From: Bacteroides sp.
GTDB taxonomy: Bacteria > Bacillota > Clostridia > Lachnospirales > Lachnospiraceae
Direction: 5' to 3'
DNA: 64,000 bases
Assembly (NCBI GenBank): GCA_023666705.1
Contig: JAMPBO010000017.1
Span: forward strand, 1 to 64,000
Under the pieces are notes generated by a model. That model was not told the origin of the DNA. It worked only from the letters and a program-made list of their open reading frames with translations, and did no database searches. Shown piece after piece: positions 1 to 64,000 of this stretch. Each line of letters begins with the position of its first letter. Positions within the stretch are counted from its first letter, which is position 1. Made by a program: the position numbers and the translations under genes.

Positions 1-92
1 TCTTGTGCTTAATATAACATATGTGATTGAGGATTGCAATGTTTTATTTATGGTTATATCTTTCATGGTTGTATCCTTCAGGCAAAAATCAC

Positions 93-121
93 TTGCAATC
101 ATAACACGCACGTAATACAAT
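93..121 (+). promoter_or_regulatory. Putative sigma-A promoter of the glycosyltransferase gene
   Basis: A -35-like TTGCAA (93-98) and a -10-like TACAAT (116-121) are separated by 17 bp, about 55 bp upstream of the coding start. The rest of bases 1-176 is AT-rich and shows no gene. Confidence 0.4.
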
Positions 122-176
122 ATTTTCAAGGCATTATGTTCTACTTTATGATACGATAAAAAGTACGGAGGTTCCT

Positions 177-1349
177 ATGAAAATTCTGTTCTGTAGATGG
201 GGAAGCATATGCGAAGCAGGCATTACAAACGCTATCAAACGTCTGGGATACGGGCTTGTCACACTTGACAAGCAGTTTATAAGCTCTGATTATGATACGG
301 ATTTCCTGCATGATTTGGCGGACATGATTCAGAAAACACCTGACATTGATTGTGTTCTTTCTGTGAATTTTCAGCCTATTATCGCCCGTGCATGCAAGGT
401 ATTTAAGCTGCTATATGTTTCGTGGACGGTAGACTGCCCAAGCTTTACCTTGTATTCGGAAACAATTTCATATCCTACCAACCGCATTTTTCTGCTGGAT
501 AAAATGCAGGTAGAAAAATTTTCTCCCCTGAACCCTGATAATATATTTCACCTGCCTATGGCATGTGACCTTGCAACATGGGACAGCATAAAAGTCACCC
601 CTGCAGAGCACAAGCTGTACGATTGTGACATTTCATTTGTCGGCTCCCTCTACTCAGAAAAATGCAAATACAACTTTATCGAGAAAGATTTGCCTGACTA
701 CATACGCGGTTATGTAGACGGTTTAGTCAATGCACAGTTAAATATTTATGGTTACAATCTGATTGAGGACTCAATTTCCGATGAATTTGCGGCAGAATTC
801 AAAAAACATGCCGAGTGGAATACGCTGGGCGAAGATTATATCGAGGATGTAAAGGGCATTGTTGCCGATACATACATTGGTTATAAATGTACGGAGCAGG
901 ACAGAATTCGGACATTTCGTGCAATAAGCGAGCACTTTAATATGGATTTATGGACATTAAGCGACACCTCCATGTTGCCAAAGATAAACAACCGCGGTGG
1001 TGCTGATTCATCGGGTATGATGCCACATATTATAAAGTGCAGTAAAATTAATTTGAACATGACAAATCGTCCGATAAAAACAGGACTTCCTTTAAGAATT
1101 TTTGACCTTATGGGTGCCGGCGGATTTGTGATATCAAATTATCAGTCTGAAATTCCAGAGCATTTTATTCCTGATGAGGATATTGTGCTCTTTGACAGCA
1201 TCCCTGACCTGCTTAACAAAATCGACTACTACCTCACTCACGATGAGGAACGGATACAAATTGCAAAAAACGGCTATGAAAAGGTAAAGCATAACCACAG
1301 CTATGACATCCGTTTACAACAAATGTTTCAGCTGTGCGGTCTCATTTAG
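177..1349 (+). CDS. CgeB/DUF3880-type glycosyltransferase family protein
   Basis: 390 aa. The N-terminal half (to about residue 200) resembles DUF3880 and begins with a Rossmann-like strand, MKILFCRWG. The C-terminal half has the look of a GT-B glycosyltransferase nucleotide-sugar domain, with GLPLRIFDLMGAGGFVISN near residues 305-325 and a terminal helical segment typical of Glyco_trans_1 proteins. Relatives include the Bacillus spore protein CgeB and many surface glycan transferases. The donor and acceptor cannot be told from sequence. No signal peptide or membrane segment is seen, so it is probably cytoplasmic. The start has a GGAGG site 5 bp upstream. It is one of very few plus-strand genes here and converges on the next gene with only 7 bp between stop codons. 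Any glycan locus partners would lie to the left of the window. Confidence 0.72.
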   Translation: MKILFCRWGSICEAGITNAIKRLGYGLVTLDKQFISSDYDTDFLHDLADMIQKTPDIDCVLSVNFQPIIARACKVFKLLYVSWTVDCPSFTLYSETISYPTNRIFLLDKMQVEKFSPLNPDNIFHLPMACDLATWDSIKVTPAEHKLYDCDISFVGSLYSEKCKYNFIEKDLPDYIRGYVDGLVNAQLNIYGYNLIEDSISDEFAAEFKKHAEWNTLGEDYIEDVKGIVADTYIGYKCTEQDRIRTFRAISEHFNMDLWTLSDTSMLPKINNRGGADSSGMMPHIIKCSKINLNMTNRPIKTGLPLRIFDLMGAGGFVISNYQSEIPEHFIPDEDIVLFDSIPDLLNKIDYYLTHDEERIQIAKNGYEKVKHNHSYDIRLQQMFQLCGLI

Positions 1350-1356
1350 CAAGCCT

Positions 1357-2202
1357 CTATTTGCTCCTTAATTTAATGCAGGCTATTTCGGGGTCATTAA
1401 ACAGCCGTATCGGTATCACGCTGTTTCCTAAGCCCCTGCTTACAAACATTGTCAATTCATTCTGCTGATATTCCCCTGCCGTGTAGGCAGGCAAAAATCC
1501 TTGGTCAGGTGCAACAACTGCTCCGATGAACGGCAGAATAAATTGTCCGCCGTGGGCATGTCCACACAACAGCAAATCTGTTTTTGTATTACTGTACTCC
1601 TGTATATACTGCGGTTCATGTGCCAGCACTAAAATAAAATCCCTGTCACCGCAATTTTCCGTCAGGTTTTTCAGTGTACTGTCCCCAAGGCTTTTGTCAT
1701 CCAAACCAATTAATTCAAATGTCTCCGCTCCTGCACTAATCGTAATTTTTTCGTTATTTAATATAATGGCACCTGCCTGCTCCAAGCCTTTCATCAGGGT
1801 GTGTCTATCTGTTTCCTCCAGCCAATATTCATGGTTGCCTGTGACATAATATGTGGGATATTCCTTTGCAATGATTGACACAAATTGAACTGCAGCATCA
1901 ATATCTGTATGACTGGAGTCCACAATATCTCCTGTAATGACAACCATATCAGGGGACAGCCCCTTTATTTTGGAAATCAGCTTTTTATTATCCCTGCCAA
2001 AGGTGGCATTGTGTAAATCCGAAATCTGGACGATACAATATCCGTTCAAATCACTGCCAATTTTGTCACTTTGATAATCATAATATGTAATGACCAAATG
2101 GTGGTTTTCATACCACGCAAAGCAAAATAAACCGACCGCAACACATGCAAGAATAATCCATTTTTTAATTTTTTTCTGTTTTGGCTTATTTTTTGTGGAC
2201 AT
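1357..2202 (-). CDS. Membrane-anchored calcineurin-like metallophosphoesterase (YkuE/YaeI type)
   Basis: 281 aa. A basic N-terminus is followed by one transmembrane helix (about residues 15-33), so the catalytic domain probably faces outside. The binuclear-metal motifs are all visible in order: SDLH, GDIVD, GNHEYW, a conserved HEP histidine, and GHAHGGQ. That set is intact, so the enzyme should be active. Family members hydrolyse phosphodiester or pyrophosphate bonds. The YkuE and YaeI relatives act at the cell surface or on UDP-diacylglucosamine-like substrates, but the substrate here is unknown. It lies 52 bp downstream of the MATE exporter on the same strand, so it may be the last gene of a Fic-MATE-phosphoesterase transcript. 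Confidence 0.85.
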   Translation of the reverse strand: MSTKNKPKQKKIKKWIILACVAVGLFCFAWYENHHLVITYYDYQSDKIGSDLNGYCIVQISDLHNATFGRDNKKLISKIKGLSPDMVVITGDIVDSSHTDIDAAVQFVSIIAKEYPTYYVTGNHEYWLEETDRHTLMKGLEQAGAIILNNEKITISAGAETFELIGLDDKSLGDSTLKNLTENCGDRDFILVLAHEPQYIQEYSNTKTDLLLCGHAHGGQFILPFIGAVVAPDQGFLPAYTAGEYQQNELTMFVSRGLGNSVIPIRLFNDPEIACIKLRSK

Positions 2203-2254
2203 TTTATCACTTCCATCCTTTTTGTCAGACGCCTTAGTCTTGTCATCCCATTTT

Positions 2255-3583
2255 TTAATAATGATACTTCTTCTGCTTTGTAATTAAGAAAATCACCGTG
2301 ACAAGCACTGCCATCGCTTCCGCCACTACAATGGAAGCCCAAATTCCATTTACTTTCCAAAAGATTGGAAAAATCAAAACGGCAGCCACCTGAAACACCA
2401 GCGTTCTCAAAAAAGAAATTGCGGCTGAAACAATTCCATCATTCAGTGCGGTAAAAAATGAGGACCCAAAAACAGCAAATCCCGCAAACAGGAAGGAAAA
2501 AGAAAAAATTCCAAATGCACGCACAGTTAATTGAAGCAGTCCTTCGTCATACCCTACAAATATTCGGGAAAACGGGCTTGCCAATGCATATGCCGCCACA
2601 AACATTGCCACTGCAAATATACCAACCAGCCATATACTTTTCCTTAAAAGACTCTTTAACTCACTGTGGTTTCCTGCTCCATAATGGTAGCTGATAATTG
2701 GTGCTGTTCCTACCGAGTATCCGATAAACACAGCCTGAAATACCAGACTGACATACATAAGCACTCCATATGCCGCCACACCGTTTTCACCTGCATATTT
2801 CAGAAGCTGTACATTGTACAGCATACTTACAACAGACATGGAAATGCTGCTCATCAATTCTGATGAGCCGTTTATACATACCTTTCGCAGTACATTTCCG
2901 TCAAAGCTCGTTTTTCCAAGCCGCAGCATGCTGGTATTTTTGTGCGAAAAATATATCAATGGAATCACGCCACCCACAAGCTGACTGACAGCCGTCGCAG
3001 CAGCAGCTCCCTCAAGTCCCCAGCGAAAAACCGCAACAAATAATGCGTCTAACGCCATATTAGCCACGCCTGCAGCTATCGTCACAAAAAGCCCAAGCGT
3101 CGGCTTTCCTGCCGTTGCGAACAGACATTGAAATTCATATTGCAAAATGTATGCTGGAATCGCTAACAATATAATGCGTCCATAAATGACACAATCCTCC
3201 AAAAGTTTCCCATCCGCACCAAGAAGGGACGCTATGGGACGAATTAAAACAAGTCCTGCTATTGCCAGTACAACACCACTCACAATAGAAGCATATACAA
3301 TAAGAGAAAACTGACGATTTGCATTTTCTGCGTCGCCCTCTCCCATTGTCTTGGCAATCAGTGCACCTCCGCCTGTTCCAAACATGAAGCCTGCCGTTCC
3401 AAGTATCATTAAAAACGGCATAATAAAATTAACTGCGGTAAATGCAGTTTTACCTACTATATTTGATACAAAGAAGCCGTCAACCACTCCATACACAGAC
3501 GTAAATATCAGCATAATGACAGATGGCAGCGTAAACCGTAACAGTTTTTTATAATTAAAATGGTCTGATAATTGGATTTTCAT
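2255..3583 (-). CDS. MATE family efflux transporter
   Basis: 442 aa, the usual size for MATE antiporters, with about 12 hydrophobic segments spread evenly. The opening hydrophobic pair (LPSVIMLIFTSVYGVVDGFF) is typical of the DinF/NorM-like polysaccharide-MATE families common in Clostridia. MATE proteins expel drugs or metabolites in exchange for Na+ or H+; the substrate is not predictable. The ATG overlaps the TGA of the upstream Fic gene as ATGA, so the two are translationally coupled. No frameshift or missing helix is seen. Confidence 0.88.
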   Translation of the reverse strand: MKIQLSDHFNYKKLLRFTLPSVIMLIFTSVYGVVDGFFVSNIVGKTAFTAVNFIMPFLMILGTAGFMFGTGGGALIAKTMGEGDAENANRQFSLIVYASIVSGVVLAIAGLVLIRPIASLLGADGKLLEDCVIYGRIILLAIPAYILQYEFQCLFATAGKPTLGLFVTIAAGVANMALDALFVAVFRWGLEGAAAATAVSQLVGGVIPLIYFSHKNTSMLRLGKTSFDGNVLRKVCINGSSELMSSISMSVVSMLYNVQLLKYAGENGVAAYGVLMYVSLVFQAVFIGYSVGTAPIISYHYGAGNHSELKSLLRKSIWLVGIFAVAMFVAAYALASPFSRIFVGYDEGLLQLTVRAFGIFSFSFLFAGFAVFGSSFFTALNDGIVSAAISFLRTLVFQVAAVLIFPIFWKVNGIWASIVVAEAMAVLVTVIFLITKQKKYHY

Positions 3584-4674
3584 TTACCTGTTATTTCCCA
3601 CCTTCCATTCCGTTTACCATTTTCACGCCTTAAAATTCCCTTTTCCTGAAGTTCGACCGTCCTTCTTTTGATGCTTCGTTCTGATTTTGCTGTCTTTTCA
3701 GCAATTTCTTTTTGCGTTATTTTCGGATTTTCTTTTATTAGATTTAATATTGCAATTTCTTCCAACGTACAATTCAAAGTGCCATTTTGGCACTTTGAAT
3801 TCATCATTCTGGCACTTTGTTCTTGGAAATGTTCTGTACGTGGAAGATATTCTACATGCAAATATCGGTTTTTAAGTTCATGTTTTTTCCCAAGCAAAAG
3901 ATTTTCAAAAAATAACTCCAAATATTGGGTTGTTGCACTGACCCCATTTTGTATATCATTATAATTCGCCCTTACCAAGGCATTTCTAAAATACCACGAA
4001 TTTTCAGCAAACACATCATTACTTAAAGCAAATCCAAATGTACGCAAATATTTTAAAACAAACACAGCAGTTGACCTTGTATTTCCCTCACAAAATGGAT
4101 GTATCTGCCAAATACCTGCCGTAAATTTTGCAATATGCCGAACTGCCTCTTCTGTCGTTAAGCCTTCATAAGAAAATTCTTTTTCCTGTTTAAAATCATA
4201 GTCAAGAGTTTCTTTAATACTTTCATAAGAAGAATAATAAACCGTTTTTCCCTTTAAAACCCATTCTTTTTTTGTGATGTTGTATGTTCTGAACTGCCCT
4301 GCATAATCAAATATACCCGAAAATAATCTTCTATGAATTGTTTTCCATTCCACAGGTGAAAACTGAAACGTTTTTTCAGATAATAATTCTGTAATTCTTG
4401 TGGATACAATGTCCGCCTCCATCGTACCCACTTCTACTTTCTTTCTGTCTAAGCGTTCTTCATAATAGCTTTTGACACGTCTTTGTGCAGTTGCAATATC
4501 AATTTTCCCTTCAATATGTTCTTTGGCGGTTTCAAGGAGGTATTCTGATGTCTTCAATCCATCAACATCTTGCAAACCTATCGCTGTTTTCCATGCGAGA
4601 CTTTTATCGGCTTGCTCAGGTTCCCCTTGACGGATATATTCTTCTAAATCCATTTGCCAATTATTATCAACCAT
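3580..4674 (-). CDS. Fic family protein with C-terminal winged helix
   Basis: 364 aa from the chosen ATG. A longer frame starts at 4698, but a GGGAGG site lies 6 bp before the ATG at 4674, so the protein most likely begins MVDNNWQ. Fic enzymes transfer AMP or another nucleotide moiety to a protein hydroxyl. The core motif here reads HPFCEGNTRST: the catalytic His and the phosphate-binding GN are kept, but the usual GR becomes TR and the second Arg is lost. The first 90 residues, including a predicted helical AQRRVKSYYEER segment, resemble VbhA-like antitoxin or Fic N-terminal domains, which would mean an in-cis inhibitor. The last 70 residues form a winged helix (AEKTAKSERSIKRRTVEL), suggesting autoregulation. 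It is translationally coupled to the MATE gene. Confidence 0.8.
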   Translation of the reverse strand: MVDNNWQMDLEEYIRQGEPEQADKSLAWKTAIGLQDVDGLKTSEYLLETAKEHIEGKIDIATAQRRVKSYYEERLDRKKVEVGTMEADIVSTRITELLSEKTFQFSPVEWKTIHRRLFSGIFDYAGQFRTYNITKKEWVLKGKTVYYSSYESIKETLDYDFKQEKEFSYEGLTTEEAVRHIAKFTAGIWQIHPFCEGNTRSTAVFVLKYLRTFGFALSNDVFAENSWYFRNALVRANYNDIQNGVSATTQYLELFFENLLLGKKHELKNRYLHVEYLPRTEHFQEQSARMMNSKCQNGTLNCTLEEIAILNLIKENPKITQKEIAEKTAKSERSIKRRTVELQEKGILRRENGKRNGRWEITGK

Positions 4675-4753
4675 ATTGTGCCTCCCTTTGATATACATAA
4701 TTTAGACATAATTATACCTCAATACCGTCATAGAACATGCCCATTTCCATTTA

Positions 4754-7700
4754 TTACCTCTCATTCCGCCAGTGCTCATTCCGCTCCTCACTTGCGGCAG
4801 TCACCTTCGTCAGCTGATACACAACCTCGCTGAAATATTTTGGAGAAAGCTCCTTCATGGCAAGTCCCTTTCGTTCCTTACTATTTCCACTGTAAATGAC
4901 AATATTTTTATCGTCCCTTCTGAAAAATTCCAAGTCGTAAACCGTTACTTCCTCGTCCTCAGACGCCATGTAGCCATCAGCAACGTATGCCCCTGAAAAA
5001 TGCAATACTGCCTTAATGCCTGCTTCTACATCCTCCCTATAAAAATAGTAATAATATCCTGCATCCTCAGCCTGTCCCTTATACCAGCCCAAGGACTGAA
5101 GCTTGCTTGAGAGGGATATGCCGCTTAAAACCATTCCTCCGAAACGGTCTAAGGCTTGCTCATTCTTTTCCTCCTCTGTCATGGCAAACAGGGGACGTGC
5201 AAGCTGTTCTACCGACTGCGTAATTTCATAGTCGGAAAGCTGTTCCTCCCATTTTGCCTTGGACTCGGCACTTATTTCAATTGGATGGATTAAGCCTATC
5301 ATTCCATGCTCAGGCAATTGATATTCCTCCTCATCCTCCGTGTTGAAGCTGCCGTCCTCCATATACCGAAAGGTTGCAAGAAGGGTTCCGTCCCCGCCAT
5401 ATACGCCCCATATGAGGCTGATTGCAAACTGGTGCATAATCGGATTTGCTACAAACAGGGCACGCCACTTGTCCGTCTGCCATTTTCGCTCGGTGGAAAG
5501 TGCTGCCTCTAACCGAAGCTTCTGATTTGCTACCGTTTGCTTCATCTGCTTTTTCATTTGCTTGAACTCTGCATAGGACTCCGCCGCAATCACCTCATCA
5601 TCCCGCTTTCCGGGTGCAGGCATATTTTTCAGCTTTTTGTCATTTTCATCGTATATTTCTATTTCCAATGCAGGTGTTATGTAAACCTTAAATTTCCGCT
5701 CGCCATAATCAAAGATTCGCTCATGCTGCTCATTAAAGCCAAGGTCAGGCACAATGCGGTCAGCAAGCTCCTCTGTGGAAAGCCCTAATTGCTCCGCCGC
5801 AAATTCCAATGCCTTTGATGCCGATGCACGAACCTGTTTATATTTGTACTTTCGTGCAATTCCATCTACAAGCAGGAGTGCGGTAGGCGAGCTGTTTAAT
5901 GCAAGTGCCTTTACCGCCTCGGCAGCAATGGCACCTCTGGAATTTTTTGCCCACTCGTCTATCTGATGCTTCATAATATCCACAATCTGTGCCCCACCGT
6001 GAATACCTGCAGCGTAAAGCACCCATTTTTTCTTCGCTTCTGCTCCAAGTAAAATCCACTTGTCAAACAGCTCCGTAACATACTGTGCAAGCTCAGACTG
6101 GTTTAAGCCTTCCGTCAGCTTCAGGACATCCTTGTTGACACCCGGTACAGGCATTGCAGAATATGCAAGGAGAATTGCCTGCATATATGCTTCGTCCGCA
6201 ACAGCTTCACTGTCCGACGCTCCCGAAGCATCCCGCATATGCACCTCGATAAATGGCGTCTCATATGCCCAGGCAAGCGACCTTTTTTTGCCGCCCTTGT
6301 GCAGCTCCTTCACATAGCTGTCCGCATCAATAGATTCCTCTGTACTTACATGTCCTTTCTTTGATAAGGCATCACGAATCACGCCTGCAACCTTACTGCT
6401 CTTTTCCTTCCCCAGTGCCGCATTCAGCTCAGCCGAGTAATCTGTCTTGCTATATCCAAGCACGGATGCAGCAAGCTCCCGTTCCGCCGCCTTGCCCGAA
6501 GCAAGCTTCTCCACAACATCAGGCATCCATTCCTCATGCTTCGACAGGAGTTGCAGCATTTCCTCCTTGACAAGCTTGGAGCTGTCGCCAAAAAATCCAA
6601 GTATCTGCTTCTTATATAAATCGCCCTTCTTGCCAAGTATGTCAATCGCCCAAGTCCTGCTTACCGCCGTTCCTGCCGTAAATGCGTCAAGACATTCCTC
6701 CTCGTGTGTGTCCAAATACCCTGAAAATAAATCCTTAACCGTGGTTATAAACGACTTCTTTGTATCAGTGGAATAGATGCAGTCTTCCATTCCTGCCGCT
6801 GTCTGCCACTGCCTGTCCAAAGACAATCCCGCATCTGAAAGCTCTCCAAATAACTGAAGGAGCTGCTCCGCATTAAAATCATTCCAGCCATTTTTCGTAA
6901 ATAATCTCAGCATAGAGCCATATTCTTTGCGTATACTTATAAACACAAGACACCGTTTATAAAAATCATCATGCCCCATCGTCTGTCCGTAATTTGTAAT
7001 CCATGGATTGTTGTAGCTGTAAGTATATTTTTGTACTGCAAGCTGCTTTTCCATGCTATACAGCTCCGTCGGGCTGCTCCCTTCCCGCAGATAATGAATT
7101 GCGTTCGTCTTTTCAGGCTCACCCACCGACCTGACAAGACTTTCTATTACCTCCTCCCGCATATGCTCCTGCTTATTTTTATTTTCCTTAAAATGCTTAT
7201 TATATAAGGATGGTTTTTCCTTCTTAATCAGCTCTGCTAATATCATACTAATCTCAACAGATGCCGTATCTAATGCTTTTTCGTATGCCGCTGTCTCCTG
7301 GTCTACAAACCGTAAAAGTGCCTGTGCAAACTTCGGCGTTGATAGTTTCTTTTCCATTTCCCCGCACCAGACAATCAGCTTGACCGGCTCTAACAATAAT
7401 TCCTCCTTACACGCCCAGACAAACTCCGTTATATCACTGTCAGGGGCATTGTAATATAAAGCAGTACGCCAAATGTGTTCCATCGAATTAGTAAAATTTT
7501 TGCCGTAGGTACACATACGGAGGAAATTTTTAAAGACCTGTGACGACCTGAAATTTGCGGCACAGCTTCCTATGAGAATGTTCGGCACACGTGCATAAAA
7601 GTTTCCATACATGGAATATTTATCTATCAGTGCTACGATGCCTGCAGGCATCTTTCCTTTATTTGTAGTATCTCTCACAAAGGAGGCAGCAAGCTTTTTA

Positions 7701-8458
7701 TCCTCGTCTGTAATTCCGCGAAATACAGAACCGCTGTTATATGCCAAAAGCCCCTCATAGCGTTTAAACATTTCCTCCTGTTTTTTTGTATAATGGCTAC
7801 CTGTCTGTGTGCTGCCCGATGCTTTTTCCTGTGCAGCAAATACCTTGGAAAGCCCGCCAAGAATCCCCCAATTTTTACTTGGCTTTTTCGGTGCTGCCTG
7901 TGTTTTTGTTTCCGCCTGATTCTTATTTTTCTTGTTTAAATAGTAAAAATAGGTACTGTAAATTGCAAGGATGCCTGCCGTATTTTTACACATATCAAGT
8001 GCCCGCTCCAAAACCGCAAAGCTTTCTCCCGCAGTCTCCCACATGTATTCCATCTGCGTATATATCAGTCCTGTGCTGCTATAAAGCTCGGCAAGGATGA
8101 TGACCATTTTCTCCCTTGGCATTTTAGAAGTAAATTCCGGATCCTTACATGCCTCGTAAAAATCGGCAAGGGAAAGCAGCTTCGCCACATTATCAAAAAG
8201 GGCAAACAGTATGTCCACCAGCTTAAAAAACTCATCATAGGACTTATTATTTATTTGCTTTTTGAATATTTTTTCAAATGCATCCTTTATTCTGTAATCC
8301 AGACCTTCAGCATTTATCTTTTGTGTCACTCCAAAATCAGGCATTCCCGTTTCCCCCGAAAGATACGCCCTTGCCTGCACTAGCTGATTTTGGCTCACCC
8401 CTGCCTTTTCAAGCTGTTCCATCAATTTTTCCATCTGCATTTCCTTTGCGTTTTTCAT
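4754..8458 (-). CDS. DUF4132 domain-containing protein (YehI/MolR-like)
   Basis: 1234 aa, large and probably cytoplasmic, with no signal peptide. The C-terminal 230 residues match the DUF4132 pattern (ERKWQTDKWRALFVANPIMH, then an aromatic-rich region with YYYYFYRED). The middle looks like HEAT-type helical repeats (around residues 640-720, and again near 860-930). The WGR domain found at the N-terminus of E. coli YehI/MolR is not recognisable. No enzymatic activity is established for the family. It is the last gene of the MoxR-VWA operon and starts 93 bp after the small membrane protein gene, with AGGAAGGAGAAGG just upstream of the ATG. The gap carries one copy of a 21-bp repeat. It probably acts as a scaffold or client-binding part of the complex. 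Confidence 0.82.
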   Translation of the reverse strand: MKNAKEMQMEKLMEQLEKAGVSQNQLVQARAYLSGETGMPDFGVTQKINAEGLDYRIKDAFEKIFKKQINNKSYDEFFKLVDILFALFDNVAKLLSLADFYEACKDPEFTSKMPREKMVIILAELYSSTGLIYTQMEYMWETAGESFAVLERALDMCKNTAGILAIYSTYFYYLNKKNKNQAETKTQAAPKKPSKNWGILGGLSKVFAAQEKASGSTQTGSHYTKKQEEMFKRYEGLLAYNSGSVFRGITDEDKKLAASFVRDTTNKGKMPAGIVALIDKYSMYGNFYARVPNILIGSCAANFRSSQVFKNFLRMCTYGKNFTNSMEHIWRTALYYNAPDSDITEFVWACKEELLLEPVKLIVWCGEMEKKLSTPKFAQALLRFVDQETAAYEKALDTASVEISMILAELIKKEKPSLYNKHFKENKNKQEHMREEVIESLVRSVGEPEKTNAIHYLREGSSPTELYSMEKQLAVQKYTYSYNNPWITNYGQTMGHDDFYKRCLVFISIRKEYGSMLRLFTKNGWNDFNAEQLLQLFGELSDAGLSLDRQWQTAAGMEDCIYSTDTKKSFITTVKDLFSGYLDTHEEECLDAFTAGTAVSRTWAIDILGKKGDLYKKQILGFFGDSSKLVKEEMLQLLSKHEEWMPDVVEKLASGKAAERELAASVLGYSKTDYSAELNAALGKEKSSKVAGVIRDALSKKGHVSTEESIDADSYVKELHKGGKKRSLAWAYETPFIEVHMRDASGASDSEAVADEAYMQAILLAYSAMPVPGVNKDVLKLTEGLNQSELAQYVTELFDKWILLGAEAKKKWVLYAAGIHGGAQIVDIMKHQIDEWAKNSRGAIAAEAVKALALNSSPTALLLVDGIARKYKYKQVRASASKALEFAAEQLGLSTEELADRIVPDLGFNEQHERIFDYGERKFKVYITPALEIEIYDENDKKLKNMPAPGKRDDEVIAAESYAEFKQMKKQMKQTVANQKLRLEAALSTERKWQTDKWRALFVANPIMHQFAISLIWGVYGGDGTLLATFRYMEDGSFNTEDEEEYQLPEHGMIGLIHPIEISAESKAKWEEQLSDYEITQSVEQLARPLFAMTEEEKNEQALDRFGGMVLSGISLSSKLQSLGWYKGQAEDAGYYYYFYREDVEAGIKAVLHFSGAYVADGYMASEDEEVTVYDLEFFRRDDKNIVIYSGNSKERKGLAMKELSPKYFSEVVYQLTKVTAASEERNEHWRNER

Positions 8459-8517
8459 TGTCCTTCTCCTTCCTTGAACTTAGTCACCTGCGAAACTCTA
8501 TCTTTTGCAAACGCCTG

Positions 8518-8538
8518 TTGCACAATATAGACAAATCA
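8518..8538 (-). repeat. 21-bp repeat, copy 1
   Basis: Plus-strand text begins TTGCACAATATAGAC and ends AAATCA. The same 21 bp occur at 53583-53603 and 57471-57491, all in the same orientation and all just after the end of a minus-strand gene. This copy lies inside the yeh-type operon, between the membrane protein gene and the DUF4132 gene. Confidence 0.85.
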
Positions 8539-8551
8539 AAATTTCCAAAGA

Positions 8552-9223
8552 CTATTGTGTATAAAATCCCACATAACATTCCGCCTGATTGATATAAAGT
8601 CCGCTACTATGTGGATGATTGATATCACCATTATCATAAGTCACAAATACCGTTACATCCATTTTTTCTTCCTCTGTCATTTCAATCGTCTTAGGGAACG
8701 TCACAGACTTCCCTGTTTTTTTATTTTCCCACCCATAATTGGAATATGTATAGGTGGTCGCCGCATCGGCATATTTCCCATACAATTCCTCTATATAATT
8801 TTTATCTGTATAAAAGAAAAGTACATTGTAGCCCGACCCCTGCATAAGACTTGGACAGCAAATCCACTTTACTTTTTCCGCCCCATCAGGAAGCAAATCA
8901 GGAAACTCTGTATAATATACCCCTGTGTTTCCTGTCTTACACCGTGCAATATCATTCTTATATTCATAAACCGCATGATATGGATATAAAATATTGAGAT
9001 AGCTTCCCATATACCATACAAACGCTAATACAATCATCAGTTCAAGATTTTTCTTCCAAATTACTTTACCTTCTATTTCTTTTTTGGTAATAAATAATGT
9101 AATACATTTAATAATACAAAACAGCAGTAAAAGTACATTGTTTAATCTGGGATGCAACACTGAAAGCACGAAAACCACAATAGATACAATTACCCAGAAA
9201 AACAGATTCCATTTTTTCCCCAT
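8552..9223 (-). CDS. Hypothetical membrane protein within the MoxR-VWA operon
   Basis: 223 aa, family not recognised. Three hydrophobic segments are visible in the first 80 residues (about 8-23, 29-45 and 61-80). A polar domain of about 140 residues follows, rich in Tyr and containing a CCPSL Cys pair. The topology suggests a membrane anchor with one folded soluble domain. It lies 67 bp after the SWIM gene and 93 bp before the DUF4132 gene on the same strand. E. coli yeh operons as I know them do not carry such a gene, so it may be a lineage-specific addition that ties the complex to the membrane, or an unrelated insertion. An A-rich leader with AGGAGG precedes its ATG. Confidence 0.6.
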   Translation of the reverse strand: MGKKWNLFFWVIVSIVVFVLSVLHPRLNNVLLLLFCIIKCITLFITKKEIEGKVIWKKNLELMIVLAFVWYMGSYLNILYPYHAVYEYKNDIARCKTGNTGVYYTEFPDLLPDGAEKVKWICCPSLMQGSGYNVLFFYTDKNYIEELYGKYADAATTYTYSNYGWENKKTGKSVTFPKTIEMTEEEKMDVTVFVTYDNGDINHPHSSGLYINQAECYVGFYTQ

Positions 9224-9290
9224 AACTATTTTCCTCCTATGGAATGTCAGCCTAAAATAACTTTATCCTTTGCACAGATTATTGCATTTC

Positions 9291-11450
9291 TTATTCATAA
9301 TTTACCGCTGCCTCATCATATTTTACCTTTGTAAGTGCACGGTTTATATATAGGTTCAGCCTGACAAATTCCTCCTCAAGCGTCTTCGATACCTGCACCG
9401 TTACCTCGTGCTTGCGTTTCTCTAATTCCCCGGCAATGGTTCCAAGCATATCTGCTCCATAGCTTAGTCCATATTGCAGCGTTGTTGCCTGAAGCTGTTT
9501 CATATCCTCTATCGTGCGGGCTGACACTGCCGTAAAACCGCTTTGAAATATATGCGTCATAAGGTTTCTGCAATTTTCAAGACATTCCTTCACTCTGGCA
9601 ATTCCATGTGGCTGTGTACGTTGTGCCGTCTCGTCCTCCTGCCCCTTTTTTGCTGCATGGGTTTCTTTTCTGATTTTTTGCAGGAAGCTTTGCCTCTCGC
9701 CCTCATTTTCCTCATAATACTCAATCGGATACATTTTTAACATACCCTCACTGATATACAATCTGCCCAAAAAGCAGGCAGGCTTTTTCTTTTTCCTGCT
9801 GATTTCCTGATAAATACGCTCTAAATACTTAATATTATAGCTTTCATCACTGCTGTAATCAATCTGAATCTTGATTTGTTTTCCCGCTGCGTCCGACAGA
9901 CCCATCAAAAAGCACTGTCTCACGGAATCAAAGGATGCATCCGTCATACGGTCAGGGTATATCAGGGCAAGCCTTTCCCGTAGCTGCCACTCGGAAGCAT
10001 TTGCTGGGAATTTTTCCATGAACAAGGTTAAAAAATCATGGTAGCTGTTCTTTAAAATGCCCTCGCAATCAAAGCTTCTTACTCCCATTATTTCCGCCTT
10101 TGCACCCGATGTAGAAGAAAGGCGTCCCTCCTCATTAACAAGACATCCTGACATATGAATCCGTGACTGTGCAAGCTCCTGTAAGTTACAGGAAAGTCCC
10201 CATGGTGCCGTCTCCTTCCCTGTCATTTTAACAGCCCGTTTTCCCTCATAAAATAGTGGTCTTGCATTGGTATAGGTATACCATTTTCCCGTGTTTTCTT
10301 CCACAAAATATATCGTGATGCCCTCATAGCCTGTGTTCGACTTAAAATGCCAATATCCCATTCCCACCAAGTCAAGGGGCTTGGACGGCACATATTCTGA
10401 CCGCATACGCTTTGTTAAATTATACAATTCTTTGTCGTCCGTACTATGTGCAATGTGATTTGCCTCTCCGTAAAGTCTTGTCACATCGGCAAGCAGCTTT
10501 TCAATCCGAAAGGATGCATGTCTGCTAAAATATAACTTAAGCTGCTCGGACAATGCACGAAACTCCTTCTCAAGGTCTGCCAGCCGTTCGTTGTGACACA
10601 TAATTGCAAACCGTTCACAACCTGATACAAGCTCAGGCGACAGTCTTGCAAGTCCTGCGGATATGATTTCGCCAAGCATCTGTTTTATGCTGCCTGCAAG
10701 TCCAATGATGCTGTCCTTATCCAGCTTTTGTTCTGCCTCGTCCTCAATGAACGCTGCTACCTGTTCCATGCTGATTTTATGCTTTTGTATCTGATAGCGG
10801 AGGATTGCCTCAGCCCTATGTGTGCAAAATTCCTTCCGTCCGCAGGAGCATGTTGAATATTCAACTGGCACAAGCAGCTTTACTTTAACTCCCTCGTCTA
10901 AAAGCTCCACCGTTACGATAGAGGATTCGCTTATGGACGCCTTGTATTCCATGGATAGATGCTCGTGGATATTCCTAAGAGCCTTGCCTCCTGCCTGTTT
11001 TTTAATTTGTGCCAGCGGGTAGGACAATATTTCAGAAAACGGGGCCTCCTTAGATGCTGTAATATCCTTTGTCTCATTACCCGTATTTTCCTTACATCTT
11101 TTTTCTTTCGGCTCAACATTTTTTATATTGTCAGTCAGTTCTTCAGCATTTACTTCCTCAGGTGCTGACTTCACCTTATCCCCACATTCACGCTTTACAT
11201 AAAGAACTGCCGTTATGATATGCCTGCATATGCTCCTTGACGGACAAGTGCATTTACTCTCGCCAAGCGGCACCACAAGCTTACAGACCACATCGTCCAC
11301 CTCTACCGTAAGCTCCTGCTCCGTCTCCTCACACAGCTTGATGTTGGCAGCTTCCATATCCTTATATGCTCTTTTTACGATTCCCTTATTTGACAGCCCT
11401 GTCAGGTAATCATCGTCTATCTGACCGAGCATGCGATAAAACTCACTCAT
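9291..11450 (-). CDS. SWIM zinc-finger domain protein (YehQ-like)
   Basis: 719 aa from the chosen ATG. The open frame runs up to a TTG at 11498, but a GGAGG 5 bp before the ATG at 11450 (MSEFYRML) fixes the start. Two CxCx(n)CxH SWIM-type sites are visible: CTCPSRSICRH (ligands near residues 67, 69, 75 and 77) and CSCGRKEFCTH (near 201, 203, 209 and 211). SWIM fingers bind DNA or protein. Two in one protein is notable and matches the YehQ-like family that accompanies MoxR-VWA modules. The C-terminal 200 residues are helical and lysine/glutamate-rich. It follows the VWA gene by 75 bp, so it is in the same operon. Confidence 0.8.
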   Translation of the reverse strand: MSEFYRMLGQIDDDYLTGLSNKGIVKRAYKDMEAANIKLCEETEQELTVEVDDVVCKLVVPLGESKCTCPSRSICRHIITAVLYVKRECGDKVKSAPEEVNAEELTDNIKNVEPKEKRCKENTGNETKDITASKEAPFSEILSYPLAQIKKQAGGKALRNIHEHLSMEYKASISESSIVTVELLDEGVKVKLLVPVEYSTCSCGRKEFCTHRAEAILRYQIQKHKISMEQVAAFIEDEAEQKLDKDSIIGLAGSIKQMLGEIISAGLARLSPELVSGCERFAIMCHNERLADLEKEFRALSEQLKLYFSRHASFRIEKLLADVTRLYGEANHIAHSTDDKELYNLTKRMRSEYVPSKPLDLVGMGYWHFKSNTGYEGITIYFVEENTGKWYTYTNARPLFYEGKRAVKMTGKETAPWGLSCNLQELAQSRIHMSGCLVNEEGRLSSTSGAKAEIMGVRSFDCEGILKNSYHDFLTLFMEKFPANASEWQLRERLALIYPDRMTDASFDSVRQCFLMGLSDAAGKQIKIQIDYSSDESYNIKYLERIYQEISRKKKKPACFLGRLYISEGMLKMYPIEYYEENEGERQSFLQKIRKETHAAKKGQEDETAQRTQPHGIARVKECLENCRNLMTHIFQSGFTAVSARTIEDMKQLQATTLQYGLSYGADMLGTIAGELEKRKHEVTVQVSKTLEEEFVRLNLYINRALTKVKYDEAAVNYE

Positions 11451-11525
11451 ATCATCCTCCAATTGAAGCATATAGCTAGCGACGAGCAAAACGCACAACT
11501 TCTAAAATGAACGTTTTTCTCATCG

Positions 11526-12662
11526 CTACGCTACTACCTCTGCAACCCAATCTGCAAGCTGCTTCGGTGTCATGGCTGCCACATGTGCCCCAAGCTGCGC
11601 CATCATAGCCGCCGCCCCTCTGCTATAGTTTGGATTTGCCGCCATATCCAGTGCCGTCAGCACAATCATTTTACACCCTGCCTCTATCATTCCCTTTGTT
11701 ACGGCGTACATGGTGCTTGTATCTCCGCCCTCATACAAATCCGTAATCAGCACAACGATTGTCCGTTCAGGGTTTTCAATCAGCCGTTCACAATAATCAA
11801 GTGCACCGCCAATGTTCGTTCCTCCTCCAAGCTGGACCGTCATAAGTGTTTCCACCGGGTCATCCGCATAATCACTCAAATCCACCACATTCGTATCAAA
11901 AATCACAAGCTTTGTATCAAGCATGGGAAGTCCTGCAAATATGCCTGCCATAACCGCACTGTGAATTACGGAGTCCAGCATGGAGCCGCTCTCATCCACT
12001 GCAATGATTACCCGCCATGTATTGTACTTTTTCACGCGGGCATTAAAATATACACGCTCCAGTACAAGCCTTTTACGTTCGCTGTCATAATTTTTCAGAT
12101 TTTTCTGAATGGTTTTCTTCATATCGAGATTTCTTGATGACTTTACTGTACTTGTCCTTGTCCGGTCTACCCGTCCCACAATTGCCTGCCTGATATCCTG
12201 CCGCAGCTTTTCCGTCAGCTCATCCACAACATGGCAGACAATTTTTTTTGCCTCTGCAAGAACATCCTGATTCATGCTTCCCTTTAGCTGCAATATGGTT
12301 TTTAGAAGCTCCTGGTTTGGCTCCAGCCTCTCAAGCACACGCTTGTCCGTCAAAAGCTCCGTCATGCCATAGCGGTCAAGTGCCTGCTTCTCCATAATTT
12401 CCACGGTTTCCTTTGGAAACAGCTCCCTGATTTTGTTAATCCACTCTGATATGGTAATGCTACTGCCTCCGTCTCCGCCTGTCTGTTGCCGCACGCCCTC
12501 ATTTTCTCCATATTCCCTTGCATACAGAAAATCCAGCACGTCTTCCATTTCCATATAACGGATGCCTGAGCCGTCTTCGCCAAAGGGCAGTTCTCCGCTT
12601 GCATACTTTCCAAGCAAAAGCCGCCATTTATTCAAATGTTCTATATCCTGTCTGTCATTCAT
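11526..12662 (-). CDS. VWA domain-containing protein (YehP/CoxE-like)
   Basis: 378 aa. The C-terminal half is a von Willebrand factor A domain with a complete MIDAS metal site: DESGS (Asp223, Ser225, Ser227), a Thr in GGGTNIGG (about 282) and an Asp in LITDLY (about 308). The N-terminal half is helical and charged. VWA proteins of this type pair with MoxR ATPases; the ATPase is thought to remodel or load a client that the VWA protein binds through Mg2+. The start overlaps the end of the DUF5682 gene by 8 bp, which implies coupled translation. No signal peptide is seen, so it is cytoplasmic. Confidence 0.88.
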   Translation of the reverse strand: MNDRQDIEHLNKWRLLLGKYASGELPFGEDGSGIRYMEMEDVLDFLYAREYGENEGVRQQTGGDGGSSITISEWINKIRELFPKETVEIMEKQALDRYGMTELLTDKRVLERLEPNQELLKTILQLKGSMNQDVLAEAKKIVCHVVDELTEKLRQDIRQAIVGRVDRTRTSTVKSSRNLDMKKTIQKNLKNYDSERKRLVLERVYFNARVKKYNTWRVIIAVDESGSMLDSVIHSAVMAGIFAGLPMLDTKLVIFDTNVVDLSDYADDPVETLMTVQLGGGTNIGGALDYCERLIENPERTIVVLITDLYEGGDTSTMYAVTKGMIEAGCKMIVLTALDMAANPNYSRGAAAMMAQLGAHVAAMTPKQLADWVAEVVA

Positions 12663-15168
12663 ACTGCTTCATCATCTCCACAACATATTGATCCAGCTCC
12701 ACACCATACTGGTGCTGTTCAGGCGTCACATCAGCAAGTCTGTTAAATTCCTGCTTTTGCATGCCATACATACCCGCTATCACGCCGCCGATTTTTTCAA
12801 TTTCAGTCGGCGTAAAATATCCAAACGCAATTCTAAGCTGTGGGAGCATCTGCATAAATTGTGCATCCTCCACCCTTCCGATGAACCCATCAATAATTTT
12901 TATGAACTCGTCTCCCACAAGCAGCAAATCCCTTGCCGCAAAAAATAAACCACGAAATACACCTGCCGCCTCAAGCTGTTTTTCACCTGTACCTGCCAGA
13001 AAGCCTGCACATTTTCTGCCAATCAAATCTGCGTCCATACAGCCAAGTCCATATAAAATCCCCATGCTGCACCCAAGCAGATTGGGATTTATTTCCTCCT
13101 TTTCCACGAGAGCATACAGGGCATCCACAAACATTTGTCGGTCATCCTTGTACTTATCCTTATCCAAAATGGTAAACAGCGTTTTTAATGCCTCCATTGT
13201 CTCCGTCACAGCTTCATCCTTCAGCTCTGCCATATGCGGCAGTGCTGTTATAAGCTTTCTGTAAACTGTCTGGGTCAAGCCCGTGACATCAAGATCACTG
13301 CGGTAAAGCCCGCTTAACTCATCCACCATAATCAGGTTGGAAAATGTTTTCGCAAGGGAAAAGAAATCATCATCCTCAAGCAGTATTCGTTCCAGCCTTG
13401 CCAGTGCATCCCCAAGCTTGCTGTCAAGACCCATTTCAAACATCCGAATCAGACATTCGGATGCCTTGGCACCGTTTACATTTTTTTTAAGCTCTGATTT
13501 TATTTTGTTCAGTGTCGCTTCAGGCAGGGTTCCTCCGTATACGGATGAAGCAATCAGCGAAGCGATAACCTGCGTACTCCATTTATAGCTCCACACCTCG
13601 CGAATCAGATTCCGGTCCTTCCGCAGGGTAAGCCTCGGTCCTTTTACCAATACGGCAAAGTCTGTGGCAAGGTAGTCCATCTGATGAAAAAACTCACTCA
13701 AGGTTCTATGCTTTTCCGATGAAAATATATTCAGCACGATCTCCGTCTTTACTGTGCTTCCAACCTTTAGCCTGTGCTTTCGGCAGTTCTCGTTAAAATC
13801 ATGTACAAGCGGCGGCATCTTTGCGTCCTTGCATAATTTGCCGATTGCCTTCCCCGTAAGTCCGGTTTTCAGCGTCCGCATGGGAAGGTCTGTCGCTCTT
13901 GTATACTCACCCTTTACATAGGAAGAAAGCACACTGTCCCACAGCTCGTATGCACCGATGCATTTTTTGCCCCTGAGGCTTGCAAGATTTTCTGCCATAT
14001 TCAGGGCACAAATTTCATCATAGGTGGATGGCGAGCCTGTCTTTTTTCTGACCGACTTTCCTGTGGAAACCAAAAATTGCAACACTACATCCCGATATAT
14101 CTGCCATACGTTCCCAGTGCAATCCCCTGTTGAATGAAATACAGATTTGTCCGTACTTCTGTCAGATTCCGCCGTTGTTTCATTCTCCTTTGCTACAGCA
14201 TTTTGCAGCCTCTCCCACACGGACTGGTAAAAGGCAGGAAACGGCATTCCACTGGCATATCCGTTCAAGCCGTCCGTTGCCTCCATGGAATACGGCATGA
14301 CATATACGCCCTGATTTTCTTTTTTGATATTATGTAAACTGTATTGTTCCTGTCCATACAACAGTCCATATGTGTGAAAACCGCCTGTGACAACAACAAT
14401 TTTTTGAAATTTCTTTTTCGCATCTGAAATCTTCTGCCTCATATATGCCTCACGGGCAAAGCAGCCCTCTGCCAAAAGCCCGCTCTCCTTGGAGGTCAGT
14501 CTGGAAAGCACACAATAATAGAGCATGTTACCCACAAACGCACTGCTTTCCAAAAACATTCCGTCAAGCTCAAAATATTTTTCCCACAGCTCATCAAAGC
14601 TTCGGAAACCCGACTTTTCCACAAGCTTTTTCATAAAGGTACTGGTGGAAAGATAATAATCGTCATTGTAATTATTTTTCTCCTCGTTTTTCCGTAGTCC
14701 TGCGTTTTCCTCGGAGGCAGCAAGAATTTCCGCATAGGGCAAATCGATAAATTCCGTATGTATTTTGCTCCCCACGCCTGCCCTTACTGCGACAAGCTCT
14801 GGAGAATAGTCAAGAAACGGATAATAGCATCTGTACTGCTCCTTATCCTCACTGATGATACCCTCGCTGTCCTTATACGAATAATAGACTGCAAAGGGAG
14901 CCTCCGTCTCTGCGTCCGCCATTACAGGGATGAGGTCATTTGCCCCCGCAGGTCCCTCGATTAAAATACAGTCAGGCTGACAGCTTGCAATTACCTGATG
15001 CAAATGATAGGCACAGGCAGGACTGTGATGTCTGATTGGAAAATATATCACCTGATGATCCAGCGAAAAGGCATCCTCACATATCCGCTCCATATCACTG
15101 TCACTGATGGCAGGCGATACCATTTTATCTACTTCAGCCAGCGTCTCGCCTCGTAATATCTCTCCCAT
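12655..15168 (-). CDS. DUF5682 family protein (YehM-like)
   Basis: 837 aa. The N-terminal 300 residues carry FPIRHHSPAC (about 43-52), LIEGPAG (69-75) and VVVTGGFHTYGL (258-269). This spacing of His and Glu motifs recalls the EreA/ChaN/TraB hydrolase-like fold, so I infer a possible metal-dependent hydrolase, not proven. The remaining 500 residues are mostly helical. The start overlaps the MoxR gene by 40 bp and has GAGGG seven bases before the ATG; a later ATG at 15123 just past the MoxR stop is possible but has a weaker site. In E. coli the equivalent yehM sits between the ATPase and VWA genes, as here. Confidence 0.82.
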   Translation of the reverse strand: MGEILRGETLAEVDKMVSPAISDSDMERICEDAFSLDHQVIYFPIRHHSPACAYHLHQVIASCQPDCILIEGPAGANDLIPVMADAETEAPFAVYYSYKDSEGIISEDKEQYRCYYPFLDYSPELVAVRAGVGSKIHTEFIDLPYAEILAASEENAGLRKNEEKNNYNDDYYLSTSTFMKKLVEKSGFRSFDELWEKYFELDGMFLESSAFVGNMLYYCVLSRLTSKESGLLAEGCFAREAYMRQKISDAKKKFQKIVVVTGGFHTYGLLYGQEQYSLHNIKKENQGVYVMPYSMEATDGLNGYASGMPFPAFYQSVWERLQNAVAKENETTAESDRSTDKSVFHSTGDCTGNVWQIYRDVVLQFLVSTGKSVRKKTGSPSTYDEICALNMAENLASLRGKKCIGAYELWDSVLSSYVKGEYTRATDLPMRTLKTGLTGKAIGKLCKDAKMPPLVHDFNENCRKHRLKVGSTVKTEIVLNIFSSEKHRTLSEFFHQMDYLATDFAVLVKGPRLTLRKDRNLIREVWSYKWSTQVIASLIASSVYGGTLPEATLNKIKSELKKNVNGAKASECLIRMFEMGLDSKLGDALARLERILLEDDDFFSLAKTFSNLIMVDELSGLYRSDLDVTGLTQTVYRKLITALPHMAELKDEAVTETMEALKTLFTILDKDKYKDDRQMFVDALYALVEKEEINPNLLGCSMGILYGLGCMDADLIGRKCAGFLAGTGEKQLEAAGVFRGLFFAARDLLLVGDEFIKIIDGFIGRVEDAQFMQMLPQLRIAFGYFTPTEIEKIGGVIAGMYGMQKQEFNRLADVTPEQHQYGVELDQYVVEMMKQYE

Positions 15169-16250
15169 AATCCACCCTCTTTGCTGCTCTTTTCCCTGAC
15201 AACCGTGTTAAAATATCCTCTTATCTTCTCCAAATCGTCCCTGTTTTCCTTGACAACGGCGCCGACCAGATTTTGAACGAGGCAATCCATGCTAATCGTT
15301 CCATCCCCATAATAATAGGCTGACATCAGACTCTGATAATAAACCGAAACAGCTTCCGCCGTACTCATAACAGCACTTGGCTTATCAATCTGATGCCCCA
15401 TGGAGGATACGCCCTCCCGAAGCTCATGGTAGGTGGACGCAAGAAGCTCCGCAACCTTTTCATCCGAGCTCATTTCAATTCCATTTTCCGCCGCAAGCTT
15501 TTCCACCTCATTGATAATAATCTGTTTTTCCAGTGCCGCCTCCCTGACCGGAAATACCGTCTCAAAATTAAAACGGCGTTTCAGGGCACTGCTCATTTCA
15601 TTTACGCCCTTATCCCTCGTGTTTGCCGTACCAATCACATTAAAGCCCTGCTTCGCAAACACAATTCCCTCGTCATGCAGCTCAGGCACGACCAAAACCT
15701 TATCACTCAGTATACTAATCAGGCTGTCCTGCATTTCCGCAGGCATTCTTGTTATTTCCTCAAATCTTGTTATCATTCCCTCTCTCATCCCGATATAGAG
15801 CGGGGCTGGCACAAGTGCCTCCATGACAGGACCCTTTTCCAGCAGCAGGGCATAATTCCATGAATATTTCATCATGTCCTCCGTTGTTCCTGCCGTTCCC
15901 TGAACCGTATTTGTGCTGCTGCCGCTGATTGCCGCCGACAAAAGCTCCGACAGCATCGTCTTTGCAGTTCCCGGCTCGCCTACCAGCATAAGTCCCCTAT
16001 TTCCTGCAAGTGTAACAATGCATCGCTCCACAAGGGTGTCGTTTCCAAAATATTTTTTCTTTATGTAAATTTCCGTTCCGTTATAGACAACCGGCTTGTC
16101 CGACCCCAAAATAAATGTCTTTACCGCCTGCGGCGACATTTTCCAGTTCATGGGCTTCTTTGCCATGTCCGTATGAATCAGTGCCTCAAGTTCCTCCCTG
16201 TATGCCACCTCAACAGGCGGCTTAATCATATTTGCTTCCCTTGTACCCAC
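15129..16250 (-). CDS. MoxR-type AAA+ ATPase (YehL-like)
   Basis: 373 aa. Walker A is GEPGTAKT (residues 91-98). The Walker B region reads RFEEITRMP (162-170), with Glu where most relatives have Asp. A sensor-1 stretch (IGTANTRDKG) and an arginine-finger segment (SALKRRF) follow near 205-225. MoxR ATPases act as chaperones that activate partner proteins, usually with a VWA protein. The start is a GTG with GAGGAGGT seven bases upstream; an ATG seven codons later is the alternative. It is the first gene of the six-gene operon and has its own promoter about 105 bp upstream. Confidence 0.88.
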   Translation of the reverse strand: MGTREANMIKPPVEVAYREELEALIHTDMAKKPMNWKMSPQAVKTFILGSDKPVVYNGTEIYIKKKYFGNDTLVERCIVTLAGNRGLMLVGEPGTAKTMLSELLSAAISGSSTNTVQGTAGTTEDMMKYSWNYALLLEKGPVMEALVPAPLYIGMREGMITRFEEITRMPAEMQDSLISILSDKVLVVPELHDEGIVFAKQGFNVIGTANTRDKGVNEMSSALKRRFNFETVFPVREAALEKQIIINEVEKLAAENGIEMSSDEKVAELLASTYHELREGVSSMGHQIDKPSAVMSTAEAVSVYYQSLMSAYYYGDGTISMDCLVQNLVGAVVKENRDDLEKIRGYFNTVVREKSSKEGGLWERYYEARRWLK

Positions 16251-16359
16251 AGTGTATACCTCCTCGTTTTGAACATAAAGCTATTCGTCATTATATTTTT
16301 ATCGAAAACTTACATTTGTCTTATCAATTCATATTTTCAATTCAACTTCCCTATTTACT

Positions 16360-16388
16360 ATAATATACAAAGCATGTCTTAAAATCAA
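16360..16388 (-). promoter_or_regulatory. Putative promoter of the MoxR-VWA operon
   Basis: Read on the minus strand, TTGATT (16383-16388) and TATTAT (16360-16365) are separated by 17 bp. A transcript would begin near 16352, giving a leader of about 100 nt before the GTG start. It lies in the 165-bp gap after the oxidoreductase gene, which has no clear terminator. Confidence 0.5.
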
Positions 16389-16415
16389 CGTATATAAAAT
16401 ATTTTCTCTTCATTA

Positions 16416-18692
16416 TCATAAATAGGGATTTTCTGACTTTGCCAAAAGGCACCGAAACCGTCTGTCCACTTCTTCCTGTAAGGATTCTACGACTGTACGA
16501 TATTCGGTATTTTTCAAATGCTTTGTTCTTCCCATCATGGCAAGCCAATCCAGTACTGAAATCTTTTTTCCATTTTTCTGTGGATTATAGCTTAGGGTCG
16601 TGATTCCCCGCTCCACCTCGTAAAGTGGGAAATAGCAGCAGTCTACCGCCGCCTCAATTACCTTCCGTTCCTTGTCAGGTGCATCATTCCAGTTTAGTGG
16701 GCACGCAGAAATCGCCTTTACATAAGCACAGCCCTCTTTTTTTGCATAATCTGCAGCCTTTGCCGCTTTTTTTATAAAATCCACAGGGTTGGATTCTGCT
16801 ACGGTTGCCACATACGGAATGTTAGCCGCTACCATTAGCTGCGGCATATCCTTGTGAAACTGCTGCTTTCCAAACTGGCACTTTCCAACATGCGAGGTAG
16901 CACTCACAGCTCCTTTGGGCGTAGAATAAGAAAACTGATATCCCGTATTCATGTAACCCCCATTATCGTATTCAAACAAAAGCAACCGATGTCCCCGCAT
17001 TGCCGTGGAAAGTGCAGAGCCCATTCCGATATCCATGCCGCCATCCCCGGTTACCATAATAAACACGATATCTCCACTTGGAAGCTCGCCCTTTGCCTGC
17101 TTTCTATAACAAATTTCCGCCAATCCACTTAAGGTCGCAGCACCGTTTTGAAATAGATTATGCAGATAAGGCACCTTAAAGCTTGTCTTTGGATAAGGCG
17201 TTGTCACAATCATGCCGCATCCCGTCTGAAACAACAACACAACAGGGTTCTCAATCGCTCTTAAAAGCAGATTGACATTAACAGGAATTCCGCATCCCGG
17301 ACAAGCACCATGTCCCGGTGCAAGTCGTTTTGGCATTGCCGCCGTCGGATTAATCTGTCCTCCCAGCACCTTTTTCTGTAAATGTATGGGTTTTGTTATT
17401 TGACTGCTTTCCTGCGGCTGTTCATCTTCCTTAACTACAGTTGCCGAAATTCTTGTTGCTTCTGCCGAAAGAGGGGCAAAATATTGTTCCCTTTCCAATG
17501 TTTTCTGCTGTTCATTTCCCTTTTGTACACCATAATAATATGGGATTATTGCATCTTCTTTCTTTGCCAATTCAAACATGGCAATGGCATCCTCAACATA
17601 AAAATCCTTACCGCCAAGCCCATAGACAAGACTTTTCACTGTTCCCCTACATCCATATTTCTGCATTGCCGCACGGATTTCCATGGAAAGATTACCGCCA
17701 AGCCCACCATAGCTGTCCTGCCTATCGGCAATCAAAATATGGCTGGCATACTGAAGCATTTTTGCAAGCGTTTCTTCAGGAAATGGACGCAGGGCATTTA
17801 ATGTAAGCACGCCTGCTTTTTCTCCCTGCTTCCTTAATCTGTCCACTGCTATTGTCGCTGTATCAAAGGAGGAACCGAGGAGCACCAACAGTGTTTCCGC
17901 ATCTTCGTTGCAGTAACCCTCACACCATCCGTAGCTTCTGCCGCATAGGACACTATATTCCCCAAAAATATTTGGCAGGACATTTTTTGCTTCCTCCATG
18001 GCAAGGTGAAGCTGATAACGGTTATTTATCAAGTCAGGTTCATTCATATAAGAGCCCACGGTAATCGGATGCTCCAAATCCAAAAATGGATACGGCTCTT
18101 TCTTTTCCCCGATAAATTTGCGTACATCCTCATCATGCTCAAAACGCATACATCTTCGCTTCTGGTGACTGGTAAAAAAACCATCATAGGCAACTACCAC
18201 AGGCAGCCTTACCGTCTCTGCCAGCTTGAGTGCCACAATATTAAAATCATATACCTGCTGTGCGGAATGGGCAAATAATATGGACCAGCCTGCATTTAAC
18301 ATATACATAATGTCACTATGGTCTCCTTTTATGGAAAGAGGTCCCGAAACCGTTCTGCAAGCCACATTCATAACCATTGGATATCTGGTTCCTGACTGAA
18401 CCGGAAACTGCTCTAAGGCATAAAGCAGTCCGTTGGCACTGGTTGCATTTACTACCCTGCCGCCACCTACTGCTGCCCCATAACAAATTCCCGCCGCACT
18501 ATGTTCCCCCTCGGCGGCAATCATAACCAAATCCGTCTTTCCTTCTGCTTTCATCAAGTCCAAATTTTCTGCTATCTGTGTGGATGGCGTAATTGGATAA
18601 TATCCCATCAAATCATAGCCAATCTGCTTGATTGCCATAGTAGCCATTTCATTTCCACTTGCAAATTCCACGATCTGTTTCCGTTCCTGCAT
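16416..18692 (-). CDS. 2-oxoacid:ferredoxin oxidoreductase, fused alpha-beta subunits
   Basis: 758 aa. Residues 1 to about 400 are the alpha subunit (GYYPITPSTQIAENLDLM near the N-terminus, then the pyrimidine-binding region). From about 455 on is the beta subunit, with PGHGACPGCGIP and the thiamine diphosphate motif GDGGMDIGMGS followed by NGGYMNTG. Enzymes of this class oxidatively decarboxylate a 2-oxoacid to an acyl-CoA and reduce ferredoxin. Pyruvate, 2-oxoisovalerate and 2-oxoglutarate are all possible substrates. In most anaerobes alpha and beta are separate genes or part of a single PFOR chain of about 1170 aa. Here the complex is split into two fusions: this one and the gamma-delta chain, whose stop is one base before this start. 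AGGAGGGGAGG overlaps the junction. Confidence 0.85.
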   Translation of the reverse strand: MQERKQIVEFASGNEMATMAIKQIGYDLMGYYPITPSTQIAENLDLMKAEGKTDLVMIAAEGEHSAAGICYGAAVGGGRVVNATSANGLLYALEQFPVQSGTRYPMVMNVACRTVSGPLSIKGDHSDIMYMLNAGWSILFAHSAQQVYDFNIVALKLAETVRLPVVVAYDGFFTSHQKRRCMRFEHDEDVRKFIGEKKEPYPFLDLEHPITVGSYMNEPDLINNRYQLHLAMEEAKNVLPNIFGEYSVLCGRSYGWCEGYCNEDAETLLVLLGSSFDTATIAVDRLRKQGEKAGVLTLNALRPFPEETLAKMLQYASHILIADRQDSYGGLGGNLSMEIRAAMQKYGCRGTVKSLVYGLGGKDFYVEDAIAMFELAKKEDAIIPYYYGVQKGNEQQKTLEREQYFAPLSAEATRISATVVKEDEQPQESSQITKPIHLQKKVLGGQINPTAAMPKRLAPGHGACPGCGIPVNVNLLLRAIENPVVLLFQTGCGMIVTTPYPKTSFKVPYLHNLFQNGAATLSGLAEICYRKQAKGELPSGDIVFIMVTGDGGMDIGMGSALSTAMRGHRLLLFEYDNGGYMNTGYQFSYSTPKGAVSATSHVGKCQFGKQQFHKDMPQLMVAANIPYVATVAESNPVDFIKKAAKAADYAKKEGCAYVKAISACPLNWNDAPDKERKVIEAAVDCCYFPLYEVERGITTLSYNPQKNGKKISVLDWLAMMGRTKHLKNTEYRTVVESLQEEVDRRFRCLLAKSENPYL

Positions 18693-18693
18693 G

Positions 18694-19905
18694 TCAGACC
18701 TCCCCTCCTTTTATACGCTGCTCCGTCAGAAAAGCCTCCGAGGTAATATAACCATCATAGCCAGCCTTTTCATAATTATGCGGATTTCTCAAAAGCTCCT
18801 GATTTGGCATGAAATATTTTTTGTGTGGATGCTCTGCTTCCACACCACGAACTAACGCCTGTACGGGGCATACTGCCACACATCGCAAACAGCCCTTGCA
18901 ATGGTAATAATTCAGCCCCTTATTTATCATCATTTCCCGTCCCTTAAATTCTCCCTTTTGAAATTGGAACACCATATCAGGACAGGCTGTATCACACAGC
19001 CCGCAGTTAATACATTTTTCGGGAACAAATATAGGGAAATAGCCTTGCCTGGACGGTGACAAATCATTTGCAACGCTATTTCCGAAATATGGATTGATGC
19101 CGCCAATGGGAGCCGCTTCATATCCCCATGTGGACGAAGCCTGATTGTTATCTTGAGATGCTTTCCTGTCGGTGTTTTTTGTTCTTTCATTTATTTTTTT
19201 ATGTGTTCTGACATTCGCTCTCTTATTCTCTTGTTGATTTGTCTTTCCAGTCGTTTTTTCAGTTGATTTTTCGGTTATTTTATTGTTTATTTCTGCGTTT
19301 CGTGTTTTTGTTACTTCCTCATAGCCTCTCCTAATTCCTTCCATGTTTTGTGAAAGTGAAGCAGGGTATTTTTTTCCAAGAGTGTCCCTGCATATTGCAT
19401 ACAGGTGTTCCAGCTCCACAAATCCCATGACCTTGGCAATCGCACCCAGCATAACAACATTAATTCGGGATTTCGTTTCTATGGCTATCCTTTGGGCATC
19501 CAAAAAATAAACATCGTGATGGATTTTCCCCTCCAAAACCTCATAGCTGTCTTTTCCATTTACCGAATTGACAATGATATCCGTATATTCTTCACAGCCG
19601 TTTAACACAGACGCATCATATAAAAGTGCATCATGGAATATGACAAGCAGGTGAGGGGTTTTTATGGGAGAGTGCAGCTTAATATCCAAATCGGCAGGGC
19701 TGTAACGGATAAATCCTTTTACGGGTGTTCCCGTTTTTTCTGAACCATAACTGGAAAAGCTGGCACTATTTAAGCCGAGATATTTTATTCCAAGCTCTCC
19801 TAACATTTTTCCACATAAATTGGCACCTAAGCCTCCAATGCTTTCCAGACGGATTTGATAATAGCCGTTTTCATCCGTAACTGGCAGTACAATTTTTGGT
19901 TCCAT
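18694..19905 (-). CDS. 2-oxoacid:ferredoxin oxidoreductase, fused gamma-delta subunits
   Basis: 403 aa. Residues 10-195 are the gamma subunit (RLESIGGLGANLCGKML, then LGLNSASFSSYGSE). A linker of about 65 residues, rich in Thr, Lys, Asn and Gln, spans roughly 200-265. The C-terminal 130 residues are the delta ferredoxin domain, with two 4Fe-4S clusters: CINCGLCDTACP and CKGCLRCVAVCP. This chain would pass electrons from the thiamine enzyme (next gene) to ferredoxin or rubredoxin. The start has AGGAGGGG four bases upstream and lies 14 bp after the rubredoxin stop. The low-complexity linker is unusual and looks like a recent gene fusion joint. Confidence 0.85.
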   Translation of the reverse strand: MEPKIVLPVTDENGYYQIRLESIGGLGANLCGKMLGELGIKYLGLNSASFSSYGSEKTGTPVKGFIRYSPADLDIKLHSPIKTPHLLVIFHDALLYDASVLNGCEEYTDIIVNSVNGKDSYEVLEGKIHHDVYFLDAQRIAIETKSRINVVMLGAIAKVMGFVELEHLYAICRDTLGKKYPASLSQNMEGIRRGYEEVTKTRNAEINNKITEKSTEKTTGKTNQQENKRANVRTHKKINERTKNTDRKASQDNNQASSTWGYEAAPIGGINPYFGNSVANDLSPSRQGYFPIFVPEKCINCGLCDTACPDMVFQFQKGEFKGREMMINKGLNYYHCKGCLRCVAVCPVQALVRGVEAEHPHKKYFMPNQELLRNPHNYEKAGYDGYITSEAFLTEQRIKGGEV

Positions 19906-19919
19906 CTGACCCCTCCTGT

Positions 19920-20081
19920 TTAATCTGCCTGTGGCTCAAAATATTCTTTTCCCATTTTGCAAAGTGGACACAAATAATCCTCTGGGACATCTTCCCATTT
20001 TGTTCCCGGTGCAATACCGCTTTCCGGGTCTCCTGCATCTTCATCATACACATATGCACATACCGTACAAACATATTTCAT
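19920..20081 (-). CDS. Rubredoxin
   Basis: 53 aa, a small gene easily missed. The protein begins [20 protein letters not shown], has the family [17 protein letters not shown] stretch, and ends after [13 protein letters not shown]. The two CxxC knuckles (Cys5/8 and Cys38/41) bind one iron. Rubredoxin is a cytoplasmic one-electron carrier, often used by peroxide- and superoxide-reducing enzymes in anaerobes. Residue 9 is Ala where Gly is usual, a mild change. A GAGG site lies 9 bp upstream. It leads the gene set with the oxidoreductase and is a plausible electron partner for it, though ferredoxin is the usual acceptor. Confidence 0.92.
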
Positions 20082-20148
20082 ACGAGCAATCCTCTTTTCT
20101 TTATTTGGAATCTGTTAAGATAATAAAAAACTTTATTTAGTATGACAT

Positions 20149-20277
20149 TTATTGTAAAAAATATGTATTTTTGAAAATATACTCACACATATTATTTTCA
20201 TTTTTATACTTTAAAAGAACGCCGCATTTCGGGCACTGCACACTAAATTCAGGCAGGGTTCCATAGGAACGAACAAC
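20149..20277 (-). pseudogene. Zinc-ribbon-like gene remnant
   Basis: A 42-codon open stretch without a credible start codon or ribosome site. It contains FSVQCPKCGVLLKYKN, which looks like the end of a small zinc-ribbon protein. An in-frame TAG sits directly upstream. Its family cannot be decided, and it could be noncoding. Confidence 0.25.
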
Positions 20278-20286
20278 CTATGAAAC

Positions 20287-20333
20287 AAAAAACTCCCCGT
20301 TTCCGACACATATGCCGATAATGGAGAGGTTTT
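20287..20333 (-). terminator. Rho-independent terminator after the winged-helix fragment
   Basis: On the minus strand CTCTCC (20323-20328) pairs with GGGGAG (20293-20298) through one G-U pair, followed by a run of six T (20287-20292). It lies 14 bp after the stop at 20347. Confidence 0.5.
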
Positions 20334-20346
20334 GTTTTCTTATATT

Positions 20347-20550
20347 CTATTCATGAATTTCCCAATATCCGTAACGCTTGCCGCCAATACGTTCAATCCT
20401 TCCTTGTTTAACCATCCGTTTCATTACCCGTTGCACAGATGCTATTGACACATTTAGCCCTTTAGCAATTTCGGTCTGCTTAATCGTCCTATCTGCCTCT
20501 AACAGTTCTAAAACTTTCTTTTCCAAAACATCTTTTAAAACATCATCCAA
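20347..20550 (-). pseudogene. Winged-helix DNA-binding fragment (remnant of an AlbA_2/HATPase-type regulator)
   Basis: 67 aa from the ATG. The sequence EIAKGLNVSIASVQRVMKRM is a clear helix-turn-helix followed by the wing (GRIERIGGKRYGYWEI). The repetitive VLDDVLKDVLEKKVLELL segment just before it is typical of the linker that joins the ATPase domain to the C-terminal winged helix in AlbA_2/HATPase_c_4 regulators. The frame stays open about 13 codons upstream of the ATG, then meets a TGA inside a 21-bp repeat. The full-length neighbour at 20715-22175 belongs to the same broad family but lacks this tail. I read it as the end of a second, mostly deleted regulator gene. It could still be expressed as a small HTH protein. 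Confidence 0.5.
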
Positions 20551-20592
20551 AACATCTTTTTGATGTTTTGGAGATTTTAAATCTTCTTTGTT

Positions 20593-20613
20593 ATCAACTA
20601 CCCATCAACTAAA
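20593..20613 (-). repeat. 21-bp direct repeat, copy A
   Basis: Minus-strand sequence TTTAGTTGATGGG then TAGTTGAT. An identical copy lies at 20694-20714, 101 bp away and directly after the stop codon of the AlbA/HATPase gene. The unit itself contains AGTTGAT twice. Confidence 0.8.
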
Positions 20614-20693
20614 AGTCCCAAACCGAAATTCTGTACAAATACTATATTTCAGTGGTTTTTGCTTTGTTTGTAATATTTAAATAACGAGCTCAA

Positions 20694-20714
20694 ATCAACT
20701 ACCCATCAACTAAA
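20694..20714 (-). repeat. 21-bp direct repeat, copy B
   Basis: Identical to 20593-20613. It abuts the stop codon of the gene at 20715-22175. The pair may mark a deletion or duplication joint between this gene and the winged-helix remnant. Confidence 0.8.
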
Positions 20715-22175
20715 TTACGCCCAATACGGAACATATCTTCTCAGTTTGGGAGCTGCATTCTCATCTGATAACTTTATATATCCAGCTTCCATAGTATCTT
20801 TGATAATTCTGGAAACTATTGATTTATTCTTTTCTTCTATCCCAAATCGTTCTCTCAACACTGCATTTGCCACTTCAATTTCATTGATATAACAATAACA
20901 TGTATAGAGATAGCATGTCCGGATTTTATCTTCCTTGCTCCAAGCATTAAGTGACTTGTACCAGTACAACTTCGTTCTTGCAAAATCTTCACCTGTCTCA
21001 ACTTTTGGAGCCGGTATGCGAAGTTCGCTCATTCCCTCCTCCATACGGTCAAATCCACTGCCACGTTCCTCACAAATTCTGACCATTCTCAAAAAGGAAG
21101 CCATATTTTCATTTCTAGAATGCGGTGCCGTGTCAATAATGCGGTTTACTTCAACAAGCAGATTTCCCGGATTTGATGATTCCACCCTTGTATCAAAAAC
21201 CTCCATCATCGGTCCGCTTCCATGAGCTGTCAGATCTTGGTGAATAATCACATTGCCGAGCATCTCCCTGACCGCTTTGCGAGGAAACATGATATGCTCC
21301 CGCCTGCGGCCTCCTTCAATTTCTTCCTCCTGTGGAATCAATGTCATAACATAATCCGTAATATCTTCAAACTGGATAGCATATCCTTTGGTAAAAACCT
21401 GCTCCCTAATTGCACTTGTTCGTCCAGTGCCTTTATATCTGATTACCCGAATCGCTTTCCGTTTTAAATGTGCAAAGGCATTCAAGTCTTTTGCCAATAA
21501 CAAAGCACCCATATTTGAAATGGCATAATTCCCATTGTCCATTTCCTTAATAAACTGCTCATCAATCATATTATGGATAATCGCATCACGATTACTTGGC
21601 AATGGCAGATTCATCAAAGTGTAATATGATGCACAATCCAAAAGTTCCGTTACCTTGGCAGCATCTACATTTTCTTTTGCATAACGTAGTTCAAAAGGCT
21701 TTTGCTCAAAGGAAAGCCATAATTTTCGTTCCTTTTCTGGAAAGTCTTTTAACTTTTTCTTATAGGAGCCGATGCGAATATATTCCATCTCCTTAAAACT
21801 GGTTGGACTATTGACTGCCGCCGGAATTTCCATAATAACAACTTTGCCCTTATCAGTTTCAACCTCTATAAATTTAAAATCTACCCTTGGTTTCAGACCT
21901 CTAGCCAGCCAATTTTCTATTTCTTCATTTCCCTTTTTAGCTTTCTTTGGAGTGAACATCGTTCCCTCTATCTCGTGTGTTTTGTCGTTAATCCCCCACA
22001 AGAAATAAGCTTTTTCTTTGTCACAAATAGCCGCTGAATTGCTTAATGCAGAAATATATTCCCCAATCAATTCCGGTTCATAATTGTTTACCTTGTATTC
22101 TAACCATTCATTTTCATCTGATAAAATCCGCAAACGCTCAATCAAGCTTCTATAATATTCCTGTTCTGCTTCCAT
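20715..22175 (-). CDS. AlbA_2 (Schlafen-type) and HATPase domain regulator
   Basis: 486 aa. Residues 10-140 form an AlbA_2/Schlafen-like domain (ENEWLEYKVN, then AYFLWGINDKTHEIEGT). The central region has a GHKL ATPase signature, GNVIIHQDLTAHGSGPMMEV near residues 310-330 and SNPGNLL after it. Members are annotated as putative transcriptional regulators or divergent ATP-binding proteins. Many sit in defence or mobile regions, and their molecular role is not settled. The C-terminus ends in a short winged-helix-like segment (ILRE...EKNKSIVSRIIKDTMEAGYI). The start has AAAGGGG six bases upstream. It borders the defence island on its left side and may belong to it. Confidence 0.75.
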   Translation of the reverse strand: MEAEQEYYRSLIERLRILSDENEWLEYKVNNYEPELIGEYISALSNSAAICDKEKAYFLWGINDKTHEIEGTMFTPKKAKKGNEEIENWLARGLKPRVDFKFIEVETDKGKVVIMEIPAAVNSPTSFKEMEYIRIGSYKKKLKDFPEKERKLWLSFEQKPFELRYAKENVDAAKVTELLDCASYYTLMNLPLPSNRDAIIHNMIDEQFIKEMDNGNYAISNMGALLLAKDLNAFAHLKRKAIRVIRYKGTGRTSAIREQVFTKGYAIQFEDITDYVMTLIPQEEEIEGGRRREHIMFPRKAVREMLGNVIIHQDLTAHGSGPMMEVFDTRVESSNPGNLLVEVNRIIDTAPHSRNENMASFLRMVRICEERGSGFDRMEEGMSELRIPAPKVETGEDFARTKLYWYKSLNAWSKEDKIRTCYLYTCYCYINEIEVANAVLRERFGIEEKNKSIVSRIIKDTMEAGYIKLSDENAAPKLRRYVPYWA

Positions 22176-22263
22176 AAGATCCCCTTTCCTATAATTTTCT
22201 TCACATATTCATTTAACACTTCCCGACATTACATCAAATCAATAGCTAATTGTAAAAATTATG

Positions 22264-22275
22264 AAATTCTAGACA
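22264..22275. repeat. 12-bp sequence at the left edge of the defence island
   Basis: AAATTCTAGACA. An identical 12-mer in the same orientation lies at 34933-34944, just outside the other end of the island. A related TCTAGACATT occurs at 35001-35010. It is short, so chance cannot be excluded, but the placement fits a target duplication or attachment core. Confidence 0.35.
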
Positions 22276-22331
22276 TTGGCTCATTATTTTTTCATATTAA
22301 TCTTTTATGAACACATGTGTGCACTCCATCT

Positions 22332-24230
22332 CTACAATTCTTTCGTTTTTTTCTCGCAAAGCTCTAAAGGTATAAGTGCATCGTTCTTACCATCAAACGT
22401 TGCTACCAAATGTACATTTTCACAATCTTTCCATGCTTCTTCAGATACATGTTCTAAAATAATCAATTGAAAATGCTGTCTTTGTTCTAGCAACCTTTTC
22501 ATAAATACATCCCACATCGCAAAAATATTCCTGACTTTATACCAATCGTCTTTTTCAGATATCGACTCTCTACTCTCTGAATAGTCATATTCTGAATTAT
22601 TAAAATATGGGTGGCTTGGTTGGTCTATTATCAAATAACTTGGTACAAACTTCGACTTATCTTTCAAAAGCATTTGGTGCATGCCCGCAAATAAACATAG
22701 TTGCATGAATAAATGGTCGGAACTACTTGAAATTTGTGCAATCCTAGCTTCCTTATCCTTTTTCAAATTAAGTCTTTGCCTTTTATAATCAAATCTCGCA
22801 AAATACTCCCCATATTCCCCCAAAGATTTACTACTCACTTCAACATAAGTTTGTATATATTCATTCAATGTATCAATTATTAACTGCCTGCGTTCCTCAA
22901 CATCCTTTTCGTTTTCTAATAATTCATCCAATGCTTTCTTCTTTTCATCAATCTCTTGCTGTTTTTTGATTTCATTTATTGGTTCAAATTTCAACTCTTT
23001 ATACTCAGCTTTTAATTCACCCAAACTGAGTAATTTTTGTGCCGTTGGAATAGCATAATAATCAACTTTTGCTGTTCGAGATAATTTTTCATCTATTTCC
23101 TTAATCTTTTCCTTTAATTCATTTATTTTCCTTGAAACGTCATATTCAAACGGTCTTTTAGTACCAATTTCAGATTTTACTTTATTCAATTGCTTGTCTA
23201 ATATTTGTAAAAATTGAAGATATTCCCCTTCGACATTTTGTCCATAATTATTTAGAACATAACTAACAGGACTTAATGATTCTGCCTCCATTTGTATACG
23301 CTTTTTATATAAACCATAACTTTCTTTAAATCGCTTCAGTCTTGTTATTTGTAAATTTAAACTGTTTCTTTTTTCTTCCAACTCAATATACTTCTGCTGA
23401 ACAGAAAACTCTGCTGAAAGTTCGTTTGCACCTTCTAAAATCAATCTTTCAATCTGTTCAAATGCTTCTTCAAATTCCAAAGACTCACTAATTACCATAG
23501 CTTCTTTCGCATGCTTAACAAGTATTTCTCTTTTATAATTATATTTTTCCTTCTTCCTTTGATATGTATTAAACTCTGATTCCAATCGGTTTATTTCATA
23601 CCGTTTTTGTTCAATTTCATTCTGCAATTCAAAATATTCAAATGAAACAACATTAAATGCCAAATCAAATGTATGATTCCAAACCGTTTTATATCTATCT
23701 AAAGTCATTTTATCAAAAAACAACTTCCCATTATCTATTATGTTATTCGAAATAGTATTGTATACTAAAAAATAGCGAAATGATAATTTTACATTCTTTC
23801 TTACTCCTTTACCTCCGTATGGCAAAATAATCTTATCATCTATTTGAAACTCCGTCTCCAATATCAGCTTCAATTCTTTTTCTTTCATTTTAACTATAGG
23901 TATCTCTGGAATTTCACCTGTCTGTGAAAAATAATAATCTTCGGAAAAATCTCCTGTTTTTTCGTCTTTTTCACCTCTTGCCACCGTATACATTTTATCA
24001 TTAATGCCAAAACGTACACCATACCACAAAACGTTTTCTCCAATGCATTCATCCGGAATAACAACTGTATCCTCACTTCCACAAAAACAGTAATCTATAA
24101 TCTCTAATATTGCTGTTTTTCCTGTCCTGCTATTTCCCGTTATTATATTGATTTTATCTTGTTCAAACTTCATAATTCTTTTTTCACCATTTTTAAGCCA
24201 CAAAATCATTTTATCAATGTAGAAATTCAT
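22332..24230 (-). CDS. ABC-3C system SMC-like ATPase (DUF3732 domain)
   Basis: 632 aa. Walker A is GNSRTGKTAIL (about residues 32-42); a D-loop-type Walker B, SYLIIDQPSHPYF, appears near 535-550. Between them lie long charged segments, predicted coiled coils of the Rad50/SMC kind, interrupted near the middle. This is the layout of the DUF3732 ATPases that form the ATPase part of three-component ABC (ABC-3C) systems, predicted to sense invading nucleic acid and trigger an effector. It is the last of three coupled genes: its ATG overlaps the upstream TGA by 4 bp. Very AT-rich codon use contrasts with the genes before 20 kb and suggests horizontal transfer. Confidence 0.8.
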   Translation of the reverse strand: MNFYIDKMILWLKNGEKRIMKFEQDKINIITGNSRTGKTAILEIIDYCFCGSEDTVVIPDECIGENVLWYGVRFGINDKMYTVARGEKDEKTGDFSEDYYFSQTGEIPEIPIVKMKEKELKLILETEFQIDDKIILPYGGKGVRKNVKLSFRYFLVYNTISNNIIDNGKLFFDKMTLDRYKTVWNHTFDLAFNVVSFEYFELQNEIEQKRYEINRLESEFNTYQRKKEKYNYKREILVKHAKEAMVISESLEFEEAFEQIERLILEGANELSAEFSVQQKYIELEEKRNSLNLQITRLKRFKESYGLYKKRIQMEAESLSPVSYVLNNYGQNVEGEYLQFLQILDKQLNKVKSEIGTKRPFEYDVSRKINELKEKIKEIDEKLSRTAKVDYYAIPTAQKLLSLGELKAEYKELKFEPINEIKKQQEIDEKKKALDELLENEKDVEERRQLIIDTLNEYIQTYVEVSSKSLGEYGEYFARFDYKRQRLNLKKDKEARIAQISSSSDHLFMQLCLFAGMHQMLLKDKSKFVPSYLIIDQPSHPYFNNSEYDYSESRESISEKDDWYKVRNIFAMWDVFMKRLLEQRQHFQLIILEHVSEEAWKDCENVHLVATFDGKNDALIPLELCEKKTKEL

Positions 24231-24679
24231 AGTTCAACCCTCAAGCTCAGATATAAATCACTCGCTTCGCCTTTCATTAATATTTCTGCCAATTTTTTGG
24301 CAGCTCTAACTCTTTTGTTCACAACTTTTCCTAATGAATCATTATTAAAATCAAAATCATCTGCACAGAAAGCAATCATGTTATCCTCTATCCTTAAAAG
24401 TCTAAGCTTGTCAAATAACATTATTGCATTGACAGACAACTTAAATCTTTCTCTATACCGTTCATTGAAAGTAACAAAAGATATACTTTCCTTAATAATA
24501 ATATCCTCAACACTTTGAATACTACTGTTTTTTCTAGCCATCAAATCCAAAACACTTTTATAACTTAAAAATGGTTCTATTAACATTACTTTCGAAACAT
24601 CTAATGTTTGTGAATATTTCAAAACCGACAGTATTGAAATCCCTGTAATAATTTCATTGTGTTGCAAAGATTTATTCAT
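24227..24679 (-). CDS. ABC-3C system middle component
   Basis: 150 aa, the typical size of the middle component of three-component ABC systems. It is a small, mainly helical protein with no catalytic motif. Its N-terminal half (HNEIITGISILSVLKYS) and the conserved FVTFNERY-like region fit that family. The role is inferred to be an adaptor between the nuclease-bearing component and the ATPase. The stop overlaps the ATPase start by 4 bp (ATGA), and its own start is 1 bp from the upstream gene's stop. That strict arrangement is characteristic of ABC-3C operons. Confidence 0.75.
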   Translation of the reverse strand: MNKSLQHNEIITGISILSVLKYSQTLDVSKVMLIEPFLSYKSVLDLMARKNSSIQSVEDIIIKESISFVTFNERYRERFKLSVNAIMLFDKLRLLRIEDNMIAFCADDFDFNNDSLGKVVNKRVRAAKKLAEILMKGEASDLYLSLRVEL

Positions 24680-24680
24680 T

Positions 24681-25907
24681 TTAAAAATACACCTTCTTCC
24701 ATTTGTACTTCCATCCTATACTTTCTTCATTTGCCAGTTTTATAAATTCTCCATTAGAAAACTCAATTCCTAACTCCTTCTCCAATATTTTCAATTTCTC
24801 TAGCATTATCTGGTCGAAACATTCCAAAGCATTTCTGTTGTCATCGTTACTATTTTTTCTCGTACTTCGATGACTTTTTTTATGTAAATTTTGCCAATAT
24901 TTCTTTACAGACTTCTCAAAATCCTCTATATCATAATGTGTAATACGTCCTTCCTCCTCCCAATCTGCCATTTGCATTTCTATTTTTAAATAATTGCTTG
25001 TATACTCCTCAACTTGTGATTTATCATTGTCATCAATTGCATCTATTTCAATTAATTCTTTAACGAATTTTTGATTCATCAAATCATCAGGTAGCAGTGG
25101 GGTATATTCCCTCAACGGCAACATCGTACGTCTCGGTGCTTGAAAAATAGGACCATACGCTTTAATCCATTCTTCATAATTTATTATCTGGTGTTGACGA
25201 TTGTTGCATTTCTCAAAAAAATCCTTTTTTAATTTAGAATATAATTTATCTAATACATCTTCCACGTAATCCTCTGGAATAAATTTATTTCTTATTTCCT
25301 CTCGTATTAGTTCTAATATATCATCAAACAAATCTACAAAATCAATATGTAGCAAAAATTGTTTCAACATTTTTTCATTAAATTCCAAAACCTCTCCTAT
25401 ATACGATTTGATTTCCTCAGACGATGTAGTCTTCTCTAAATTACTTAAATAACTTTTTATTTCATCTATTTTTATTTTTTGCTTTTTAAGCATAGTGATT
25501 TTCTTTTTCAAATTATTTGTCTCACTATTACGGTTAGAAACAAAAGCAAACCTGCTCTTATCTAAAAATTCTTGTTGTGCCAACTGCTGTGTTCGATGTT
25601 CTGCCGGGTCTCTCACTAATTTAGCCCAATTTGATAATGTTTTCCATAAATCGACAGATAACTCAGTTAAATTGGCACTTTTACCACTTGAATCCTTTTT
25701 CACTGTGTGTTTCAACTGATAAAAATAAGTTGATTCTTTTTTCGTCACTACTTTATGTACATCATCTAATGCCTCATATCCTACTTCATCACCAACTCTT
25801 AAGGAAAAAAGTTGTAAAAAAAAGTACAGGTATTGATATTCATACCCCAATAATTTTGCATCCGCTGATGCAATCTCCGTTCTTTTCTTAATATTTTGTA
25901 AAGACAT
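24681..25907 (-). CDS. ABC-3C system effector with Cap4/DUF4297-like nuclease domain
   Basis: 408 aa. The N-terminal 110 residues hold KLLGYEYQYLYFFLQLF, then GYEALDDVHKV and YFYQLKHTV. This E...D-V...(Q)xK arrangement is what PD-(D/E)xK nucleases of the Cap4/DUF4297 group show, so I infer a DNase effector. The C-terminal 200 residues, ending in EEYTSNYLKIEMQMADWEEE and a basic stretch, match the C-terminal domain of ABC-3C effector proteins. It is the first gene of the operon. In related systems the ATPase is thought to license the nuclease upon infection. A type assignment needs profile searches. Confidence 0.7.
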   Translation of the reverse strand: MSLQNIKKRTEIASADAKLLGYEYQYLYFFLQLFSLRVGDEVGYEALDDVHKVVTKKESTYFYQLKHTVKKDSSGKSANLTELSVDLWKTLSNWAKLVRDPAEHRTQQLAQQEFLDKSRFAFVSNRNSETNNLKKKITMLKKQKIKIDEIKSYLSNLEKTTSSEEIKSYIGEVLEFNEKMLKQFLLHIDFVDLFDDILELIREEIRNKFIPEDYVEDVLDKLYSKLKKDFFEKCNNRQHQIINYEEWIKAYGPIFQAPRRTMLPLREYTPLLPDDLMNQKFVKELIEIDAIDDNDKSQVEEYTSNYLKIEMQMADWEEEGRITHYDIEDFEKSVKKYWQNLHKKSHRSTRKNSNDDNRNALECFDQIMLEKLKILEKELGIEFSNGEFIKLANEESIGWKYKWKKVYF

Positions 25908-26014
25908 TTAATCACCTCTCCATATCATTCCATAAAAATTATCATGTAATATCTGCTATTAATAGTGCCATTGTACATTAGAAAGAACGATTTGATGGTC
26001 TATAGAATTCCATC

Positions 26015-26401
26015 CTAATCAACCGATTTTATAAACTCTTTTATATGTGATATCACTTCATGTTTTAACAGCACACCAGCTAAAATACCAAAATAATCTG
26101 TAACCAAATTACTCTGCACCTGTTCTAATGATGAAGAAGCTTTTTCGTTATTATTAAAAATCCCCAAGACTTTCTGCATTGCTGTACCAGTCTCACATAG
26201 TCTTTCAATTTCCTTATATTTTCCACGTAGATAGTTGTCTAACTTACATGCATTACTAATATATTCCTGTGTATTATTCGCTGAATTATACATCTGTTCT
26301 ATTTTCCCCAAATCCTCTCCAGCTTTTACATCATCGACAGTACCCTTCATATCAATTAATTTGAAAGCCTCGTCTTTCAAGTCCTCATACAAATGCATCA
26401 T
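26015..26401 (-). CDS. Hypothetical helical protein upstream of the ABC-3C operon
   Basis: 128 aa, family not recognised. The protein is predicted almost wholly helical, acidic to neutral, with no Cys motif, signal peptide or membrane segment. AGGAGGGG lies nine bases before the ATG, a strong site. It is 107 bp upstream of the ABC-3C effector gene on the same strand and could be an accessory or regulator of that system. Its AT-rich composition matches the island. Confidence 0.55.
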   Translation of the reverse strand: MMHLYEDLKDEAFKLIDMKGTVDDVKAGEDLGKIEQMYNSANNTQEYISNACKLDNYLRGKYKEIERLCETGTAMQKVLGIFNNNEKASSSLEQVQSNLVTDYFGILAGVLLKHEVISHIKEFIKSVD

Positions 26402-26886
26402 TATCTGCTTCCCCTCCTTGCATTAGTCAACTTTTTCCGTTAAATTTATAGAACTCTTTTATAGTCAAACATACAAAATAAAGTTTTTATTTTTTTGAAA
26501 ACTTTACCAACACATCTGCCTACTTTTCATCTCTTGTAAAATACCCTAGAAAATTTTTAATCTTATTCCACATGTACTATTATTCCTTCATAATTTTGTC
26601 AAGCACACTCTCAAATGCTTTTCTATAACTTTCTTTATACTTTAACCTATCAAAGAAAAAGGCAATATATAATTAAGATAATAGATTCTCTCTACTAACG
26701 TATGTGATTTCAATAATCTATATCAAAACACTACATTTTCTCCCCCCCCAACGCCAAACTCTTATAACATATATGCTTCACTTCATTTATGGCAACTATC
26801 TTCTCTATAACATTCATACAAACCTCGTATTATTAAATAGTAGTATTTATGAATCCCTCCTTATCCTAATTGATTAAAATATTCTT
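26402..26886. other. 485-bp noncoding stretch within the defence island
   Basis: Very AT-rich. I see no gene longer than about 30 codons. On the minus strand a 25-codon open segment ending KAFESVLDKIMKE (stop near 26580) looks like the tail of a lost protein. A 9-bp inverted repeat at 26479-26506 (TAAAGTTTT paired with AAAACTTTA) could be a weak terminator. This stretch may separate two modules of the island. Confidence 0.4.
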
Positions 26887-27831
26887 TTATTTTGATATTT
26901 TCTTTATTTTTTCTGCCAATGCAGTCAATTCTTGAATTGAATCACAAGTAGTTTCATAATTATTTCCAAAAAGTGTTTCCTTTTCATTTGAACTATCTGT
27001 TATACGATGCTTTAATTCATTTTCAAAATTTATATAATCTTCTTTCAATATTTCTATACACTCTTTTATTCTATCTTTCGATTTTATTTCCTCATTTCTA
27101 TACTTAAAAACATCTCCATCTTGAAATGTGATTAACACATTTTCTAAGGTCTCACTATCTTCCTTTGCTTTTTCCATACATATCTGCAAGTATTCCTCAA
27201 TAACATCATTTTCTCTTTGAAGTAAATCCCTAAATAATTCTATAAACTCATATGGTTTAGGCGTAATATATGCTGAATTTTCATCATCAATAATATCCAA
27301 AAACTCTAAGTTGTGTAAGAATAGACATTGTGTTAGGAAATAAAATGTATTTATAAATCTTTTCATTGGTTCTTTTTCATCATTAGGATTATAACTTAAA
27401 TCTAAATCATTTATATTTCCTACAAACGCTTCCATCGGTACATACATTCCCTTAGGGATGGTTAAATTAAGACAGTTATCTTTTATAGAGTCCGATATTC
27501 TTCCCTTTGATACATCTATTTCATGTGCAAATTTGTTTCTAAGTTTACGAATTGCGTTTAACAAATCCAATTCGTCCTTTGAAATTATTTTCATGTAATA
27601 TGCCATTGTAATTTTAGCACTAAATGAAGATAATATTGCATTTCCTCCCATAAATAAATTCTCATCAATATTTTTGTCTATATACAAAACATTTTTAATA
27701 AGTTTTTCAAGTTGTGTATCCAAAATAGCAGCACAAACAATTACAACCGAACGGTCATTAGTGCCTTCTATTTCATCTTTTACTATTTGTAACCATTTCA
27801 CAAATTCTTCTCCAAAATCAGTTACCCTCAT
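26887..27831 (-). CDS. MltR-like (mannitol repressor family) protein
   Basis: 314 aa. The first 120 residues show the MltR/DUF4145-like pattern: DRSVVIVCAAILDTQLEKLI, GNAILSSFSAKITMAYYMKI, and LNAIRKLRNKFAHE. The LRNxFAH segment is the usual signature. The C-terminal 190 residues are acidic and helical and not recognised. In gut bacteria such proteins often sit in restriction and abortive-infection loci and not beside mannitol genes. None of the neighbours here concerns mannitol, so a defence-linked role is more likely than sugar regulation. The gene lies 120 bp after the YdbC-like gene. Confidence 0.65.
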   Translation of the reverse strand: MRVTDFGEEFVKWLQIVKDEIEGTNDRSVVIVCAAILDTQLEKLIKNVLYIDKNIDENLFMGGNAILSSFSAKITMAYYMKIISKDELDLLNAIRKLRNKFAHEIDVSKGRISDSIKDNCLNLTIPKGMYVPMEAFVGNINDLDLSYNPNDEKEPMKRFINTFYFLTQCLFLHNLEFLDIIDDENSAYITPKPYEFIELFRDLLQRENDVIEEYLQICMEKAKEDSETLENVLITFQDGDVFKYRNEEIKSKDRIKECIEILKEDYINFENELKHRITDSSNEKETLFGNNYETTCDSIQELTALAEKIKKISK

Positions 27832-27951
27832 TTTTCCTCCAAATGTGTTATATATGTTTTCTTATTTATCTAACTTTTCAAACCTACATTTATTTGTACA
27901 GGCACAACGCTATGCCTGTATATAACTTCCTATTTTCCGAACACACAATCA

Positions 27952-28182
27952 CTATTCCTCAACAATTTTTTCAAGTAACTTATATAATTCCTGCACCTCA
28001 TCTGCACTAAGAGTAATACCTTTTCCCATTTTTTCATGATTAGGTGCCCAATCCCTTAAATCGTACTTTGGAGCCGCACCATTCCATGAAATAAGATTTA
28101 ATTCTTTTGTCCAGCCCTTTGCACTCTCTGAAAGCACACCGATTTCCTCTTTGATTTCATATTTAATATCTGACATTATCAT
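27952..28182 (-). CDS. YdbC/PC4-like small DNA-binding protein
   Basis: 76 aa. It contains GWTKELNLISWNGAAPKYDLRDW, part of the compact PC4/YdbC fold that binds single-stranded DNA or RNA as a dimer, followed by MGKGITLSADEVQELYKLL. Lactococcal YdbC is the reference member. The gene begins about 20 bp after the methylase stop, with AGGAGG overlapping the gap, so it is cotranscribed with the helicase-methylase pair. A role in handling ssDNA for that pair is an inference. Confidence 0.75.
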   Translation of the reverse strand: MIMSDIKYEIKEEIGVLSESAKGWTKELNLISWNGAAPKYDLRDWAPNHEKMGKGITLSADEVQELYKLLEKIVEE

Positions 28183-28201
28183 ATTGTCTTAGAACCTCCT
28201 G

Positions 28202-31200
28202 CTATTTTGATTGCTCCACAATATTTTTTTCTTTCTCTGTTAATCCATAAATATCATATACCATATCATCAATTTTCTCTAATATGGCTTGCCTTTCATC
28301 AAATTCAATATTATCACATAGCAATTTATCAACATAGATTTCAATTTCAATTATTTTTTTATCATCTGTTATTGCTATTGGCAGCTTTTTTATCTGTGGT
28401 GCTCCAATCCTAAAAAAACCTCCCGCTAAAGACATTGAATTATAAAATATTCTATAAAAGAAACTCATCAGCTTACTATTAAGAACCGCTGTTATATACT
28501 TTAAATGTTCACAACCATAAACAATAGTAGTTGACTTTCCTGCCAAGTATTCCCCTGAATCATAAAAACATTCTAGCGTCTTGGTCATGCCTCCGATAAT
28601 TATTTTTTCGGCATCGCTTTCCAGCAATCTCTTTTCAGATATTTCCTTTAAATCTTCTCGCTTAACCATCGGACACATATATTTTCCTTTTAAATATCTC
28701 ATATAATCAACACCCCATGCTGATTTATATGGATCTAATCCTCCTGTGTTAATAAATTTCTTAACCTGTTCTTCATCACAATGCCCAAAGTCATCAAAAA
28801 TAATTTCTTTCACAAGATATGCTTCATTCACAGTTGCTGCTCCATTCACTTTAGCAATATCCATAAGATGTTTAAACTGGAGCATTTTATCAATTATCTG
28901 CAATTCCCCTTGAGATGAATTAAAATATTTATCCCAATTTATGTTGCTGTAAAATTGAGCGGCCTTTATAACATTATGTGTAGATACTTGCTCCATATCT
29001 TCCATAACATCCATAACCACATCCTTTTTGTTTGCATTCATTTTAACTCTAAATACAACCGGATATACCGCCGCAGATTTGAACACCATAACATTTGAAT
29101 AATCTCTTATTTCTAAAACCTGATTTAAGGCCATCATTTTTCTTAATGCCTCTGTATACGGCACAGACACTAATTTGTTAGGCACAATAAAAGAGATAAC
29201 CCCATCTTTACATAACAAGTTCATTCCTTGTTCAATAAATAAAACAAATAAATCCCAATTACCTTGGGCACATAAATAATTTCTGGAATATAATTCTCTC
29301 TCTTTCGGCATGCTTTGTGTCATTTCTTCTGAATCAACGTACGGAGGATTCCCAATCACCGCATCAAACCCGCCATTTTCCTTAAACACTTTCGGAAAAT
29401 ACAACTGCCATAATATAAAAGGCTTCGATGATTCATCAGCAAGAGCATAATAAGAATCTATCAATTCCTGATTACCCTGTAACTGTTCAATAATTATATC
29501 ATCATAAACTTGTTGAATATTAGCTTTTAATTCTTCTTTATCGTCATGATTTTTTGTGAAAAACAGCTTATCCTGATATTCAATCAGTTTGGAAATCATT
29601 GCATCTACTCCACTCTGAAAAACCGTTTGCTGACTGTTTTCAGATACATTATTTAAAAGTGTACTTTCCGTAATTAGTTTTATCCCCTTAAACTCATCAA
29701 TCAAGCTGTTACCACAAACGATGTTGCAGTCAAGGTTAGGAAGCTGCCTCGGTTTTGTATGTATATCAAATTTACTATCCCCCGCATCTTCCGTTATTTC
29801 ATCGTCAATAACTATGGACAGCCAAAGCCTGAGCTTTGCAATATCGACTGCACTCGGCTCTATGTCACAGGCAAAAATACAGTTTTTGATTGTATTCACT
29901 TTCAAATCATAAGGTTTACGTCCATAGGTAATAAAGCTCTTTTTTTCAAATCCATTCATTCCTATCGTCATGTATTCAGTCAAAACCTGTCTTGCCTTAA
30001 CAATTTCATTCAGCATACCAAGAGGAAAAGCACCAGAACCCACAGCTAAATCTGCCACCTTAATATTTGCCAACAAATCATCCAATTCTTTTAAGCGGTT
30101 CACATTTTCTTTGAAACTCAGTATTTCCTCAGAAATAAGCAAATCTTTTTCTTTATCAAATTCATAATGGTTTTTGCCATTGGAATCGGACACTTTAATC
30201 GTTTTTATCGTATCCTCATCCCTCATATATTCTCCATATAAAATAAAATCACGGATTGCCTCTTCCGAGATGCCTGTTTTCCCTGTCAAATGGCTGATAA
30301 GTGTTTCCTGACACATATAATGCACAATTTCACGCGGAGTATAGAAAGCTCCTTTGGATTTTCTATCCTTTACATCCAGCAAATTCTCAAATACCTTACC
30401 GAGCATTTCCGGGTCAATCGCCACTTCACGTTCCATTGGCTCATCTTCATTCATTGTAAAATTGTATCTGTCAAAAATATCCAAGATTCCATCCGCTTCC
30501 CTGCCTTTTTCGTCTACATTAGAAAAAATGCTATTCGGTATGGCAAAATCATTATTTTCCCATTCATAATTATCAAGCTGTTCGAACAACCCACCATTTA
30601 GAAATGGTATACGTCTATGTAATGCTGGATAAAAACCATTTTCACCACGATTTACATTTAGACCCTTATAAAATAATGGTTCTAAGTAATCATCAAAATA
30701 GTTTTTTCCTGATTCCACACAGCCATCAAACATTTTCCTCATAAAGTCTTTCGGTCCTGTTCCCCACGGCTTACCTTTAACAATACCAGCCAAAAATTCC
30801 TCATCTTCATCTGAAAGCTCCTGCAATTTTTCAAATACAATTTTGTATGTTCCATCTGATTGTTTTAAATACACACTGCTAACGATACTTTTTGATTTCT
30901 GCCCTCTGGCATAAAAAGCTTTGTTATATTCCTTTTCCGTCATTCTGACTGGAATTGCATCCACACCCATCCAGCCCTTCTTCTGAATAAAATACAGAAA
31001 TACAATCTGACCTAATAATTTCTTGGCAAACTGTTCACTGGTAAAATTCCTGATTTTTGCTTCCTGCACAAAATCATCATTACTATCCAAAAACTCCCTA
31101 AGTTCATGGTATTTTTCACAATATAGTTCAAAAAATTCATTTGTCACTTTTTCAACACTGAATGCTTCCTCCAATTCATCAATGCCCGGAATACTATTAT

Positions 31201-31699
31201 CATCATCAAATATGGGAAAAAGCCTCTGTTTCGCAGTATTACAAGGTTCTCCCCATCCTACAAGATAGGAATACCGCTTGGCAGGTGTTAGCTTTTCGGT
31301 AACTTTTCCCTTCGAAAACTCATAATCTAACCGAATAAAAGACAGTCTCCACTTTTCAGGTTCTTCAGGAGTATAGAAAGCCACAAGTGCCCCTGCACAC
31401 ATTCCTTGTTCCAAAAGTGGTTTTACAAAGTTTCTCTGCATGGTTCTTGCACGTTCCACGCTGTCTCCTTTTTTTAGTGCAACTGAGAAAACGGCAATCT
31501 TATTTCCATCTACGCCTGTATAATTGCCTATATGGTAATATCCATCAACATAATAACTAAAATTATTATATACTTTATTATATAGATTAGGTGCTACCAA
31601 ATCTATATCGTTTAAAAGTTCCCGTATAAAATTAACAAAAGCATTATTATCATATGGTTCTGTCAAAACTTTTTCAAATGTTTCAAGCTTTTTACTCAT
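28202..31699 (-). CDS. Eco57I/TaqI-type N6-adenine DNA methyltransferase
   Basis: 1165 aa. Methylase motif I is LAVGSGAFPLGML (about residue 555) and the catalytic motif IV is VIGNPPYVDSEE (about 780), so it is an N6-adenine enzyme. The Eco57I-like region is followed by a C-terminal target-recognition domain of the TaqI type. The N-terminal 250 residues (DGYYHIGNYTGVDGNKIAVF) resemble the N-terminal domain of large type IIG-like proteins, but I cannot name a nuclease motif in it. The start overlaps the helicase stop by 8 bp, so the two subunits are made together. It most likely modifies host DNA so that the partner helicase-nuclease attacks only unmodified DNA. Confidence 0.85.
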   Translation of the reverse strand: MSKKLETFEKVLTEPYDNNAFVNFIRELLNDIDLVAPNLYNKVYNNFSYYVDGYYHIGNYTGVDGNKIAVFSVALKKGDSVERARTMQRNFVKPLLEQGMCAGALVAFYTPEEPEKWRLSFIRLDYEFSKGKVTEKLTPAKRYSYLVGWGEPCNTAKQRLFPIFDDDNSIPGIDELEEAFSVEKVTNEFFELYCEKYHELREFLDSNDDFVQEAKIRNFTSEQFAKKLLGQIVFLYFIQKKGWMGVDAIPVRMTEKEYNKAFYARGQKSKSIVSSVYLKQSDGTYKIVFEKLQELSDEDEEFLAGIVKGKPWGTGPKDFMRKMFDGCVESGKNYFDDYLEPLFYKGLNVNRGENGFYPALHRRIPFLNGGLFEQLDNYEWENNDFAIPNSIFSNVDEKGREADGILDIFDRYNFTMNEDEPMEREVAIDPEMLGKVFENLLDVKDRKSKGAFYTPREIVHYMCQETLISHLTGKTGISEEAIRDFILYGEYMRDEDTIKTIKVSDSNGKNHYEFDKEKDLLISEEILSFKENVNRLKELDDLLANIKVADLAVGSGAFPLGMLNEIVKARQVLTEYMTIGMNGFEKKSFITYGRKPYDLKVNTIKNCIFACDIEPSAVDIAKLRLWLSIVIDDEITEDAGDSKFDIHTKPRQLPNLDCNIVCGNSLIDEFKGIKLITESTLLNNVSENSQQTVFQSGVDAMISKLIEYQDKLFFTKNHDDKEELKANIQQVYDDIIIEQLQGNQELIDSYYALADESSKPFILWQLYFPKVFKENGGFDAVIGNPPYVDSEEMTQSMPKERELYSRNYLCAQGNWDLFVLFIEQGMNLLCKDGVISFIVPNKLVSVPYTEALRKMMALNQVLEIRDYSNVMVFKSAAVYPVVFRVKMNANKKDVVMDVMEDMEQVSTHNVIKAAQFYSNINWDKYFNSSQGELQIIDKMLQFKHLMDIAKVNGAATVNEAYLVKEIIFDDFGHCDEEQVKKFINTGGLDPYKSAWGVDYMRYLKGKYMCPMVKREDLKEISEKRLLESDAEKIIIGGMTKTLECFYDSGEYLAGKSTTIVYGCEHLKYITAVLNSKLMSFFYRIFYNSMSLAGGFFRIGAPQIKKLPIAITDDKKIIEIEIYVDKLLCDNIEFDERQAILEKIDDMVYDIYGLTEKEKNIVEQSK

Positions 31700-34600
31700 A
31701 CTGTTCCTCCTTCATATAACAGGAAAGAATAACCTGCTTCTCTCCATCCTGTCTGAATTTTATCTGCCTTCTTCCCTCTAAATATTTTTCATCCATTATT
31801 TCAACAATCTTATAATATGCCTCTACTCCATCCTCGATATTTTTAATTGCTTTAAGGATATTTTTTGTATCTGCTGCCGGAACATCACCGTTCTCCCATA
31901 CTTCTATCATTCTTTTTATTTTTTCTTCTTGATCATCTGTAAATGTTTTTACGGACATAAGCAATGCTCTCAGATAACGTATAACTTTTTGATCATTTGC
32001 ACCAACCGCTATTCGTCCCATTGCAATTACTTCTTCCTCTGTCAATGAAATATCAAATGCCTCATTATTTGAATCATAATGTTCAAAATACTTCTTGCCT
32101 ACACTTATCCTCTGTTCGTCCGGTTCACATTTCAAATAATCTACAGCATCTAAAAAAGAAATTTGTTTCGTTTCTCCCTTTTCAGTCACAAAAAATGTTT
32201 TTAAATAACCTTTTCTGATAAAAGATAACGTTGCTTCGTCACTAACCTTACTAGAAATCTTCCCTGTCTTTGCCTTTTTAGGAAGCCTTTTTATTTTTTC
32301 AAACAAAGTCATGTCATTATCTCTAATTTGTCGTATCGTAGCAAGATAAGCAAGCTCTGGATTTGAGCCTTCTTCGTCCTCACTCAAATCCTTATTCAAA
32401 TCCTGAAACAATTTTTGAGAGCTGACTTCTTCTTCATCAGACAAATACTTAAAATCCTCTCCCAAGGTATCATGAAATGCCTGCAATTTCTCAATGATTC
32501 TGTCTTTTAAAGGCAAATGCTTACTTGTAACGGCTGTTGGGAAGAAATTAAAAACATATATTTCTTCATACTCGCTTCCCACACGATTGATACGTCCTAC
32601 ACGCTGCATAATTCTAGTCGGATTCCATGGCAGGTCATAATTTATCAAAGCATTAGCTCTATGTAAATTTATACCCTCTGCCAATACATCTGTTGTAATC
32701 AACACATCAAATTGGTCTTTTCCCTTTTCCGTATACTTTGGGTTAAAACTATCTTCTATAACGCTTTTCAGAATCATACTGCTCGAACCAGTATATGCAA
32801 TTACACGTTCCCCATACATATCTGAAAGTTCTTTTGCGAGATATTCTGCTGTTTCTTTTGATTCTGTAAAAATGATTTTTTTATTATTTTTTAGTTTTTT
32901 GTTCTTTTTTAACTCCGCCTTAAATTGAATCAGTTTAGGATCATCTGTCATTTTTTGCCACTTATTATCTAATTGCTTCAACATATTCAAATCCATCTGT
33001 AAATCCTTTACAAACTGACTATTAAATTCTTTAGACTGAAAATGCATAACAGCCTCCGCCTCGACCAATTCCATTAGCTTGTCATCATCTCCACTATCTA
33101 ACAAATCATATACATCAACTTTCTTACTAATATAAACCTCGCCCTGCTCATACATAGCTATAAACTTTTCATAGGATTCCAAAAATCTTCCAAGCGTATT
33201 TCTAAATGCAAAGAAACTACTTTCCAGCCTTTTCACTAAAATAGATTTCATAAATCCACCCATATTATGTTGGGCTGTCATCATCTTATTCTGTTCCTGT
33301 GTCGTCTTTTTCAAATATGTAAGAGGCTTATATCTGGAATATTTGAAATTCTTAATAGCCTCAACCGTTTCATTAAACAATATATTTGTTTCATCATCAA
33401 ACACATAGGCAATCGGCTCAGGTGTTCCCAACTTCGGAAACTTCAATCCTTGCCTCTCCATATCTGCCCCATAATATTCCACAATCTCACTTCTTGTTCT
33501 GCGAATCATAATATGCCTTAATATTTTGTCCCTTATTTCTTCGGAATTAGCCCTAATCTGTTCAAAATATTTTCGTGTTCCTTTTTCTATTTTCTTTTCC
33601 TTAGAGCGAAGTTCCCTAAAAAAATATTCAAGGTCTTTTAACCCAATGATATTGCTATTGTGTTTTGGCTGAAAAAGATATATCTGATTTTCAATGTCAC
33701 TTGAATAGTTATTGATTGGTGTTGCTGATATTAAAACCACTTTTTTACCATAACAAATCTTATGCAGACTGCTAAAGCTCTCTGTCCCTTGATTTCGGAA
33801 TCTATGTGCCTCATCTATAAAGACATAAGTGTACTTATCCACACCTTTTTCCAAAATCCTGTCCAGCTTTCCTAATGACTGCACTTCTGCTGCGACATCA
33901 AACTCCTGTAACACCTCATTCCAGTAATCAACTAAAACAGGGGGACATATTACCAGTTTTCTACCTTTTTTTAAACTTTTTGCCAACATGGCACAAATAT
34001 ATGTCTTACCCAATCCAACCACATCAGATATAAATACACCATTATACGTTTCCAGTATTTTCTTCGCCTGAACCACTGCGTCAAGCTGATACTGTAACTG
34101 CATATATCCTTCGGGCAATAATTTATCTGCCAGTAAATCCTTATCTGCGTTTATTTCTTCTTTAAAAAATTCATATAATGTCTTTAGATATATCTGATAT
34201 GGTGTAATATCATTACGAAGCCATGTGTTCTGCTCGACTGCTTCGATATAATCTTTTGACACCTCCACACCCTTTTCCCATAGTTCTTCAAATTTATCAA
34301 GGGCAAACTGTACGTCACGACTATCCTTTAATTCCACATTAAACTCAAGATTATTCTGTAATCCCGCTTCTGAAAAATTACTGGAACCTGTGATAACACT
34401 TCCGAATGTATCTGGCACCTTGTCCATATCTTTACGCATAATATACACCTTTGCATGAATCGGTGCCTCCATATACATTCTCATTTCCATTTTCCCATTC
34501 TTTAACCAGTCCACAAAAGTCCTGACACCTTGTTCTATTTGTAATGTTGGCTCTGTTTTTTCAAATTCATCTTCTACACTAGCTCCAAACACTTCAGTTG

Positions 34601-34868
34601 CCTGCTTGATTGTCGGAAAATCATAATTCAATTCCATATTTACCTTATCAATGATTTTAACTGTGTATTTATCTACATTCAAACCGACTAGAATACGAAT
34701 TTTCTCTACACTTTCCATGGCTTCATACATCTTAAAAAAGCCACTGGTTCTAAAATATCCTACCAACACATCAAAAAATTTTGTATTACTTTTCAGTATA
34801 TTGCTGAATCTTTCATATAAATTTCTATCTGGTTCATTTGTAAAAAAAGTTAAATCATTATGTAACAT
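31692..34868 (-). CDS. PLD nuclease-SNF2/DEAH helicase fusion
   Basis: 1058 aa. The N-terminal 220 residues form a phospholipase D-like nuclease domain, with IHAKVYIMRKD and GSSNFSEAGLQNN (an HxK site and its partner residues). The superfamily 2 helicase core follows: GLGKTYICAML (motif I), YVFIDEAHRFRN (DEAH box), LISATPINN (motif III) and QRVGRINRVGS (motif VI). PLD-helicase proteins paired with adenine methylases are known in bacterial defence loci and act like ATP-dependent restriction enzymes. The gene starts the operon helicase-methylase-YdbC. The whole locus is AT-rich relative to flanking genes. Confidence 0.85.
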   Translation of the reverse strand: MLHNDLTFFTNEPDRNLYERFSNILKSNTKFFDVLVGYFRTSGFFKMYEAMESVEKIRILVGLNVDKYTVKIIDKVNMELNYDFPTIKQATEVFGASVEDEFEKTEPTLQIEQGVRTFVDWLKNGKMEMRMYMEAPIHAKVYIMRKDMDKVPDTFGSVITGSSNFSEAGLQNNLEFNVELKDSRDVQFALDKFEELWEKGVEVSKDYIEAVEQNTWLRNDITPYQIYLKTLYEFFKEEINADKDLLADKLLPEGYMQLQYQLDAVVQAKKILETYNGVFISDVVGLGKTYICAMLAKSLKKGRKLVICPPVLVDYWNEVLQEFDVAAEVQSLGKLDRILEKGVDKYTYVFIDEAHRFRNQGTESFSSLHKICYGKKVVLISATPINNYSSDIENQIYLFQPKHNSNIIGLKDLEYFFRELRSKEKKIEKGTRKYFEQIRANSEEIRDKILRHIMIRRTRSEIVEYYGADMERQGLKFPKLGTPEPIAYVFDDETNILFNETVEAIKNFKYSRYKPLTYLKKTTQEQNKMMTAQHNMGGFMKSILVKRLESSFFAFRNTLGRFLESYEKFIAMYEQGEVYISKKVDVYDLLDSGDDDKLMELVEAEAVMHFQSKEFNSQFVKDLQMDLNMLKQLDNKWQKMTDDPKLIQFKAELKKNKKLKNNKKIIFTESKETAEYLAKELSDMYGERVIAYTGSSSMILKSVIEDSFNPKYTEKGKDQFDVLITTDVLAEGINLHRANALINYDLPWNPTRIMQRVGRINRVGSEYEEIYVFNFFPTAVTSKHLPLKDRIIEKLQAFHDTLGEDFKYLSDEEEVSSQKLFQDLNKDLSEDEEGSNPELAYLATIRQIRDNDMTLFEKIKRLPKKAKTGKISSKVSDEATLSFIRKGYLKTFFVTEKGETKQISFLDAVDYLKCEPDEQRISVGKKYFEHYDSNNEAFDISLTEEEVIAMGRIAVGANDQKVIRYLRALLMSVKTFTDDQEEKIKRMIEVWENGDVPAADTKNILKAIKNIEDGVEAYYKIVEIMDEKYLEGRRQIKFRQDGEKQVILSCYMKEEQYE

Positions 34869-34869
34869 T

Positions 34870-34962
34870 TTATTTTCCTTTCGTGGTCATGTTCTCTCTC
34901 ATAATTCCTTTTCTATGTCTCGCAGCTACATAAAATTCTAGACAACAATCATTTTCTATCAT
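34870..34962 (-). CDS. Possible 30-aa leader peptide before the helicase gene
   Basis: The ATG at 34962 has GGGAGGAG 4 bases upstream, a strong ribosome site. The 30-codon frame stops 1 bp before the helicase ATG. It reads MIENDCCLEFYVAARHRKG and then basic residues. The right-hand 12-bp island repeat lies within it. It could be a leader that couples translation, or the truncated 5' end of a gene into which the island inserted. Confidence 0.35.
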   Translation of the reverse strand: MIENDCCLEFYVAARHRKGIMRENMTTKGK

Positions 34963-35034
34963 AGAGCTCCTCCCATTTTATGGGATTTCTAAACAAAAAA
35001 TCTAGACATTAACGCATCCATCTCATTTCATTAT

Positions 35035-35139
35035 AACAATCCTTACCAAAATTATCCACCACAACTTAATTTCTATCAAAAAACCCCTACAAGTCCATCC
35101 TAAGACCTTCAATAGTTCCCATAAAATCATTACCAAACC
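35035..35139. repeat. 105-bp diverged direct repeat, copy 1
   Basis: Aligns without gaps to 36623-36727, with 17 differences by hand count (about 84% identity). Its central hairpin (CCCCTACAAG, then a decayed partner arm) is broken, whereas copy 2 keeps an intact terminator. The rest of the 425-bp gap 34869-35293 shows no gene beyond the leader peptide. Confidence 0.7.
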
Positions 35140-35222
35140 AAATAGGATATTAAAATCCATCACAGGCTAAATTGGTTTTTTATAAATCATTACAAGCCCA
35201 CACTAAACACGCCATGCTCATG

Positions 35223-35251
35223 TTGACTTCATTGCATGAAACGGATAGAAT
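35223..35251 (+). promoter_or_regulatory. Putative promoter of the Phd-type antitoxin gene
   Basis: TTGACT (35223-35228) and TAGAAT (35246-35251) are separated by 17 bp. The decamer GGATAGAATA is repeated directly at the -10 box, a possible autoregulatory operator. Confidence 0.5.
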
Positions 35252-35293
35252 ATGGATAGAATATTACTACTGTTGATTCAAGGAGGTGTCGTT

Positions 35294-35581
35294 ATGAATA
35301 TTCGTCCATCAGCAGCAATCAGACAGAATTATAACGAGATTGCCGAGCAGTGCAGAAAGACCAAAGAGCCGGTTTTCCTTACCAAGAACGGTGAGGGGGA
35401 TTTGGTGGTGATGGATATTGGGACTTATAACCGCAGGGAAAAAATGTTAAAGCTCCGAGAGGAACTTTTGGCAGTTGAGGAGGACAGAATGCATGGCAGC
35501 AAAGGCTATTGCATTGATGAAGCAGCCACAATGATGCATAATGCAATCAAGGAGACGGCAGGTCATGGAACAGCAGAATAA
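35294..35581 (+). CDS. Phd/YefM-family antitoxin
   Basis: 95 aa from the ATG preceded by AAGGAGG (8 bp spacing); the longer frame from 35252 has no such site. The protein begins MNIRPSAAIRQNYNEIAEQC and continues KEPVFLTKNGEGDLVVMD, the standard DNA-binding Phd/YefM fold. The C-terminal acidic helix would neutralise a RelE/ParE-type toxin. The toxin start codon overlaps the antitoxin end as usual, but the toxin frame is broken after about a dozen codons. The antitoxin may therefore be an orphan acting only as a repressor of its own promoter or of related loci. Confidence 0.82.
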   Translation: MNIRPSAAIRQNYNEIAEQCRKTKEPVFLTKNGEGDLVVMDIGTYNRREKMLKLREELLAVEEDRMHGSKGYCIDEAATMMHNAIKETAGHGTAE

Positions 35582-35639
35582 ATACCAAGTTATTGTGTCA
35601 TCATTTCCCCCTCTGCTTTCTAAACCCAAACAATCATAA
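35565..35639 (+). pseudogene. Truncated RelE/ParE-type toxin gene
   Basis: The frame starts at an ATG overlapping the antitoxin end by 17 bp, with AAGGAG about 10 bases upstream, exactly where a toxin gene should start. It reads MEQQNKYQVIVSS, which resembles the opening of RelE/ParE-family toxins. It then runs into unrelated sequence and stops after 24 codons, inside the 3' end of the convergent sdpI-like gene. The join near 35600 looks like a deletion or insertion boundary. Confidence 0.5.
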
Positions 35640-36162
35640 CAAGGAAAAACAGTCCTATGACAATAAATGAATATCCCATAATTCTAATCATTTTTCTAAA
35701 TGTTTTTTCATTGCCGGGCGTTGGATGCATGACACCTTTGGCAGCATCATAACTCATTTTAGGGAGATAATTTCCTATTACCATAAATAGGATTCCTAAA
35801 ATTAGGCTTACACATTTCCCAACATAAATACCACTTCCTAAAGCAAACTCTACCATGATAATGTATAATGCTACCGTAAGAATCGGAATAAACCATTCCA
35901 TTATTTTTGCAATCCTAGGCTTTTCTTTATTTTTTAATTTATTCATTGTATAAATCAAACTTATTGCCTGAACAATAGCCAGAATTACTGGCATTCCAAA
36001 TAATGCAAAATTTTTATGTGCATAATTATCCGGATTATCGTTAGTAGTAAAATGTACTGGCATTTGCTCAGGCAACCTATTATATAAAACGGCACCTAAT
36101 ATCATTGGCAATAAGCATACAAGCACAGTTATAATCAATTTGTTTCTATCTTTCTTTTCCAT
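35620..36162 (-). CDS. SdpI/DUF1648-like integral membrane protein
   Basis: 180 aa with five or so transmembrane segments. The first loop has LPEQMPVHFTTNDNPDNY, the DUF1648 hallmark, and the C-terminal half matches the SdpI immunity family. Bacillus SdpI protects against the SdpC toxin and sequesters the SdpR repressor at the membrane. Here the partner repressor gene overlaps by 17 bp, so a similar regulatory pair is likely. No toxin gene is seen nearby, so the signal is unknown. Confidence 0.8.
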   Translation of the reverse strand: MEKKDRNKLIITVLVCLLPMILGAVLYNRLPEQMPVHFTTNDNPDNYAHKNFALFGMPVILAIVQAISLIYTMNKLKNKEKPRIAKIMEWFIPILTVALYIIMVEFALGSGIYVGKCVSLILGILFMVIGNYLPKMSYDAAKGVMHPTPGNEKTFRKMIRIMGYSFIVIGLFFLVMIVWV

Positions 36163-36427
36163 CTTTATTTCCTCCCAGCTTATAAATCCACACTAACACA
36201 TCTTCAAATACAGAACTGTTTAATTCATAAAATATAAAGTTTTTCTGTTTTGTTTCAGTGATAAGATTTGCTTTTTTTAAGTTTGATAAATGATAGGAAA
36301 CTGTAGCTCCTGTTAAATCAAAACTACTTGATATTTCTCCCGCAGTTTTCCTTCCATCCTTTAATAATTCCAGTATTTCTCTCCTGACAGGATCACTAAT
36401 TGCTTTTAAGGTTTCTGACATTCCCAA
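36146..36427 (-). CDS. SdpR-like ArsR-family repressor
   Basis: About 94 aa. It contains a clear ArsR winged helix: ETLKAISDPVRREILELL, then TAGEISSSFDLTGATVSYHL. The frame has several possible starts: GTG at 36436, TTG at 36427 and ATG at 36421. GAGGTG lies 6 bases before the TTG, and the TTG also aligns best with relatives that begin four residues before SET, so I choose it. No metal-binding Cys cluster is present, in keeping with SdpR and not with true ArsR sensors. It should repress its own promoter through the palindrome at 36449-36468. Confidence 0.78.
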   Translation of the reverse strand: MGMSETLKAISDPVRREILELLKDGRKTAGEISSSFDLTGATVSYHLSNLKKANLITETKQKNFIFYELNSSVFEDVLVWIYKLGGNKDGKER

Positions 36428-36448
36428 ACCAATCACCTCACCGATAGT

Positions 36449-36499
36449 ATTTCGATATATATCAAAATAGATTATAGTGGTTTATGATTTTAATGTCAA
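36449..36499 (-). promoter_or_regulatory. Consensus promoter with palindromic operator for sdpR-sdpI
   Basis: On the minus strand TTGACA (36494-36499) and TATAAT (36471-36476) are separated by exactly 17 bp, a full consensus promoter. Immediately downstream is a 20-bp palindrome (36449-36468), ATTTYGATAT with its mirror image, one mismatch between the arms. It covers the expected start of transcription, so a bound repressor would block it. Confidence 0.7.
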
Positions 36500-36665
36500 C
36501 AACTATTTAGAAAAAAATCTAAATACCTGTATAATATAAAAATTTATTATATTTCTTTAAACTAAATTTCGCTCATTCATTACTTTATATACAATATTAA
36601 AAATTTCTATCAATGCCATAACAACAATCCTTACCAAAATTATCCAACACCATTTAACTCCAATT
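36500..36665. other. Noncoding stretch containing start of repeat copy 2
   Basis: AT-rich, no gene. It holds an 8-bp perfect inverted repeat near 36505-36530 (TATTTAGA paired with TCTAAATA) and the first 43 bp of the 105-bp repeat copy 2. Confidence 0.4.
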
Positions 36666-36727
36666 AAAAAACCCCTGCAAGTCCATCTTAAGACCTGCAG
36701 GGGTTTCCATAAGATTATTACCAATCC
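36623..36727. repeat. 105-bp diverged direct repeat, copy 2
   Basis: Partner of 35035-35139. This copy carries the intact terminator of the AraC-type pseudogene, so it is likely the original and copy 1 the derived, decaying one. The two copies bracket the antitoxin and SdpR/SdpI genes. Confidence 0.7.
36666..36706 (-). terminator. Strong rho-independent terminator
   Basis: On the minus strand AAACCCCTGCAGGTC pairs with GACTTGCAGGGGTTT (one mismatch), followed by more T. It lies about 110 bp after the end of the AraC-type gene. Confidence 0.75.
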
Positions 36728-36815
36728 TCCACATTCATCAAGCCTGCATCTCTTTATCCAGATACAAGCTTGTGTATTCCAGTGGTTTATTAAGTGCTAA
36801 TGCATTTACCATCTA

Positions 36816-37671
36816 TTACTTTTTCTTTACAGGTATCCACACCTCCGAGTAATATTCAGGATCCTGCATGCCGTTTTTATAATCGGCAGGGTTGCTGTAA
36901 TACTCAATGTTGTAGCCCTCGGCAATCTCGTAGCTGCTTGCAGGAAGCCACTCAGAAAAAATTTTGCGGTTTACCTCCTGTAATGGCAACGGCATAGCCC
37001 CGCGGCACGGAAAAACAGCCCACGTATGTGCAGGAATATCATAAACCTCCAGTCCCTTTTCCTCTGCCTGACCGGCAATAAAATCATCCGCAACCATGTA
37101 ACGGAATTGATTGCCCGCCATTTCCTCATCAAAGCAGACCCCATACATTCCCATCACAGGTCTTTCTTTTGCCTGAAGAACAACCGCATCCCAATATTTT
37201 GGAATATCCGTGTTTGCACTTTCATACGAAAATTCCTGCGACAGACCCCATTACCTGAAACGCTGCTTTTTCTTCTATTCTGTATTCCATTATGCTACCT
37301 CCATCTAATGATAATTTAATATGTAACGGAGCAAATGCTTTCAGTATTGCACCATTACGCCTTACATCCGTCGGTGAGCTGCCATGAAACCGTATAAATG
37401 CTTTCGTGAAGCTGTCAGGTGAATCATAAGCATACTTCATTGCCAAATCAATTACCTTACTGTCTGATGAGAGCAATTCATTTCCTGCAAGGGATAATCT
37501 TCTCATACGGATATATTCTCCAACGGTATACCCGCACAGCACGGAAAAGCCTCTTTGGAAGTAAAATGCGGATATATTCACTTCTTTGGCTATCCTGCTT
37601 ACCGTTAAATCCTCCGTAATATGTTCCTCAATGTAGCAAATGGCATCCTCAATGATTTTAACCCAGTTCAT
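36816..37671 (-). pseudogene. Frameshifted AraC-family regulator with GyrI-like effector domain
   Basis: The N-terminal part (37222-37671) is an AraC HTH pair: DLTVSRIAKEVNISAFYFQR and SFTKAFIRFHGSSPTDVRR. The C-terminal part (36816-about 37245) is a GyrI/AraC effector-binding domain (FIAGQAEEKGLEVYDIPAH, YYSEVWIPVK). They are in different frames. Deleting one base in a run of four C (plus strand 37246-37249) restores a single frame of about 285 codons, giving VMGLSQEFSYESANTDIPKY across the joint. This is therefore one gene with a +1 indel, or a sequencing error or slippage site. If intact it would be a ligand-responsive activator, as in multidrug regulators of this layout. Confidence 0.8.
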
Positions 37672-37735
37672 GCGGCAACCTCCAACTTGATTTCGGCTTT
37701 ACTATATCATTTCCGCCTGTGTTCTGCCCGATAAT

Positions 37736-37960
37736 TTATGCTTTATTTTGTCCTGCCATATCATACTCCATTTTCAATTCCTCAACCAAATAATCATCAC
37801 TCATACAATGCATATCCGAAATACCTTGACTAATTAATTGATAAACCTCCGAATGGTAAAAAAAACAGAGTGCATCATCAAGAGATATTGTTTTTTTATT
37901 TGCAAAAGCCTCAATGATACGGGCATACTTTTTTTGTAATAATGTAGGATTTGCATTCAT
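37736..37960 (-). CDS. DUF3791-like small protein
   Basis: 74 aa. The segment SLDDALCFFYHSEVYQLISQG, followed by SDMHCMSDDYLVEELKMEY, matches small proteins annotated as DUF3791 that accompany DUF3990. It is the third gene of a tightly overlapped operon: its ATG overlaps the DUF3990 stop by 4 bp. By position it is a candidate antitoxin for the DUF3990 protein. Confidence 0.65.
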   Translation of the reverse strand: MNANPTLLQKKYARIIEAFANKKTISLDDALCFFYHSEVYQLISQGISDMHCMSDDYLVEELKMEYDMAGQNKA

Positions 37961-38430
37961 ATTTGTTCGCTCCTTTCAAAATGAAGATATTTTTTAATGG
38001 ATTCCAACGACCTGAAACAAATCTGCAAATTAGGTTCCTCATACCGTAAGCGTCCAATCGCTTCTTCTTTATCAATCAATTTGTCTAAATATAATTCTAC
38101 CGTGTTAAAGACCTTATCATTTGCCACACCGCCAATAACAATATCATACTCTGATATATCCTTTTCCCTTCGACAGTTCAATATAAAGTCAAGCCATTCT
38201 TCTGAATAAGAATCAAACCTCAATACATTTAATTCATGTAATGCATTTTCATCAAAATTATAACGGGATACTATTCCCTGCATGCCACGCCTTTTAAACT
38301 TTCCACACCATTTTACAGCCTGCCCATAAATAGGTGTTGTATAAAACCCCCGTCCAAAATCTACATTTAGTCTGGAATGGTCTAAATTCGGAGTACGAAT
38401 TTCCATAAAAGAGCCATGGTAAAGAATCAT
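37957..38430 (-). CDS. DUF3990 protein (predicted ADP-ribosyltransferase-like toxin)
   Basis: 157 aa. It begins MILYHGSFMEIRTPNLD and continues VDFGRGFYTTPIYGQAVKWC, the DUF3990 pattern. DUF3990 is considered related to ADP-ribosyltransferases: the LYHGS start and GFYTT segment correspond to NAD-binding positions of that fold. The target is unknown. Both flanking genes overlap by 4 bp (ATGA), so all three are translated together. I infer a toxin-antitoxin or protein-modification module; the family's biological role is not established. Confidence 0.75.
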   Translation of the reverse strand: MILYHGSFMEIRTPNLDHSRLNVDFGRGFYTTPIYGQAVKWCGKFKRRGMQGIVSRYNFDENALHELNVLRFDSYSEEWLDFILNCRREKDISEYDIVIGGVANDKVFNTVELYLDKLIDKEEAIGRLRYEEPNLQICFRSLESIKKYLHFERSEQI

Positions 38431-38666
38431 ATCTCCACCTCCATTTCCCTCATAATCTCAAGAATATCATGAATAATATATTCCTTGCTTTGGGTGTGCA
38501 GCATCTCATATTCAGGTATAATATAATCCTTAAGAATCGTGCTTTTTTCCGCAAATGCTGTATAAACCTTACTGCCATCCGTTCCCAAATGCTTCGCTAT
38601 ATTCTCAATACAAAATATAACAAATTCCAGTTTAAGGTTGTCCTGTATACTATCAATATAATCCAT
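38427..38666 (-). CDS. DUF3791 family protein
   Basis: 79 aa. The frame could be extended to a TTG at 38681, but GGAGGGG lies directly before the ATG at 38666 (MDYIDSIQ), which I take as the start. The sequence FVIFCIENIAKHLGTDGSKV, then KDYIIPEYEMLHTQSKEYI, is the DUF3791 pattern. It opens the operon and overlaps DUF3990 by 4 bp. A helical adaptor or antitoxin role is inferred from the constant pairing with DUF3990. Confidence 0.75.
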   Translation of the reverse strand: MDYIDSIQDNLKLEFVIFCIENIAKHLGTDGSKVYTAFAEKSTILKDYIIPEYEMLHTQSKEYIIHDILEIMREMEVEI

Positions 38667-38765
38667 ATGCCCCTCCACCAATTGTTATTGCATCCTTTTT
38701 ATTTTAAGCAACTGATTAATACATCTTGCCATTTATTTATATATCATACTACCCCGAAACAAATT

Positions 38766-38806
38766 TTGCACCCCTAAATGTTATTCTATAGCATTTAGAG
38801 GTGCAA
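38766..38806. terminator. Hairpin terminator after the MATE-kinase gene
   Basis: Fifteen-base arms, TTGCACCCCTAAATG (38766-38780) and its partner (38792-38806), pair with one mismatch around an 11-nt loop. The T-run is weak on either strand. It lies 22 bp after the MATE-kinase stop. Confidence 0.55.
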
Positions 38807-38827
38807 TAAATTTCTGCCCTGTTTCTT

Positions 38828-40795
38828 TTATTGTTTATGACTTAGATACGAATAAATTAAATCTGCAGTTTCCTCCACGCCGATCGAGCTGTCAACACAC
38901 AGCTCGTAGCTATGGGAGTCACCCCACTTTTTATCCGTAATGCTTTCATAATATGATTTTCTTGCCAAGTCAGCACGCTCAATACTTTTAGCTGCCTGCT
39001 CCCTGTTGTCTCCATACATTTCCATTACTTTCCTGGTACGGTACTCCTCAGGTGCCGTAATAAATATTCTGACCACATTTTCGTAATTCTTTAATACATA
39101 ATCTGCCGAACGTCCAACAATAACGCAGGAGCCTGAATCCGCAATATGCCGTATTGCCTGATCCTGTGCCATAATTGCCTGCTGCACTGCACTTGTGCTT
39201 AAATAAAGCTCCTTCATCACCGCATTTTCATCAGAATTTAAATTGGAAATAAATTTTTCCGCCAAGCCACTCTCATGTGCAGCAATGGCAATCATTTCCT
39301 TATAGTAGCATGGAACACCCAACTTTTCTGCAACCAACTGACCAATCCGTTTCCCTGCCGAACCATGTTCACGTGATATTGTAACCACAACGCCTTCTTT
39401 TGTCGGATAACCTGGCAATACATGTTCCTTTACTTCATTTTCATCTGTCACACTTAACTGCTTCCAAAGTCTGATCATAACGACCGACGTAATCGCAGTT
39501 GCAAGGATATCTGCCACCGGAGCTGCCCAGAAAATACCTGTAACGCCAAGTGCCATTGGTGCAACCAGTGAAAATACAATCAAAAATACATCTCTAATTA
39601 TGGAAAGCGGTGCCGCAGTCTTGGCATGACCAATTGACTGTAAGAAAATGGCACATACCTTCTGCACACATGTAAACATAATCAGGGAAAGGTAAATCCG
39701 CAGACATTTAACTGCAAACTGTGTATATAATTCGCTGTCTGCCCCAAACATGCGTATAAATACCTGTGGCACTGCTTCAAACAGCACCGTACAGACCAGA
39801 CATACAATCAATGTCCATCCGACAATTAACTTGAGTAATTTTTTTACACGCTCATACTTTCCTGCTCCATAATTATAGCCCACAATCGGCTGTGCACCTG
39901 CTGCAATTCCAATCGCAATATTAAGCACAATTTGAAACAGCTTCATAATGACAACAAATGCCGCAAGCGGAATGTCCGCCCCATAGACTGACTCAGCTCC
40001 ATAACGCACCAGCAGTATATTGTTGATGATTGTAATGATAACAATGGAAAGCTGTGTCAAAAGGCTTGATGTTCCAAGTGCCATAATGGGCTTTAGCAGT
40101 GATGCATCCAGGCGGAAGCTGCCAGCCTGAATGTGAAACGTCTTACTTTTCCGTAAATATGCGGCACAAATTACAAAGCTCACAAACTGTCCCAAAATAG
40201 TCGCATATGCCGCACCCTGAATTCCAAGGTCAAGAACAAAAATAGCCACAGGGTCACCAATAATGTTGATGACTGCACCGACCAGCATTGCTCCCATTGC
40301 ATAACGCGGGCTTCCGTCAGCACGGATAATGGATGCAAGTGTATTTTGCACCATGGCAAGGGGCATCATTGCATATATTATAAATCCATAATTGTGTGCC
40401 ATTTCCAGGTTTGCATCGGTGGCACCGATTAGCTGTAGCAGCCCATCACCACAGCAATAGCTGATTACAATAATTACCACGCCCGAGAGGAAGGAACACA
40501 AAACTGCGTTGCCAACTCCCTTATGGATTTTTTCTGTTTCATTTCTTCCCAGTGATACACTTAAATGTGCTGCTGCACCGTCCCCAAAGAACAGGGACAT
40601 GCCCCAACCCACAACGGTAATTGGGAAGATAACTCCTGTAGCTGCATTTGCAAGATATCCTATGCCGTTTCCGACAAAAATTTGGTCTACAATATTGTAG
40701 AGACAAGAAATAATAAGTGAAAAGATACACGGTATGGCAAATTTCCGAAGCAGCCTACCCACCTTTTCCGTACCAAGATATTGATTGTTTTCCAT
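38828..40795 (-). CDS. MATE transporter fused to a cytidylate-kinase-like domain
   Basis: 655 aa from the ATG preceded by AGGAGG (4 bp). The longer frame from 40831 lies in the leader hairpin and is unlikely to be used. Residues 1-440 are a complete 12-helix MATE exporter (GRLLRKFAIPCIFSLIISCL at the start). After a short linker, about 200 residues form a Cytidylate_kin2-like P-loop domain: VVTISREHGSAGKRIGQLVA, then VIVGRSADYVL and a helical lid. The P-loop reads SREHGSAGKRIG. Stand-alone proteins of this kinase group are common in Clostridia and their substrate is unknown. The fusion suggests nucleotide-dependent control or modification of transport, which is an inference. Expression is probably controlled by the terminator in its leader. 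Confidence 0.85.
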   Translation of the reverse strand: MENNQYLGTEKVGRLLRKFAIPCIFSLIISCLYNIVDQIFVGNGIGYLANAATGVIFPITVVGWGMSLFFGDGAAAHLSVSLGRNETEKIHKGVGNAVLCSFLSGVVIIVISYCCGDGLLQLIGATDANLEMAHNYGFIIYAMMPLAMVQNTLASIIRADGSPRYAMGAMLVGAVINIIGDPVAIFVLDLGIQGAAYATILGQFVSFVICAAYLRKSKTFHIQAGSFRLDASLLKPIMALGTSSLLTQLSIVIITIINNILLVRYGAESVYGADIPLAAFVVIMKLFQIVLNIAIGIAAGAQPIVGYNYGAGKYERVKKLLKLIVGWTLIVCLVCTVLFEAVPQVFIRMFGADSELYTQFAVKCLRIYLSLIMFTCVQKVCAIFLQSIGHAKTAAPLSIIRDVFLIVFSLVAPMALGVTGIFWAAPVADILATAITSVVMIRLWKQLSVTDENEVKEHVLPGYPTKEGVVVTISREHGSAGKRIGQLVAEKLGVPCYYKEMIAIAAHESGLAEKFISNLNSDENAVMKELYLSTSAVQQAIMAQDQAIRHIADSGSCVIVGRSADYVLKNYENVVRIFITAPEEYRTRKVMEMYGDNREQAAKSIERADLARKSYYESITDKKWGDSHSYELCVDSSIGVEETADLIYSYLSHKQ

Positions 40796-40817
40796 AAATC
40801 CTCCTAATTTAAAGCAC

Positions 40818-40878
40818 AAAAAAAGACACATATATCCCGTACCGTAATCAGATTTACGTGCGGTGCACTACATGTGTC
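40818..40878 (-). promoter_or_regulatory. Attenuator-type leader hairpin upstream of the MATE-kinase gene
   Basis: On the minus strand GACACAT (40872-40878) pairs with ATGTGTC (40825-40831). Inner pairs (CGTAA with TTACG) extend the hairpin, and seven T follow (40818-40824). The hairpin ends only 23 bases before the ATG, so no separate promoter fits after it. It must be read through for the gene to be expressed. Confidence 0.6.
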
Positions 40879-40908
40879 GTTAATTGCCTGCTTGAATTTT
40901 CAAATGGA

Positions 40909-40937
40909 ATTATATTTTTTTTGCATTTAAAAGTCAA
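40909..40937 (-). promoter_or_regulatory. Strong promoter of the MATE-kinase gene
   Basis: On the minus strand TTGACT (40932-40937) and TATAAT (40909-40914) are separated by 17 bp. The transcript would begin near 40902, giving a leader of about 107 nt that contains the attenuator hairpin. Confidence 0.7.
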
Positions 40938-40998
40938 AGGACATTTTTCACAAGGTTTTCATCATCAACATTTGTGGATAATGACAAAAAATCATACA

Positions 40999-41328
40999 CT
41001 AAAATATTACCACCAAAAGCATTTTAAACTGCTCCTGTCCATAGACGGCATGCGGATGTTTTGCAGGCATTATAATTGATTCTCCTTCGTGAAGCTCATA
41101 GCTTACTCCGTCAATGGTAATTTTTCCAACCCCGTCCAGGCAGGTAACAAATGCATCTCCGCCTGATTCATGGGTACTGATTTCTTCTCCCTTGTCAAAG
41201 GAAAACAGGGTAACGCTTACATGTTCATTTTGTGCTAATGTTTTACTCACAACCTGTCCCTGCTGGTAAGCCACCTGTTCCTTTAAAACCATTACCTCTG
41301 CCTTATTAATATTTTTCATTCCACTCAT
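40999..41328 (-). CDS. Small cupin-domain protein
   Basis: 109 aa from the ATG at 41328, which has AAGGAG eight bases upstream. The longer frame from 41409 has no such site and would overlap the upstream gene. The cupin barrel signatures are SFDKGEEISTHESGGDAFV and GESIIMPAKHPHAV, giving three His/Glu metal ligands. Single-domain cupins of this size are enzymes or sensors of unclear substrate. It is 28 bp after the TfoX-like gene and likely cotranscribed with it. Confidence 0.78.
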   Translation of the reverse strand: MSGMKNINKAEVMVLKEQVAYQQGQVVSKTLAQNEHVSVTLFSFDKGEEISTHESGGDAFVTCLDGVGKITIDGVSYELHEGESIIMPAKHPHAVYGQEQFKMLLVVIF

Positions 41329-41356
41329 TGCAAAATCTCCTTTTGATTTAATTGTA

Positions 41357-41683
41357 CTACCTTCCCTTTGATTTTTTCTTCGGTTCAGGCAGCTCCATGT
41401 ACATTTCATTTAACAGTTCTGCCATCAGCTCCGTATTTTCTACAGAGTCAACAATCACCATCAGCGTTTTGGAGCCTTCATACGGATATGCCCGCTCAGC
41501 CTCAGGCATACGCCTTAGCACAGCATCCGTCGGTTTTAGAAAAAGGGTATTATCACAAATATCCCCTATCAACTTTCCCTGATAATAAACTAAGTACTCG
41601 CCCATCATTTTTCGGGTTGTTATTTCTCCCACTCTTTGGAGATTTTCCACAATATAATCATGGAATTCTTTTGATGTCGCCAT
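41357..41683 (-). CDS. TfoX/Sxy N-terminal domain protein
   Basis: 108 aa. It contains RKMMGEYLVYYQGKLIGDI and CDNTLFLKPTDA, the TfoX N-terminal pattern. Gamma-proteobacterial TfoX regulates competence, but the small clostridial forms consist of this domain only and their role is unknown. AGGTGATTTG precedes the ATG at 41683; one upstream TTG is also in frame. It is the first of two close genes, with the cupin gene following. Confidence 0.75.
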   Translation of the reverse strand: MATSKEFHDYIVENLQRVGEITTRKMMGEYLVYYQGKLIGDICDNTLFLKPTDAVLRRMPEAERAYPYEGSKTLMVIVDSVENTELMAELLNEMYMELPEPKKKSKGR

Positions 41684-41772
41684 CAAATCACCTGCCTTTT
41701 TCAGATTGTACTCTCATTCCAAATTCATAAATGGATTCATTTCATGTCCCGACAGCCTCGTCACAGAACATA

Positions 41773-42408
41773 TCATGACGCAAATCTTACAGGATGGCGA
41801 ATCACGGTTTTTAACCGTTCAGGAGCCACACGTCTGGCATCTGACAAATAAATTTCATGGTGCAGCCGCTTGTCTGTAAAGTCATTGACATATCCATTAT
41901 CAAGGCAAAACTTGTCCATCAACGCAACCGTAGCCGGCTCATCATCAAAAGCTCCTATATGCATACACTGAACACATAGTCCTTCCTTTATCGTCATAAA
42001 TTCCACCTTGGAAAAATCCTGTCCCTTTTTCTGTTCTGCCTCTTTCACTGCCCACTGAAAATCCTTTTCCGTCACAAAATCGGGCAGTCGGATTACCGAT
42101 ATCCAGCAAAAATCTTCTTTTCTGGCATAATCGATTCCATCCGTATTTTCCTGCCACCAAAACCCCTCCAGCGGCGGCACCACATAATCGAAATATCCCT
42201 CAATTTTATGGTTGCCTTTCTTACTCATTTTGATTGTATACGCAATTCCATAAAGGAGTCCGATAGATGCCTTGTAATCTCCATCCTCATCGTTTGGATT
42301 TCCCTTGCCCCTCACAGCAATAAAATTCATTTCGGGAACATCTACAATCTCAGGTTTATTTTTCGGCATGTAAAATTCTTTGTACTCTTTTTTAAAATCA
42401 AATGACAT
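41773..42408 (-). CDS. GyrI-like small-molecule-binding domain protein
   Basis: 211 aa. It starts MSFDFKKEYKEFY and has the EMNFIAVRGKGNPNDEDGDY segment, then IEGYFDYVVPPLEGFWW, of the stand-alone GyrI-like family. These relate to the effector domains of multidrug-binding regulators, but here there is no DNA-binding domain. Many members are thought to hydrolyse or sequester small toxic compounds. The gene sits among other small single-domain genes and has no obvious partner. Confidence 0.8.
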   Translation of the reverse strand: MSFDFKKEYKEFYMPKNKPEIVDVPEMNFIAVRGKGNPNDEDGDYKASIGLLYGIAYTIKMSKKGNHKIEGYFDYVVPPLEGFWWQENTDGIDYARKEDFCWISVIRLPDFVTEKDFQWAVKEAEQKKGQDFSKVEFMTIKEGLCVQCMHIGAFDDEPATVALMDKFCLDNGYVNDFTDKRLHHEIYLSDARRVAPERLKTVIRHPVRFAS

Positions 42409-42433
42409 TTTATTTCTCCTATTAAATAAAGCA

Positions 42434-42487
42434 GGGGCTGTTGCAAAATAGATGATTACCCCTCTATGGAGCAGCGGCTCCTTTTTT
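42434..42487 (+). terminator. Hairpin followed by T-run (plus orientation)
   Basis: GGGGCTGTTGC (42434-42444) can pair fully, with G-U pairs, with GCAGCGGCTCC (42471-42481), and six T follow. A nested perfect hairpin GGAGC/GCTCC also fits. No plus-strand gene precedes it. On the minus strand it separates the flavin reductase from the GyrI-like gene. Confidence 0.45.
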
Positions 42488-42507
42488 GTGTATGCTTTAC
42501 CTTTACT

Positions 42508-43080
42508 TTATTTCTTCATCAGTGCAGCACCTGCATTCCATGCTGTTCCAACCTGTTCCCCTGACACATAATATCCGTGCTGGAACTGGTCAAATATAAG
42601 TGCATCTAATTTAACAGGGTCCACCTTTCCATTTTCGGACAAAACAGCTTCCTCCGCTGCCGTATTTACGATTTTTCCGACAATACAATAAAAGCTTTCC
42701 GTCTCCACAACCTCGGCAAGCTCACACTCCATAACAACAGGAAATTCCTCAATGATTGGTGCATCAACAAATGTGCTCTTTGTTGCTGTATATCCTGTCC
42801 TCTCAAATTTATCCGTCATCTGATTTCCCGATGCAATACCAAAGAAATCCGCCACATCCATGTGTGCCCTGTCCGCAATACTTACGGTAAATGCTTTCTT
42901 TCCCAGCAGATTCTGAGTCGTTTTGTGCCCCTCATCAATGAAAAGTGCAATTTTGTCATTGCTGCAAATCATACCCCACGCTGCATTCATGACATTTACC
43001 TTGTCATTCTCTCCATAAGCCGCTACCATAAGAACCGGCATAGGATAAACTGCCTGTACAACTCCTAAATTCTTTTTCAT
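42508..43080 (-). CDS. Flavin reductase family protein
   Basis: 190 aa. The start MKKNLGVVQAVYPMPVLMVAAYG and the segments VNVMNAAWGMICSND and LLGKKAFTVSI mark the FMN-binding split-barrel flavin-reductase family, common in anaerobes. Such proteins bind FMN and transfer hydride or electrons to small substrates or partner redox proteins. The physiological substrate is unknown. AAGGAGATTTTCT precedes the ATG. It stands alone, separated by hairpins on both sides. Confidence 0.85.
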   Translation of the reverse strand: MKKNLGVVQAVYPMPVLMVAAYGENDKVNVMNAAWGMICSNDKIALFIDEGHKTTQNLLGKKAFTVSIADRAHMDVADFFGIASGNQMTDKFERTGYTATKSTFVDAPIIEEFPVVMECELAEVVETESFYCIVGKIVNTAAEEAVLSENGKVDPVKLDALIFDQFQHGYYVSGEQVGTAWNAGAALMKK

Positions 43081-43112
43081 AGAAAATCTCCTTTCCTACT
43101 TCAATCGTTTAT

Positions 43113-43164
43113 TAGGTAATTGCACAACTCACTTTTTGAAACTGCTAAGTTTTGCAATTGCCTA
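43113..43164. repeat. Imperfect inverted repeat upstream of the flavin reductase
   Basis: Arms of 17 bp, TAGGTAATTGCACAACT (43113-43129) and its partner (43148-43164), differ at two positions. It lies in the 200-bp gap between the HD-domain gene end and the flavin reductase start. It could be a terminator or a small palindromic element. Confidence 0.5.
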
Positions 43165-43280
43165 TTCAATTGTTTACCTGTACATTATATCATTTTATAT
43201 TATTTATTTTAAGCTTAAAACTTAATTTCATAACAAATCCTTAATCGCCTGCTTCCGTATCTGTCAAATCCTTTTCATCC

Positions 43281-43874
43281 TTATTTGCACATGTTGTTAA
43301 TTTTATCCTCTGAAGCCTTCATTGCCTCCAATGTTAATGTAAGAAGCTTATCAAGCTCCCAGCCCAGCTGCTCCGCACCCCGTTCAATAACATCCCTTGA
43401 ACAGCCTGCCGCAAAGCCCTTGCTTTTATATTTTTTCTTTAATGATTTTAACTCCATATCTTTTGTACTTTTTGATGGACGCATAAGAGCCGCTGCCCAT
43501 ATCAGTCCCGTCAATTCATCCACAGCAAAAAGTACCTTTTCCATCTCATGCTCTGGTGCAACATCAAGTGTTACCCCGCATCCCACGGTAATTCCATATC
43601 CATGTGAAACCACACTATGAATAATATCCTCACCCACGCCAGCTTCTCTAAGCATTTCCGGTGCTTTCAGACAATGCTCGTTCGGATATAATTCAAAATC
43701 GATATCATGGAGCAGCCCAACAATGCCCCAAAATTCCTCATCTTCCTCATATCCCAATTCCTTCGCAAACCACTTCATAACTTCCTCAACTGTGATTGCA
43801 TGCTGCAAATGGAATTCGTCCTTATTAAACTTCTTTAATAACTCATATGCATCTTTTCTCGATATATGTTCCAT
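43281..43874 (-). CDS. HD-domain phosphohydrolase
   Basis: 197 aa. The HD motif is visible as a conserved His in FHLQHAITVEEVM, the HD pair in GLLHDIDFEL, and later HSVVSHGY and FAVDELTGLI. These metal-binding residues suggest an active hydrolase of the HDIG-like group common in Firmicutes, acting on nucleotides or phosphomonoesters. The substrate is unknown. It has its own ribosome site (GGAGAT) and no obvious operon partner. Confidence 0.85.
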   Translation of the reverse strand: MEHISRKDAYELLKKFNKDEFHLQHAITVEEVMKWFAKELGYEEDEEFWGIVGLLHDIDFELYPNEHCLKAPEMLREAGVGEDIIHSVVSHGYGITVGCGVTLDVAPEHEMEKVLFAVDELTGLIWAAALMRPSKSTKDMELKSLKKKYKSKGFAAGCSRDVIERGAEQLGWELDKLLTLTLEAMKASEDKINNMCK

Positions 43875-43925
43875 GGCAATTATCTCCTTTACGTAAAATT
43901 ATTATTATTTATATCATAAAATCGA

Positions 43926-44003
43926 GGCTGTCGCAGCAAGAATTTAAGGCACACACAAAATTACACTGACAACTATGTGCCTTAAATCCTTACTGCGACA
44001 GCC
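43926..44003 (-). terminator. Long hairpin terminator of the LanC-cysK-LanC operon
   Basis: Arms of 28 bases (43926-43953 and 43976-44003) begin GGCTGTCGCAG and pair completely in the minus-strand RNA, with two G-U pairs. In the plus-strand RNA the same two positions are A-C mismatches, so it was shaped for minus-strand transcripts. It lies 22 bp after the LanC-like stop. Confidence 0.65.
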
Positions 44004-44025
44004 CCGTTATATAAACAAGATTGAA

Positions 44026-45399
44026 TTATGCATTTTCAGGATACGGATCATCAAACAACCTGTCCCACTCATATTTGTTTTCCAGAAATAAATATAACTG
44101 CGTTAAAGCAGCGGCAATTCCCGCAGTACCGACTGCATAGGAGATACTCTTTGTTATCCTGCCTGGATTTACTCTCTCAAAAGCCAGCGGAAATGCAATT
44201 CCTTTATTTTGCTTTTCCTGTTCTCCAAGTAAAATGTTACCTGCTGTAACAGCAACCTCCTTCGCTTTATCACTGCCTGTTACAAGGCTATAGTTAATCA
44301 GGAACTGAAGCACTCCCGCAGTACCGCAGCATAAACACGTTGTATTCCAATACCCGGCTGACTGTTTTTCAGGCACCTCCAAATATCTTAATCCCTTGTA
44401 CAAGCCGTCAATAAACTCCAGATATTCTTTTTTCCCTGTTATTTGATGCAATCGGTAAAACAACTTGCTTGTTCCCGCAGGTCCATGACAGCTTGACACA
44501 TAAAATATCGTATCTTCCTTTGGATTATCATGCCACGGTACCAAAAAACCATCCCCCTGCTGAATGGCAATTGCCTTCAGATGAATTGCGGCTTCCATGG
44601 CGGCATTTAAGTATCGCTGGTCCCCTGTTACATCATATGCAACTGTCAACGCATACCCTACACCTGCCGTACCACATTCAAAATTTGGAACCCTCGTTTG
44701 ATTTGGATGTGCCGTACTCAGCCATGCATACCCTCCTCTTGCATCCTTTTCAGCCTTAGCCAAAATGCAGTCAGCAGCTTTGCAAACAGCCCTCGTTACA
44801 GTTTCATCCTGCAGATATTCATTGACCTTTGCCAAATATACAAGCACTCCTCCATCAAACAGCATACTTGTATCACCGTTCCAAAAAATTCCGGTTTCAT
44901 CCTGCTTGGCAGCGTGTATAATCTCATATGCAATTTCTTCCAACACCTTTAAATCCTTTTTGCGTCCTGCATATTTATAATATTGTGCGATAACCATACC
45001 GATTCCTGCCACTCCCATATAAATTCCATATTCGATTCCCGACATATTCAAATTGCTTATGGCAACCTCTGCCTGCTCACGCCAATGGCTGTCCAAATAA
45101 TCAACGGCTTTGGTTGCATATGTAAGATATTTTTCATTCTTTGTTACCTTATACAATTGAAGATATAAATAACCAATTCCGCCTGTTCCTGCAAAATATG
45201 TCAAATCAGGCTTATCTGTTTTATTGCTTGTCGATGGCTCCTGGTCCTTCCAATAAATACCATCCTCCGTTTCTACCATAAATTGTTCCAGATAATCGGA
45301 AACATCTTCTGCTGCCCTTAAATACTCGTCAAATGTCTGTGCTTCCTGCTGACGGAATCGTTTTCCAATTTTAAATTGATAGTCAATATATTTATCCAT
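44026..45399 (-). CDS. LanC-like protein 1 (lanthionine-cyclase fold, CCG type)
   Basis: 457 aa. It shows the series of GxxG turns of the LanC alpha/alpha-toroid: FAGTGGIGYLYL, YMGVAGIGMVIA, FECGTAGVGYAL, CHGPAGTSKLF, CCGTAGVLQFL and YAVGTAGIAAAL. LanC binds a catalytic zinc through one Cys and a Cys-His pair. The matching positions here are Cys304 (SCHG) and Cys357-Cys358 (CLCCG), so the His of the second motif is replaced by Cys, as in CCG-type cyclases such as ProcM. No lantibiotic dehydratase, precursor peptide or transporter is present. It follows the cysteine synthase by 4 bp, so its substrate is more likely a cysteine-derived thiol than a peptide (inference). It is the last gene before a strong terminator. 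Confidence 0.82.
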   Translation of the reverse strand: MDKYIDYQFKIGKRFRQQEAQTFDEYLRAAEDVSDYLEQFMVETEDGIYWKDQEPSTSNKTDKPDLTYFAGTGGIGYLYLQLYKVTKNEKYLTYATKAVDYLDSHWREQAEVAISNLNMSGIEYGIYMGVAGIGMVIAQYYKYAGRKKDLKVLEEIAYEIIHAAKQDETGIFWNGDTSMLFDGGVLVYLAKVNEYLQDETVTRAVCKAADCILAKAEKDARGGYAWLSTAHPNQTRVPNFECGTAGVGYALTVAYDVTGDQRYLNAAMEAAIHLKAIAIQQGDGFLVPWHDNPKEDTIFYVSSCHGPAGTSKLFYRLHQITGKKEYLEFIDGLYKGLRYLEVPEKQSAGYWNTTCLCCGTAGVLQFLINYSLVTGSDKAKEVAVTAGNILLGEQEKQNKGIAFPLAFERVNPGRITKSISYAVGTAGIAAALTQLYLFLENKYEWDRLFDDPYPENA

Positions 45400-45403
45400 C
45401 CTG

Positions 45404-46393
45404 CTACTCCTTTTTGAACATGGATGTACTCAAATACTTGAGCCCTCCATCAGCAACCATCGCAACAATATTTTTGCCTGCATTTTCAGGTCTTTGTGCC
45501 AGCTTCTTTGCCGCCGTAATCGTTCCTGCAGACGACTCACCGACAAATAAACCATCCGTAACGGCAATCTCCCTTGCCGTCTCATACGCTTCTTCCCCTG
45601 ATACGGTAATTACCTCATCATAATTGAAGCCATGCCTCTTATAGAAAAATGGTGCCATATCTTCCGGCACACCGTCCACCAGCATAATCCCGTCAATCTT
45701 CGGTTCTGTTTTTCCCGGTGCAGGAAGTGAATTTGCATCAGGCTGTACAAGAACAATTTTCACATCAGGATTTTTTTCTTTTAAATATTTTCCTGCACCT
45801 GTAATGGTTCCGCCTGTTCCGGACATTGCCACAAATATATCAACCTTTCCCTCCATCTGCTCCCAAATTTCAGGTGCCGTATGCTCATAATGTGCCTTTA
45901 CATTTGCCTCATTTGAGCACTGGTTAATATAGTAGTATCCCTTTTCTTTACCATAAGCCTCCATTGGCTCAAGTAATGTCTGAAAGGTTGCATCCGGTCT
46001 GGACATGGCTTCAATTACACCTGGAATTTCAGCAAAATCAAGAAGCTCTGCCCCATGTGCACGAAGCATCTGGGACCGCTCAACTGTTACGCCCGGTTCA
46101 ATGGCAATTACCACATTGTACCCTCTTGACTTTCCAAATGCCGCCAGTGAAATTCCTGTATTTCCACTTGTATTGTCCAAAATCGTATCTCCCGGCTTGA
46201 GCTTGCCCTCTTTTTCAGCCTCTAAAATCATTTCCTTGACAATTCGGTCCTTCACGCTGCCTGTCGGGTTAAAATACTCCAATTTGCCAAAAATTTTTGC
46301 ACCAAGCCCATTCTTTTTTTCATATCCTGCAATTTCTATCAGTGGTGTATTTCCCACCAAATCAATTAATGATGTTACTGCTTTCCCTGCCAT
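45404..46393 (-). CDS. cysK: Cysteine synthase A (O-acetylserine sulfhydrylase)
   Basis: 329 aa. Hallmarks: NPTGSVKDRI with the PLP lysine, NTSGNTGISLAAFG, and the phosphate cradle SGTGGTITGAG. It makes cysteine from O-acetylserine and sulfide. Near the active site PNPTGSV is conserved, so activity is expected; a related enzyme using other nucleophiles cannot be excluded. It sits between two LanC-like genes with gaps of 4 and 14 bp, so it is part of one transcript. The serine acetyltransferase that supplies its substrate is about 4 kb away in the LysR operon and appears to share the same operator. Confidence 0.92.
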   Translation of the reverse strand: MAGKAVTSLIDLVGNTPLIEIAGYEKKNGLGAKIFGKLEYFNPTGSVKDRIVKEMILEAEKEGKLKPGDTILDNTSGNTGISLAAFGKSRGYNVVIAIEPGVTVERSQMLRAHGAELLDFAEIPGVIEAMSRPDATFQTLLEPMEAYGKEKGYYYINQCSNEANVKAHYEHTAPEIWEQMEGKVDIFVAMSGTGGTITGAGKYLKEKNPDVKIVLVQPDANSLPAPGKTEPKIDGIMLVDGVPEDMAPFFYKRHGFNYDEVITVSGEEAYETAREIAVTDGLFVGESSAGTITAAKKLAQRPENAGKNIVAMVADGGLKYLSTSMFKKE

Positions 46394-46407
46394 AATAATC
46401 GTTCCTC

Positions 46408-47787
46408 CTAAAATAGTTTTTCATATGGGTCCTCAATAAATCTCGGCAATTTGCCGTTACCTGTAATTACGGAATTAAGCACCAGCAGCGATGCTGCACA
46501 GCCTGCACTTCCGTGATACAGCCCAATATATGCATCCGATGTCTCAGGCTCATGTCTGTTCCAGCTTGTATACCAGCGTCGCAGCTTTTGATGCACGTAT
46601 GCATCGCCAATTAAAACCTCCGCCGTCTCATAGGCTGCATCCAAATAACGCTTGTTACCTGTCATCCCATAAATACTTAGAAAATGCTCCAGCATACCCG
46701 CTGCACCACAGCAATAACAATATGTATGCCAATACCCTGAAGAATGTCTGCCCGGTGCTCCTGCCGCCAAAATCCCTTCCGTCAGCTTAATTACAAAATC
46801 CTTATAATTTTTATTTTCCGTCAGCGTATATAACTTATAAAACAGTCTTGAGGTTCCAATCGGTCCCTGACACATTCCCAAATAATACAAGTCCTCCGCT
46901 AACGGATCATTGTAGCGGACGAGTGCCGCTTGTCCATCCTCTGACACATCTGCGACATTCAGGATATATTCGGCACCCTCCTTTGCCAATTCCAGAAATT
47001 CTTTCTCCTGCGTATATTCGTATATACATGCCAAAATATATGCACTGCCTGCCGTTCCATAAAAGAAGCCCGGAAAATATCCTTTTCCTCCACCAAGCGT
47101 TGGAAATGTAGTTGTATCCATTGCAAACCATCTTTTTCCGCCCTGCGGTGCTGCTTCAGCTTTTGACGCAATATAGTTTCCTGCTAACCTTGCCGCTTCT
47201 ATGTATTCCTCTTTTTTCAGGATTTCATATGCATATACAAGGTAGAGAACCAATCCTCCCTCCGCAATAATTCCATATTGTCCATACCATGTAAGACCAC
47301 TTTCATCTACATTTGCAGACGCAATCAAATCCTCCGTAACCGTAATGAAATGCTGTCTGTATTTTTCCTCATTCGTTATCTCATACAACAGCTCTGCCAC
47401 ATAAGCACCACCCGTAGGTCCATTTAAGTGTCCGACATCAAAGCCTGTAAGCGTATTATCTTCATTTCTAAAAGCATGAACGCCCTTGTACTCATGTATC
47501 ACATAATCAATGCCTGCTTTTGCCTCTGTCAGCCATTTTTCGTCCTTTGTGGACAAATACAGCCTGAGGAAGAAAAATGATATTCCCGCTGCCCCTGAAT
47601 ATAAGCTGGTTTCACTTAATAAAAGTCCCCCTTGGGGAATTTCTTTCTCTGGAAGCAAATCCCAATAGTTTCCATATTCCGTTACATGCTCATATTTGTT
47701 AATCCAATTTGCTGTTTCTATGGCTGCCTGTATCAACTTTGCCGAATTCATTGGTTCAAATGCTTTTATCCATTTCTCCTTTGCCAT
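46408..47787 (-). CDS. LanC-like protein 2 (lanthionine-cyclase fold, CCG type)
   Basis: 459 aa, a paralogue of the LanC-like protein at 44026-45399. The toroid turns are SLYSGAAGISFFFL, GPTGGAYVAELLY, FFYGTAGSAYILA, CQGPIGTSRLF, CCGAAGMLEHFL and YHGSAGCAASLLV. The zinc-ligand positions are Cys306 (MCQG) and Cys359-Cys360 (CYCCG). The residue after the first Cys is Gln here and His in the paralogue, so the two proteins may differ in catalysis or form a pair of unlike subunits. It is the first gene of the three-gene operon and starts 29 bp after a 24-bp operator shared with the LysR gene. Confidence 0.82.
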   Translation of the reverse strand: MAKEKWIKAFEPMNSAKLIQAAIETANWINKYEHVTEYGNYWDLLPEKEIPQGGLLLSETSLYSGAAGISFFFLRLYLSTKDEKWLTEAKAGIDYVIHEYKGVHAFRNEDNTLTGFDVGHLNGPTGGAYVAELLYEITNEEKYRQHFITVTEDLIASANVDESGLTWYGQYGIIAEGGLVLYLVYAYEILKKEEYIEAARLAGNYIASKAEAAPQGGKRWFAMDTTTFPTLGGGKGYFPGFFYGTAGSAYILACIYEYTQEKEFLELAKEGAEYILNVADVSEDGQAALVRYNDPLAEDLYYLGMCQGPIGTSRLFYKLYTLTENKNYKDFVIKLTEGILAAGAPGRHSSGYWHTYCYCCGAAGMLEHFLSIYGMTGNKRYLDAAYETAEVLIGDAYVHQKLRRWYTSWNRHEPETSDAYIGLYHGSAGCAASLLVLNSVITGNGKLPRFIEDPYEKLF

Positions 47788-47815
47788 TCCATTGCCTTCT
47801 TTCTTTTACCATATC

Positions 47816-47839
47816 AATCCTATTTGTTTTGTAGGTTTT
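47816..47839 (-). promoter_or_regulatory. Operator of the LanC-cysK-LanC operon (cysteine-regulon site 2)
   Basis: On the minus strand the site reads AAAACCTA, two bases, AAACA, one base, ATAGG, one base, TT. It matches 20 of 24 positions of the site at 52247-52270 before the LysR gene. A -10-like TATTAT abuts it on the upstream side. Confidence 0.65.
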
Positions 47840-47902
47840 ATAATACTACGTATGCCCTGACTTGTCTAATTACAATTAGTTTGAACATGTTATAAATTTA
47901 CG

Positions 47903-49084
47903 TTATAACACTGCATTTTTAATTCTATCCAATGCTTCCCTTAAAACGCTCCTGCTGGTTGCTATATTAATGCGTTCAAAGCCCTCTCCTGCCTTACCAA
48001 AAATAGCACCACTGTCCAGCCAAAGCTTCGCTTTATTCACAATCAAGTTTTCCAAATCCTGTTCACGCAAATTCAACCCTCTGAAATCAAGCCAGATAAG
48101 ATACGTTCCCTCAGGCTCAATCAGCTTAATTTGCGGCAGATTTTGGGCAATGTAGTTCCTTACAAACGCTAAATTGTCCTGTAAATATTTCTTGAGCTCC
48201 CGATACCACTCCTCCCCATATTTATAAGCCGCCTCACATGCAACAATTCCGATTGTGTTAAGCTGGCTATACCCTGATGCAGCTATTTCTTTCCTAAATG
48301 CACGACGTAATTTACTGTTTGGAATTATGATATTCGATATTTGTAAGCCTGCAAGATTAAAGGTTTTTGCAGGCGATGTGCATGTGATAACGATATCCTT
48401 AAGCCGACTATCCACATTTAATAAAGGGGTATGCCGAAAGCCATCAAACGTAAAATCTCCATGAATTTCATCGCTCACAATCAACACATTATGTTTCAGG
48501 CAAATCTCAGCAATTTGTTTTAACTCCTCATATGTCCATACTCTGCCCACAGGATTATGCGGACTGCAAAGGAGAAATAATTTCACATGATGTTCTACTA
48601 TTTTATTTTCAAAATCCTCAAAATCGATATGATATTTCCCATCTTCCCAAAGCACAAGGTCATTGCTGATAACCCTCCTGTGGTTATCTGTAATTACTTC
48701 CGTAAATGGATAGTATACCGGCTGCTGAATCAGCACCGTATCATTTTCACTTGTATAGCTCCTTACTGCCATAGCAAGTGCATATACAACCCCGGGCGTT
48801 TTTACCAGCCAGCTTTGCTCTATATTTAAGCCATGGTGTTCACGAAGCCAGCCTGCCACTGCATTAAAATATGCTTCTCCCGTTTCGGTATACCCAAAAA
48901 TCCCATGTGCAACCCTTTTTTGTATTTCATCCAACACAAGGCTGGAGGTTTTAAAATCCATGTCAGCCACCCAAAGCGGCAATACGTCCGCAGGTTTTCC
49001 TCTTTTTACGGCGAAATCATATTTTATACTGTCTGTGTTTTTCCTATTAATGACTTCATCAAAATTTGTATTTTGTTCAACCAT
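47903..49084 (-). CDS. MalY/PatB-family PLP-dependent C-S lyase (cystathionine beta-lyase type)
   Basis: 393 aa from the ATG at 49084, which has AGGAG seven bases upstream. The longer frame runs back into the previous gene's end. The PLP lysine is in TSPAKTFNLAGLQ, and the signature PLWVADMDFKT near the start marks the MalY/PatB group. These cleave cystathionine or cystine to a thiol, pyruvate and ammonia, and take part in methionine synthesis or sulfide release. It directly follows the trans-sulfuration gene, so it is probably the methionine-pathway beta-lyase. Confidence 0.85.
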   Translation of the reverse strand: MVEQNTNFDEVINRKNTDSIKYDFAVKRGKPADVLPLWVADMDFKTSSLVLDEIQKRVAHGIFGYTETGEAYFNAVAGWLREHHGLNIEQSWLVKTPGVVYALAMAVRSYTSENDTVLIQQPVYYPFTEVITDNHRRVISNDLVLWEDGKYHIDFEDFENKIVEHHVKLFLLCSPHNPVGRVWTYEELKQIAEICLKHNVLIVSDEIHGDFTFDGFRHTPLLNVDSRLKDIVITCTSPAKTFNLAGLQISNIIIPNSKLRRAFRKEIAASGYSQLNTIGIVACEAAYKYGEEWYRELKKYLQDNLAFVRNYIAQNLPQIKLIEPEGTYLIWLDFRGLNLREQDLENLIVNKAKLWLDSGAIFGKAGEGFERINIATSRSVLREALDRIKNAVL

Positions 49085-49121
49085 AAAATCTCTCCTCTCA
49101 AATGTTTGGTGCAAAGCCACA

Positions 49122-50294
49122 CTATATATACAGTCCCTTATAACCATCATAGGAATCAATTGCATATTTAAGATCCCTAATCAAGTCCTCTTTATCCTCA
49201 ATTCCTGTAGACATACGCAGAACACAATCCGTAATCCCATTCGCCATCCGTATTTCCCAAGGAACATCCGCATGGGTCTGTGTACAAGGATATGTAAGCA
49301 ATGTTTCAACCCCGCCCAAGCTTTCCGCAAACGGAATAATCTTAGTATGCTTCAAAATATGCTGTGCCAGTTCTTTACTTTCCAGCTCAAATGTAATCAT
49401 TGAGCCAAACCCTCTCGCCTGACCTTTGCAAATCTCATAGCCACAGCTTCCTTCAATCCCCGGATAATACACCCGTTTAACTTTAGGCTCTGACAGTAAA
49501 TATTCAACAATTGCCTGTGCATTTTCCTGTGACTTTTCCATTCGGATTGGGAGCGTTTTTATTCCACGCAAAATCAACCAACTGTCCATCGGTGCAAGCC
49601 CCGAACCAACCGTTTTAATGATAAACCGCATTTTCTCAGATAGTTCCTCGGAATTGGTAACGATAAAGCCCGAAAGCGTATCATTGTGTCCCCCAAGAAA
49701 TTTTGTTCCGCTATGAATTACAATATCTGCACCAAGGTCCAAAGGATTTTGAAAATATGGCGTCAAAAATGTATTGTCAACAATCAAAATCAAATTATGC
49801 CGTTTTGCAATGTCAGCCATTTTTCTGATATCTATTACACTCATCATCGGATTGGTCGGCGTCTCAATATAAATTGCTTTTGTGTTATCCCTTACATAGC
49901 TTTCCACATCAGCCTTGCTACAGTTAATATGTGAAAATGTAATTCCATTTTTTTCATTAATATGTTTAAAAAGTCTGATACTGCCTCCATATAAATCAGC
50001 GTCCGTTATCAAATGGTCGCCCGGACAAAACAGCTCCATCAATGCCGTAATCGCTGCCATCCCGCTTGAAAAAGCCAAAGCATCAATTCCATTTTCCAAA
50101 GCTGCCACTACTTTTTCAAGCTGCTGCCTTGTGGGATTTTGCAGTCTGGAATAATCAAAGCCTGTACTTTTTCCCACCTCCGGATGTGCATATGTAGCTG
50201 TCTGATAGATTGGAAAGCTAATTGCACCTGTTGATTCTATATTCCGTTCCATTCCCTCGCCATAAATACATTTTGTTGCAAACTTAAATTCCAT
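49122..50294 (-). CDS. Trans-sulfuration PLP enzyme (cystathionine gamma-synthase/lyase family)
   Basis: 390 aa from the ATG at 50294. A GTG three codons upstream with AAAGGG is an alternative start. Family marks: SGMAAITALMEL, ETPTNPMMSVIDI and the PLP lysine in HSGTKFLGGHNDTLSG. The enzyme joins or cleaves cysteine, homocysteine and their O-acyl precursors; sequence alone does not separate the gamma-synthase from the gamma-lyase. It is followed by the beta-lyase gene and preceded by serine acetyltransferase, which supports a role in sulfur amino acid interconversion. Confidence 0.88.
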   Translation of the reverse strand: MEFKFATKCIYGEGMERNIESTGAISFPIYQTATYAHPEVGKSTGFDYSRLQNPTRQQLEKVVAALENGIDALAFSSGMAAITALMELFCPGDHLITDADLYGGSIRLFKHINEKNGITFSHINCSKADVESYVRDNTKAIYIETPTNPMMSVIDIRKMADIAKRHNLILIVDNTFLTPYFQNPLDLGADIVIHSGTKFLGGHNDTLSGFIVTNSEELSEKMRFIIKTVGSGLAPMDSWLILRGIKTLPIRMEKSQENAQAIVEYLLSEPKVKRVYYPGIEGSCGYEICKGQARGFGSMITFELESKELAQHILKHTKIIPFAESLGGVETLLTYPCTQTHADVPWEIRMANGITDCVLRMSTGIEDKEDLIRDLKYAIDSYDGYKGLYI

Positions 50295-50394
50295 AATAAT
50301 CACTCATCCCTTTCGTTTCACTCAAGCACAAATAGTCATGAAATATCTTATTTTTCACACTAAATCATCCTTTTATTATTCAAATAAATGCTTT

Positions 50395-51312
50395 TTACAT
50401 ATCCGTATCAGACATTCGGTTTTTTATCTTTAATTCCGGCATGAGTGCTGATACTCTTGTATTTGCAGGTATGGATTCTGTAATAAACGTATTACCTGCA
50501 ATCACGGAATTTCTACCGATAACCGTTTCTCCGCCTAGCACAGTGGCATTTGCGTAAATCACTACATGATCCTCTATTGTCGGATGACGTTTTACGCCCG
50601 ATAATTGCTGTCCCTTCATGGTTGACAGTGCACCGAGCGTCACTCCCTGATAAAGCTTTACGTGATTTCCTATTTTTGTTGTTTCACCGATTACAATTCC
50701 CGTTCCATGGTCTATAAAAAAATACTCTCCGATATCTGCTCCCGGATTGATATCAATTCCCGTCTTTCCATGTGCGTATTCTGTCATAATTCTTGGCATG
50801 TATGGAATTTTGAGCTGATACAATTCATGTGCAATCCGATACACAAATATTGCAAATATCCCCGGATATGAAAAGATGATTTCCTCCCTGTCGGACGCCG
50901 CCGGGTCTCCCGCAAGTTCAGCGTCCACATCCTTTAATAGCAATTCCTGAATATCAGGCAGTCGGTTTATAAATTGAAATGTCAGGTCTTCCACTTCTTT
51001 ATCAAACTCTTCTCCTCTTGTTCGTGTTGTCCGAAATAAAAGTGCCAAACGGATTTGCTTAAACAGCTTTTCATATACAATTGCAAGTGCGTTGCCCGCA
51101 AAATTGCCAAGCTTGACATATGCCGTATTTTCCTCCCCAAAAAAACCCGGAAATATAATTTTTTGAATTTCTATAAGCGTGTCAATGATTTCTGACTGCT
51201 TTGGCAAACGCTCTCCAATTCCCATTTCAAACATTTCCTGTTTTTTATAATTATGGTTTAATCGTTCTGACACCTTGCTAATCTTGCATATCACTGCATT
51301 ATCTTCTTTCAT
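50395..51312 (-). CDS. cysE: Serine O-acetyltransferase
   Basis: 305 aa. The C-terminal 130 residues are a left-handed beta-helix acetyltransferase: [20 protein letters not shown], then [19 protein letters not shown]. The N-terminal helical domain makes it an EpsC-type SAT, longer than E. coli CysE. It makes O-acetylserine from serine and acetyl-CoA, feeding CysK. It starts 15 bp after the LysR gene, so the regulator and SAT are cotranscribed. Feedback by cysteine is usual for the family. Confidence 0.88.
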
Positions 51313-51327
51313 TTGTCCGTACCTTTC

Positions 51328-52230
51328 TTAGTTATTTCCGTATTGCTTCAGGATAGATATATATTTTTCTCCGAGAATACTAAGGGGCATTTTCTTTTTC
51401 TTTATATACCCAATTGTCATTTTGTCCTGTGAGTCTAAAGGAATTGCCACATATCCATCACCGTTTAATTTCTCACATATTATTCCTGAGCATAATGTAA
51501 AGCCGTTCATCCCTGTCATAAGGTTTAACATCGTAGCCCTGTCGTCTGCCTTTATAATTCTTTTATACTTATGGGTAGGAAACATTTCTTCCGCATAATA
51601 AAACGAATTATTCTCTCCCTGTTCAAACGACAGACACGGATAATCAGCAAGCTCATCAAAAGCAATTTTTTTCTTTTGTGCCAACGGATGCTCTGCACTC
51701 ATGTAGACATATACATCGCACTGAAATAGCGGAACAAATTCCAACTCCTTATCTATCAGTATTTTATTAAGTGCTTTTTCGTTAAAATCATTTCTTGATA
51801 TTACGCCAATCTCACTTCGAAATTTTTCAACATTTTCTATCAACTCTGCCGTTTTTGTCTCATGTACTGCAAGTTCATAATCATTCAGCTTAAATTCCTC
51901 CGCAAGTGTCATAAATGCTTCAACCGCAAATGAATAATGCTGCATGGACACGCTAAATTTATTATCTAAATTTTCACCGGATGAATAGCGTTCTTTTAGC
52001 ATTTCACTCATTTCTACAATCTGTCTTGCGTAGCTCAAAAGATTTTCGCCTTCCGTTGTAACGATTATACCTCTCTGGTTTCTAATGAAAATTTCTATTT
52101 GCAGCTCATCCTCCAAGTCTTTGATTGCACTTGATAATGCAGGCTGTGAAATAAAAAGTTCCGCCGCTGCTCTATTCATTGATTTTGTTTCTGCAATTTT
52201 GACTGTATATAATAACTGTTGTAATGTCAT
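51328..52230 (-). CDS. LysR-family regulator of sulfur metabolism (CysR/CmbR-like)
   Basis: 300 aa. The N-terminal winged helix is typical (TKSMNRAAAELFISQPALSS, then IKDLEDELQIEIFIRNQRG), followed by a periplasmic-binding-protein-like effector domain. It is the first gene of the operon with serine acetyltransferase and two trans-sulfuration genes. Position and gene content suggest it senses O-acetylserine or a related metabolite, as CysR/CmbR/YtlI do. An 8-bp-armed palindrome 17 bp before its start is a likely autoregulatory site, and a near copy precedes the LanC operon. Confidence 0.85.
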   Translation of the reverse strand: MTLQQLLYTVKIAETKSMNRAAAELFISQPALSSAIKDLEDELQIEIFIRNQRGIIVTTEGENLLSYARQIVEMSEMLKERYSSGENLDNKFSVSMQHYSFAVEAFMTLAEEFKLNDYELAVHETKTAELIENVEKFRSEIGVISRNDFNEKALNKILIDKELEFVPLFQCDVYVYMSAEHPLAQKKKIAFDELADYPCLSFEQGENNSFYYAEEMFPTHKYKRIIKADDRATMLNLMTGMNGFTLCSGIICEKLNGDGYVAIPLDSQDKMTIGYIKKKKMPLSILGEKYISILKQYGNN

Positions 52231-52246
52231 GTTATACCGCCTTTCT

Positions 52247-52305
52247 AAACCTATCTGTTTAATAGGTTTTTAGGACATCATACCACCCAACTATCTTATT
52301 TACAA
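52247..52305 (-). promoter_or_regulatory. Promoter and operator of the LysR-cysE operon (cysteine-regulon site 1)
   Basis: On the minus strand TTGTAA (52300-52305) and TATGAT (52277-52282) are separated by 17 bp. The operator (52247-52270) contains a perfect inverted repeat, AAACCTAT and ATAGGTTT with a 7-bp centre (52247-52269). It lies at the expected start of transcription. Confidence 0.65.
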
Positions 52306-52388
52306 TATAATTATACAAAAATATTTCCGTACAGACTAATATATATATTCTATGTTGTGTTATAAATTATGCTTATAAGTGGGGATAG

Positions 52389-53381
52389 TTACCTTTTTAC
52401 ATATCTCTGGTTTTTGCTTTGGGGCTTGTCTGGGATTGTCATATGAACAAGCCCAAGCTCAATCGCAGGATTCATGTAATTTTTTCGGAAGGTTTCCCGT
52501 GATTTCAGACCAAGCTCATTCATAATGAACTGTGCTGTATATGGTACATCATATTCCATAACCGCAAGCATCTTTTTCACATACTCACTTGTTTCTGCAT
52601 TTAGCTTATCAACCTGCTCTGCCACATCATCCAATATTTTATCTATTTGCTCCAGCATAAATTCAATAAACAAATCAGAGTTTCCATTTGCGTGACACTG
52701 TGCAATTGCGTTGTAGTATTCCTCTTGAAATTTTTCTATTTGACTCTCCAACGGGATATACGCAAACACACTCCTCCATTTGTATAAAAGCACTGTGTGC
52801 CATAATCTTGCCATTCGACCGTTACCATCTGAAAAAGGATGAATAAACACAAATTCATAATGAAAAATTGCAGCCAAAATTAGTGGATGAAGCTTTTTTT
52901 CATTTTTCTTCATCCAGTCAAACAACTTATTCATTAACTCCGAAACCATATGTGGCGGTGGTGCTACAAAGATACATTTATCCCCTGCAAAAACTCCCTC
53001 ATCGCCTGTTCTAAATACGCCCGACTCTATAACTGTATTGTATGTCATAACTCCGTGGATTCTTTTCAAATCCGAAATACTGTATGGCTTTATTTTTTCT
53101 ATTTCTTCATAAGCTGCGTAGGCATTTTTTACTTCCTGTATCTCATCTTGGCTTCCAAGTACGATATGTCCGTCAATAACATCCCTTACCTCCGATAAAG
53201 AAAGTGAATTTGCCTCAATTTTCAATGAAGAATGTATTGACTTTATTCGGTTGTTTCTTCGAAGATGCGGCTTTGATTCCAGTTCTCTGTGACTGCTTAT
53301 TTTTCCCACCTTCTCAGATATGGATGCCACAAGCGTAAGCATCTTATTAGATATTGTATATGGCGGTGAATAACTTGACAT
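52389..53381 (-). CDS. Fic/DOC family protein with C-terminal winged helix
   Basis: 330 aa. The core motif HPFSDGNGRMARLW is fully canonical (HxFxDGNGRxxR), so it should be an active AMP- or phosphate-transferase. An inhibitory-helix motif is visible upstream: SSLKIEANSLS, close to the S/TxxxE(G/N) class II element. The N-terminus also carries the Fic_N-like helical domain. The C-terminal 80 residues resemble the winged helix found in many Fic regulators. It stands alone between the LysR operon and the restriction-modification cassette. Confidence 0.85.
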   Translation of the reverse strand: MSSYSPPYTISNKMLTLVASISEKVGKISSHRELESKPHLRRNNRIKSIHSSLKIEANSLSLSEVRDVIDGHIVLGSQDEIQEVKNAYAAYEEIEKIKPYSISDLKRIHGVMTYNTVIESGVFRTGDEGVFAGDKCIFVAPPPHMVSELMNKLFDWMKKNEKKLHPLILAAIFHYEFVFIHPFSDGNGRMARLWHTVLLYKWRSVFAYIPLESQIEKFQEEYYNAIAQCHANGNSDLFIEFMLEQIDKILDDVAEQVDKLNAETSEYVKKMLAVMEYDVPYTAQFIMNELGLKSRETFRKNYMNPAIELGLVHMTIPDKPQSKNQRYVKR

Positions 53382-53431
53382 TTCATGCTCCCATCTTGCT
53401 TATTATCTTGCTTATTATCTTACCACATTTT

Positions 53432-53614
53432 TTAAAATTTTAATACATGAATGTTTCGCAAATCGTTTGCATCTAAGAGCTTCAACTGCTCCTCTTCACT
53501 CATGTCTGCCAGCTTGTCCTTGAGCTTCATTTCCTTGTATAGCATACCACTTGTATTAAAGAATTTCCTTTTCGGACCCCCATTGCACAATATAGACAAA
53601 TCATCACAAGGCAC
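53432..53614 (-). pseudogene. ArsC-family (Spx/MgsR-like) gene fragment
   Basis: A 60-codon frame. From FFNTSGMLYKEM through EEEQLKLL it is identical over about 31 residues to the intact arsC-like protein at 57060-57410. The DNA differs at about 7 of 91 positions (hand count), apparently all third-codon positions. The N-terminal half with the CxxC motif is missing and the C-terminus diverges (LDANDLRNIHVLKF). It lies next to a 21-bp repeat copy and at the edge of the restriction-modification cassette. Confidence 0.8.
53583..53603 (-). repeat. 21-bp repeat, copy 2
   Basis: Identical to copies at 8518-8538 and 57471-57491. Here it lies between the Vsr gene end and the arsC fragment. Confidence 0.85.
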
Positions 53615-53640
53615 GCTTTACCCATTAAAAAAACATTCTC

Positions 53641-54114
53641 TCACAATGTATCTTCTTCACATCCATTTTCTATTTTAATATCAAAAATTGTTTCCTCGAT
53701 TACCCTAATACATTCATCCGTATTATTTTTAATATCATTTCCCCAGAACCGGATTACCGTCCATCCCATAAATAGAAGCTTTTTATTAATTTCATCATCC
53801 CGCTCTCTATTTCTGGATATTTTGCTAATCCAAAAATCACTATTTTTTCCACGTTCCAGCCTTGGTTTTAGAACCTCCCAATCCTTTCCATGAAAAAACT
53901 CGCCATCACAAAAAATAGCTATTTTATATTTTGTAATTGCAATGTCTGGACTTCCCGGTAATAATTTGTAATTCTTTCTATACCGCAACCCTTTTTTCCA
54001 AAGGGCTTTTCGAAGAATAACTTCAATCTTTGTATCCTTCGACTTAATGCTTTTCATATTTTTTTTACGTTGTTCAGGCGATAACTTATCTGATGTCTGT
54101 ATCACTCTTTCCAT
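53641..54114 (-). CDS. vsr: Very short patch repair (Vsr) endonuclease
   Basis: 157 aa. Family marks: RKKNMKSIKSKDTKIEVILR near the start, LPGSPDIAITKYKIAIFCDG and FFHG (active-site Asp and His). Vsr nicks next to T:G mismatches produced when 5-methylcytosine deaminates, so it repairs the mutagenic by-product of a C5-methylase. It belongs with the C5-methylase in the same cassette and is its last gene. Confidence 0.9.
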   Translation of the reverse strand: MERVIQTSDKLSPEQRKKNMKSIKSKDTKIEVILRKALWKKGLRYRKNYKLLPGSPDIAITKYKIAIFCDGEFFHGKDWEVLKPRLERGKNSDFWISKISRNRERDDEINKKLLFMGWTVIRFWGNDIKNNTDECIRVIEETIFDIKIENGCEEDTL

Positions 54115-54181
54115 ATTATTTAAATAACTGGTCCTTTCAATTGAATATTATGTATTCATATAAAAAAGCATTTTTCATCTT

Positions 54182-55351
54182 CTAAATCATCTTTCCTTTC
54201 AATTGTATCCGCTTTCCTTTTCCTCCTGATGGATATGTCCACTGGAATGGTGTCCCAAATTGCCCAGTAATCCCAAGCTTGTCATACTCCTGAATATATT
54301 CATCTATTGTTGCTATTCTATACACATTATTCGTTTCATTTACCGTAATAATATGGGATGCCCATTGTGTTACAGGATCCCCTTCTCCACCAATTCCTCC
54401 AAGCACCCACTTTGATAATTTTTCCTTATAGGCACCCAACCTTTGTTCAAGTGCAACAGACTTATCTATTCCCATAGCCTTTATACCACCGGCTCGCTGA
54501 AATTCAACTAAAAGGCTTCTGAGTTCCATATCATTTGGATTAAGCACATCTGCAAAAGCGTCCGCTGTGTATTCGTGCACACTGACACGGTCTGCCGAAC
54601 TCCTTTTACAACTTAGGGAATAACTTTTCATCCCGTTATATGTGTCAACTTCAATAAGAACGTCCGTTTTAGGCATACCACCTGATGGTAATTTAGGAAT
54701 TTCTGATGTAGCTTTTATATTATTTATTTCTTGGGGATTACAATACAATTTATCCATAACATCAACAAAAAGTGAGTATAAGTATCCCACAGCGGTCATT
54801 GTAGTATTTTTCCATTTTTCAAGATTCTGTCTATTATTAAGGGCATCAACTAACTTTTCCTCAAAATGTAATCCCAATTTTGCATGTGCTTTTCCCGACT
54901 CCATTAATCCAGTTGCCTTATGTTCAATCATTCTATATGCTTTTTCAAAAGGAATTACCCCATCTAATGCAGAATATATTTTCTTTTCTGTGATTTTTGC
55001 GTGGTATTTATCTGCATTTGTCTTTTCTTTCATATCTAGTCCATCAGGTACCACAACATAAGCCTTTTTTACATGTTGATTTATTCTTTTTATGTGCTCA
55101 CTATGCCATTGTTGTTCTGTTATTCTGTCCCGAATTGATGTTGTATGGTGCAATATCCATTGTTCATGGTCTTGAAATTCAATCAAATATTGAAAATAAA
55201 ATTGTTGATCTTCATAATCAGGATCAGCTATTCTATATCTTTTTTGTACGTTAAGAATATAATCTTTTGCCTTTAGAGTATTTATCATTTGCTCCAACGA
55301 CATGATTCCATTAACTCCATGTTCATTTTTATATGTATTCTCATTTAACAT
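54182..55351 (-). CDS. Type II restriction endonuclease, possibly MspI-like
   Basis: 389 aa. The region PKTDVLIEVDTYNGMKSYSL followed by CKRSSADRVSVHEYTADAF looks like a PD-(D/E)xK-type core, and the KRSS...VHEYTADxFxDVL segment recalls MspI-like enzymes; this match is from memory and not confirmed. MspI-type enzymes cut CCGG; the target here is unknown. It lies between the C5-methylase and Vsr genes, the usual place for the endonuclease of such a system, so the assignment as the restriction partner is reasonably firm even if the family is not. Confidence 0.65.
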   Translation of the reverse strand: MLNENTYKNEHGVNGIMSLEQMINTLKAKDYILNVQKRYRIADPDYEDQQFYFQYLIEFQDHEQWILHHTTSIRDRITEQQWHSEHIKRINQHVKKAYVVVPDGLDMKEKTNADKYHAKITEKKIYSALDGVIPFEKAYRMIEHKATGLMESGKAHAKLGLHFEEKLVDALNNRQNLEKWKNTTMTAVGYLYSLFVDVMDKLYCNPQEINNIKATSEIPKLPSGGMPKTDVLIEVDTYNGMKSYSLSCKRSSADRVSVHEYTADAFADVLNPNDMELRSLLVEFQRAGGIKAMGIDKSVALEQRLGAYKEKLSKWVLGGIGGEGDPVTQWASHIITVNETNNVYRIATIDEYIQEYDKLGITGQFGTPFQWTYPSGGKGKRIQLKGKMI

Positions 55352-55394
55352 ACGTTCTTCCCCTCAAAAAACCATAAATTTTTAGTAACTATTG

Positions 55395-56804
55395 TTATTC
55401 AACATGTGCTGGTAAACAGTCTACAAATTGCCGTGCAATTGCATTAGCAAGGAGTGGTGGTATCGCATCCCCTATTTGTTCATATTTATCCTGCTCTTTA
55501 TCTCCGTGAAACTGTACATAAGGACCTGCAAACTGGTACCAATCGGGAAAGCTTTGAAGTCTTGCAGCTTCCCGTGGTGTTATAGCCCTGTTTAACTCTG
55601 GATGCAATATCTCATCTAAACAATGTGATGTCACTGTAAAACTGGGTTCATCCCAAATCAGCCTTCTATTTCTACTTCCATAAATAGTATTGGGAAACAA
55701 ATGTCTGTACTTTTCTATTTCACCTGTCTCTTTCAAATGTTCGTATGTAGCTTTCATACTACTTCCCACAGGAATAAGTGCTAAGAGCTGCTGTTTTCTT
55801 TTAATATGCCCCGGTCCCTTATGGGAACTAACATTATTATTAAAAAGTCCACTTTCCACAAGGTGCTTAGGTATGTCTGAATGGATCCCTTCGTCATTAT
55901 AATCACCCCGCATAATAGCAATAAACCTTTTTTGATTATTTGTAATATACTTTGTAGGACGTTTATATTCTAAAACATCTTCCCCTTGCCCCATATCTAC
56001 CTTTGGCAAATCGTATATTGCATCCCCAACTGTTACATAAGGATTTTCACACCCTGGTCCATGCGTTTTGGGTGGATACGAGAATTTTATATTTTTGAGA
56101 TCCCTTCTTATTCCCACTAAAAATAAACGTTCCCTTGCCTGTGGCACCCCATAGTCACATGCACGCAAGAGAATTTGATCTTGATCACGTGATGCTAACC
56201 TATAACCCGGATTTTTTCTTTGATCTTCAAAAGTATCGCAGATATACTGAAAAATGGCACCCTTTTCCCCCTGCTTGTTTCTCTTGGAAAACATCCCTTT
56301 TACATTTTCAAATAAAATTGCTTTGGTTCTAACAGCTTGTGAAATACGGACAATATTACTAAACAAATCATCCCTCTCATCACCAAGTGTTCTTGTACCA
56401 GCTATACTAAAGCTTTCACAAGGAGCACCTCCAGAAACTACATCTATAGTTTCATTTTCCGAATCTATACCATATCTGGTTTGTAACAAATCCCGGATCA
56501 TCCCACTATCAACAAGATTAATATCGCCATGAATCAACAACGTGCGGGCACTTTCATGCATAAATTGCTGTAGATATTCCGCACGAACGCCACCTTCATC
56601 AAGATTATCCTCTAAATGCATTACCTCTGCGTTATGACTCACTGAGTATGTTTCAACCGTGGTATCGGTCCATTCTACAGCTATTAATGGCAATATTCCA
56701 GCCCATTTAAAACCCGTACATAACCCTCCTGGACCTGAAAACAAATCAATACTCACCAAACTATAGTTTTCAGTTCTCATTCTTTCAATGAGACTATTAT
56801 TCAT
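55395..56804 (-). CDS. DNA (cytosine-5-)-methyltransferase
   Basis: 469 aa from the ATG at 56804 (GAGG nine bases upstream); the longer frame from 56837 overlaps the regulator more and is less likely. Motif I is IDLFSGPGGLCTGF, motif IV has the catalytic Cys in GGAPCESFS, motif VI is FENVKGM and motif VIII is RERLFLVG; SFTVTSHCLDEILHP lies near the C-terminus. It methylates cytosine in the target of the neighbouring endonuclease. The GGAPCES version of motif IV (usually GPPCQ) is a minor variation. It overlaps the RHH gene by 8 bp, so the regulator and methylase are coupled. Confidence 0.92.
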   Translation of the reverse strand: MNNSLIERMRTENYSLVSIDLFSGPGGLCTGFKWAGILPLIAVEWTDTTVETYSVSHNAEVMHLEDNLDEGGVRAEYLQQFMHESARTLLIHGDINLVDSGMIRDLLQTRYGIDSENETIDVVSGGAPCESFSIAGTRTLGDERDDLFSNIVRISQAVRTKAILFENVKGMFSKRNKQGEKGAIFQYICDTFEDQRKNPGYRLASRDQDQILLRACDYGVPQARERLFLVGIRRDLKNIKFSYPPKTHGPGCENPYVTVGDAIYDLPKVDMGQGEDVLEYKRPTKYITNNQKRFIAIMRGDYNDEGIHSDIPKHLVESGLFNNNVSSHKGPGHIKRKQQLLALIPVGSSMKATYEHLKETGEIEKYRHLFPNTIYGSRNRRLIWDEPSFTVTSHCLDEILHPELNRAITPREAARLQSFPDWYQFAGPYVQFHGDKEQDKYEQIGDAIPPLLANAIARQFVDCLPAHVE

Positions 56805-56985
56805 TCCCTTTATCCTCGCTTTCCAGACTTTCACCATTTCCTTTAAGAATTCTTAAAGCTTCTATCAATGCGGTACGTCTTATAAACTCGCTGTATGAAG
56901 AATAAGCTTCAAGTCTGGCTGCTCTTTTAAATGTTTCAAGTTCATTTTCACTAACCCTTATACTAATTGATGTCGTTTTTTTCAT
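56797..56985 (-). CDS. Ribbon-helix-helix regulator of the restriction-modification cassette
   Basis: 62 aa. KKTTSISIRVSENELETFKR is a ribbon-helix-helix N-terminal strand and helix; the remainder is the second helix and a charged tail. Such proteins usually act as repressors or antitoxins. It is the first gene of the cassette, overlapping the methylase, so it may serve in place of a C-protein to time expression. A palindrome in its promoter is a candidate binding site. Confidence 0.75.
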   Translation of the reverse strand: MKKTTSISIRVSENELETFKRAARLEAYSSYSEFIRRTALIEALRILKGNGESLESEDKGNE

Positions 56986-57004
56986 GACTCTACCTCCAAA
57001 TTAT

Positions 57005-57032
57005 ATTTTAACAATTTGTAGTGCATTGTCAA
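57005..57032 (-). promoter_or_regulatory. Promoter with candidate operator of the restriction-modification cassette
   Basis: On the minus strand TTGACA (57027-57032) and TAAAAT (57005-57010) are separated by 16 bp. Between them is the inverted repeat ACAAT...ATTGT (57011-57029), which fills the spacer. A bound ribbon-helix-helix protein would block RNA polymerase there. Confidence 0.5.
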
Positions 57033-57059
57033 TACCTTGTCCGACAGTAAAACATCAGC

Positions 57060-57410
57060 CTACCCCAGCTTCTCCGCCCATTCTGCTTCCTTAAATCCTG
57101 TCATCACGGTTTCCCCAACCACAATAATCGGACGTTTTACGAGCATTCCGTTTGTGGCTAAAAGCTTCAGCTGCTCCTCCTCGCTCATGTCCGCCAGCTT
57201 GTCCTTGAGCTTCATCTCCTTGTATAGCATACCGCTTGTATTAAAGAATTTCTTTAGCGGCAAACCGCTTGCTTTGTACCATTTCTTCAGCTCATCATAG
57301 GACGGATTATTTTCCGCAATATGACGGTCTGTATATGTTATATTGTTATCATCCAGCCACTTTTTCGCTTTCTTGCAGGTGGAACATTTTGGGTATTCTA
57401 AAAATATCAT
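57060..57410 (-). CDS. ArsC-family (Spx/MgsR-like) thioredoxin-fold protein
   Basis: 116 aa from the ATG with AAGGAG eight bases upstream. A GTG three codons before it is also in frame. The active-site CSTCKKAKKWL carries a CxxC pair, as in Spx/MgsR and not the single-Cys ArsC reductase. These act as redox-sensitive regulators of RNA polymerase or as arsenate reductases; sequence cannot decide, and there is no ars operon here. A truncated copy of its central segment lies at 53432-53614. Confidence 0.85.
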   Translation of the reverse strand: MIFLEYPKCSTCKKAKKWLDDNNITYTDRHIAENNPSYDELKKWYKASGLPLKKFFNTSGMLYKEMKLKDKLADMSEEEQLKLLATNGMLVKRPIIVVGETVMTGFKEAEWAEKLG

Positions 57411-57470
57411 TATAATCACTCCTTAAAAAGATTTAATAGCCTTAAATAAAACATTACTTCCAAAACCTAG

Positions 57471-57491
57471 TTGCACAATATAGACAAATCA
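57471..57491 (-). repeat. 21-bp repeat, copy 3
   Basis: Identical to 8518-8538 and 53583-53603. It overlaps the stop codon of the FAAL-ACP-reductase gene and lies about 60 bp upstream of the arsC-like gene. Confidence 0.85.
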
Positions 57492-60400
57492 CCTGCGGAC
57501 GATATATCCTTTTTCCGCAAAATATCGAAGATATGCACTTATCAGTTCCTTATCCACAGGCGGGCATGTAATGTCTGAGCCCTTCAAAAATGCATCCGTA
57601 TTACTTGTATCGAAGATTGCCTCATTATCGGAATATCTGCGTATGATGCTGTCCTCATTTCCCCCATCGCCGTCAAACAGGCAGGCAAGTATTTTCAATG
57701 CATTTTTCTCTGTATCTGATGCCACAAGCTCCCTCTGCCATATATCGTACGGGATAATTTCTATCGGATATCCGCACGCCTCTATTATATTCTTTACCTC
57801 CGCTGCAGGTGCAATATTTGTGTTGACCAAATTAAATGCCTTGCCATATGCATCCCCATTTGCCAAAATATGAGTAATTGCATCCGCCACATAATCTACA
57901 GGTGTGAGAAAAAATTTAATATCTGCCCCCGGCATCCTTCCAGTCTGAATTGCCGATACTAAAATTCGGCTTATCAAATCGCCCATTTCCCATATGCCTG
58001 TATCTTTTGTGCCTGTAATATCACCAGGGCGGAATATGCACGCCTTAAGTCCACGCTCCTTCGCTATCCCCACGAGCTTCTCCGATACCCATTTTGTCTG
58101 GGAATAACCGAGGAAATATCCATCAGCCGACTCCAGCAAATCATCCTCATAGGCAGTTTTTCTAAAATGGCTTGGATTATCATACACACTAAAGGATGAT
58201 ATATAGTTAAAATATTTCGGTCTGCCTCCGCATGCAAAACGCAGACATTCCTGCGTTCCATATACATTTGTTTTTCTCAAATACTCATATGGAAACATGA
58301 AATTTAGTAAGGCACCATTGTGGATGACAAGCTCCACCTCGCCTGCCAGCTTTTGGTACAGCGTTTCCTCTATGCCCATATGCGGCTTAGCAAGGTCGCC
58401 CAACACAGGATAAATATGTTGTTCAAATGCATCCTCCCAACACATATAATGCTGCATGTTTTTCTTAATCCGTTCCATGCCGTTTTCCTGACTCTTTGCC
58501 CTGCAATGACAGTATAACTTAACATTTGAAACGGCGGAACGCTTTAAAATTGAAGCAATCAGATATGCACCTAAAAAGCCCGTGCTTCCTGTCAGGAAAA
58601 ATACCGAACATTCCGAAGGTTCCTTTTCGTAAGCCTCTGTAACTGCAATCTCATCAGGCAGCACACATTCCGCATACAAATTCGTCTGTGGCAAATCCAA
58701 TTTGTGGTCCGCTACCTTGCTGCGTATCTGTTCCGCAATTCCGCATACGCTGGGATTCAGTAATATTTCCCTCGCATCAAACTTTACGGAAAATTTTTGC
58801 TCCAGTTCAACGATTAACTCCAAGGTATCAAAGGAATTTCCACCCAACTCCAAAAAACTTGTGTGTATGTCTGCACCTGAAATGTGCAATATCTTATCAA
58901 AGAGACTTCTCACACCCTGCTCGATTAAATCTGTACTTTCCTCCGTCTCCCCGGCATCCGAATCATCATGTATGTGGCGTCCCGAATACAGCAGCTTCAG
59001 CTCGTCCGATTTATATGCTCGTCTTATTTTGTGAATACGGAGCTTTCCATTATCCGTGCGGATTAAAGAGCCCGACTGCACGAACGCAATGTCATACGGC
59101 GAAACCTCAAACGCATTTGTAACCGCATGGTTAATCACCCCTGATATAGATTCATAATCAAATTTTTCGTTTGCATCCACCTCAATGATAATTACGACAC
59201 GTTCCTTACCCTCCACGGAATAAGAAAATACACAAATGGCATGACCTGCCAGCTCACGTACCGTCTTAAAAATAGTATGTTGAACATCAGACGGATATAT
59301 ATTATGCCCATTTATGATAATCAATTCCTTGATACGCCCTGTTACATATAACTTACCCTCATACAGAACCCCCATATCCCCGGTTCTTAAAAATTCACCC
59401 TCATAGCTGTCAATTCTGTGGTGAAAATTTGCATTTTCATCAATATCACCCAAATATCCTTTGGCAACTGCAGGTCCCTGCAGACAAATTTCACCAATTT
59501 GGCGATTGTCTGTTACTTCCTGCGTCGGATTTTTCATATCTGCAATCACAACCTTAATGGTATCTAAAGGTCGTCCATTTGATACAATCGTCTTATTAAT
59601 ATGATTATCAGCGTCCTCCCCGGACAACACAACAAAGCGATTTTTCTTGTATGCATCGTAATCTATCTTCCGTATTTCATATCCCTCATGACCTCCCGTT
59701 GCCGTACATACCGTCTCCGCCAGCCCATATGAGAACATAAAGGTTTCAGGCTTAACATGAAACAAATGACAAAATCGGTCAATCGTATCCGATAAAACCA
59801 TTTCCGAACCATTACCAAATACTTTCACTGACGTTAAATCGAACTGCTTCGCCATCTCCTCATCCACTATCTTCGTGCATAAGTCATATGCAGAATTTGG
59901 TCCTACCGTAATATCTGCCTTGAATTCCGTAATTGCCCTTAACCACAAAAGCGGATTACGGATAAAATCTGTTGTCTTGATTAAATATGCATAGCTTTCA
60001 TCATATATCGTTTTAAAAATAACTGCCAGCAAACCTATGTTATGAAAAAACGGCACCCACGAAACACGGCACGGTAAGTCTGCCGGAACCAGACGCTTAT
60101 AATCCGCCAAGTTTGCCATTAAATTTTCATATGAAATCATAACACCCTTTGGCTCATTTGTGGAGCCTGACGAATATTGCAGGTAAATGATGTCATCGCT
60201 CTTGGTGTCGTAAATTTCCGGCTCACTTTCTGTCGGTGCATGCTCTACCCAGTCATATATACATTTCATATCAGGTACCATAAGACCCTTTGCCTGTTCT
60301 CCAAGCATACCGTAAATATGTTTTGGTACCAAAACCGCATCAGGAGAACACGATTGAACAACTGAATAATAACGGTTAATTTTTCCCTCATCAATCGGGA

Positions 60401-60665
60401 CAGGAAGTATAGTAAACGTAACGCCCAGCAGTACACAAGCATACACCATATAGATGTTGTCAAGAGAATTGTCACATAAAATAACCGCCCTTTTTCCGTG
60501 ACATATGCCGTGTTCTTTCATCGTGGCGGCATAAGCCCTGACACACTCCCACAGCTTTCCGTAATTGACCTCCTGATGTCCCCGTTCATAATCAAGAGCC
60601 ATAAAAATCATTTTGTCCCCATGTTCTTTTGCACCCTTTTGAATTTTTTGAATTAAATCATTCAT
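57489..60665 (-). CDS. FAAL-type adenylation - ACP - thioester reductase protein
   Basis: 1058 aa. Residues 1-570 are an adenylation domain closest in look to fatty acyl-AMP ligases: the P-loop YSSGSTNEPKG at 164-174, WVPFFHNIGLL, then YVTGRIKELIIINGHNIYP. An acyl-carrier domain follows near residue 600 (ELGGNSFDTLEL, phosphopantetheine Ser). The last 370 residues are an NAD(P)H thioester reductase: FFLTGSTGFLGAYLIASIL, with a TNVYGTQECLRFA-type short-chain-dehydrogenase region. The protein should load a fatty or carboxylic acid, then release it as an aldehyde or alcohol. No condensation domain or partner synthase is nearby, so it works alone or with distant enzymes. A phosphopantetheinyl transferase is not seen in the window. 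Confidence 0.85.
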   Translation of the reverse strand: MNDLIQKIQKGAKEHGDKMIFMALDYERGHQEVNYGKLWECVRAYAATMKEHGICHGKRAVILCDNSLDNIYMVYACVLLGVTFTILPVPIDEGKINRYYSVVQSCSPDAVLVPKHIYGMLGEQAKGLMVPDMKCIYDWVEHAPTESEPEIYDTKSDDIIYLQYSSGSTNEPKGVMISYENLMANLADYKRLVPADLPCRVSWVPFFHNIGLLAVIFKTIYDESYAYLIKTTDFIRNPLLWLRAITEFKADITVGPNSAYDLCTKIVDEEMAKQFDLTSVKVFGNGSEMVLSDTIDRFCHLFHVKPETFMFSYGLAETVCTATGGHEGYEIRKIDYDAYKKNRFVVLSGEDADNHINKTIVSNGRPLDTIKVVIADMKNPTQEVTDNRQIGEICLQGPAVAKGYLGDIDENANFHHRIDSYEGEFLRTGDMGVLYEGKLYVTGRIKELIIINGHNIYPSDVQHTIFKTVRELAGHAICVFSYSVEGKERVVIIIEVDANEKFDYESISGVINHAVTNAFEVSPYDIAFVQSGSLIRTDNGKLRIHKIRRAYKSDELKLLYSGRHIHDDSDAGETEESTDLIEQGVRSLFDKILHISGADIHTSFLELGGNSFDTLELIVELEQKFSVKFDAREILLNPSVCGIAEQIRSKVADHKLDLPQTNLYAECVLPDEIAVTEAYEKEPSECSVFFLTGSTGFLGAYLIASILKRSAVSNVKLYCHCRAKSQENGMERIKKNMQHYMCWEDAFEQHIYPVLGDLAKPHMGIEETLYQKLAGEVELVIHNGALLNFMFPYEYLRKTNVYGTQECLRFACGGRPKYFNYISSFSVYDNPSHFRKTAYEDDLLESADGYFLGYSQTKWVSEKLVGIAKERGLKACIFRPGDITGTKDTGIWEMGDLISRILVSAIQTGRMPGADIKFFLTPVDYVADAITHILANGDAYGKAFNLVNTNIAPAAEVKNIIEACGYPIEIIPYDIWQRELVASDTEKNALKILACLFDGDGGNEDSIIRRYSDNEAIFDTSNTDAFLKGSDITCPPVDKELISAYLRYFAEKGYIVRR

Positions 60666-60730
60666 CCTATCGTTCCCTCTCCATTTCCTTATCTGACTGC
60701 CGTTAATCTGTATGTAATTTCAATATGATT

Positions 60731-60747
60731 ATAGTATAGCATACTAT
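60731..60747. promoter_or_regulatory. Palindrome upstream of the FAAL-ACP-reductase gene
   Basis: ATAGTAT, a 3-bp centre and ATACTAT form a perfect 7-bp-armed palindrome. Its edge overlaps a minus-strand TATAAT-like -10 box. It could be a repressor operator; the binding protein is unknown. Confidence 0.4.
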
Positions 60748-60776
60748 TGTTATTATAAATATCATAAAATTAAAAT

Positions 60777-60805
60777 AAGACAGATGCTTTTTGAACATCT
60801 GCCTT
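60777..60805 (-). terminator. Rho-independent terminator after MutT and the GNAT fragment
   Basis: On the minus strand AAGGCAGATG pairs with CATCTGTCTT (one G-U pair), and ATTTTAATTTT follows. It lies 21 bp after the fragment's stop. Confidence 0.65.
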
Positions 60806-60826
60806 AGTTGTCACTATTTTGAAGCA

Positions 60827-61021
60827 TTACCCCTCATACTCAGACTTGAGTATAGAAAAATAAAGTCTTCCCACGTAACTGACATCTATATAGAAAAAAT
60901 CCCTTAGTGTTCCCTCATATGTAAAACCACACTTTTCAATCACACGTTTCGATGCTTTGTTTATGGTTTTCGTACATACAACAAGGAAACCACAAAATTT
61001 TAATATATTTACCCCATACAC
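60827..61021 (-). pseudogene. GNAT acetyltransferase C-terminal fragment
   Basis: The frame ends KRVIEKCGFTYEGTLRDFFY, then YFSILKSEYEG, the standard C-terminus of a RimJ/RimL-like GNAT acetyltransferase. The preceding 20 codons do not resemble the family and overlap the end of the MutT gene. The first two-thirds of a GNAT protein are missing, so I call it a truncated pseudogene joined to the mutT end by a deletion. Confidence 0.75.
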
Positions 61022-61410
61022 TTTTCAATTTCCTCTATCAGTTTCATGTCTGCCGGAATCCACGGGACATCATATAATTCATCTTTTGTAAGCCATCTTG
61101 CCGTTTCTGCTTCTAATAACTTTAGCTCACCCTCAACTACCTCGCACCAAAAGCAGTCCATAGATAAATGAAATGCAGGATAATCGTATTCGATTGTATC
61201 AATCAACTCTCCTACATTGATTTTCGTCGCAAGCTCCTCCTGTATTTCCCGGATTAGTGCCTGCTGTGGTGTTTCACCCTGTTCAATTTTTCCACCCGGG
61301 AACTCCCATTGTCCCTTAAAATCTCCATATCCTTTTGCTGTGGCAAATATCCGTTTCTTCTCGGCAAACGAATCACATATGACTGCCGCAGCCACCCTGA
61401 CTGTTTTCAT
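61009..61410 (-). CDS. MutT-like Nudix hydrolase
   Basis: 133 aa. The Nudix box is complete: GGKIEQGETPQQALIREIQE followed by EL (consensus G-x5-E-x7-RE-x2-EE-x-G, with the final residues slightly altered). MutT-type members remove oxidised dGTP (8-oxo-dGTP) from the nucleotide pool or hydrolyse other nucleotide sugars. The short chain and the WEFPGGK motif favour a MutT-type 8-oxo-dGTPase. The end overlaps the GNAT fragment by 13 bp. Confidence 0.88.
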   Translation of the reverse strand: MKTVRVAAAVICDSFAEKKRIFATAKGYGDFKGQWEFPGGKIEQGETPQQALIREIQEELATKINVGELIDTIEYDYPAFHLSMDCFWCEVVEGELKLLEAETARWLTKDELYDVPWIPADMKLIEEIEKCMG

Positions 61411-61419
61411 TTTGACTCC

Positions 61420-61518
61420 TTATTTCACATAACAAATTCCATTTTCATCTGTCCAAGGCATGATAGCATCCTCTTTTACTTCAAATACGCTCCGTGATTT
61501 TTTTGCCACATATGGCAT
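61420..61518 (-). CDS. Possible 32-aa ORF upstream of mutT
   Basis: Starts MPYVAKKSRSVFEVKEDAIM and ends NGICYVK; the stop is 9 bp before the MutT start, and GGAG lies in the gap. Its own ribosome site is weak. It may be a small gene or the tail of a lost one; no family recognised. The rest of 61519-61639 shows no gene. Confidence 0.3.
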   Translation of the reverse strand: MPYVAKKSRSVFEVKEDAIMPWTDENGICYVK

Positions 61519-61639
61519 TTTTCTCACAAATGTATTTCAGCTCTTTTTAAGTGCGAATCAATTAGATGTAAAATATTTTGTATAGAGAAAATTTCATATA
61601 GATTTTACATATATATTCTCCGTAATTAAATTAGCCATA

Positions 61640-62941
61640 TCAAATAAGCAAGCTATCTGCATCAAGCAAAAATTCTTTCACACCCATCATTAAGTACCCA
61701 TTTTCATCATAACGCGGCTTCATACTCTTTTCAACAATGATTATTTTTTTGAAAGAATCCATCATACGCTCAAATGGCTTTGTTTCCTGTTCATACTTTT
61801 CCTGATTCGGAACCGCATATGCAGACTGGATATAATATTTTTTACTTCCCAATGAAGCTATAAAATCAATTTCCCTCTGCACGCGTATTTCTTTTCCAGC
61901 ATCGTCCTTCTCTCGTGATTCAACAGTTCCCACATCAACCTGATAACCTCTGTACCTGAGTTCATTATAAATGATATTTTCCATGATATAAGTTCCTTCA
62001 ATCTGTCTAAAGGACAGACGGGCATTACGAAGTCCCACATCCTCAAAGTAAATCTTATAAGGAGTACCGATGTATTTTCTGCCTTTGACATTATATCTTT
62101 TAACACGGGTAAGCATAAATGCATCTTCAGCATATCCAATATATCTGTCCACGGTTGCATCGCATGTAGCTGTTCCATGAACCGAATTCATTGTACTTGC
62201 GATTTTTCTCGGATTGGTAAGTGTGGAAATACCCGAGGCGATTACATCAATTACCTCCCCTAGTGCTGTCTCATCCTGCACTGAATATCTACTAATAATA
62301 TCTCTCAAATACAAATTCTGCATTTGGGAAATCAAATAGGTTGTTTTCTGTTCTTCAGTTGCCATCAATGTCACTGCCGGAAGTCCGCCATAAACCGAAT
62401 AGTCATCATATGCTTCGCCTTTGTCACCCTGCTTGAAAGCATAATATTCAGAAAAAGACAATGGAAGTACATGTATCTCATCACCTCTTCCCTCAAACTC
62501 AGTCAAAATATCTTTGGATAAAAACTTGGAATTACTACCTGTTACATAAACATCAAGGTTGCTCCTTCGAAGAAACCCATTTAAAACGGACTCAAAAGCT
62601 CCAAGCTTCTGAACCTCATCAAGCAACAGATAATAAGTTCCCACTCCATCTATCTGAGGCATTAACCAATTTATAAACTTGGACGGGTCAACCTTACGGT
62701 CTTGTTTTTCATTATCAAGAACAATTGGATTTTCTCCAATCTTCAATAAATCTTCTGCCGAATCAAATGCGAATCGAATAATATGATCAGATGCAATATT
62801 TTCTGCAGCCAAATGATTGTAAAACAATGTATTCAACAGATAAGATTTTCCACTTCTTCGGATTCCTGTAATAACCTTAATAAAACCATTGTGTTTTCTA
62901 ACAATAATTCGGTCAAGGTATACATCTCTTTTTATTTCCAT
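61640..62941 (-). CDS. AAA ATPase with DUF4143 domain
   Basis: 433 aa from the ATG with GGAG seven bases upstream; the ATG four codons before it has no such site. Walker A is TGIRRSGKSYLL (about residues 25-36) and Walker B is YYLLLDEVQKLG (about 105-115). The C-terminal 200 residues are the DUF4143 domain. These ATPases are common in Firmicutes and gut bacteria, often near defence or mobile genes, but no biochemical function is established. A pair of direct repeats precedes the gene. Confidence 0.85.
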   Translation of the reverse strand: MEIKRDVYLDRIIVRKHNGFIKVITGIRRSGKSYLLNTLFYNHLAAENIASDHIIRFAFDSAEDLLKIGENPIVLDNEKQDRKVDPSKFINWLMPQIDGVGTYYLLLDEVQKLGAFESVLNGFLRRSNLDVYVTGSNSKFLSKDILTEFEGRGDEIHVLPLSFSEYYAFKQGDKGEAYDDYSVYGGLPAVTLMATEEQKTTYLISQMQNLYLRDIISRYSVQDETALGEVIDVIASGISTLTNPRKIASTMNSVHGTATCDATVDRYIGYAEDAFMLTRVKRYNVKGRKYIGTPYKIYFEDVGLRNARLSFRQIEGTYIMENIIYNELRYRGYQVDVGTVESREKDDAGKEIRVQREIDFIASLGSKKYYIQSAYAVPNQEKYEQETKPFERMMDSFKKIIIVEKSMKPRYDENGYLMMGVKEFLLDADSLLI

Positions 62942-62950
62942 AGCAATCTC

Positions 62951-62982
62951 CATCTAATATTTTTGCCGTTATTGGCAATTTT
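62951..62982. repeat. Direct repeat upstream of the AAA/DUF4143 gene, copy 1
   Basis: Starts CATCTAATATTTTTGCCGTT and continues ATTGGCAATTTT. A second copy with two or three changes lies at 63027-63057, 76 bp away (start to start). Possible operator pair. Confidence 0.7.
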
Positions 62983-63026
62983 ATAATATAGATTATACCC
63001 GCTGTGCAAGGATTATACAACCTTTT

Positions 63027-63057
63027 CATCTAATATTTTTGCCGTGATTGGAATTTT
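63027..63057. repeat. Direct repeat upstream of the AAA/DUF4143 gene, copy 2
   Basis: Partner of 62951-62982; CATCTAATATTTTTGCCGTG, then ATTGGAATTTT. No gene lies in the surrounding 195 bp. Confidence 0.7.
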
Positions 63058-63136
63058 CATTAAATACATAGATAGTGTACATCCTGTAAATTTTCAACAT
63101 GAAATGTTTTTTTGTATTAGCTTGTTTGCTTGCTAA

Positions 63137-63325
63137 TTAAATAATCGATCGTAGAAATTTTCTTATATTAGAAGGTAAAAAACGATACGATTTAAAGTCG
63201 TGTAAATCACCACTTTTATATCGGGCTATATCTGTCAATGAAATAAATTCGTTTTCAAAATCCTGTGTATAGTGTCCTTGATTATTTTCCCCCTTGTTCC
63301 TCCTTGATATCACAATTATTCTCAT
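63137..63325 (-). pseudogene. KilA-N domain gene stub
   Basis: 62 codons. NEFISLTDIARYKSGD matches the start of a KilA-N DNA-binding domain, a phage-derived module. After KSGDLHDFKSY the family match ends, and the frame stops soon after. The rest of a normal gene (about 270 residues) is absent, so it is a truncated remnant. Confidence 0.6.
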
Positions 63326-63393
63326 CCAACGCTCTTTCCTTTTGAAAAATTTCTATGAAAGTGCTGCATATTCTCAATTTCATTCTCATATAT

Positions 63394-63990
63394 TTATTCG
63401 GGCATGGTAGGCTCTAAATGTTGTATCAGCTCCTGCAAGGAATTTTCAAACGGTTCCTTTTCAGGCTCGCCATCATTATCAAAGTCCTCCATAAATATCC
63501 TGCCCGTTTTGACTTCGTACAAAACAACATTCCCGGAATACCCCAAATAACCTATCGGCAGATATTCATTTACATTTCCGCCAAAATCATCACGCCACAG
63601 CTTAGCCAAATGCACAATGCCTTTCTTGTTAAAAAGAACATCATCTGCATTTTCATTCTCATATTTTATAACTCCAGATAAACATATACACTCATACTCA
63701 TAAAATTTATCATAGCCGAAAATTCCCGGATGCCAGTATGAATTCAAATATTCCTCAATATCCTGTGGCAGCTTATATCCAAGCTCCTTTTCAAACAACG
63801 AAACATCAGTCTTATCTTTCTTTTCGATAAAATATTTTCCAGACAGAAACGTCTGCTTCAAATCTGAGTGAATCTTCGAAAAATCGAAACTATCGTCATA
63901 ACGTATTTTCTTCAATGTGATTTTTTCTGCATAGGCTGTGATTGTATCCTTGAGTGTGCTGTTTTGTGGGTGGAAAATGGTTTCCTGCAT
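63394..63990 (-). CDS. Syd/SUKH-like protein
   Basis: 198 aa. The segments ELGYKLPQDIEEYLNSYWHP, then YLPIGYLGYSGNVVLYEVKT with RIFMED, resemble Syd and the SUKH immunity-protein superfamily. E. coli Syd interacts with SecY; SUKH proteins in Firmicutes often serve as immunity proteins to polymorphic toxins. No toxin gene is visible in the 10 bp left of the window, so the role is undetermined. The ATG is near the window end and the gene appears complete. Confidence 0.7.
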   Translation of the reverse strand: MQETIFHPQNSTLKDTITAYAEKITLKKIRYDDSFDFSKIHSDLKQTFLSGKYFIEKKDKTDVSLFEKELGYKLPQDIEEYLNSYWHPGIFGYDKFYEYECICLSGVIKYENENADDVLFNKKGIVHLAKLWRDDFGGNVNEYLPIGYLGYSGNVVLYEVKTGRIFMEDFDNDGEPEKEPFENSLQELIQHLEPTMPE

Positions 63991-64000
63991 CTTGGTTTTC

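Follow-up and report, generated by a model that had tools for sequence, protein, structure and literature searches.

LanC-fold proteins recurrently encoded beside a distinct clade of CysK-like enzymes, with a possible place in cysteine metabolism

LanCL1 and LanCL2 are eukaryotic LanC-fold proteins that add glutathione; LanCL1 performs thiol addition to dehydroamino acids, according to the available excerpts of PMC9934072, which also describe mutation of the His219 equivalent as deleterious in NisC, SpaC, LctM, ProcM and LanCL1/2. Class I cyclases such as NisC and MadC have Cys-Cys-His at their zinc positions and are accompanied by LanB and a precursor. Stand-alone LanC-like genes of Bacteroidales also occur without LanB; those in the clusters examined have no zinc motif, and their neighbours are radical SAM or carbohydrate genes (PMC10352776, in part). 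CysK, CysM and cystathionine beta-synthase (CBS) form part of the PALP family and share a PLP lysine and substrate loops. In Firmicutes, CysK is associated with the regulator CymR: cymR lies beside cysK in C. acetobutylicum (PMC3828012), and CymR is reported to bind CysK (PMC3828012, PMC2869319; both in part). In the open-access literature covered, which included parts of PMC9934072, PMC12552129, PMC10418091, PMC3828012, PMC2869319 and PMC10352776, we found no description of a LanC-CysK unit and nothing joining LanC-like proteins with cysteine synthase, or lanthionine synthetase with nitrogenase-like proteins. One paper, on Alzheimer's disease, contains both LanC and cysK.

The window, the 64,000-nucleotide stretch of gut-bacterial DNA analysed here, carries two LanC genes flanking a cysK-like gene on the minus strand (Table 1). 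Open reading frame coordinates confirm the gaps of 14 bp (lanC1/cysK) and 4 bp (cysK/lanC2) given in the preliminary description. Both LanC proteins score above the curated Pfam cut-off for PF05147 (99.5 and 91.6 bits; cut-off 23.2) and have the alpha/alpha toroid fold of the family. A PF05147 profile search of the 2.86 Mb genome matches only these two genes, and therefore LanM, LanKC and LanL, which carry PF05147, were not seen. Two profile scans of neighbouring genes in the window (10 proteins each) recognised no lanthipeptide gene, in line with the preliminary description, and the small open reading frames listed in the intergenic gaps include no plausible precursor, so that the class I combination of LanB with a nearby precursor is not found at the locus. 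The genome-wide search for LanB (PF04738) gave 0 matches, an absence that is weak because control genomes gave no PF04738 match either, leaving the search without a positive control. The two proteins could still be lanthipeptide cyclases with dehydratase and precursor encoded elsewhere, as the family name alone (PF05147) would have it; with no such partner genes found in these searches and CysK as the usual partner, this reading is disfavoured and very improbable.

Table 1 Features of the lanC1-cysK-lanC2 operon and the adjoining sulfur operon
Feature	Position	Strand	Basis or remark
Candidate terminator after lanC2, uninterrupted 33-bp hairpin, 18-nt loop	43923..44006	-	-61.6 kcal/mol, z -10.6
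lanC2, second LanC	44026..45399	-	PF05147
cysK-like PLP enzyme, LanC-linked clade	45404..46393	-	PLP and substrate-binding residues kept, GIG segment replaced
lanC1, LanC-fold protein	46408..47787	-	PF05147
Predicted operator CCTAY-N7-RTAGG, between putative -10 and lanC1	47819..47835	.	
Putative sigma-70 promoter of lanC1-cysK-lanC2, TAGACA-17-TATTAT	47840..47868	-	Consensus match only
Palindromic box GTTATAA-N7-TTATAAC, upstream of lanC1	47889..47909	.	Only exact copy in genome
patB, PatB-family C-S lyase, last gene of upstream operon	47903..49084	-	TIGR04350 480 bits, cut-off 340
CGL, Cys/Met-metabolism PLP enzyme	49122..50303	-	PF01053 464 bits
cysE/epsC-like serine O-acetyltransferase	50395..51312	-	TIGR01172 156 bits, EpsC 148.5
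LysR-family regulator, first gene of sulfur operon	51328..52230	-	PF00126 and PF03466 over cut-off
Second CCTAY-N7-RTAGG copy, before LysR operon	52250..52266	.	
Second GTTATAR box copy, before LysR operon	52359..52379	.	1 mismatch

The pairing of LanC with CysK is widespread among relatives. A CysK lies within 600 bp of LanC in 59 of the 80 loci fetched (59/70 without the 10 loci that run into a contig end), which bears out the earlier expectation of a conserved pairing. The orders observed are LanC-CysK (45), CysK-LanC (6), CysK-LanC-CysK (5) and CysK-LanC-LanC (3). The window's own order, LanC-CysK-LanC, occurs in 0/80, and we reject a conserved three-gene order. LanC stands without an adjacent CysK in 21/80 loci, including 11 with full flanks; in six of these 11 (L039, L044, L046, L050, L051 and L067) a CysK-type gene lies farther off, in L060 LanC is located inside a LysR-CGL-PatB operon, in L106 it is near CGL genes, and around LanC in L054 and L090 no sulfur gene was seen. 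Within the genus, 9/37 genomes carry LanC, and the LanC sites are clustered with a CysK in all nine.

Viral carriage was considered and rejected. Searching viral_contigs for relatives of LanC returned none, and a single record without annotation, labelled Bacteriophage sp., carries a LanC-CysK pair. When phages were searched with CysK first, 78 records matched, the best (49.8%) in a phage-labelled record with LanC adjacent, which speaks for the pairing, and the next at 46.7%. Five plasmid records match LanC, and the two opened (H1 and H2) have no CysK beside it; a CysK-first plasmid search gave 576 records, all below 60% identity, and the 12 listed of these are at 41.7-45.0% and named cysteine synthase.

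The middle gene had been called cysK, a name that holds for its PALP family membership and PLP residues but not at the level of curated subfamilies: it does not reach the NCBIfam cut-off of any listed model for cysK, cysM or CBS (TIGR01139, cysteine synthase A, 262.7 versus a cut-off of 350.95), and the genome's other, bona fide CysK scores 450.3 with TIGR01139. Lys48, Ser76-Gly-Asn-Thr79, Gln158, Gly192-Thr193 and Ser287 are present in 68/68 paired CysK rows (64 distinct sequences), which thus have the PLP lysine and substrate carboxylate loop of PLP beta-substitution enzymes of the CysK/CBS superfamily. Unlike CysK, CysM and CBS, the paired enzymes have an insertion and a lost or changed GIG segment, and LanC-adjacent rows form a separate clade (47/68 tree rows, support 99/97) apart from the bona fide CysK. 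This clade holds rows from Bacillota, Spirochaetota, Fibrobacterota and Actinomycetota and one labelled Chloroflexota. The tree was sampled from LanC loci, and the clade's occurrence away from LanC is hardly covered, namely by the own genome and by the best matches in the plasmid and phage collections. Six rows were taken out of the alignments manually: three were canonical-like or had long branches, and the other three were judged to be near-copies of rows of that kind. Two rows tagged FAR, with adjacency seen by tblastn, were added. A single-sequence structure model of the enzyme was poor (pLDDT 41) and was not used.

LanC and CysK also diverge in step, with a correlation between their distances of r=0.875 over 61 loci, four near-duplicate loci having been dropped; at the same loci, LanC shows r=0.02 with CGL (21 loci) and r=0.05 with PatB (18 loci). 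Such co-divergence can arise from joint transfer without contact. LanC here is genetically tied to CysK, unlike LanCL1 and LanCL2.

The window's LanC proteins are 28% identical to each other; the nearest relative of lanC2 among the fetched loci, in L056, is at 41%. In a Foldseek search, LanCL1 and LanCL2 are matched first, with other LanC proteins tying by Z, and their identity to the window proteins is 16-20%. The three cysteines at the zinc positions (C305, C358 and C359 of lanC1, numbered without the initiator Met), which probably bind zinc, are kept in lanC2 and in 73/73 aligned LanCs. The third is therefore Cys in every row, in contrast to the His of LanCL1/LanCL2 and of the Cys-Cys-His set in NisC and MadC, and the retained cysteines and the CysK partner set these proteins apart from the Bacteroidales LanC-like genes in the excerpts cited above. 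A Cys triad occurs in ProcM-type LanM. At the positions of LanCL1 His219 and His277, lanC1 has Y242/Q306 and lanC2 has C242/H306 (lanC1 numbering); His is at the first of these positions in 45/73 aligned rows and at both in 40/73.

These residues bear on an alternative modelled on LanCL proteins and glutathione, in which LanC adds cysteine or another CysK-made small thiol to dehydroamino acids of proteins or free metabolites, for repair or detoxification. The structural matches, the chemistry of LanCL1 and the 40 rows with both histidines are in its favour, but the Tyr or Cys at the mutation-sensitive His219 position speaks against simple addition to dehydroalanine of the LanCL type by the two window LanCs, and the paired CysK clade and predicted cysteine operators would be left unexplained; we regard it as unlikely. 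In another reading, LanC would not catalyse but would regulate or scaffold the CysK-type enzyme and so tune the sensing of O-acetylserine and cysteine. CysE binds CysK elsewhere. The tight co-divergence, two LanC per CysK in the window, the loss of the acid His from both and the reported CymR-CysK binding would fit such a role, whereas the invariant zinc-position cysteines point to metal chemistry, although zinc could be structural. On balance, we consider such a regulatory or scaffolding role rather improbable.

Directly upstream, and overlooked in the preliminary description, is a LysR-cysE-CGL-PatB operon. The start of patB was taken at 49084, the longest frame starting at 49165. The nearest model to the CGL protein is cystathionine gamma-lyase/homocysteine desulfhydrase (PRK07671, 465 bits, below the cut-off of 594), and the cysE/epsC-like gene is below both of its cut-offs (TIGR01172, 210.65; EpsC, 150). 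PatB is found in 25/80 and CGL in 27/80 of the fetched LanC loci, many of which are short contigs. The presence of both lyases in the next operon and in these loci would suit a pair that makes a free thioether (lanthionine or cystathionine, with cysteine or homocysteine as thiol) as an intermediate or as a cell-wall or secreted metabolite, re-cleaved by PatB and CGL. Against this, neither lyase co-diverges with LanC/CysK, neither occurs in most of the fetched loci, with the same proviso on short contigs, and PLP enzymes form lanthionine- and cystathionine-type thioethers without LanC. We hold this possibility to be quite improbable.

Within the 115-bp gap that follows patB, the lanC operon has a putative promoter and a predicted operator to itself; the sigma-70 consensus scan found 39 matches in the region versus 32.7 expected. 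The CCTAY operator was defined from the window and relatives, with no published CymR motif used. It occurs in 31/79 upstream regions of LanC loci (1.0 in shuffles) and the GTTATAR box in 18/79 (0.17 in shuffles), enrichments that are partly circular because the boxes were chosen after viewing the window and relatives. A fairer test comes from the sites that the genome itself carries at cysK and nifS: of its 5 exact CCTAY sites, 4 lie ahead of lanC1, the LysR gene, the bona fide cysK and nifS, although the pattern itself is not over-represented (5 sites versus 22 for the reversed control), so that only the site positions are telling. The GTTATAA box, apparently LysR-type by its shape, also precedes LanC in relatives; with at most one mismatch, the GTTATAR box has 10 own-genome sites (reversed control, 5), of which 8 lie elsewhere. 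A 24-base operator consensus was set aside in favour of these shorter boxes: its reversed control also matched at up to 3 mismatches, and its exact matches were by construction, since it was built from two window sites. An rrf2 gene directly behind the bona fide cysK recalls cymR-cysK in C. acetobutylicum, the Rrf2 protein scoring about equally with the IscR and CymR models and below both cut-offs. The predicted operator is thus common to cysK, nifS, the LysR operon and the lanC operon, as in a cysteine regulon, and LanC-CysK would be an added target relative to the CymR/CysK regulon; the preliminary description had overlooked these shared predicted sites as well. Together with the adjoining sulfur operon, these predicted sites uphold the originally suggested context of thiol or cysteine metabolism. 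At the other end of the operon, the strong terminator described earlier corresponds to the uninterrupted 33-bp hairpin, a candidate terminator. The hairpin is trailed by no more than AUUUUAU, and it is missing from the output of the consensus terminator scan, in which loops were limited to 3-8. No RNA switch was detected in the window by Rfam.

Nitrogenase-like D/K genes lie in the vicinity of LanC in 13/80 loci, and the three D/K-type proteins searched have 9FMG/9D9U, methylthio-alkane reductase, as best matches, 9FMG being the R. rubrum enzyme. Among 37 genomes of the genus, 7 have LanC and PF00148, 2 LanC only, 2 PF00148 only and 26 neither (Fisher p=1.1e-4), an association that is not independent because the genomes are related. 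In a family sample of one genome per genus, PF00148 occurs in 4/8 LanC genomes versus 21/92 others (p 0.10), and the window's genome has 0 PF00148 matches and hence no MarHDK. Because the family association fails and this genome has none, methylthio-alkane reductase is not required, and we rejected a dependence of LanC on this MarBHDK sulfur salvage system. The literature covered, seen in part, does not mention LanC alongside methylthio-alkane reductase.

Our preferred explanation, held tentatively, is that LanC and its CysK-type partner are a co-inherited two-component unit of cysteine and sulfur metabolism, with LanC activating a small thiol that the PLP enzyme then uses. Its observed basis is the conserved pairing, the single clade of paired CysKs, co-divergence, the ligand-position and PLP residues and the shared predicted operators; from these we infer zinc binding, a LanC-CysK contact, a cysteine response, the thiol and the product. 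When cysteine is short, the operon would be switched on; CysE would supply O-acetylserine, from which the CysK-type enzyme would form PLP-bound aminoacrylate. LanC zinc, held by three Cys, could capture and activate a small thiol, be it sulfide, methanethiol or something larger, whose reaction with aminoacrylate would give cysteine or an S-substituted cysteine, and the CGL and PatB lyases might interconvert the products. Counting against this explanation, a PLP cysteine synthase needs no zinc partner to use sulfide. More speculatively, and as something possible rather than probable, LanC may no longer serve lanthipeptide chemistry and may, together with its own CysK-like partner, constitute a new kind of sulfur-assimilation enzyme. 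As a zinc-thiolate donor system, the two would capture a scarce or unusual thiol, such as methanethiol set free from thioethers by methylthio-alkane reductase, and hand it to the aminoacrylate on PLP; anaerobes of gut and rumen would form a cysteine derivative in this way when starved of cysteine.

Genome mining can count stand-alone bacterial LanC genes as lantibiotic-type (for example, PMC10352776, in part). The partner, co-divergence and predicted promoter sites suggest that this recurrent LanC set belongs to cysteine metabolism rather than antibiotic making. The pair thereby poses a two-gene, testable question about roles of LanC-type enzymes outside lanthipeptides, which bears on LanCL proteins, and LanC-CysK may be a missing step of organic-sulfur salvage in rumen and gut anaerobes, beside the methane- and ethylene-releasing methylthio-alkane reductases.

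The lanC1–cysK–lanC2 operon of the window lies at the positions and with the spacing given in the preliminary description, and its two LanC-like proteins, which share 28% identity, are the sole PF05147 matches in the whole genome by profile search. The 115-bp gap upstream holds a putative promoter, a GTTATAA-N7-TTATAAC box and a predicted operator, CCTAC-N7-ATAGG. The 'strong terminator' described earlier corresponds to a hairpin that follows the operon and has only a weak U run. It could act as a terminator or represent a small inverted-repeat element; its ends are GGGGCTGTCGCAG-like, and related ends are few elsewhere in the window and the fetched loci.

Coordinates of features in the window and in fetched loci (L-numbers)
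Feature	Location	Strand	Remark
lanC1	47787-46408	minus	ORF passes PF05147
cysK	46393-45404	minus	14 bp from lanC1, 4 bp from lanC2
lanC2	45399-44026	minus	ORF passes PF05147
Hairpin	43923-44006		33 bp, uninterrupted; 3′ of lanC operon
HD-domain protein	43281-43874		Immediately beyond hairpin
CysK-like gene	L039:2199-3215		Within nitrogenase-like cluster
CysK-like gene	L047:2442-3506		Within nitrogenase-like cluster
CysK + LanC pair	L156:11690-14020		MT835884.1

The pairing with cysK noted in that description is kept in most of the relatives fetched. Among the best 80 of 312 LanC relatives from a scan of species genomes, 59 loci carry a same-strand CysK no more than 600 bp away, ordered LanC-CysK (45), CysK-LanC (6), CysK-LanC-CysK (5) or CysK-LanC-LanC (3). 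LanC has no adjacent CysK in the other 21, 11 with full flanks and 10 cut by contig ends. The window's own LanC-cysK-LanC order recurs in 0 of 80 loci and is thus not a conserved arrangement. Within the genus, LanC relatives occur in 9 of 37 genomes, all nine in clusters with CysK in varied gene contexts. The distribution is patchy: at E below 1e-50, 8 of 100 genomes of the taxonomic family have LanC (38 at E 0.001, those beyond the 8 being weak or partial matches), and at 1e-40 the window's genome is the single positive of 398 spread across the phylum.

LanC and its CysK have also diverged together. Across 61 loci (4 near-duplicates dropped), their distances correlate with r 0.875; in 21 loci that also have CGL, a cystathionine-lyase-type enzyme, LanC-CysK gives 0.90 versus 0.02 for LanC-CGL, and in 18 with the C-S lyase PatB, 0.88 versus 0.05. 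LanC and CysK therefore move as a unit through changing neighbourhoods, which supports functional coupling, short of proof of contact. A rival reading of the pair has LanC regulating CysK.

The partner CysK is of a separate type. The window's copy scores 262.7 on TIGR01139, below the cut-off of 350.95, versus 450.3 for the genome's other CysK. In a tree of 68 rows (from 93 before near-copies were removed), LanC-adjacent CysKs form a single clade of 47 with support 99/97; sampling was from LanC loci, so the clade's occurrence away from LanC is hardly tested. Two clade rows tagged FAR by the ORF picker are placed adjacent to LanC by tblastn. Three adjacent CysKs lie outside it: two are canonical-like and flank LanC on its opposite side, and the third is a long branch. 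Also outside are E. coli CysK and CysM, the second and third CysK of the window's genome, and CysKs within nitrogenase-like clusters; the last, in L039, L047 and relatives, form long-branch clades of their own, another CysK variant. CysK-first searches gave a best match of 45% among plasmids and, among phages, one top record with LanC beside CysK. This record, MT835884.1, is an unannotated 15.9-kb sequence from human faeces labelled Bacteriophage sp.; its CysK is 81% identical to the type in L010, its LanC shows 54% identity, and the record is probably bacterial DNA.

Lys48, Ser76-Gly-Asn-Thr79, Gln158, Gly192-Thr193 and Ser287 are invariant in 68 aligned paired CysKs (64 distinct; six rows excluded by hand), which have a different segment where E. 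coli has GIG, an insertion and an invariant Asp234. Taking these features together, we infer that these enzymes would retain aminoacrylate formation and meet a different nucleophile.

Upstream is a second operon, unmentioned earlier, which opens with LysR and continues with genes for a serine-acetyltransferase-like protein, CGL and PatB. CGL occurs in 27, PatB in 25, ABC-transporter genes (of the classes seen) in 17 and Rrf2 in 11 of 80 fetched loci. The HD-domain protein may be part of this sulfur neighbourhood. Copies 77–85% identical adjoin LanC or PatB in L049, L050, L061, L067 and L088.

Two predicted operators recur upstream of LanC from 77 loci, window lanC1 and window LysR (n = 79): CCTAY-N7-RTAGG with at most one mismatch in 31 (shuffle mean 1.0) and the GTTATAR box, allowing spacers of 4-10 and one mismatch, in 18 (0.17 in shuffles), counts that are partly circular since both motifs were found by inspecting these sequences. 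Over 1.39 Mb of neighbourhoods, including some contigs fetched twice, 25 of 34 exact CCTAY sites are assigned to the starts of LanC, CGL, Rrf2, PatB, IscS, CysK or LysR. Of 17 exact GTTATAR boxes, 16 are assigned to a start of LanC, CGL, PatB, LysR or CysK. An exact GTTATAR-N7-YTATAAC box lies about 92 bp upstream of LanC in L030, L031, L032 and L033, whose LanC-CysK pairs have no further recognised sulfur gene in the fetched stretches. The window's genome has five exact CCTAY sites (versus 22 places for the reversed control), 5′ of lanC1, LysR, the bona fide cysK and a NifS-type cysteine desulfurase, with the fifth inside panB; the sites at cysK and nifS provide the more independent evidence. 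Directly behind the bona fide cysK is an rrf2 gene whose product scores similarly on IscR and CymR models, resembling Clostridium acetobutylicum, where, in the portion of PMC3828012 consulted, cymR adjoins cysK.

Nitrogenase-like D/K genes occur in 13 of 80 LanC loci, from Clostridia and Treponema (L039, L042, L044, L046, L047, L049, L050, L051, L052, L067, L091, L093 and L115), several with two D/K pairs; NifH-like genes accompany 8, NifX-like 8 and NifB-like 7. For three of the four families seen, compared against solved structures, methylthio-alkane reductase is by far the best match (302 versus 121, 235 versus 122 and 241 versus 104 bits for the next); excerpts of PMC12552129 identify structure 9FMG as this enzyme. 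Passages of preprint PMC10418091 place MarHDK homologues alongside cysteine genes in other anaerobe clusters; by term counts on the text available, 'LanC' and 'lanthionine' are absent from it. In the genus, PF00148 occurs in 7 of 9 LanC genomes, on separate contigs (co-occurrence p 1.1e-4); across the taxonomic family co-occurrence is not significant, and the window's genome has no PF00148.

As claimed earlier, the LanC-CysK module shows no sign of lanthipeptide partners, and searches of open-access papers found no description of it. Tentatively, at somewhat less than even likelihood, LanC would activate a small thiol for capture by the aminoacrylate of its CysK; rival readings are LanCL-like repair and a free thioether as product. 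It is well supported that LanC-CysK is a conserved, co-inherited module of cysteine/sulfur metabolism.
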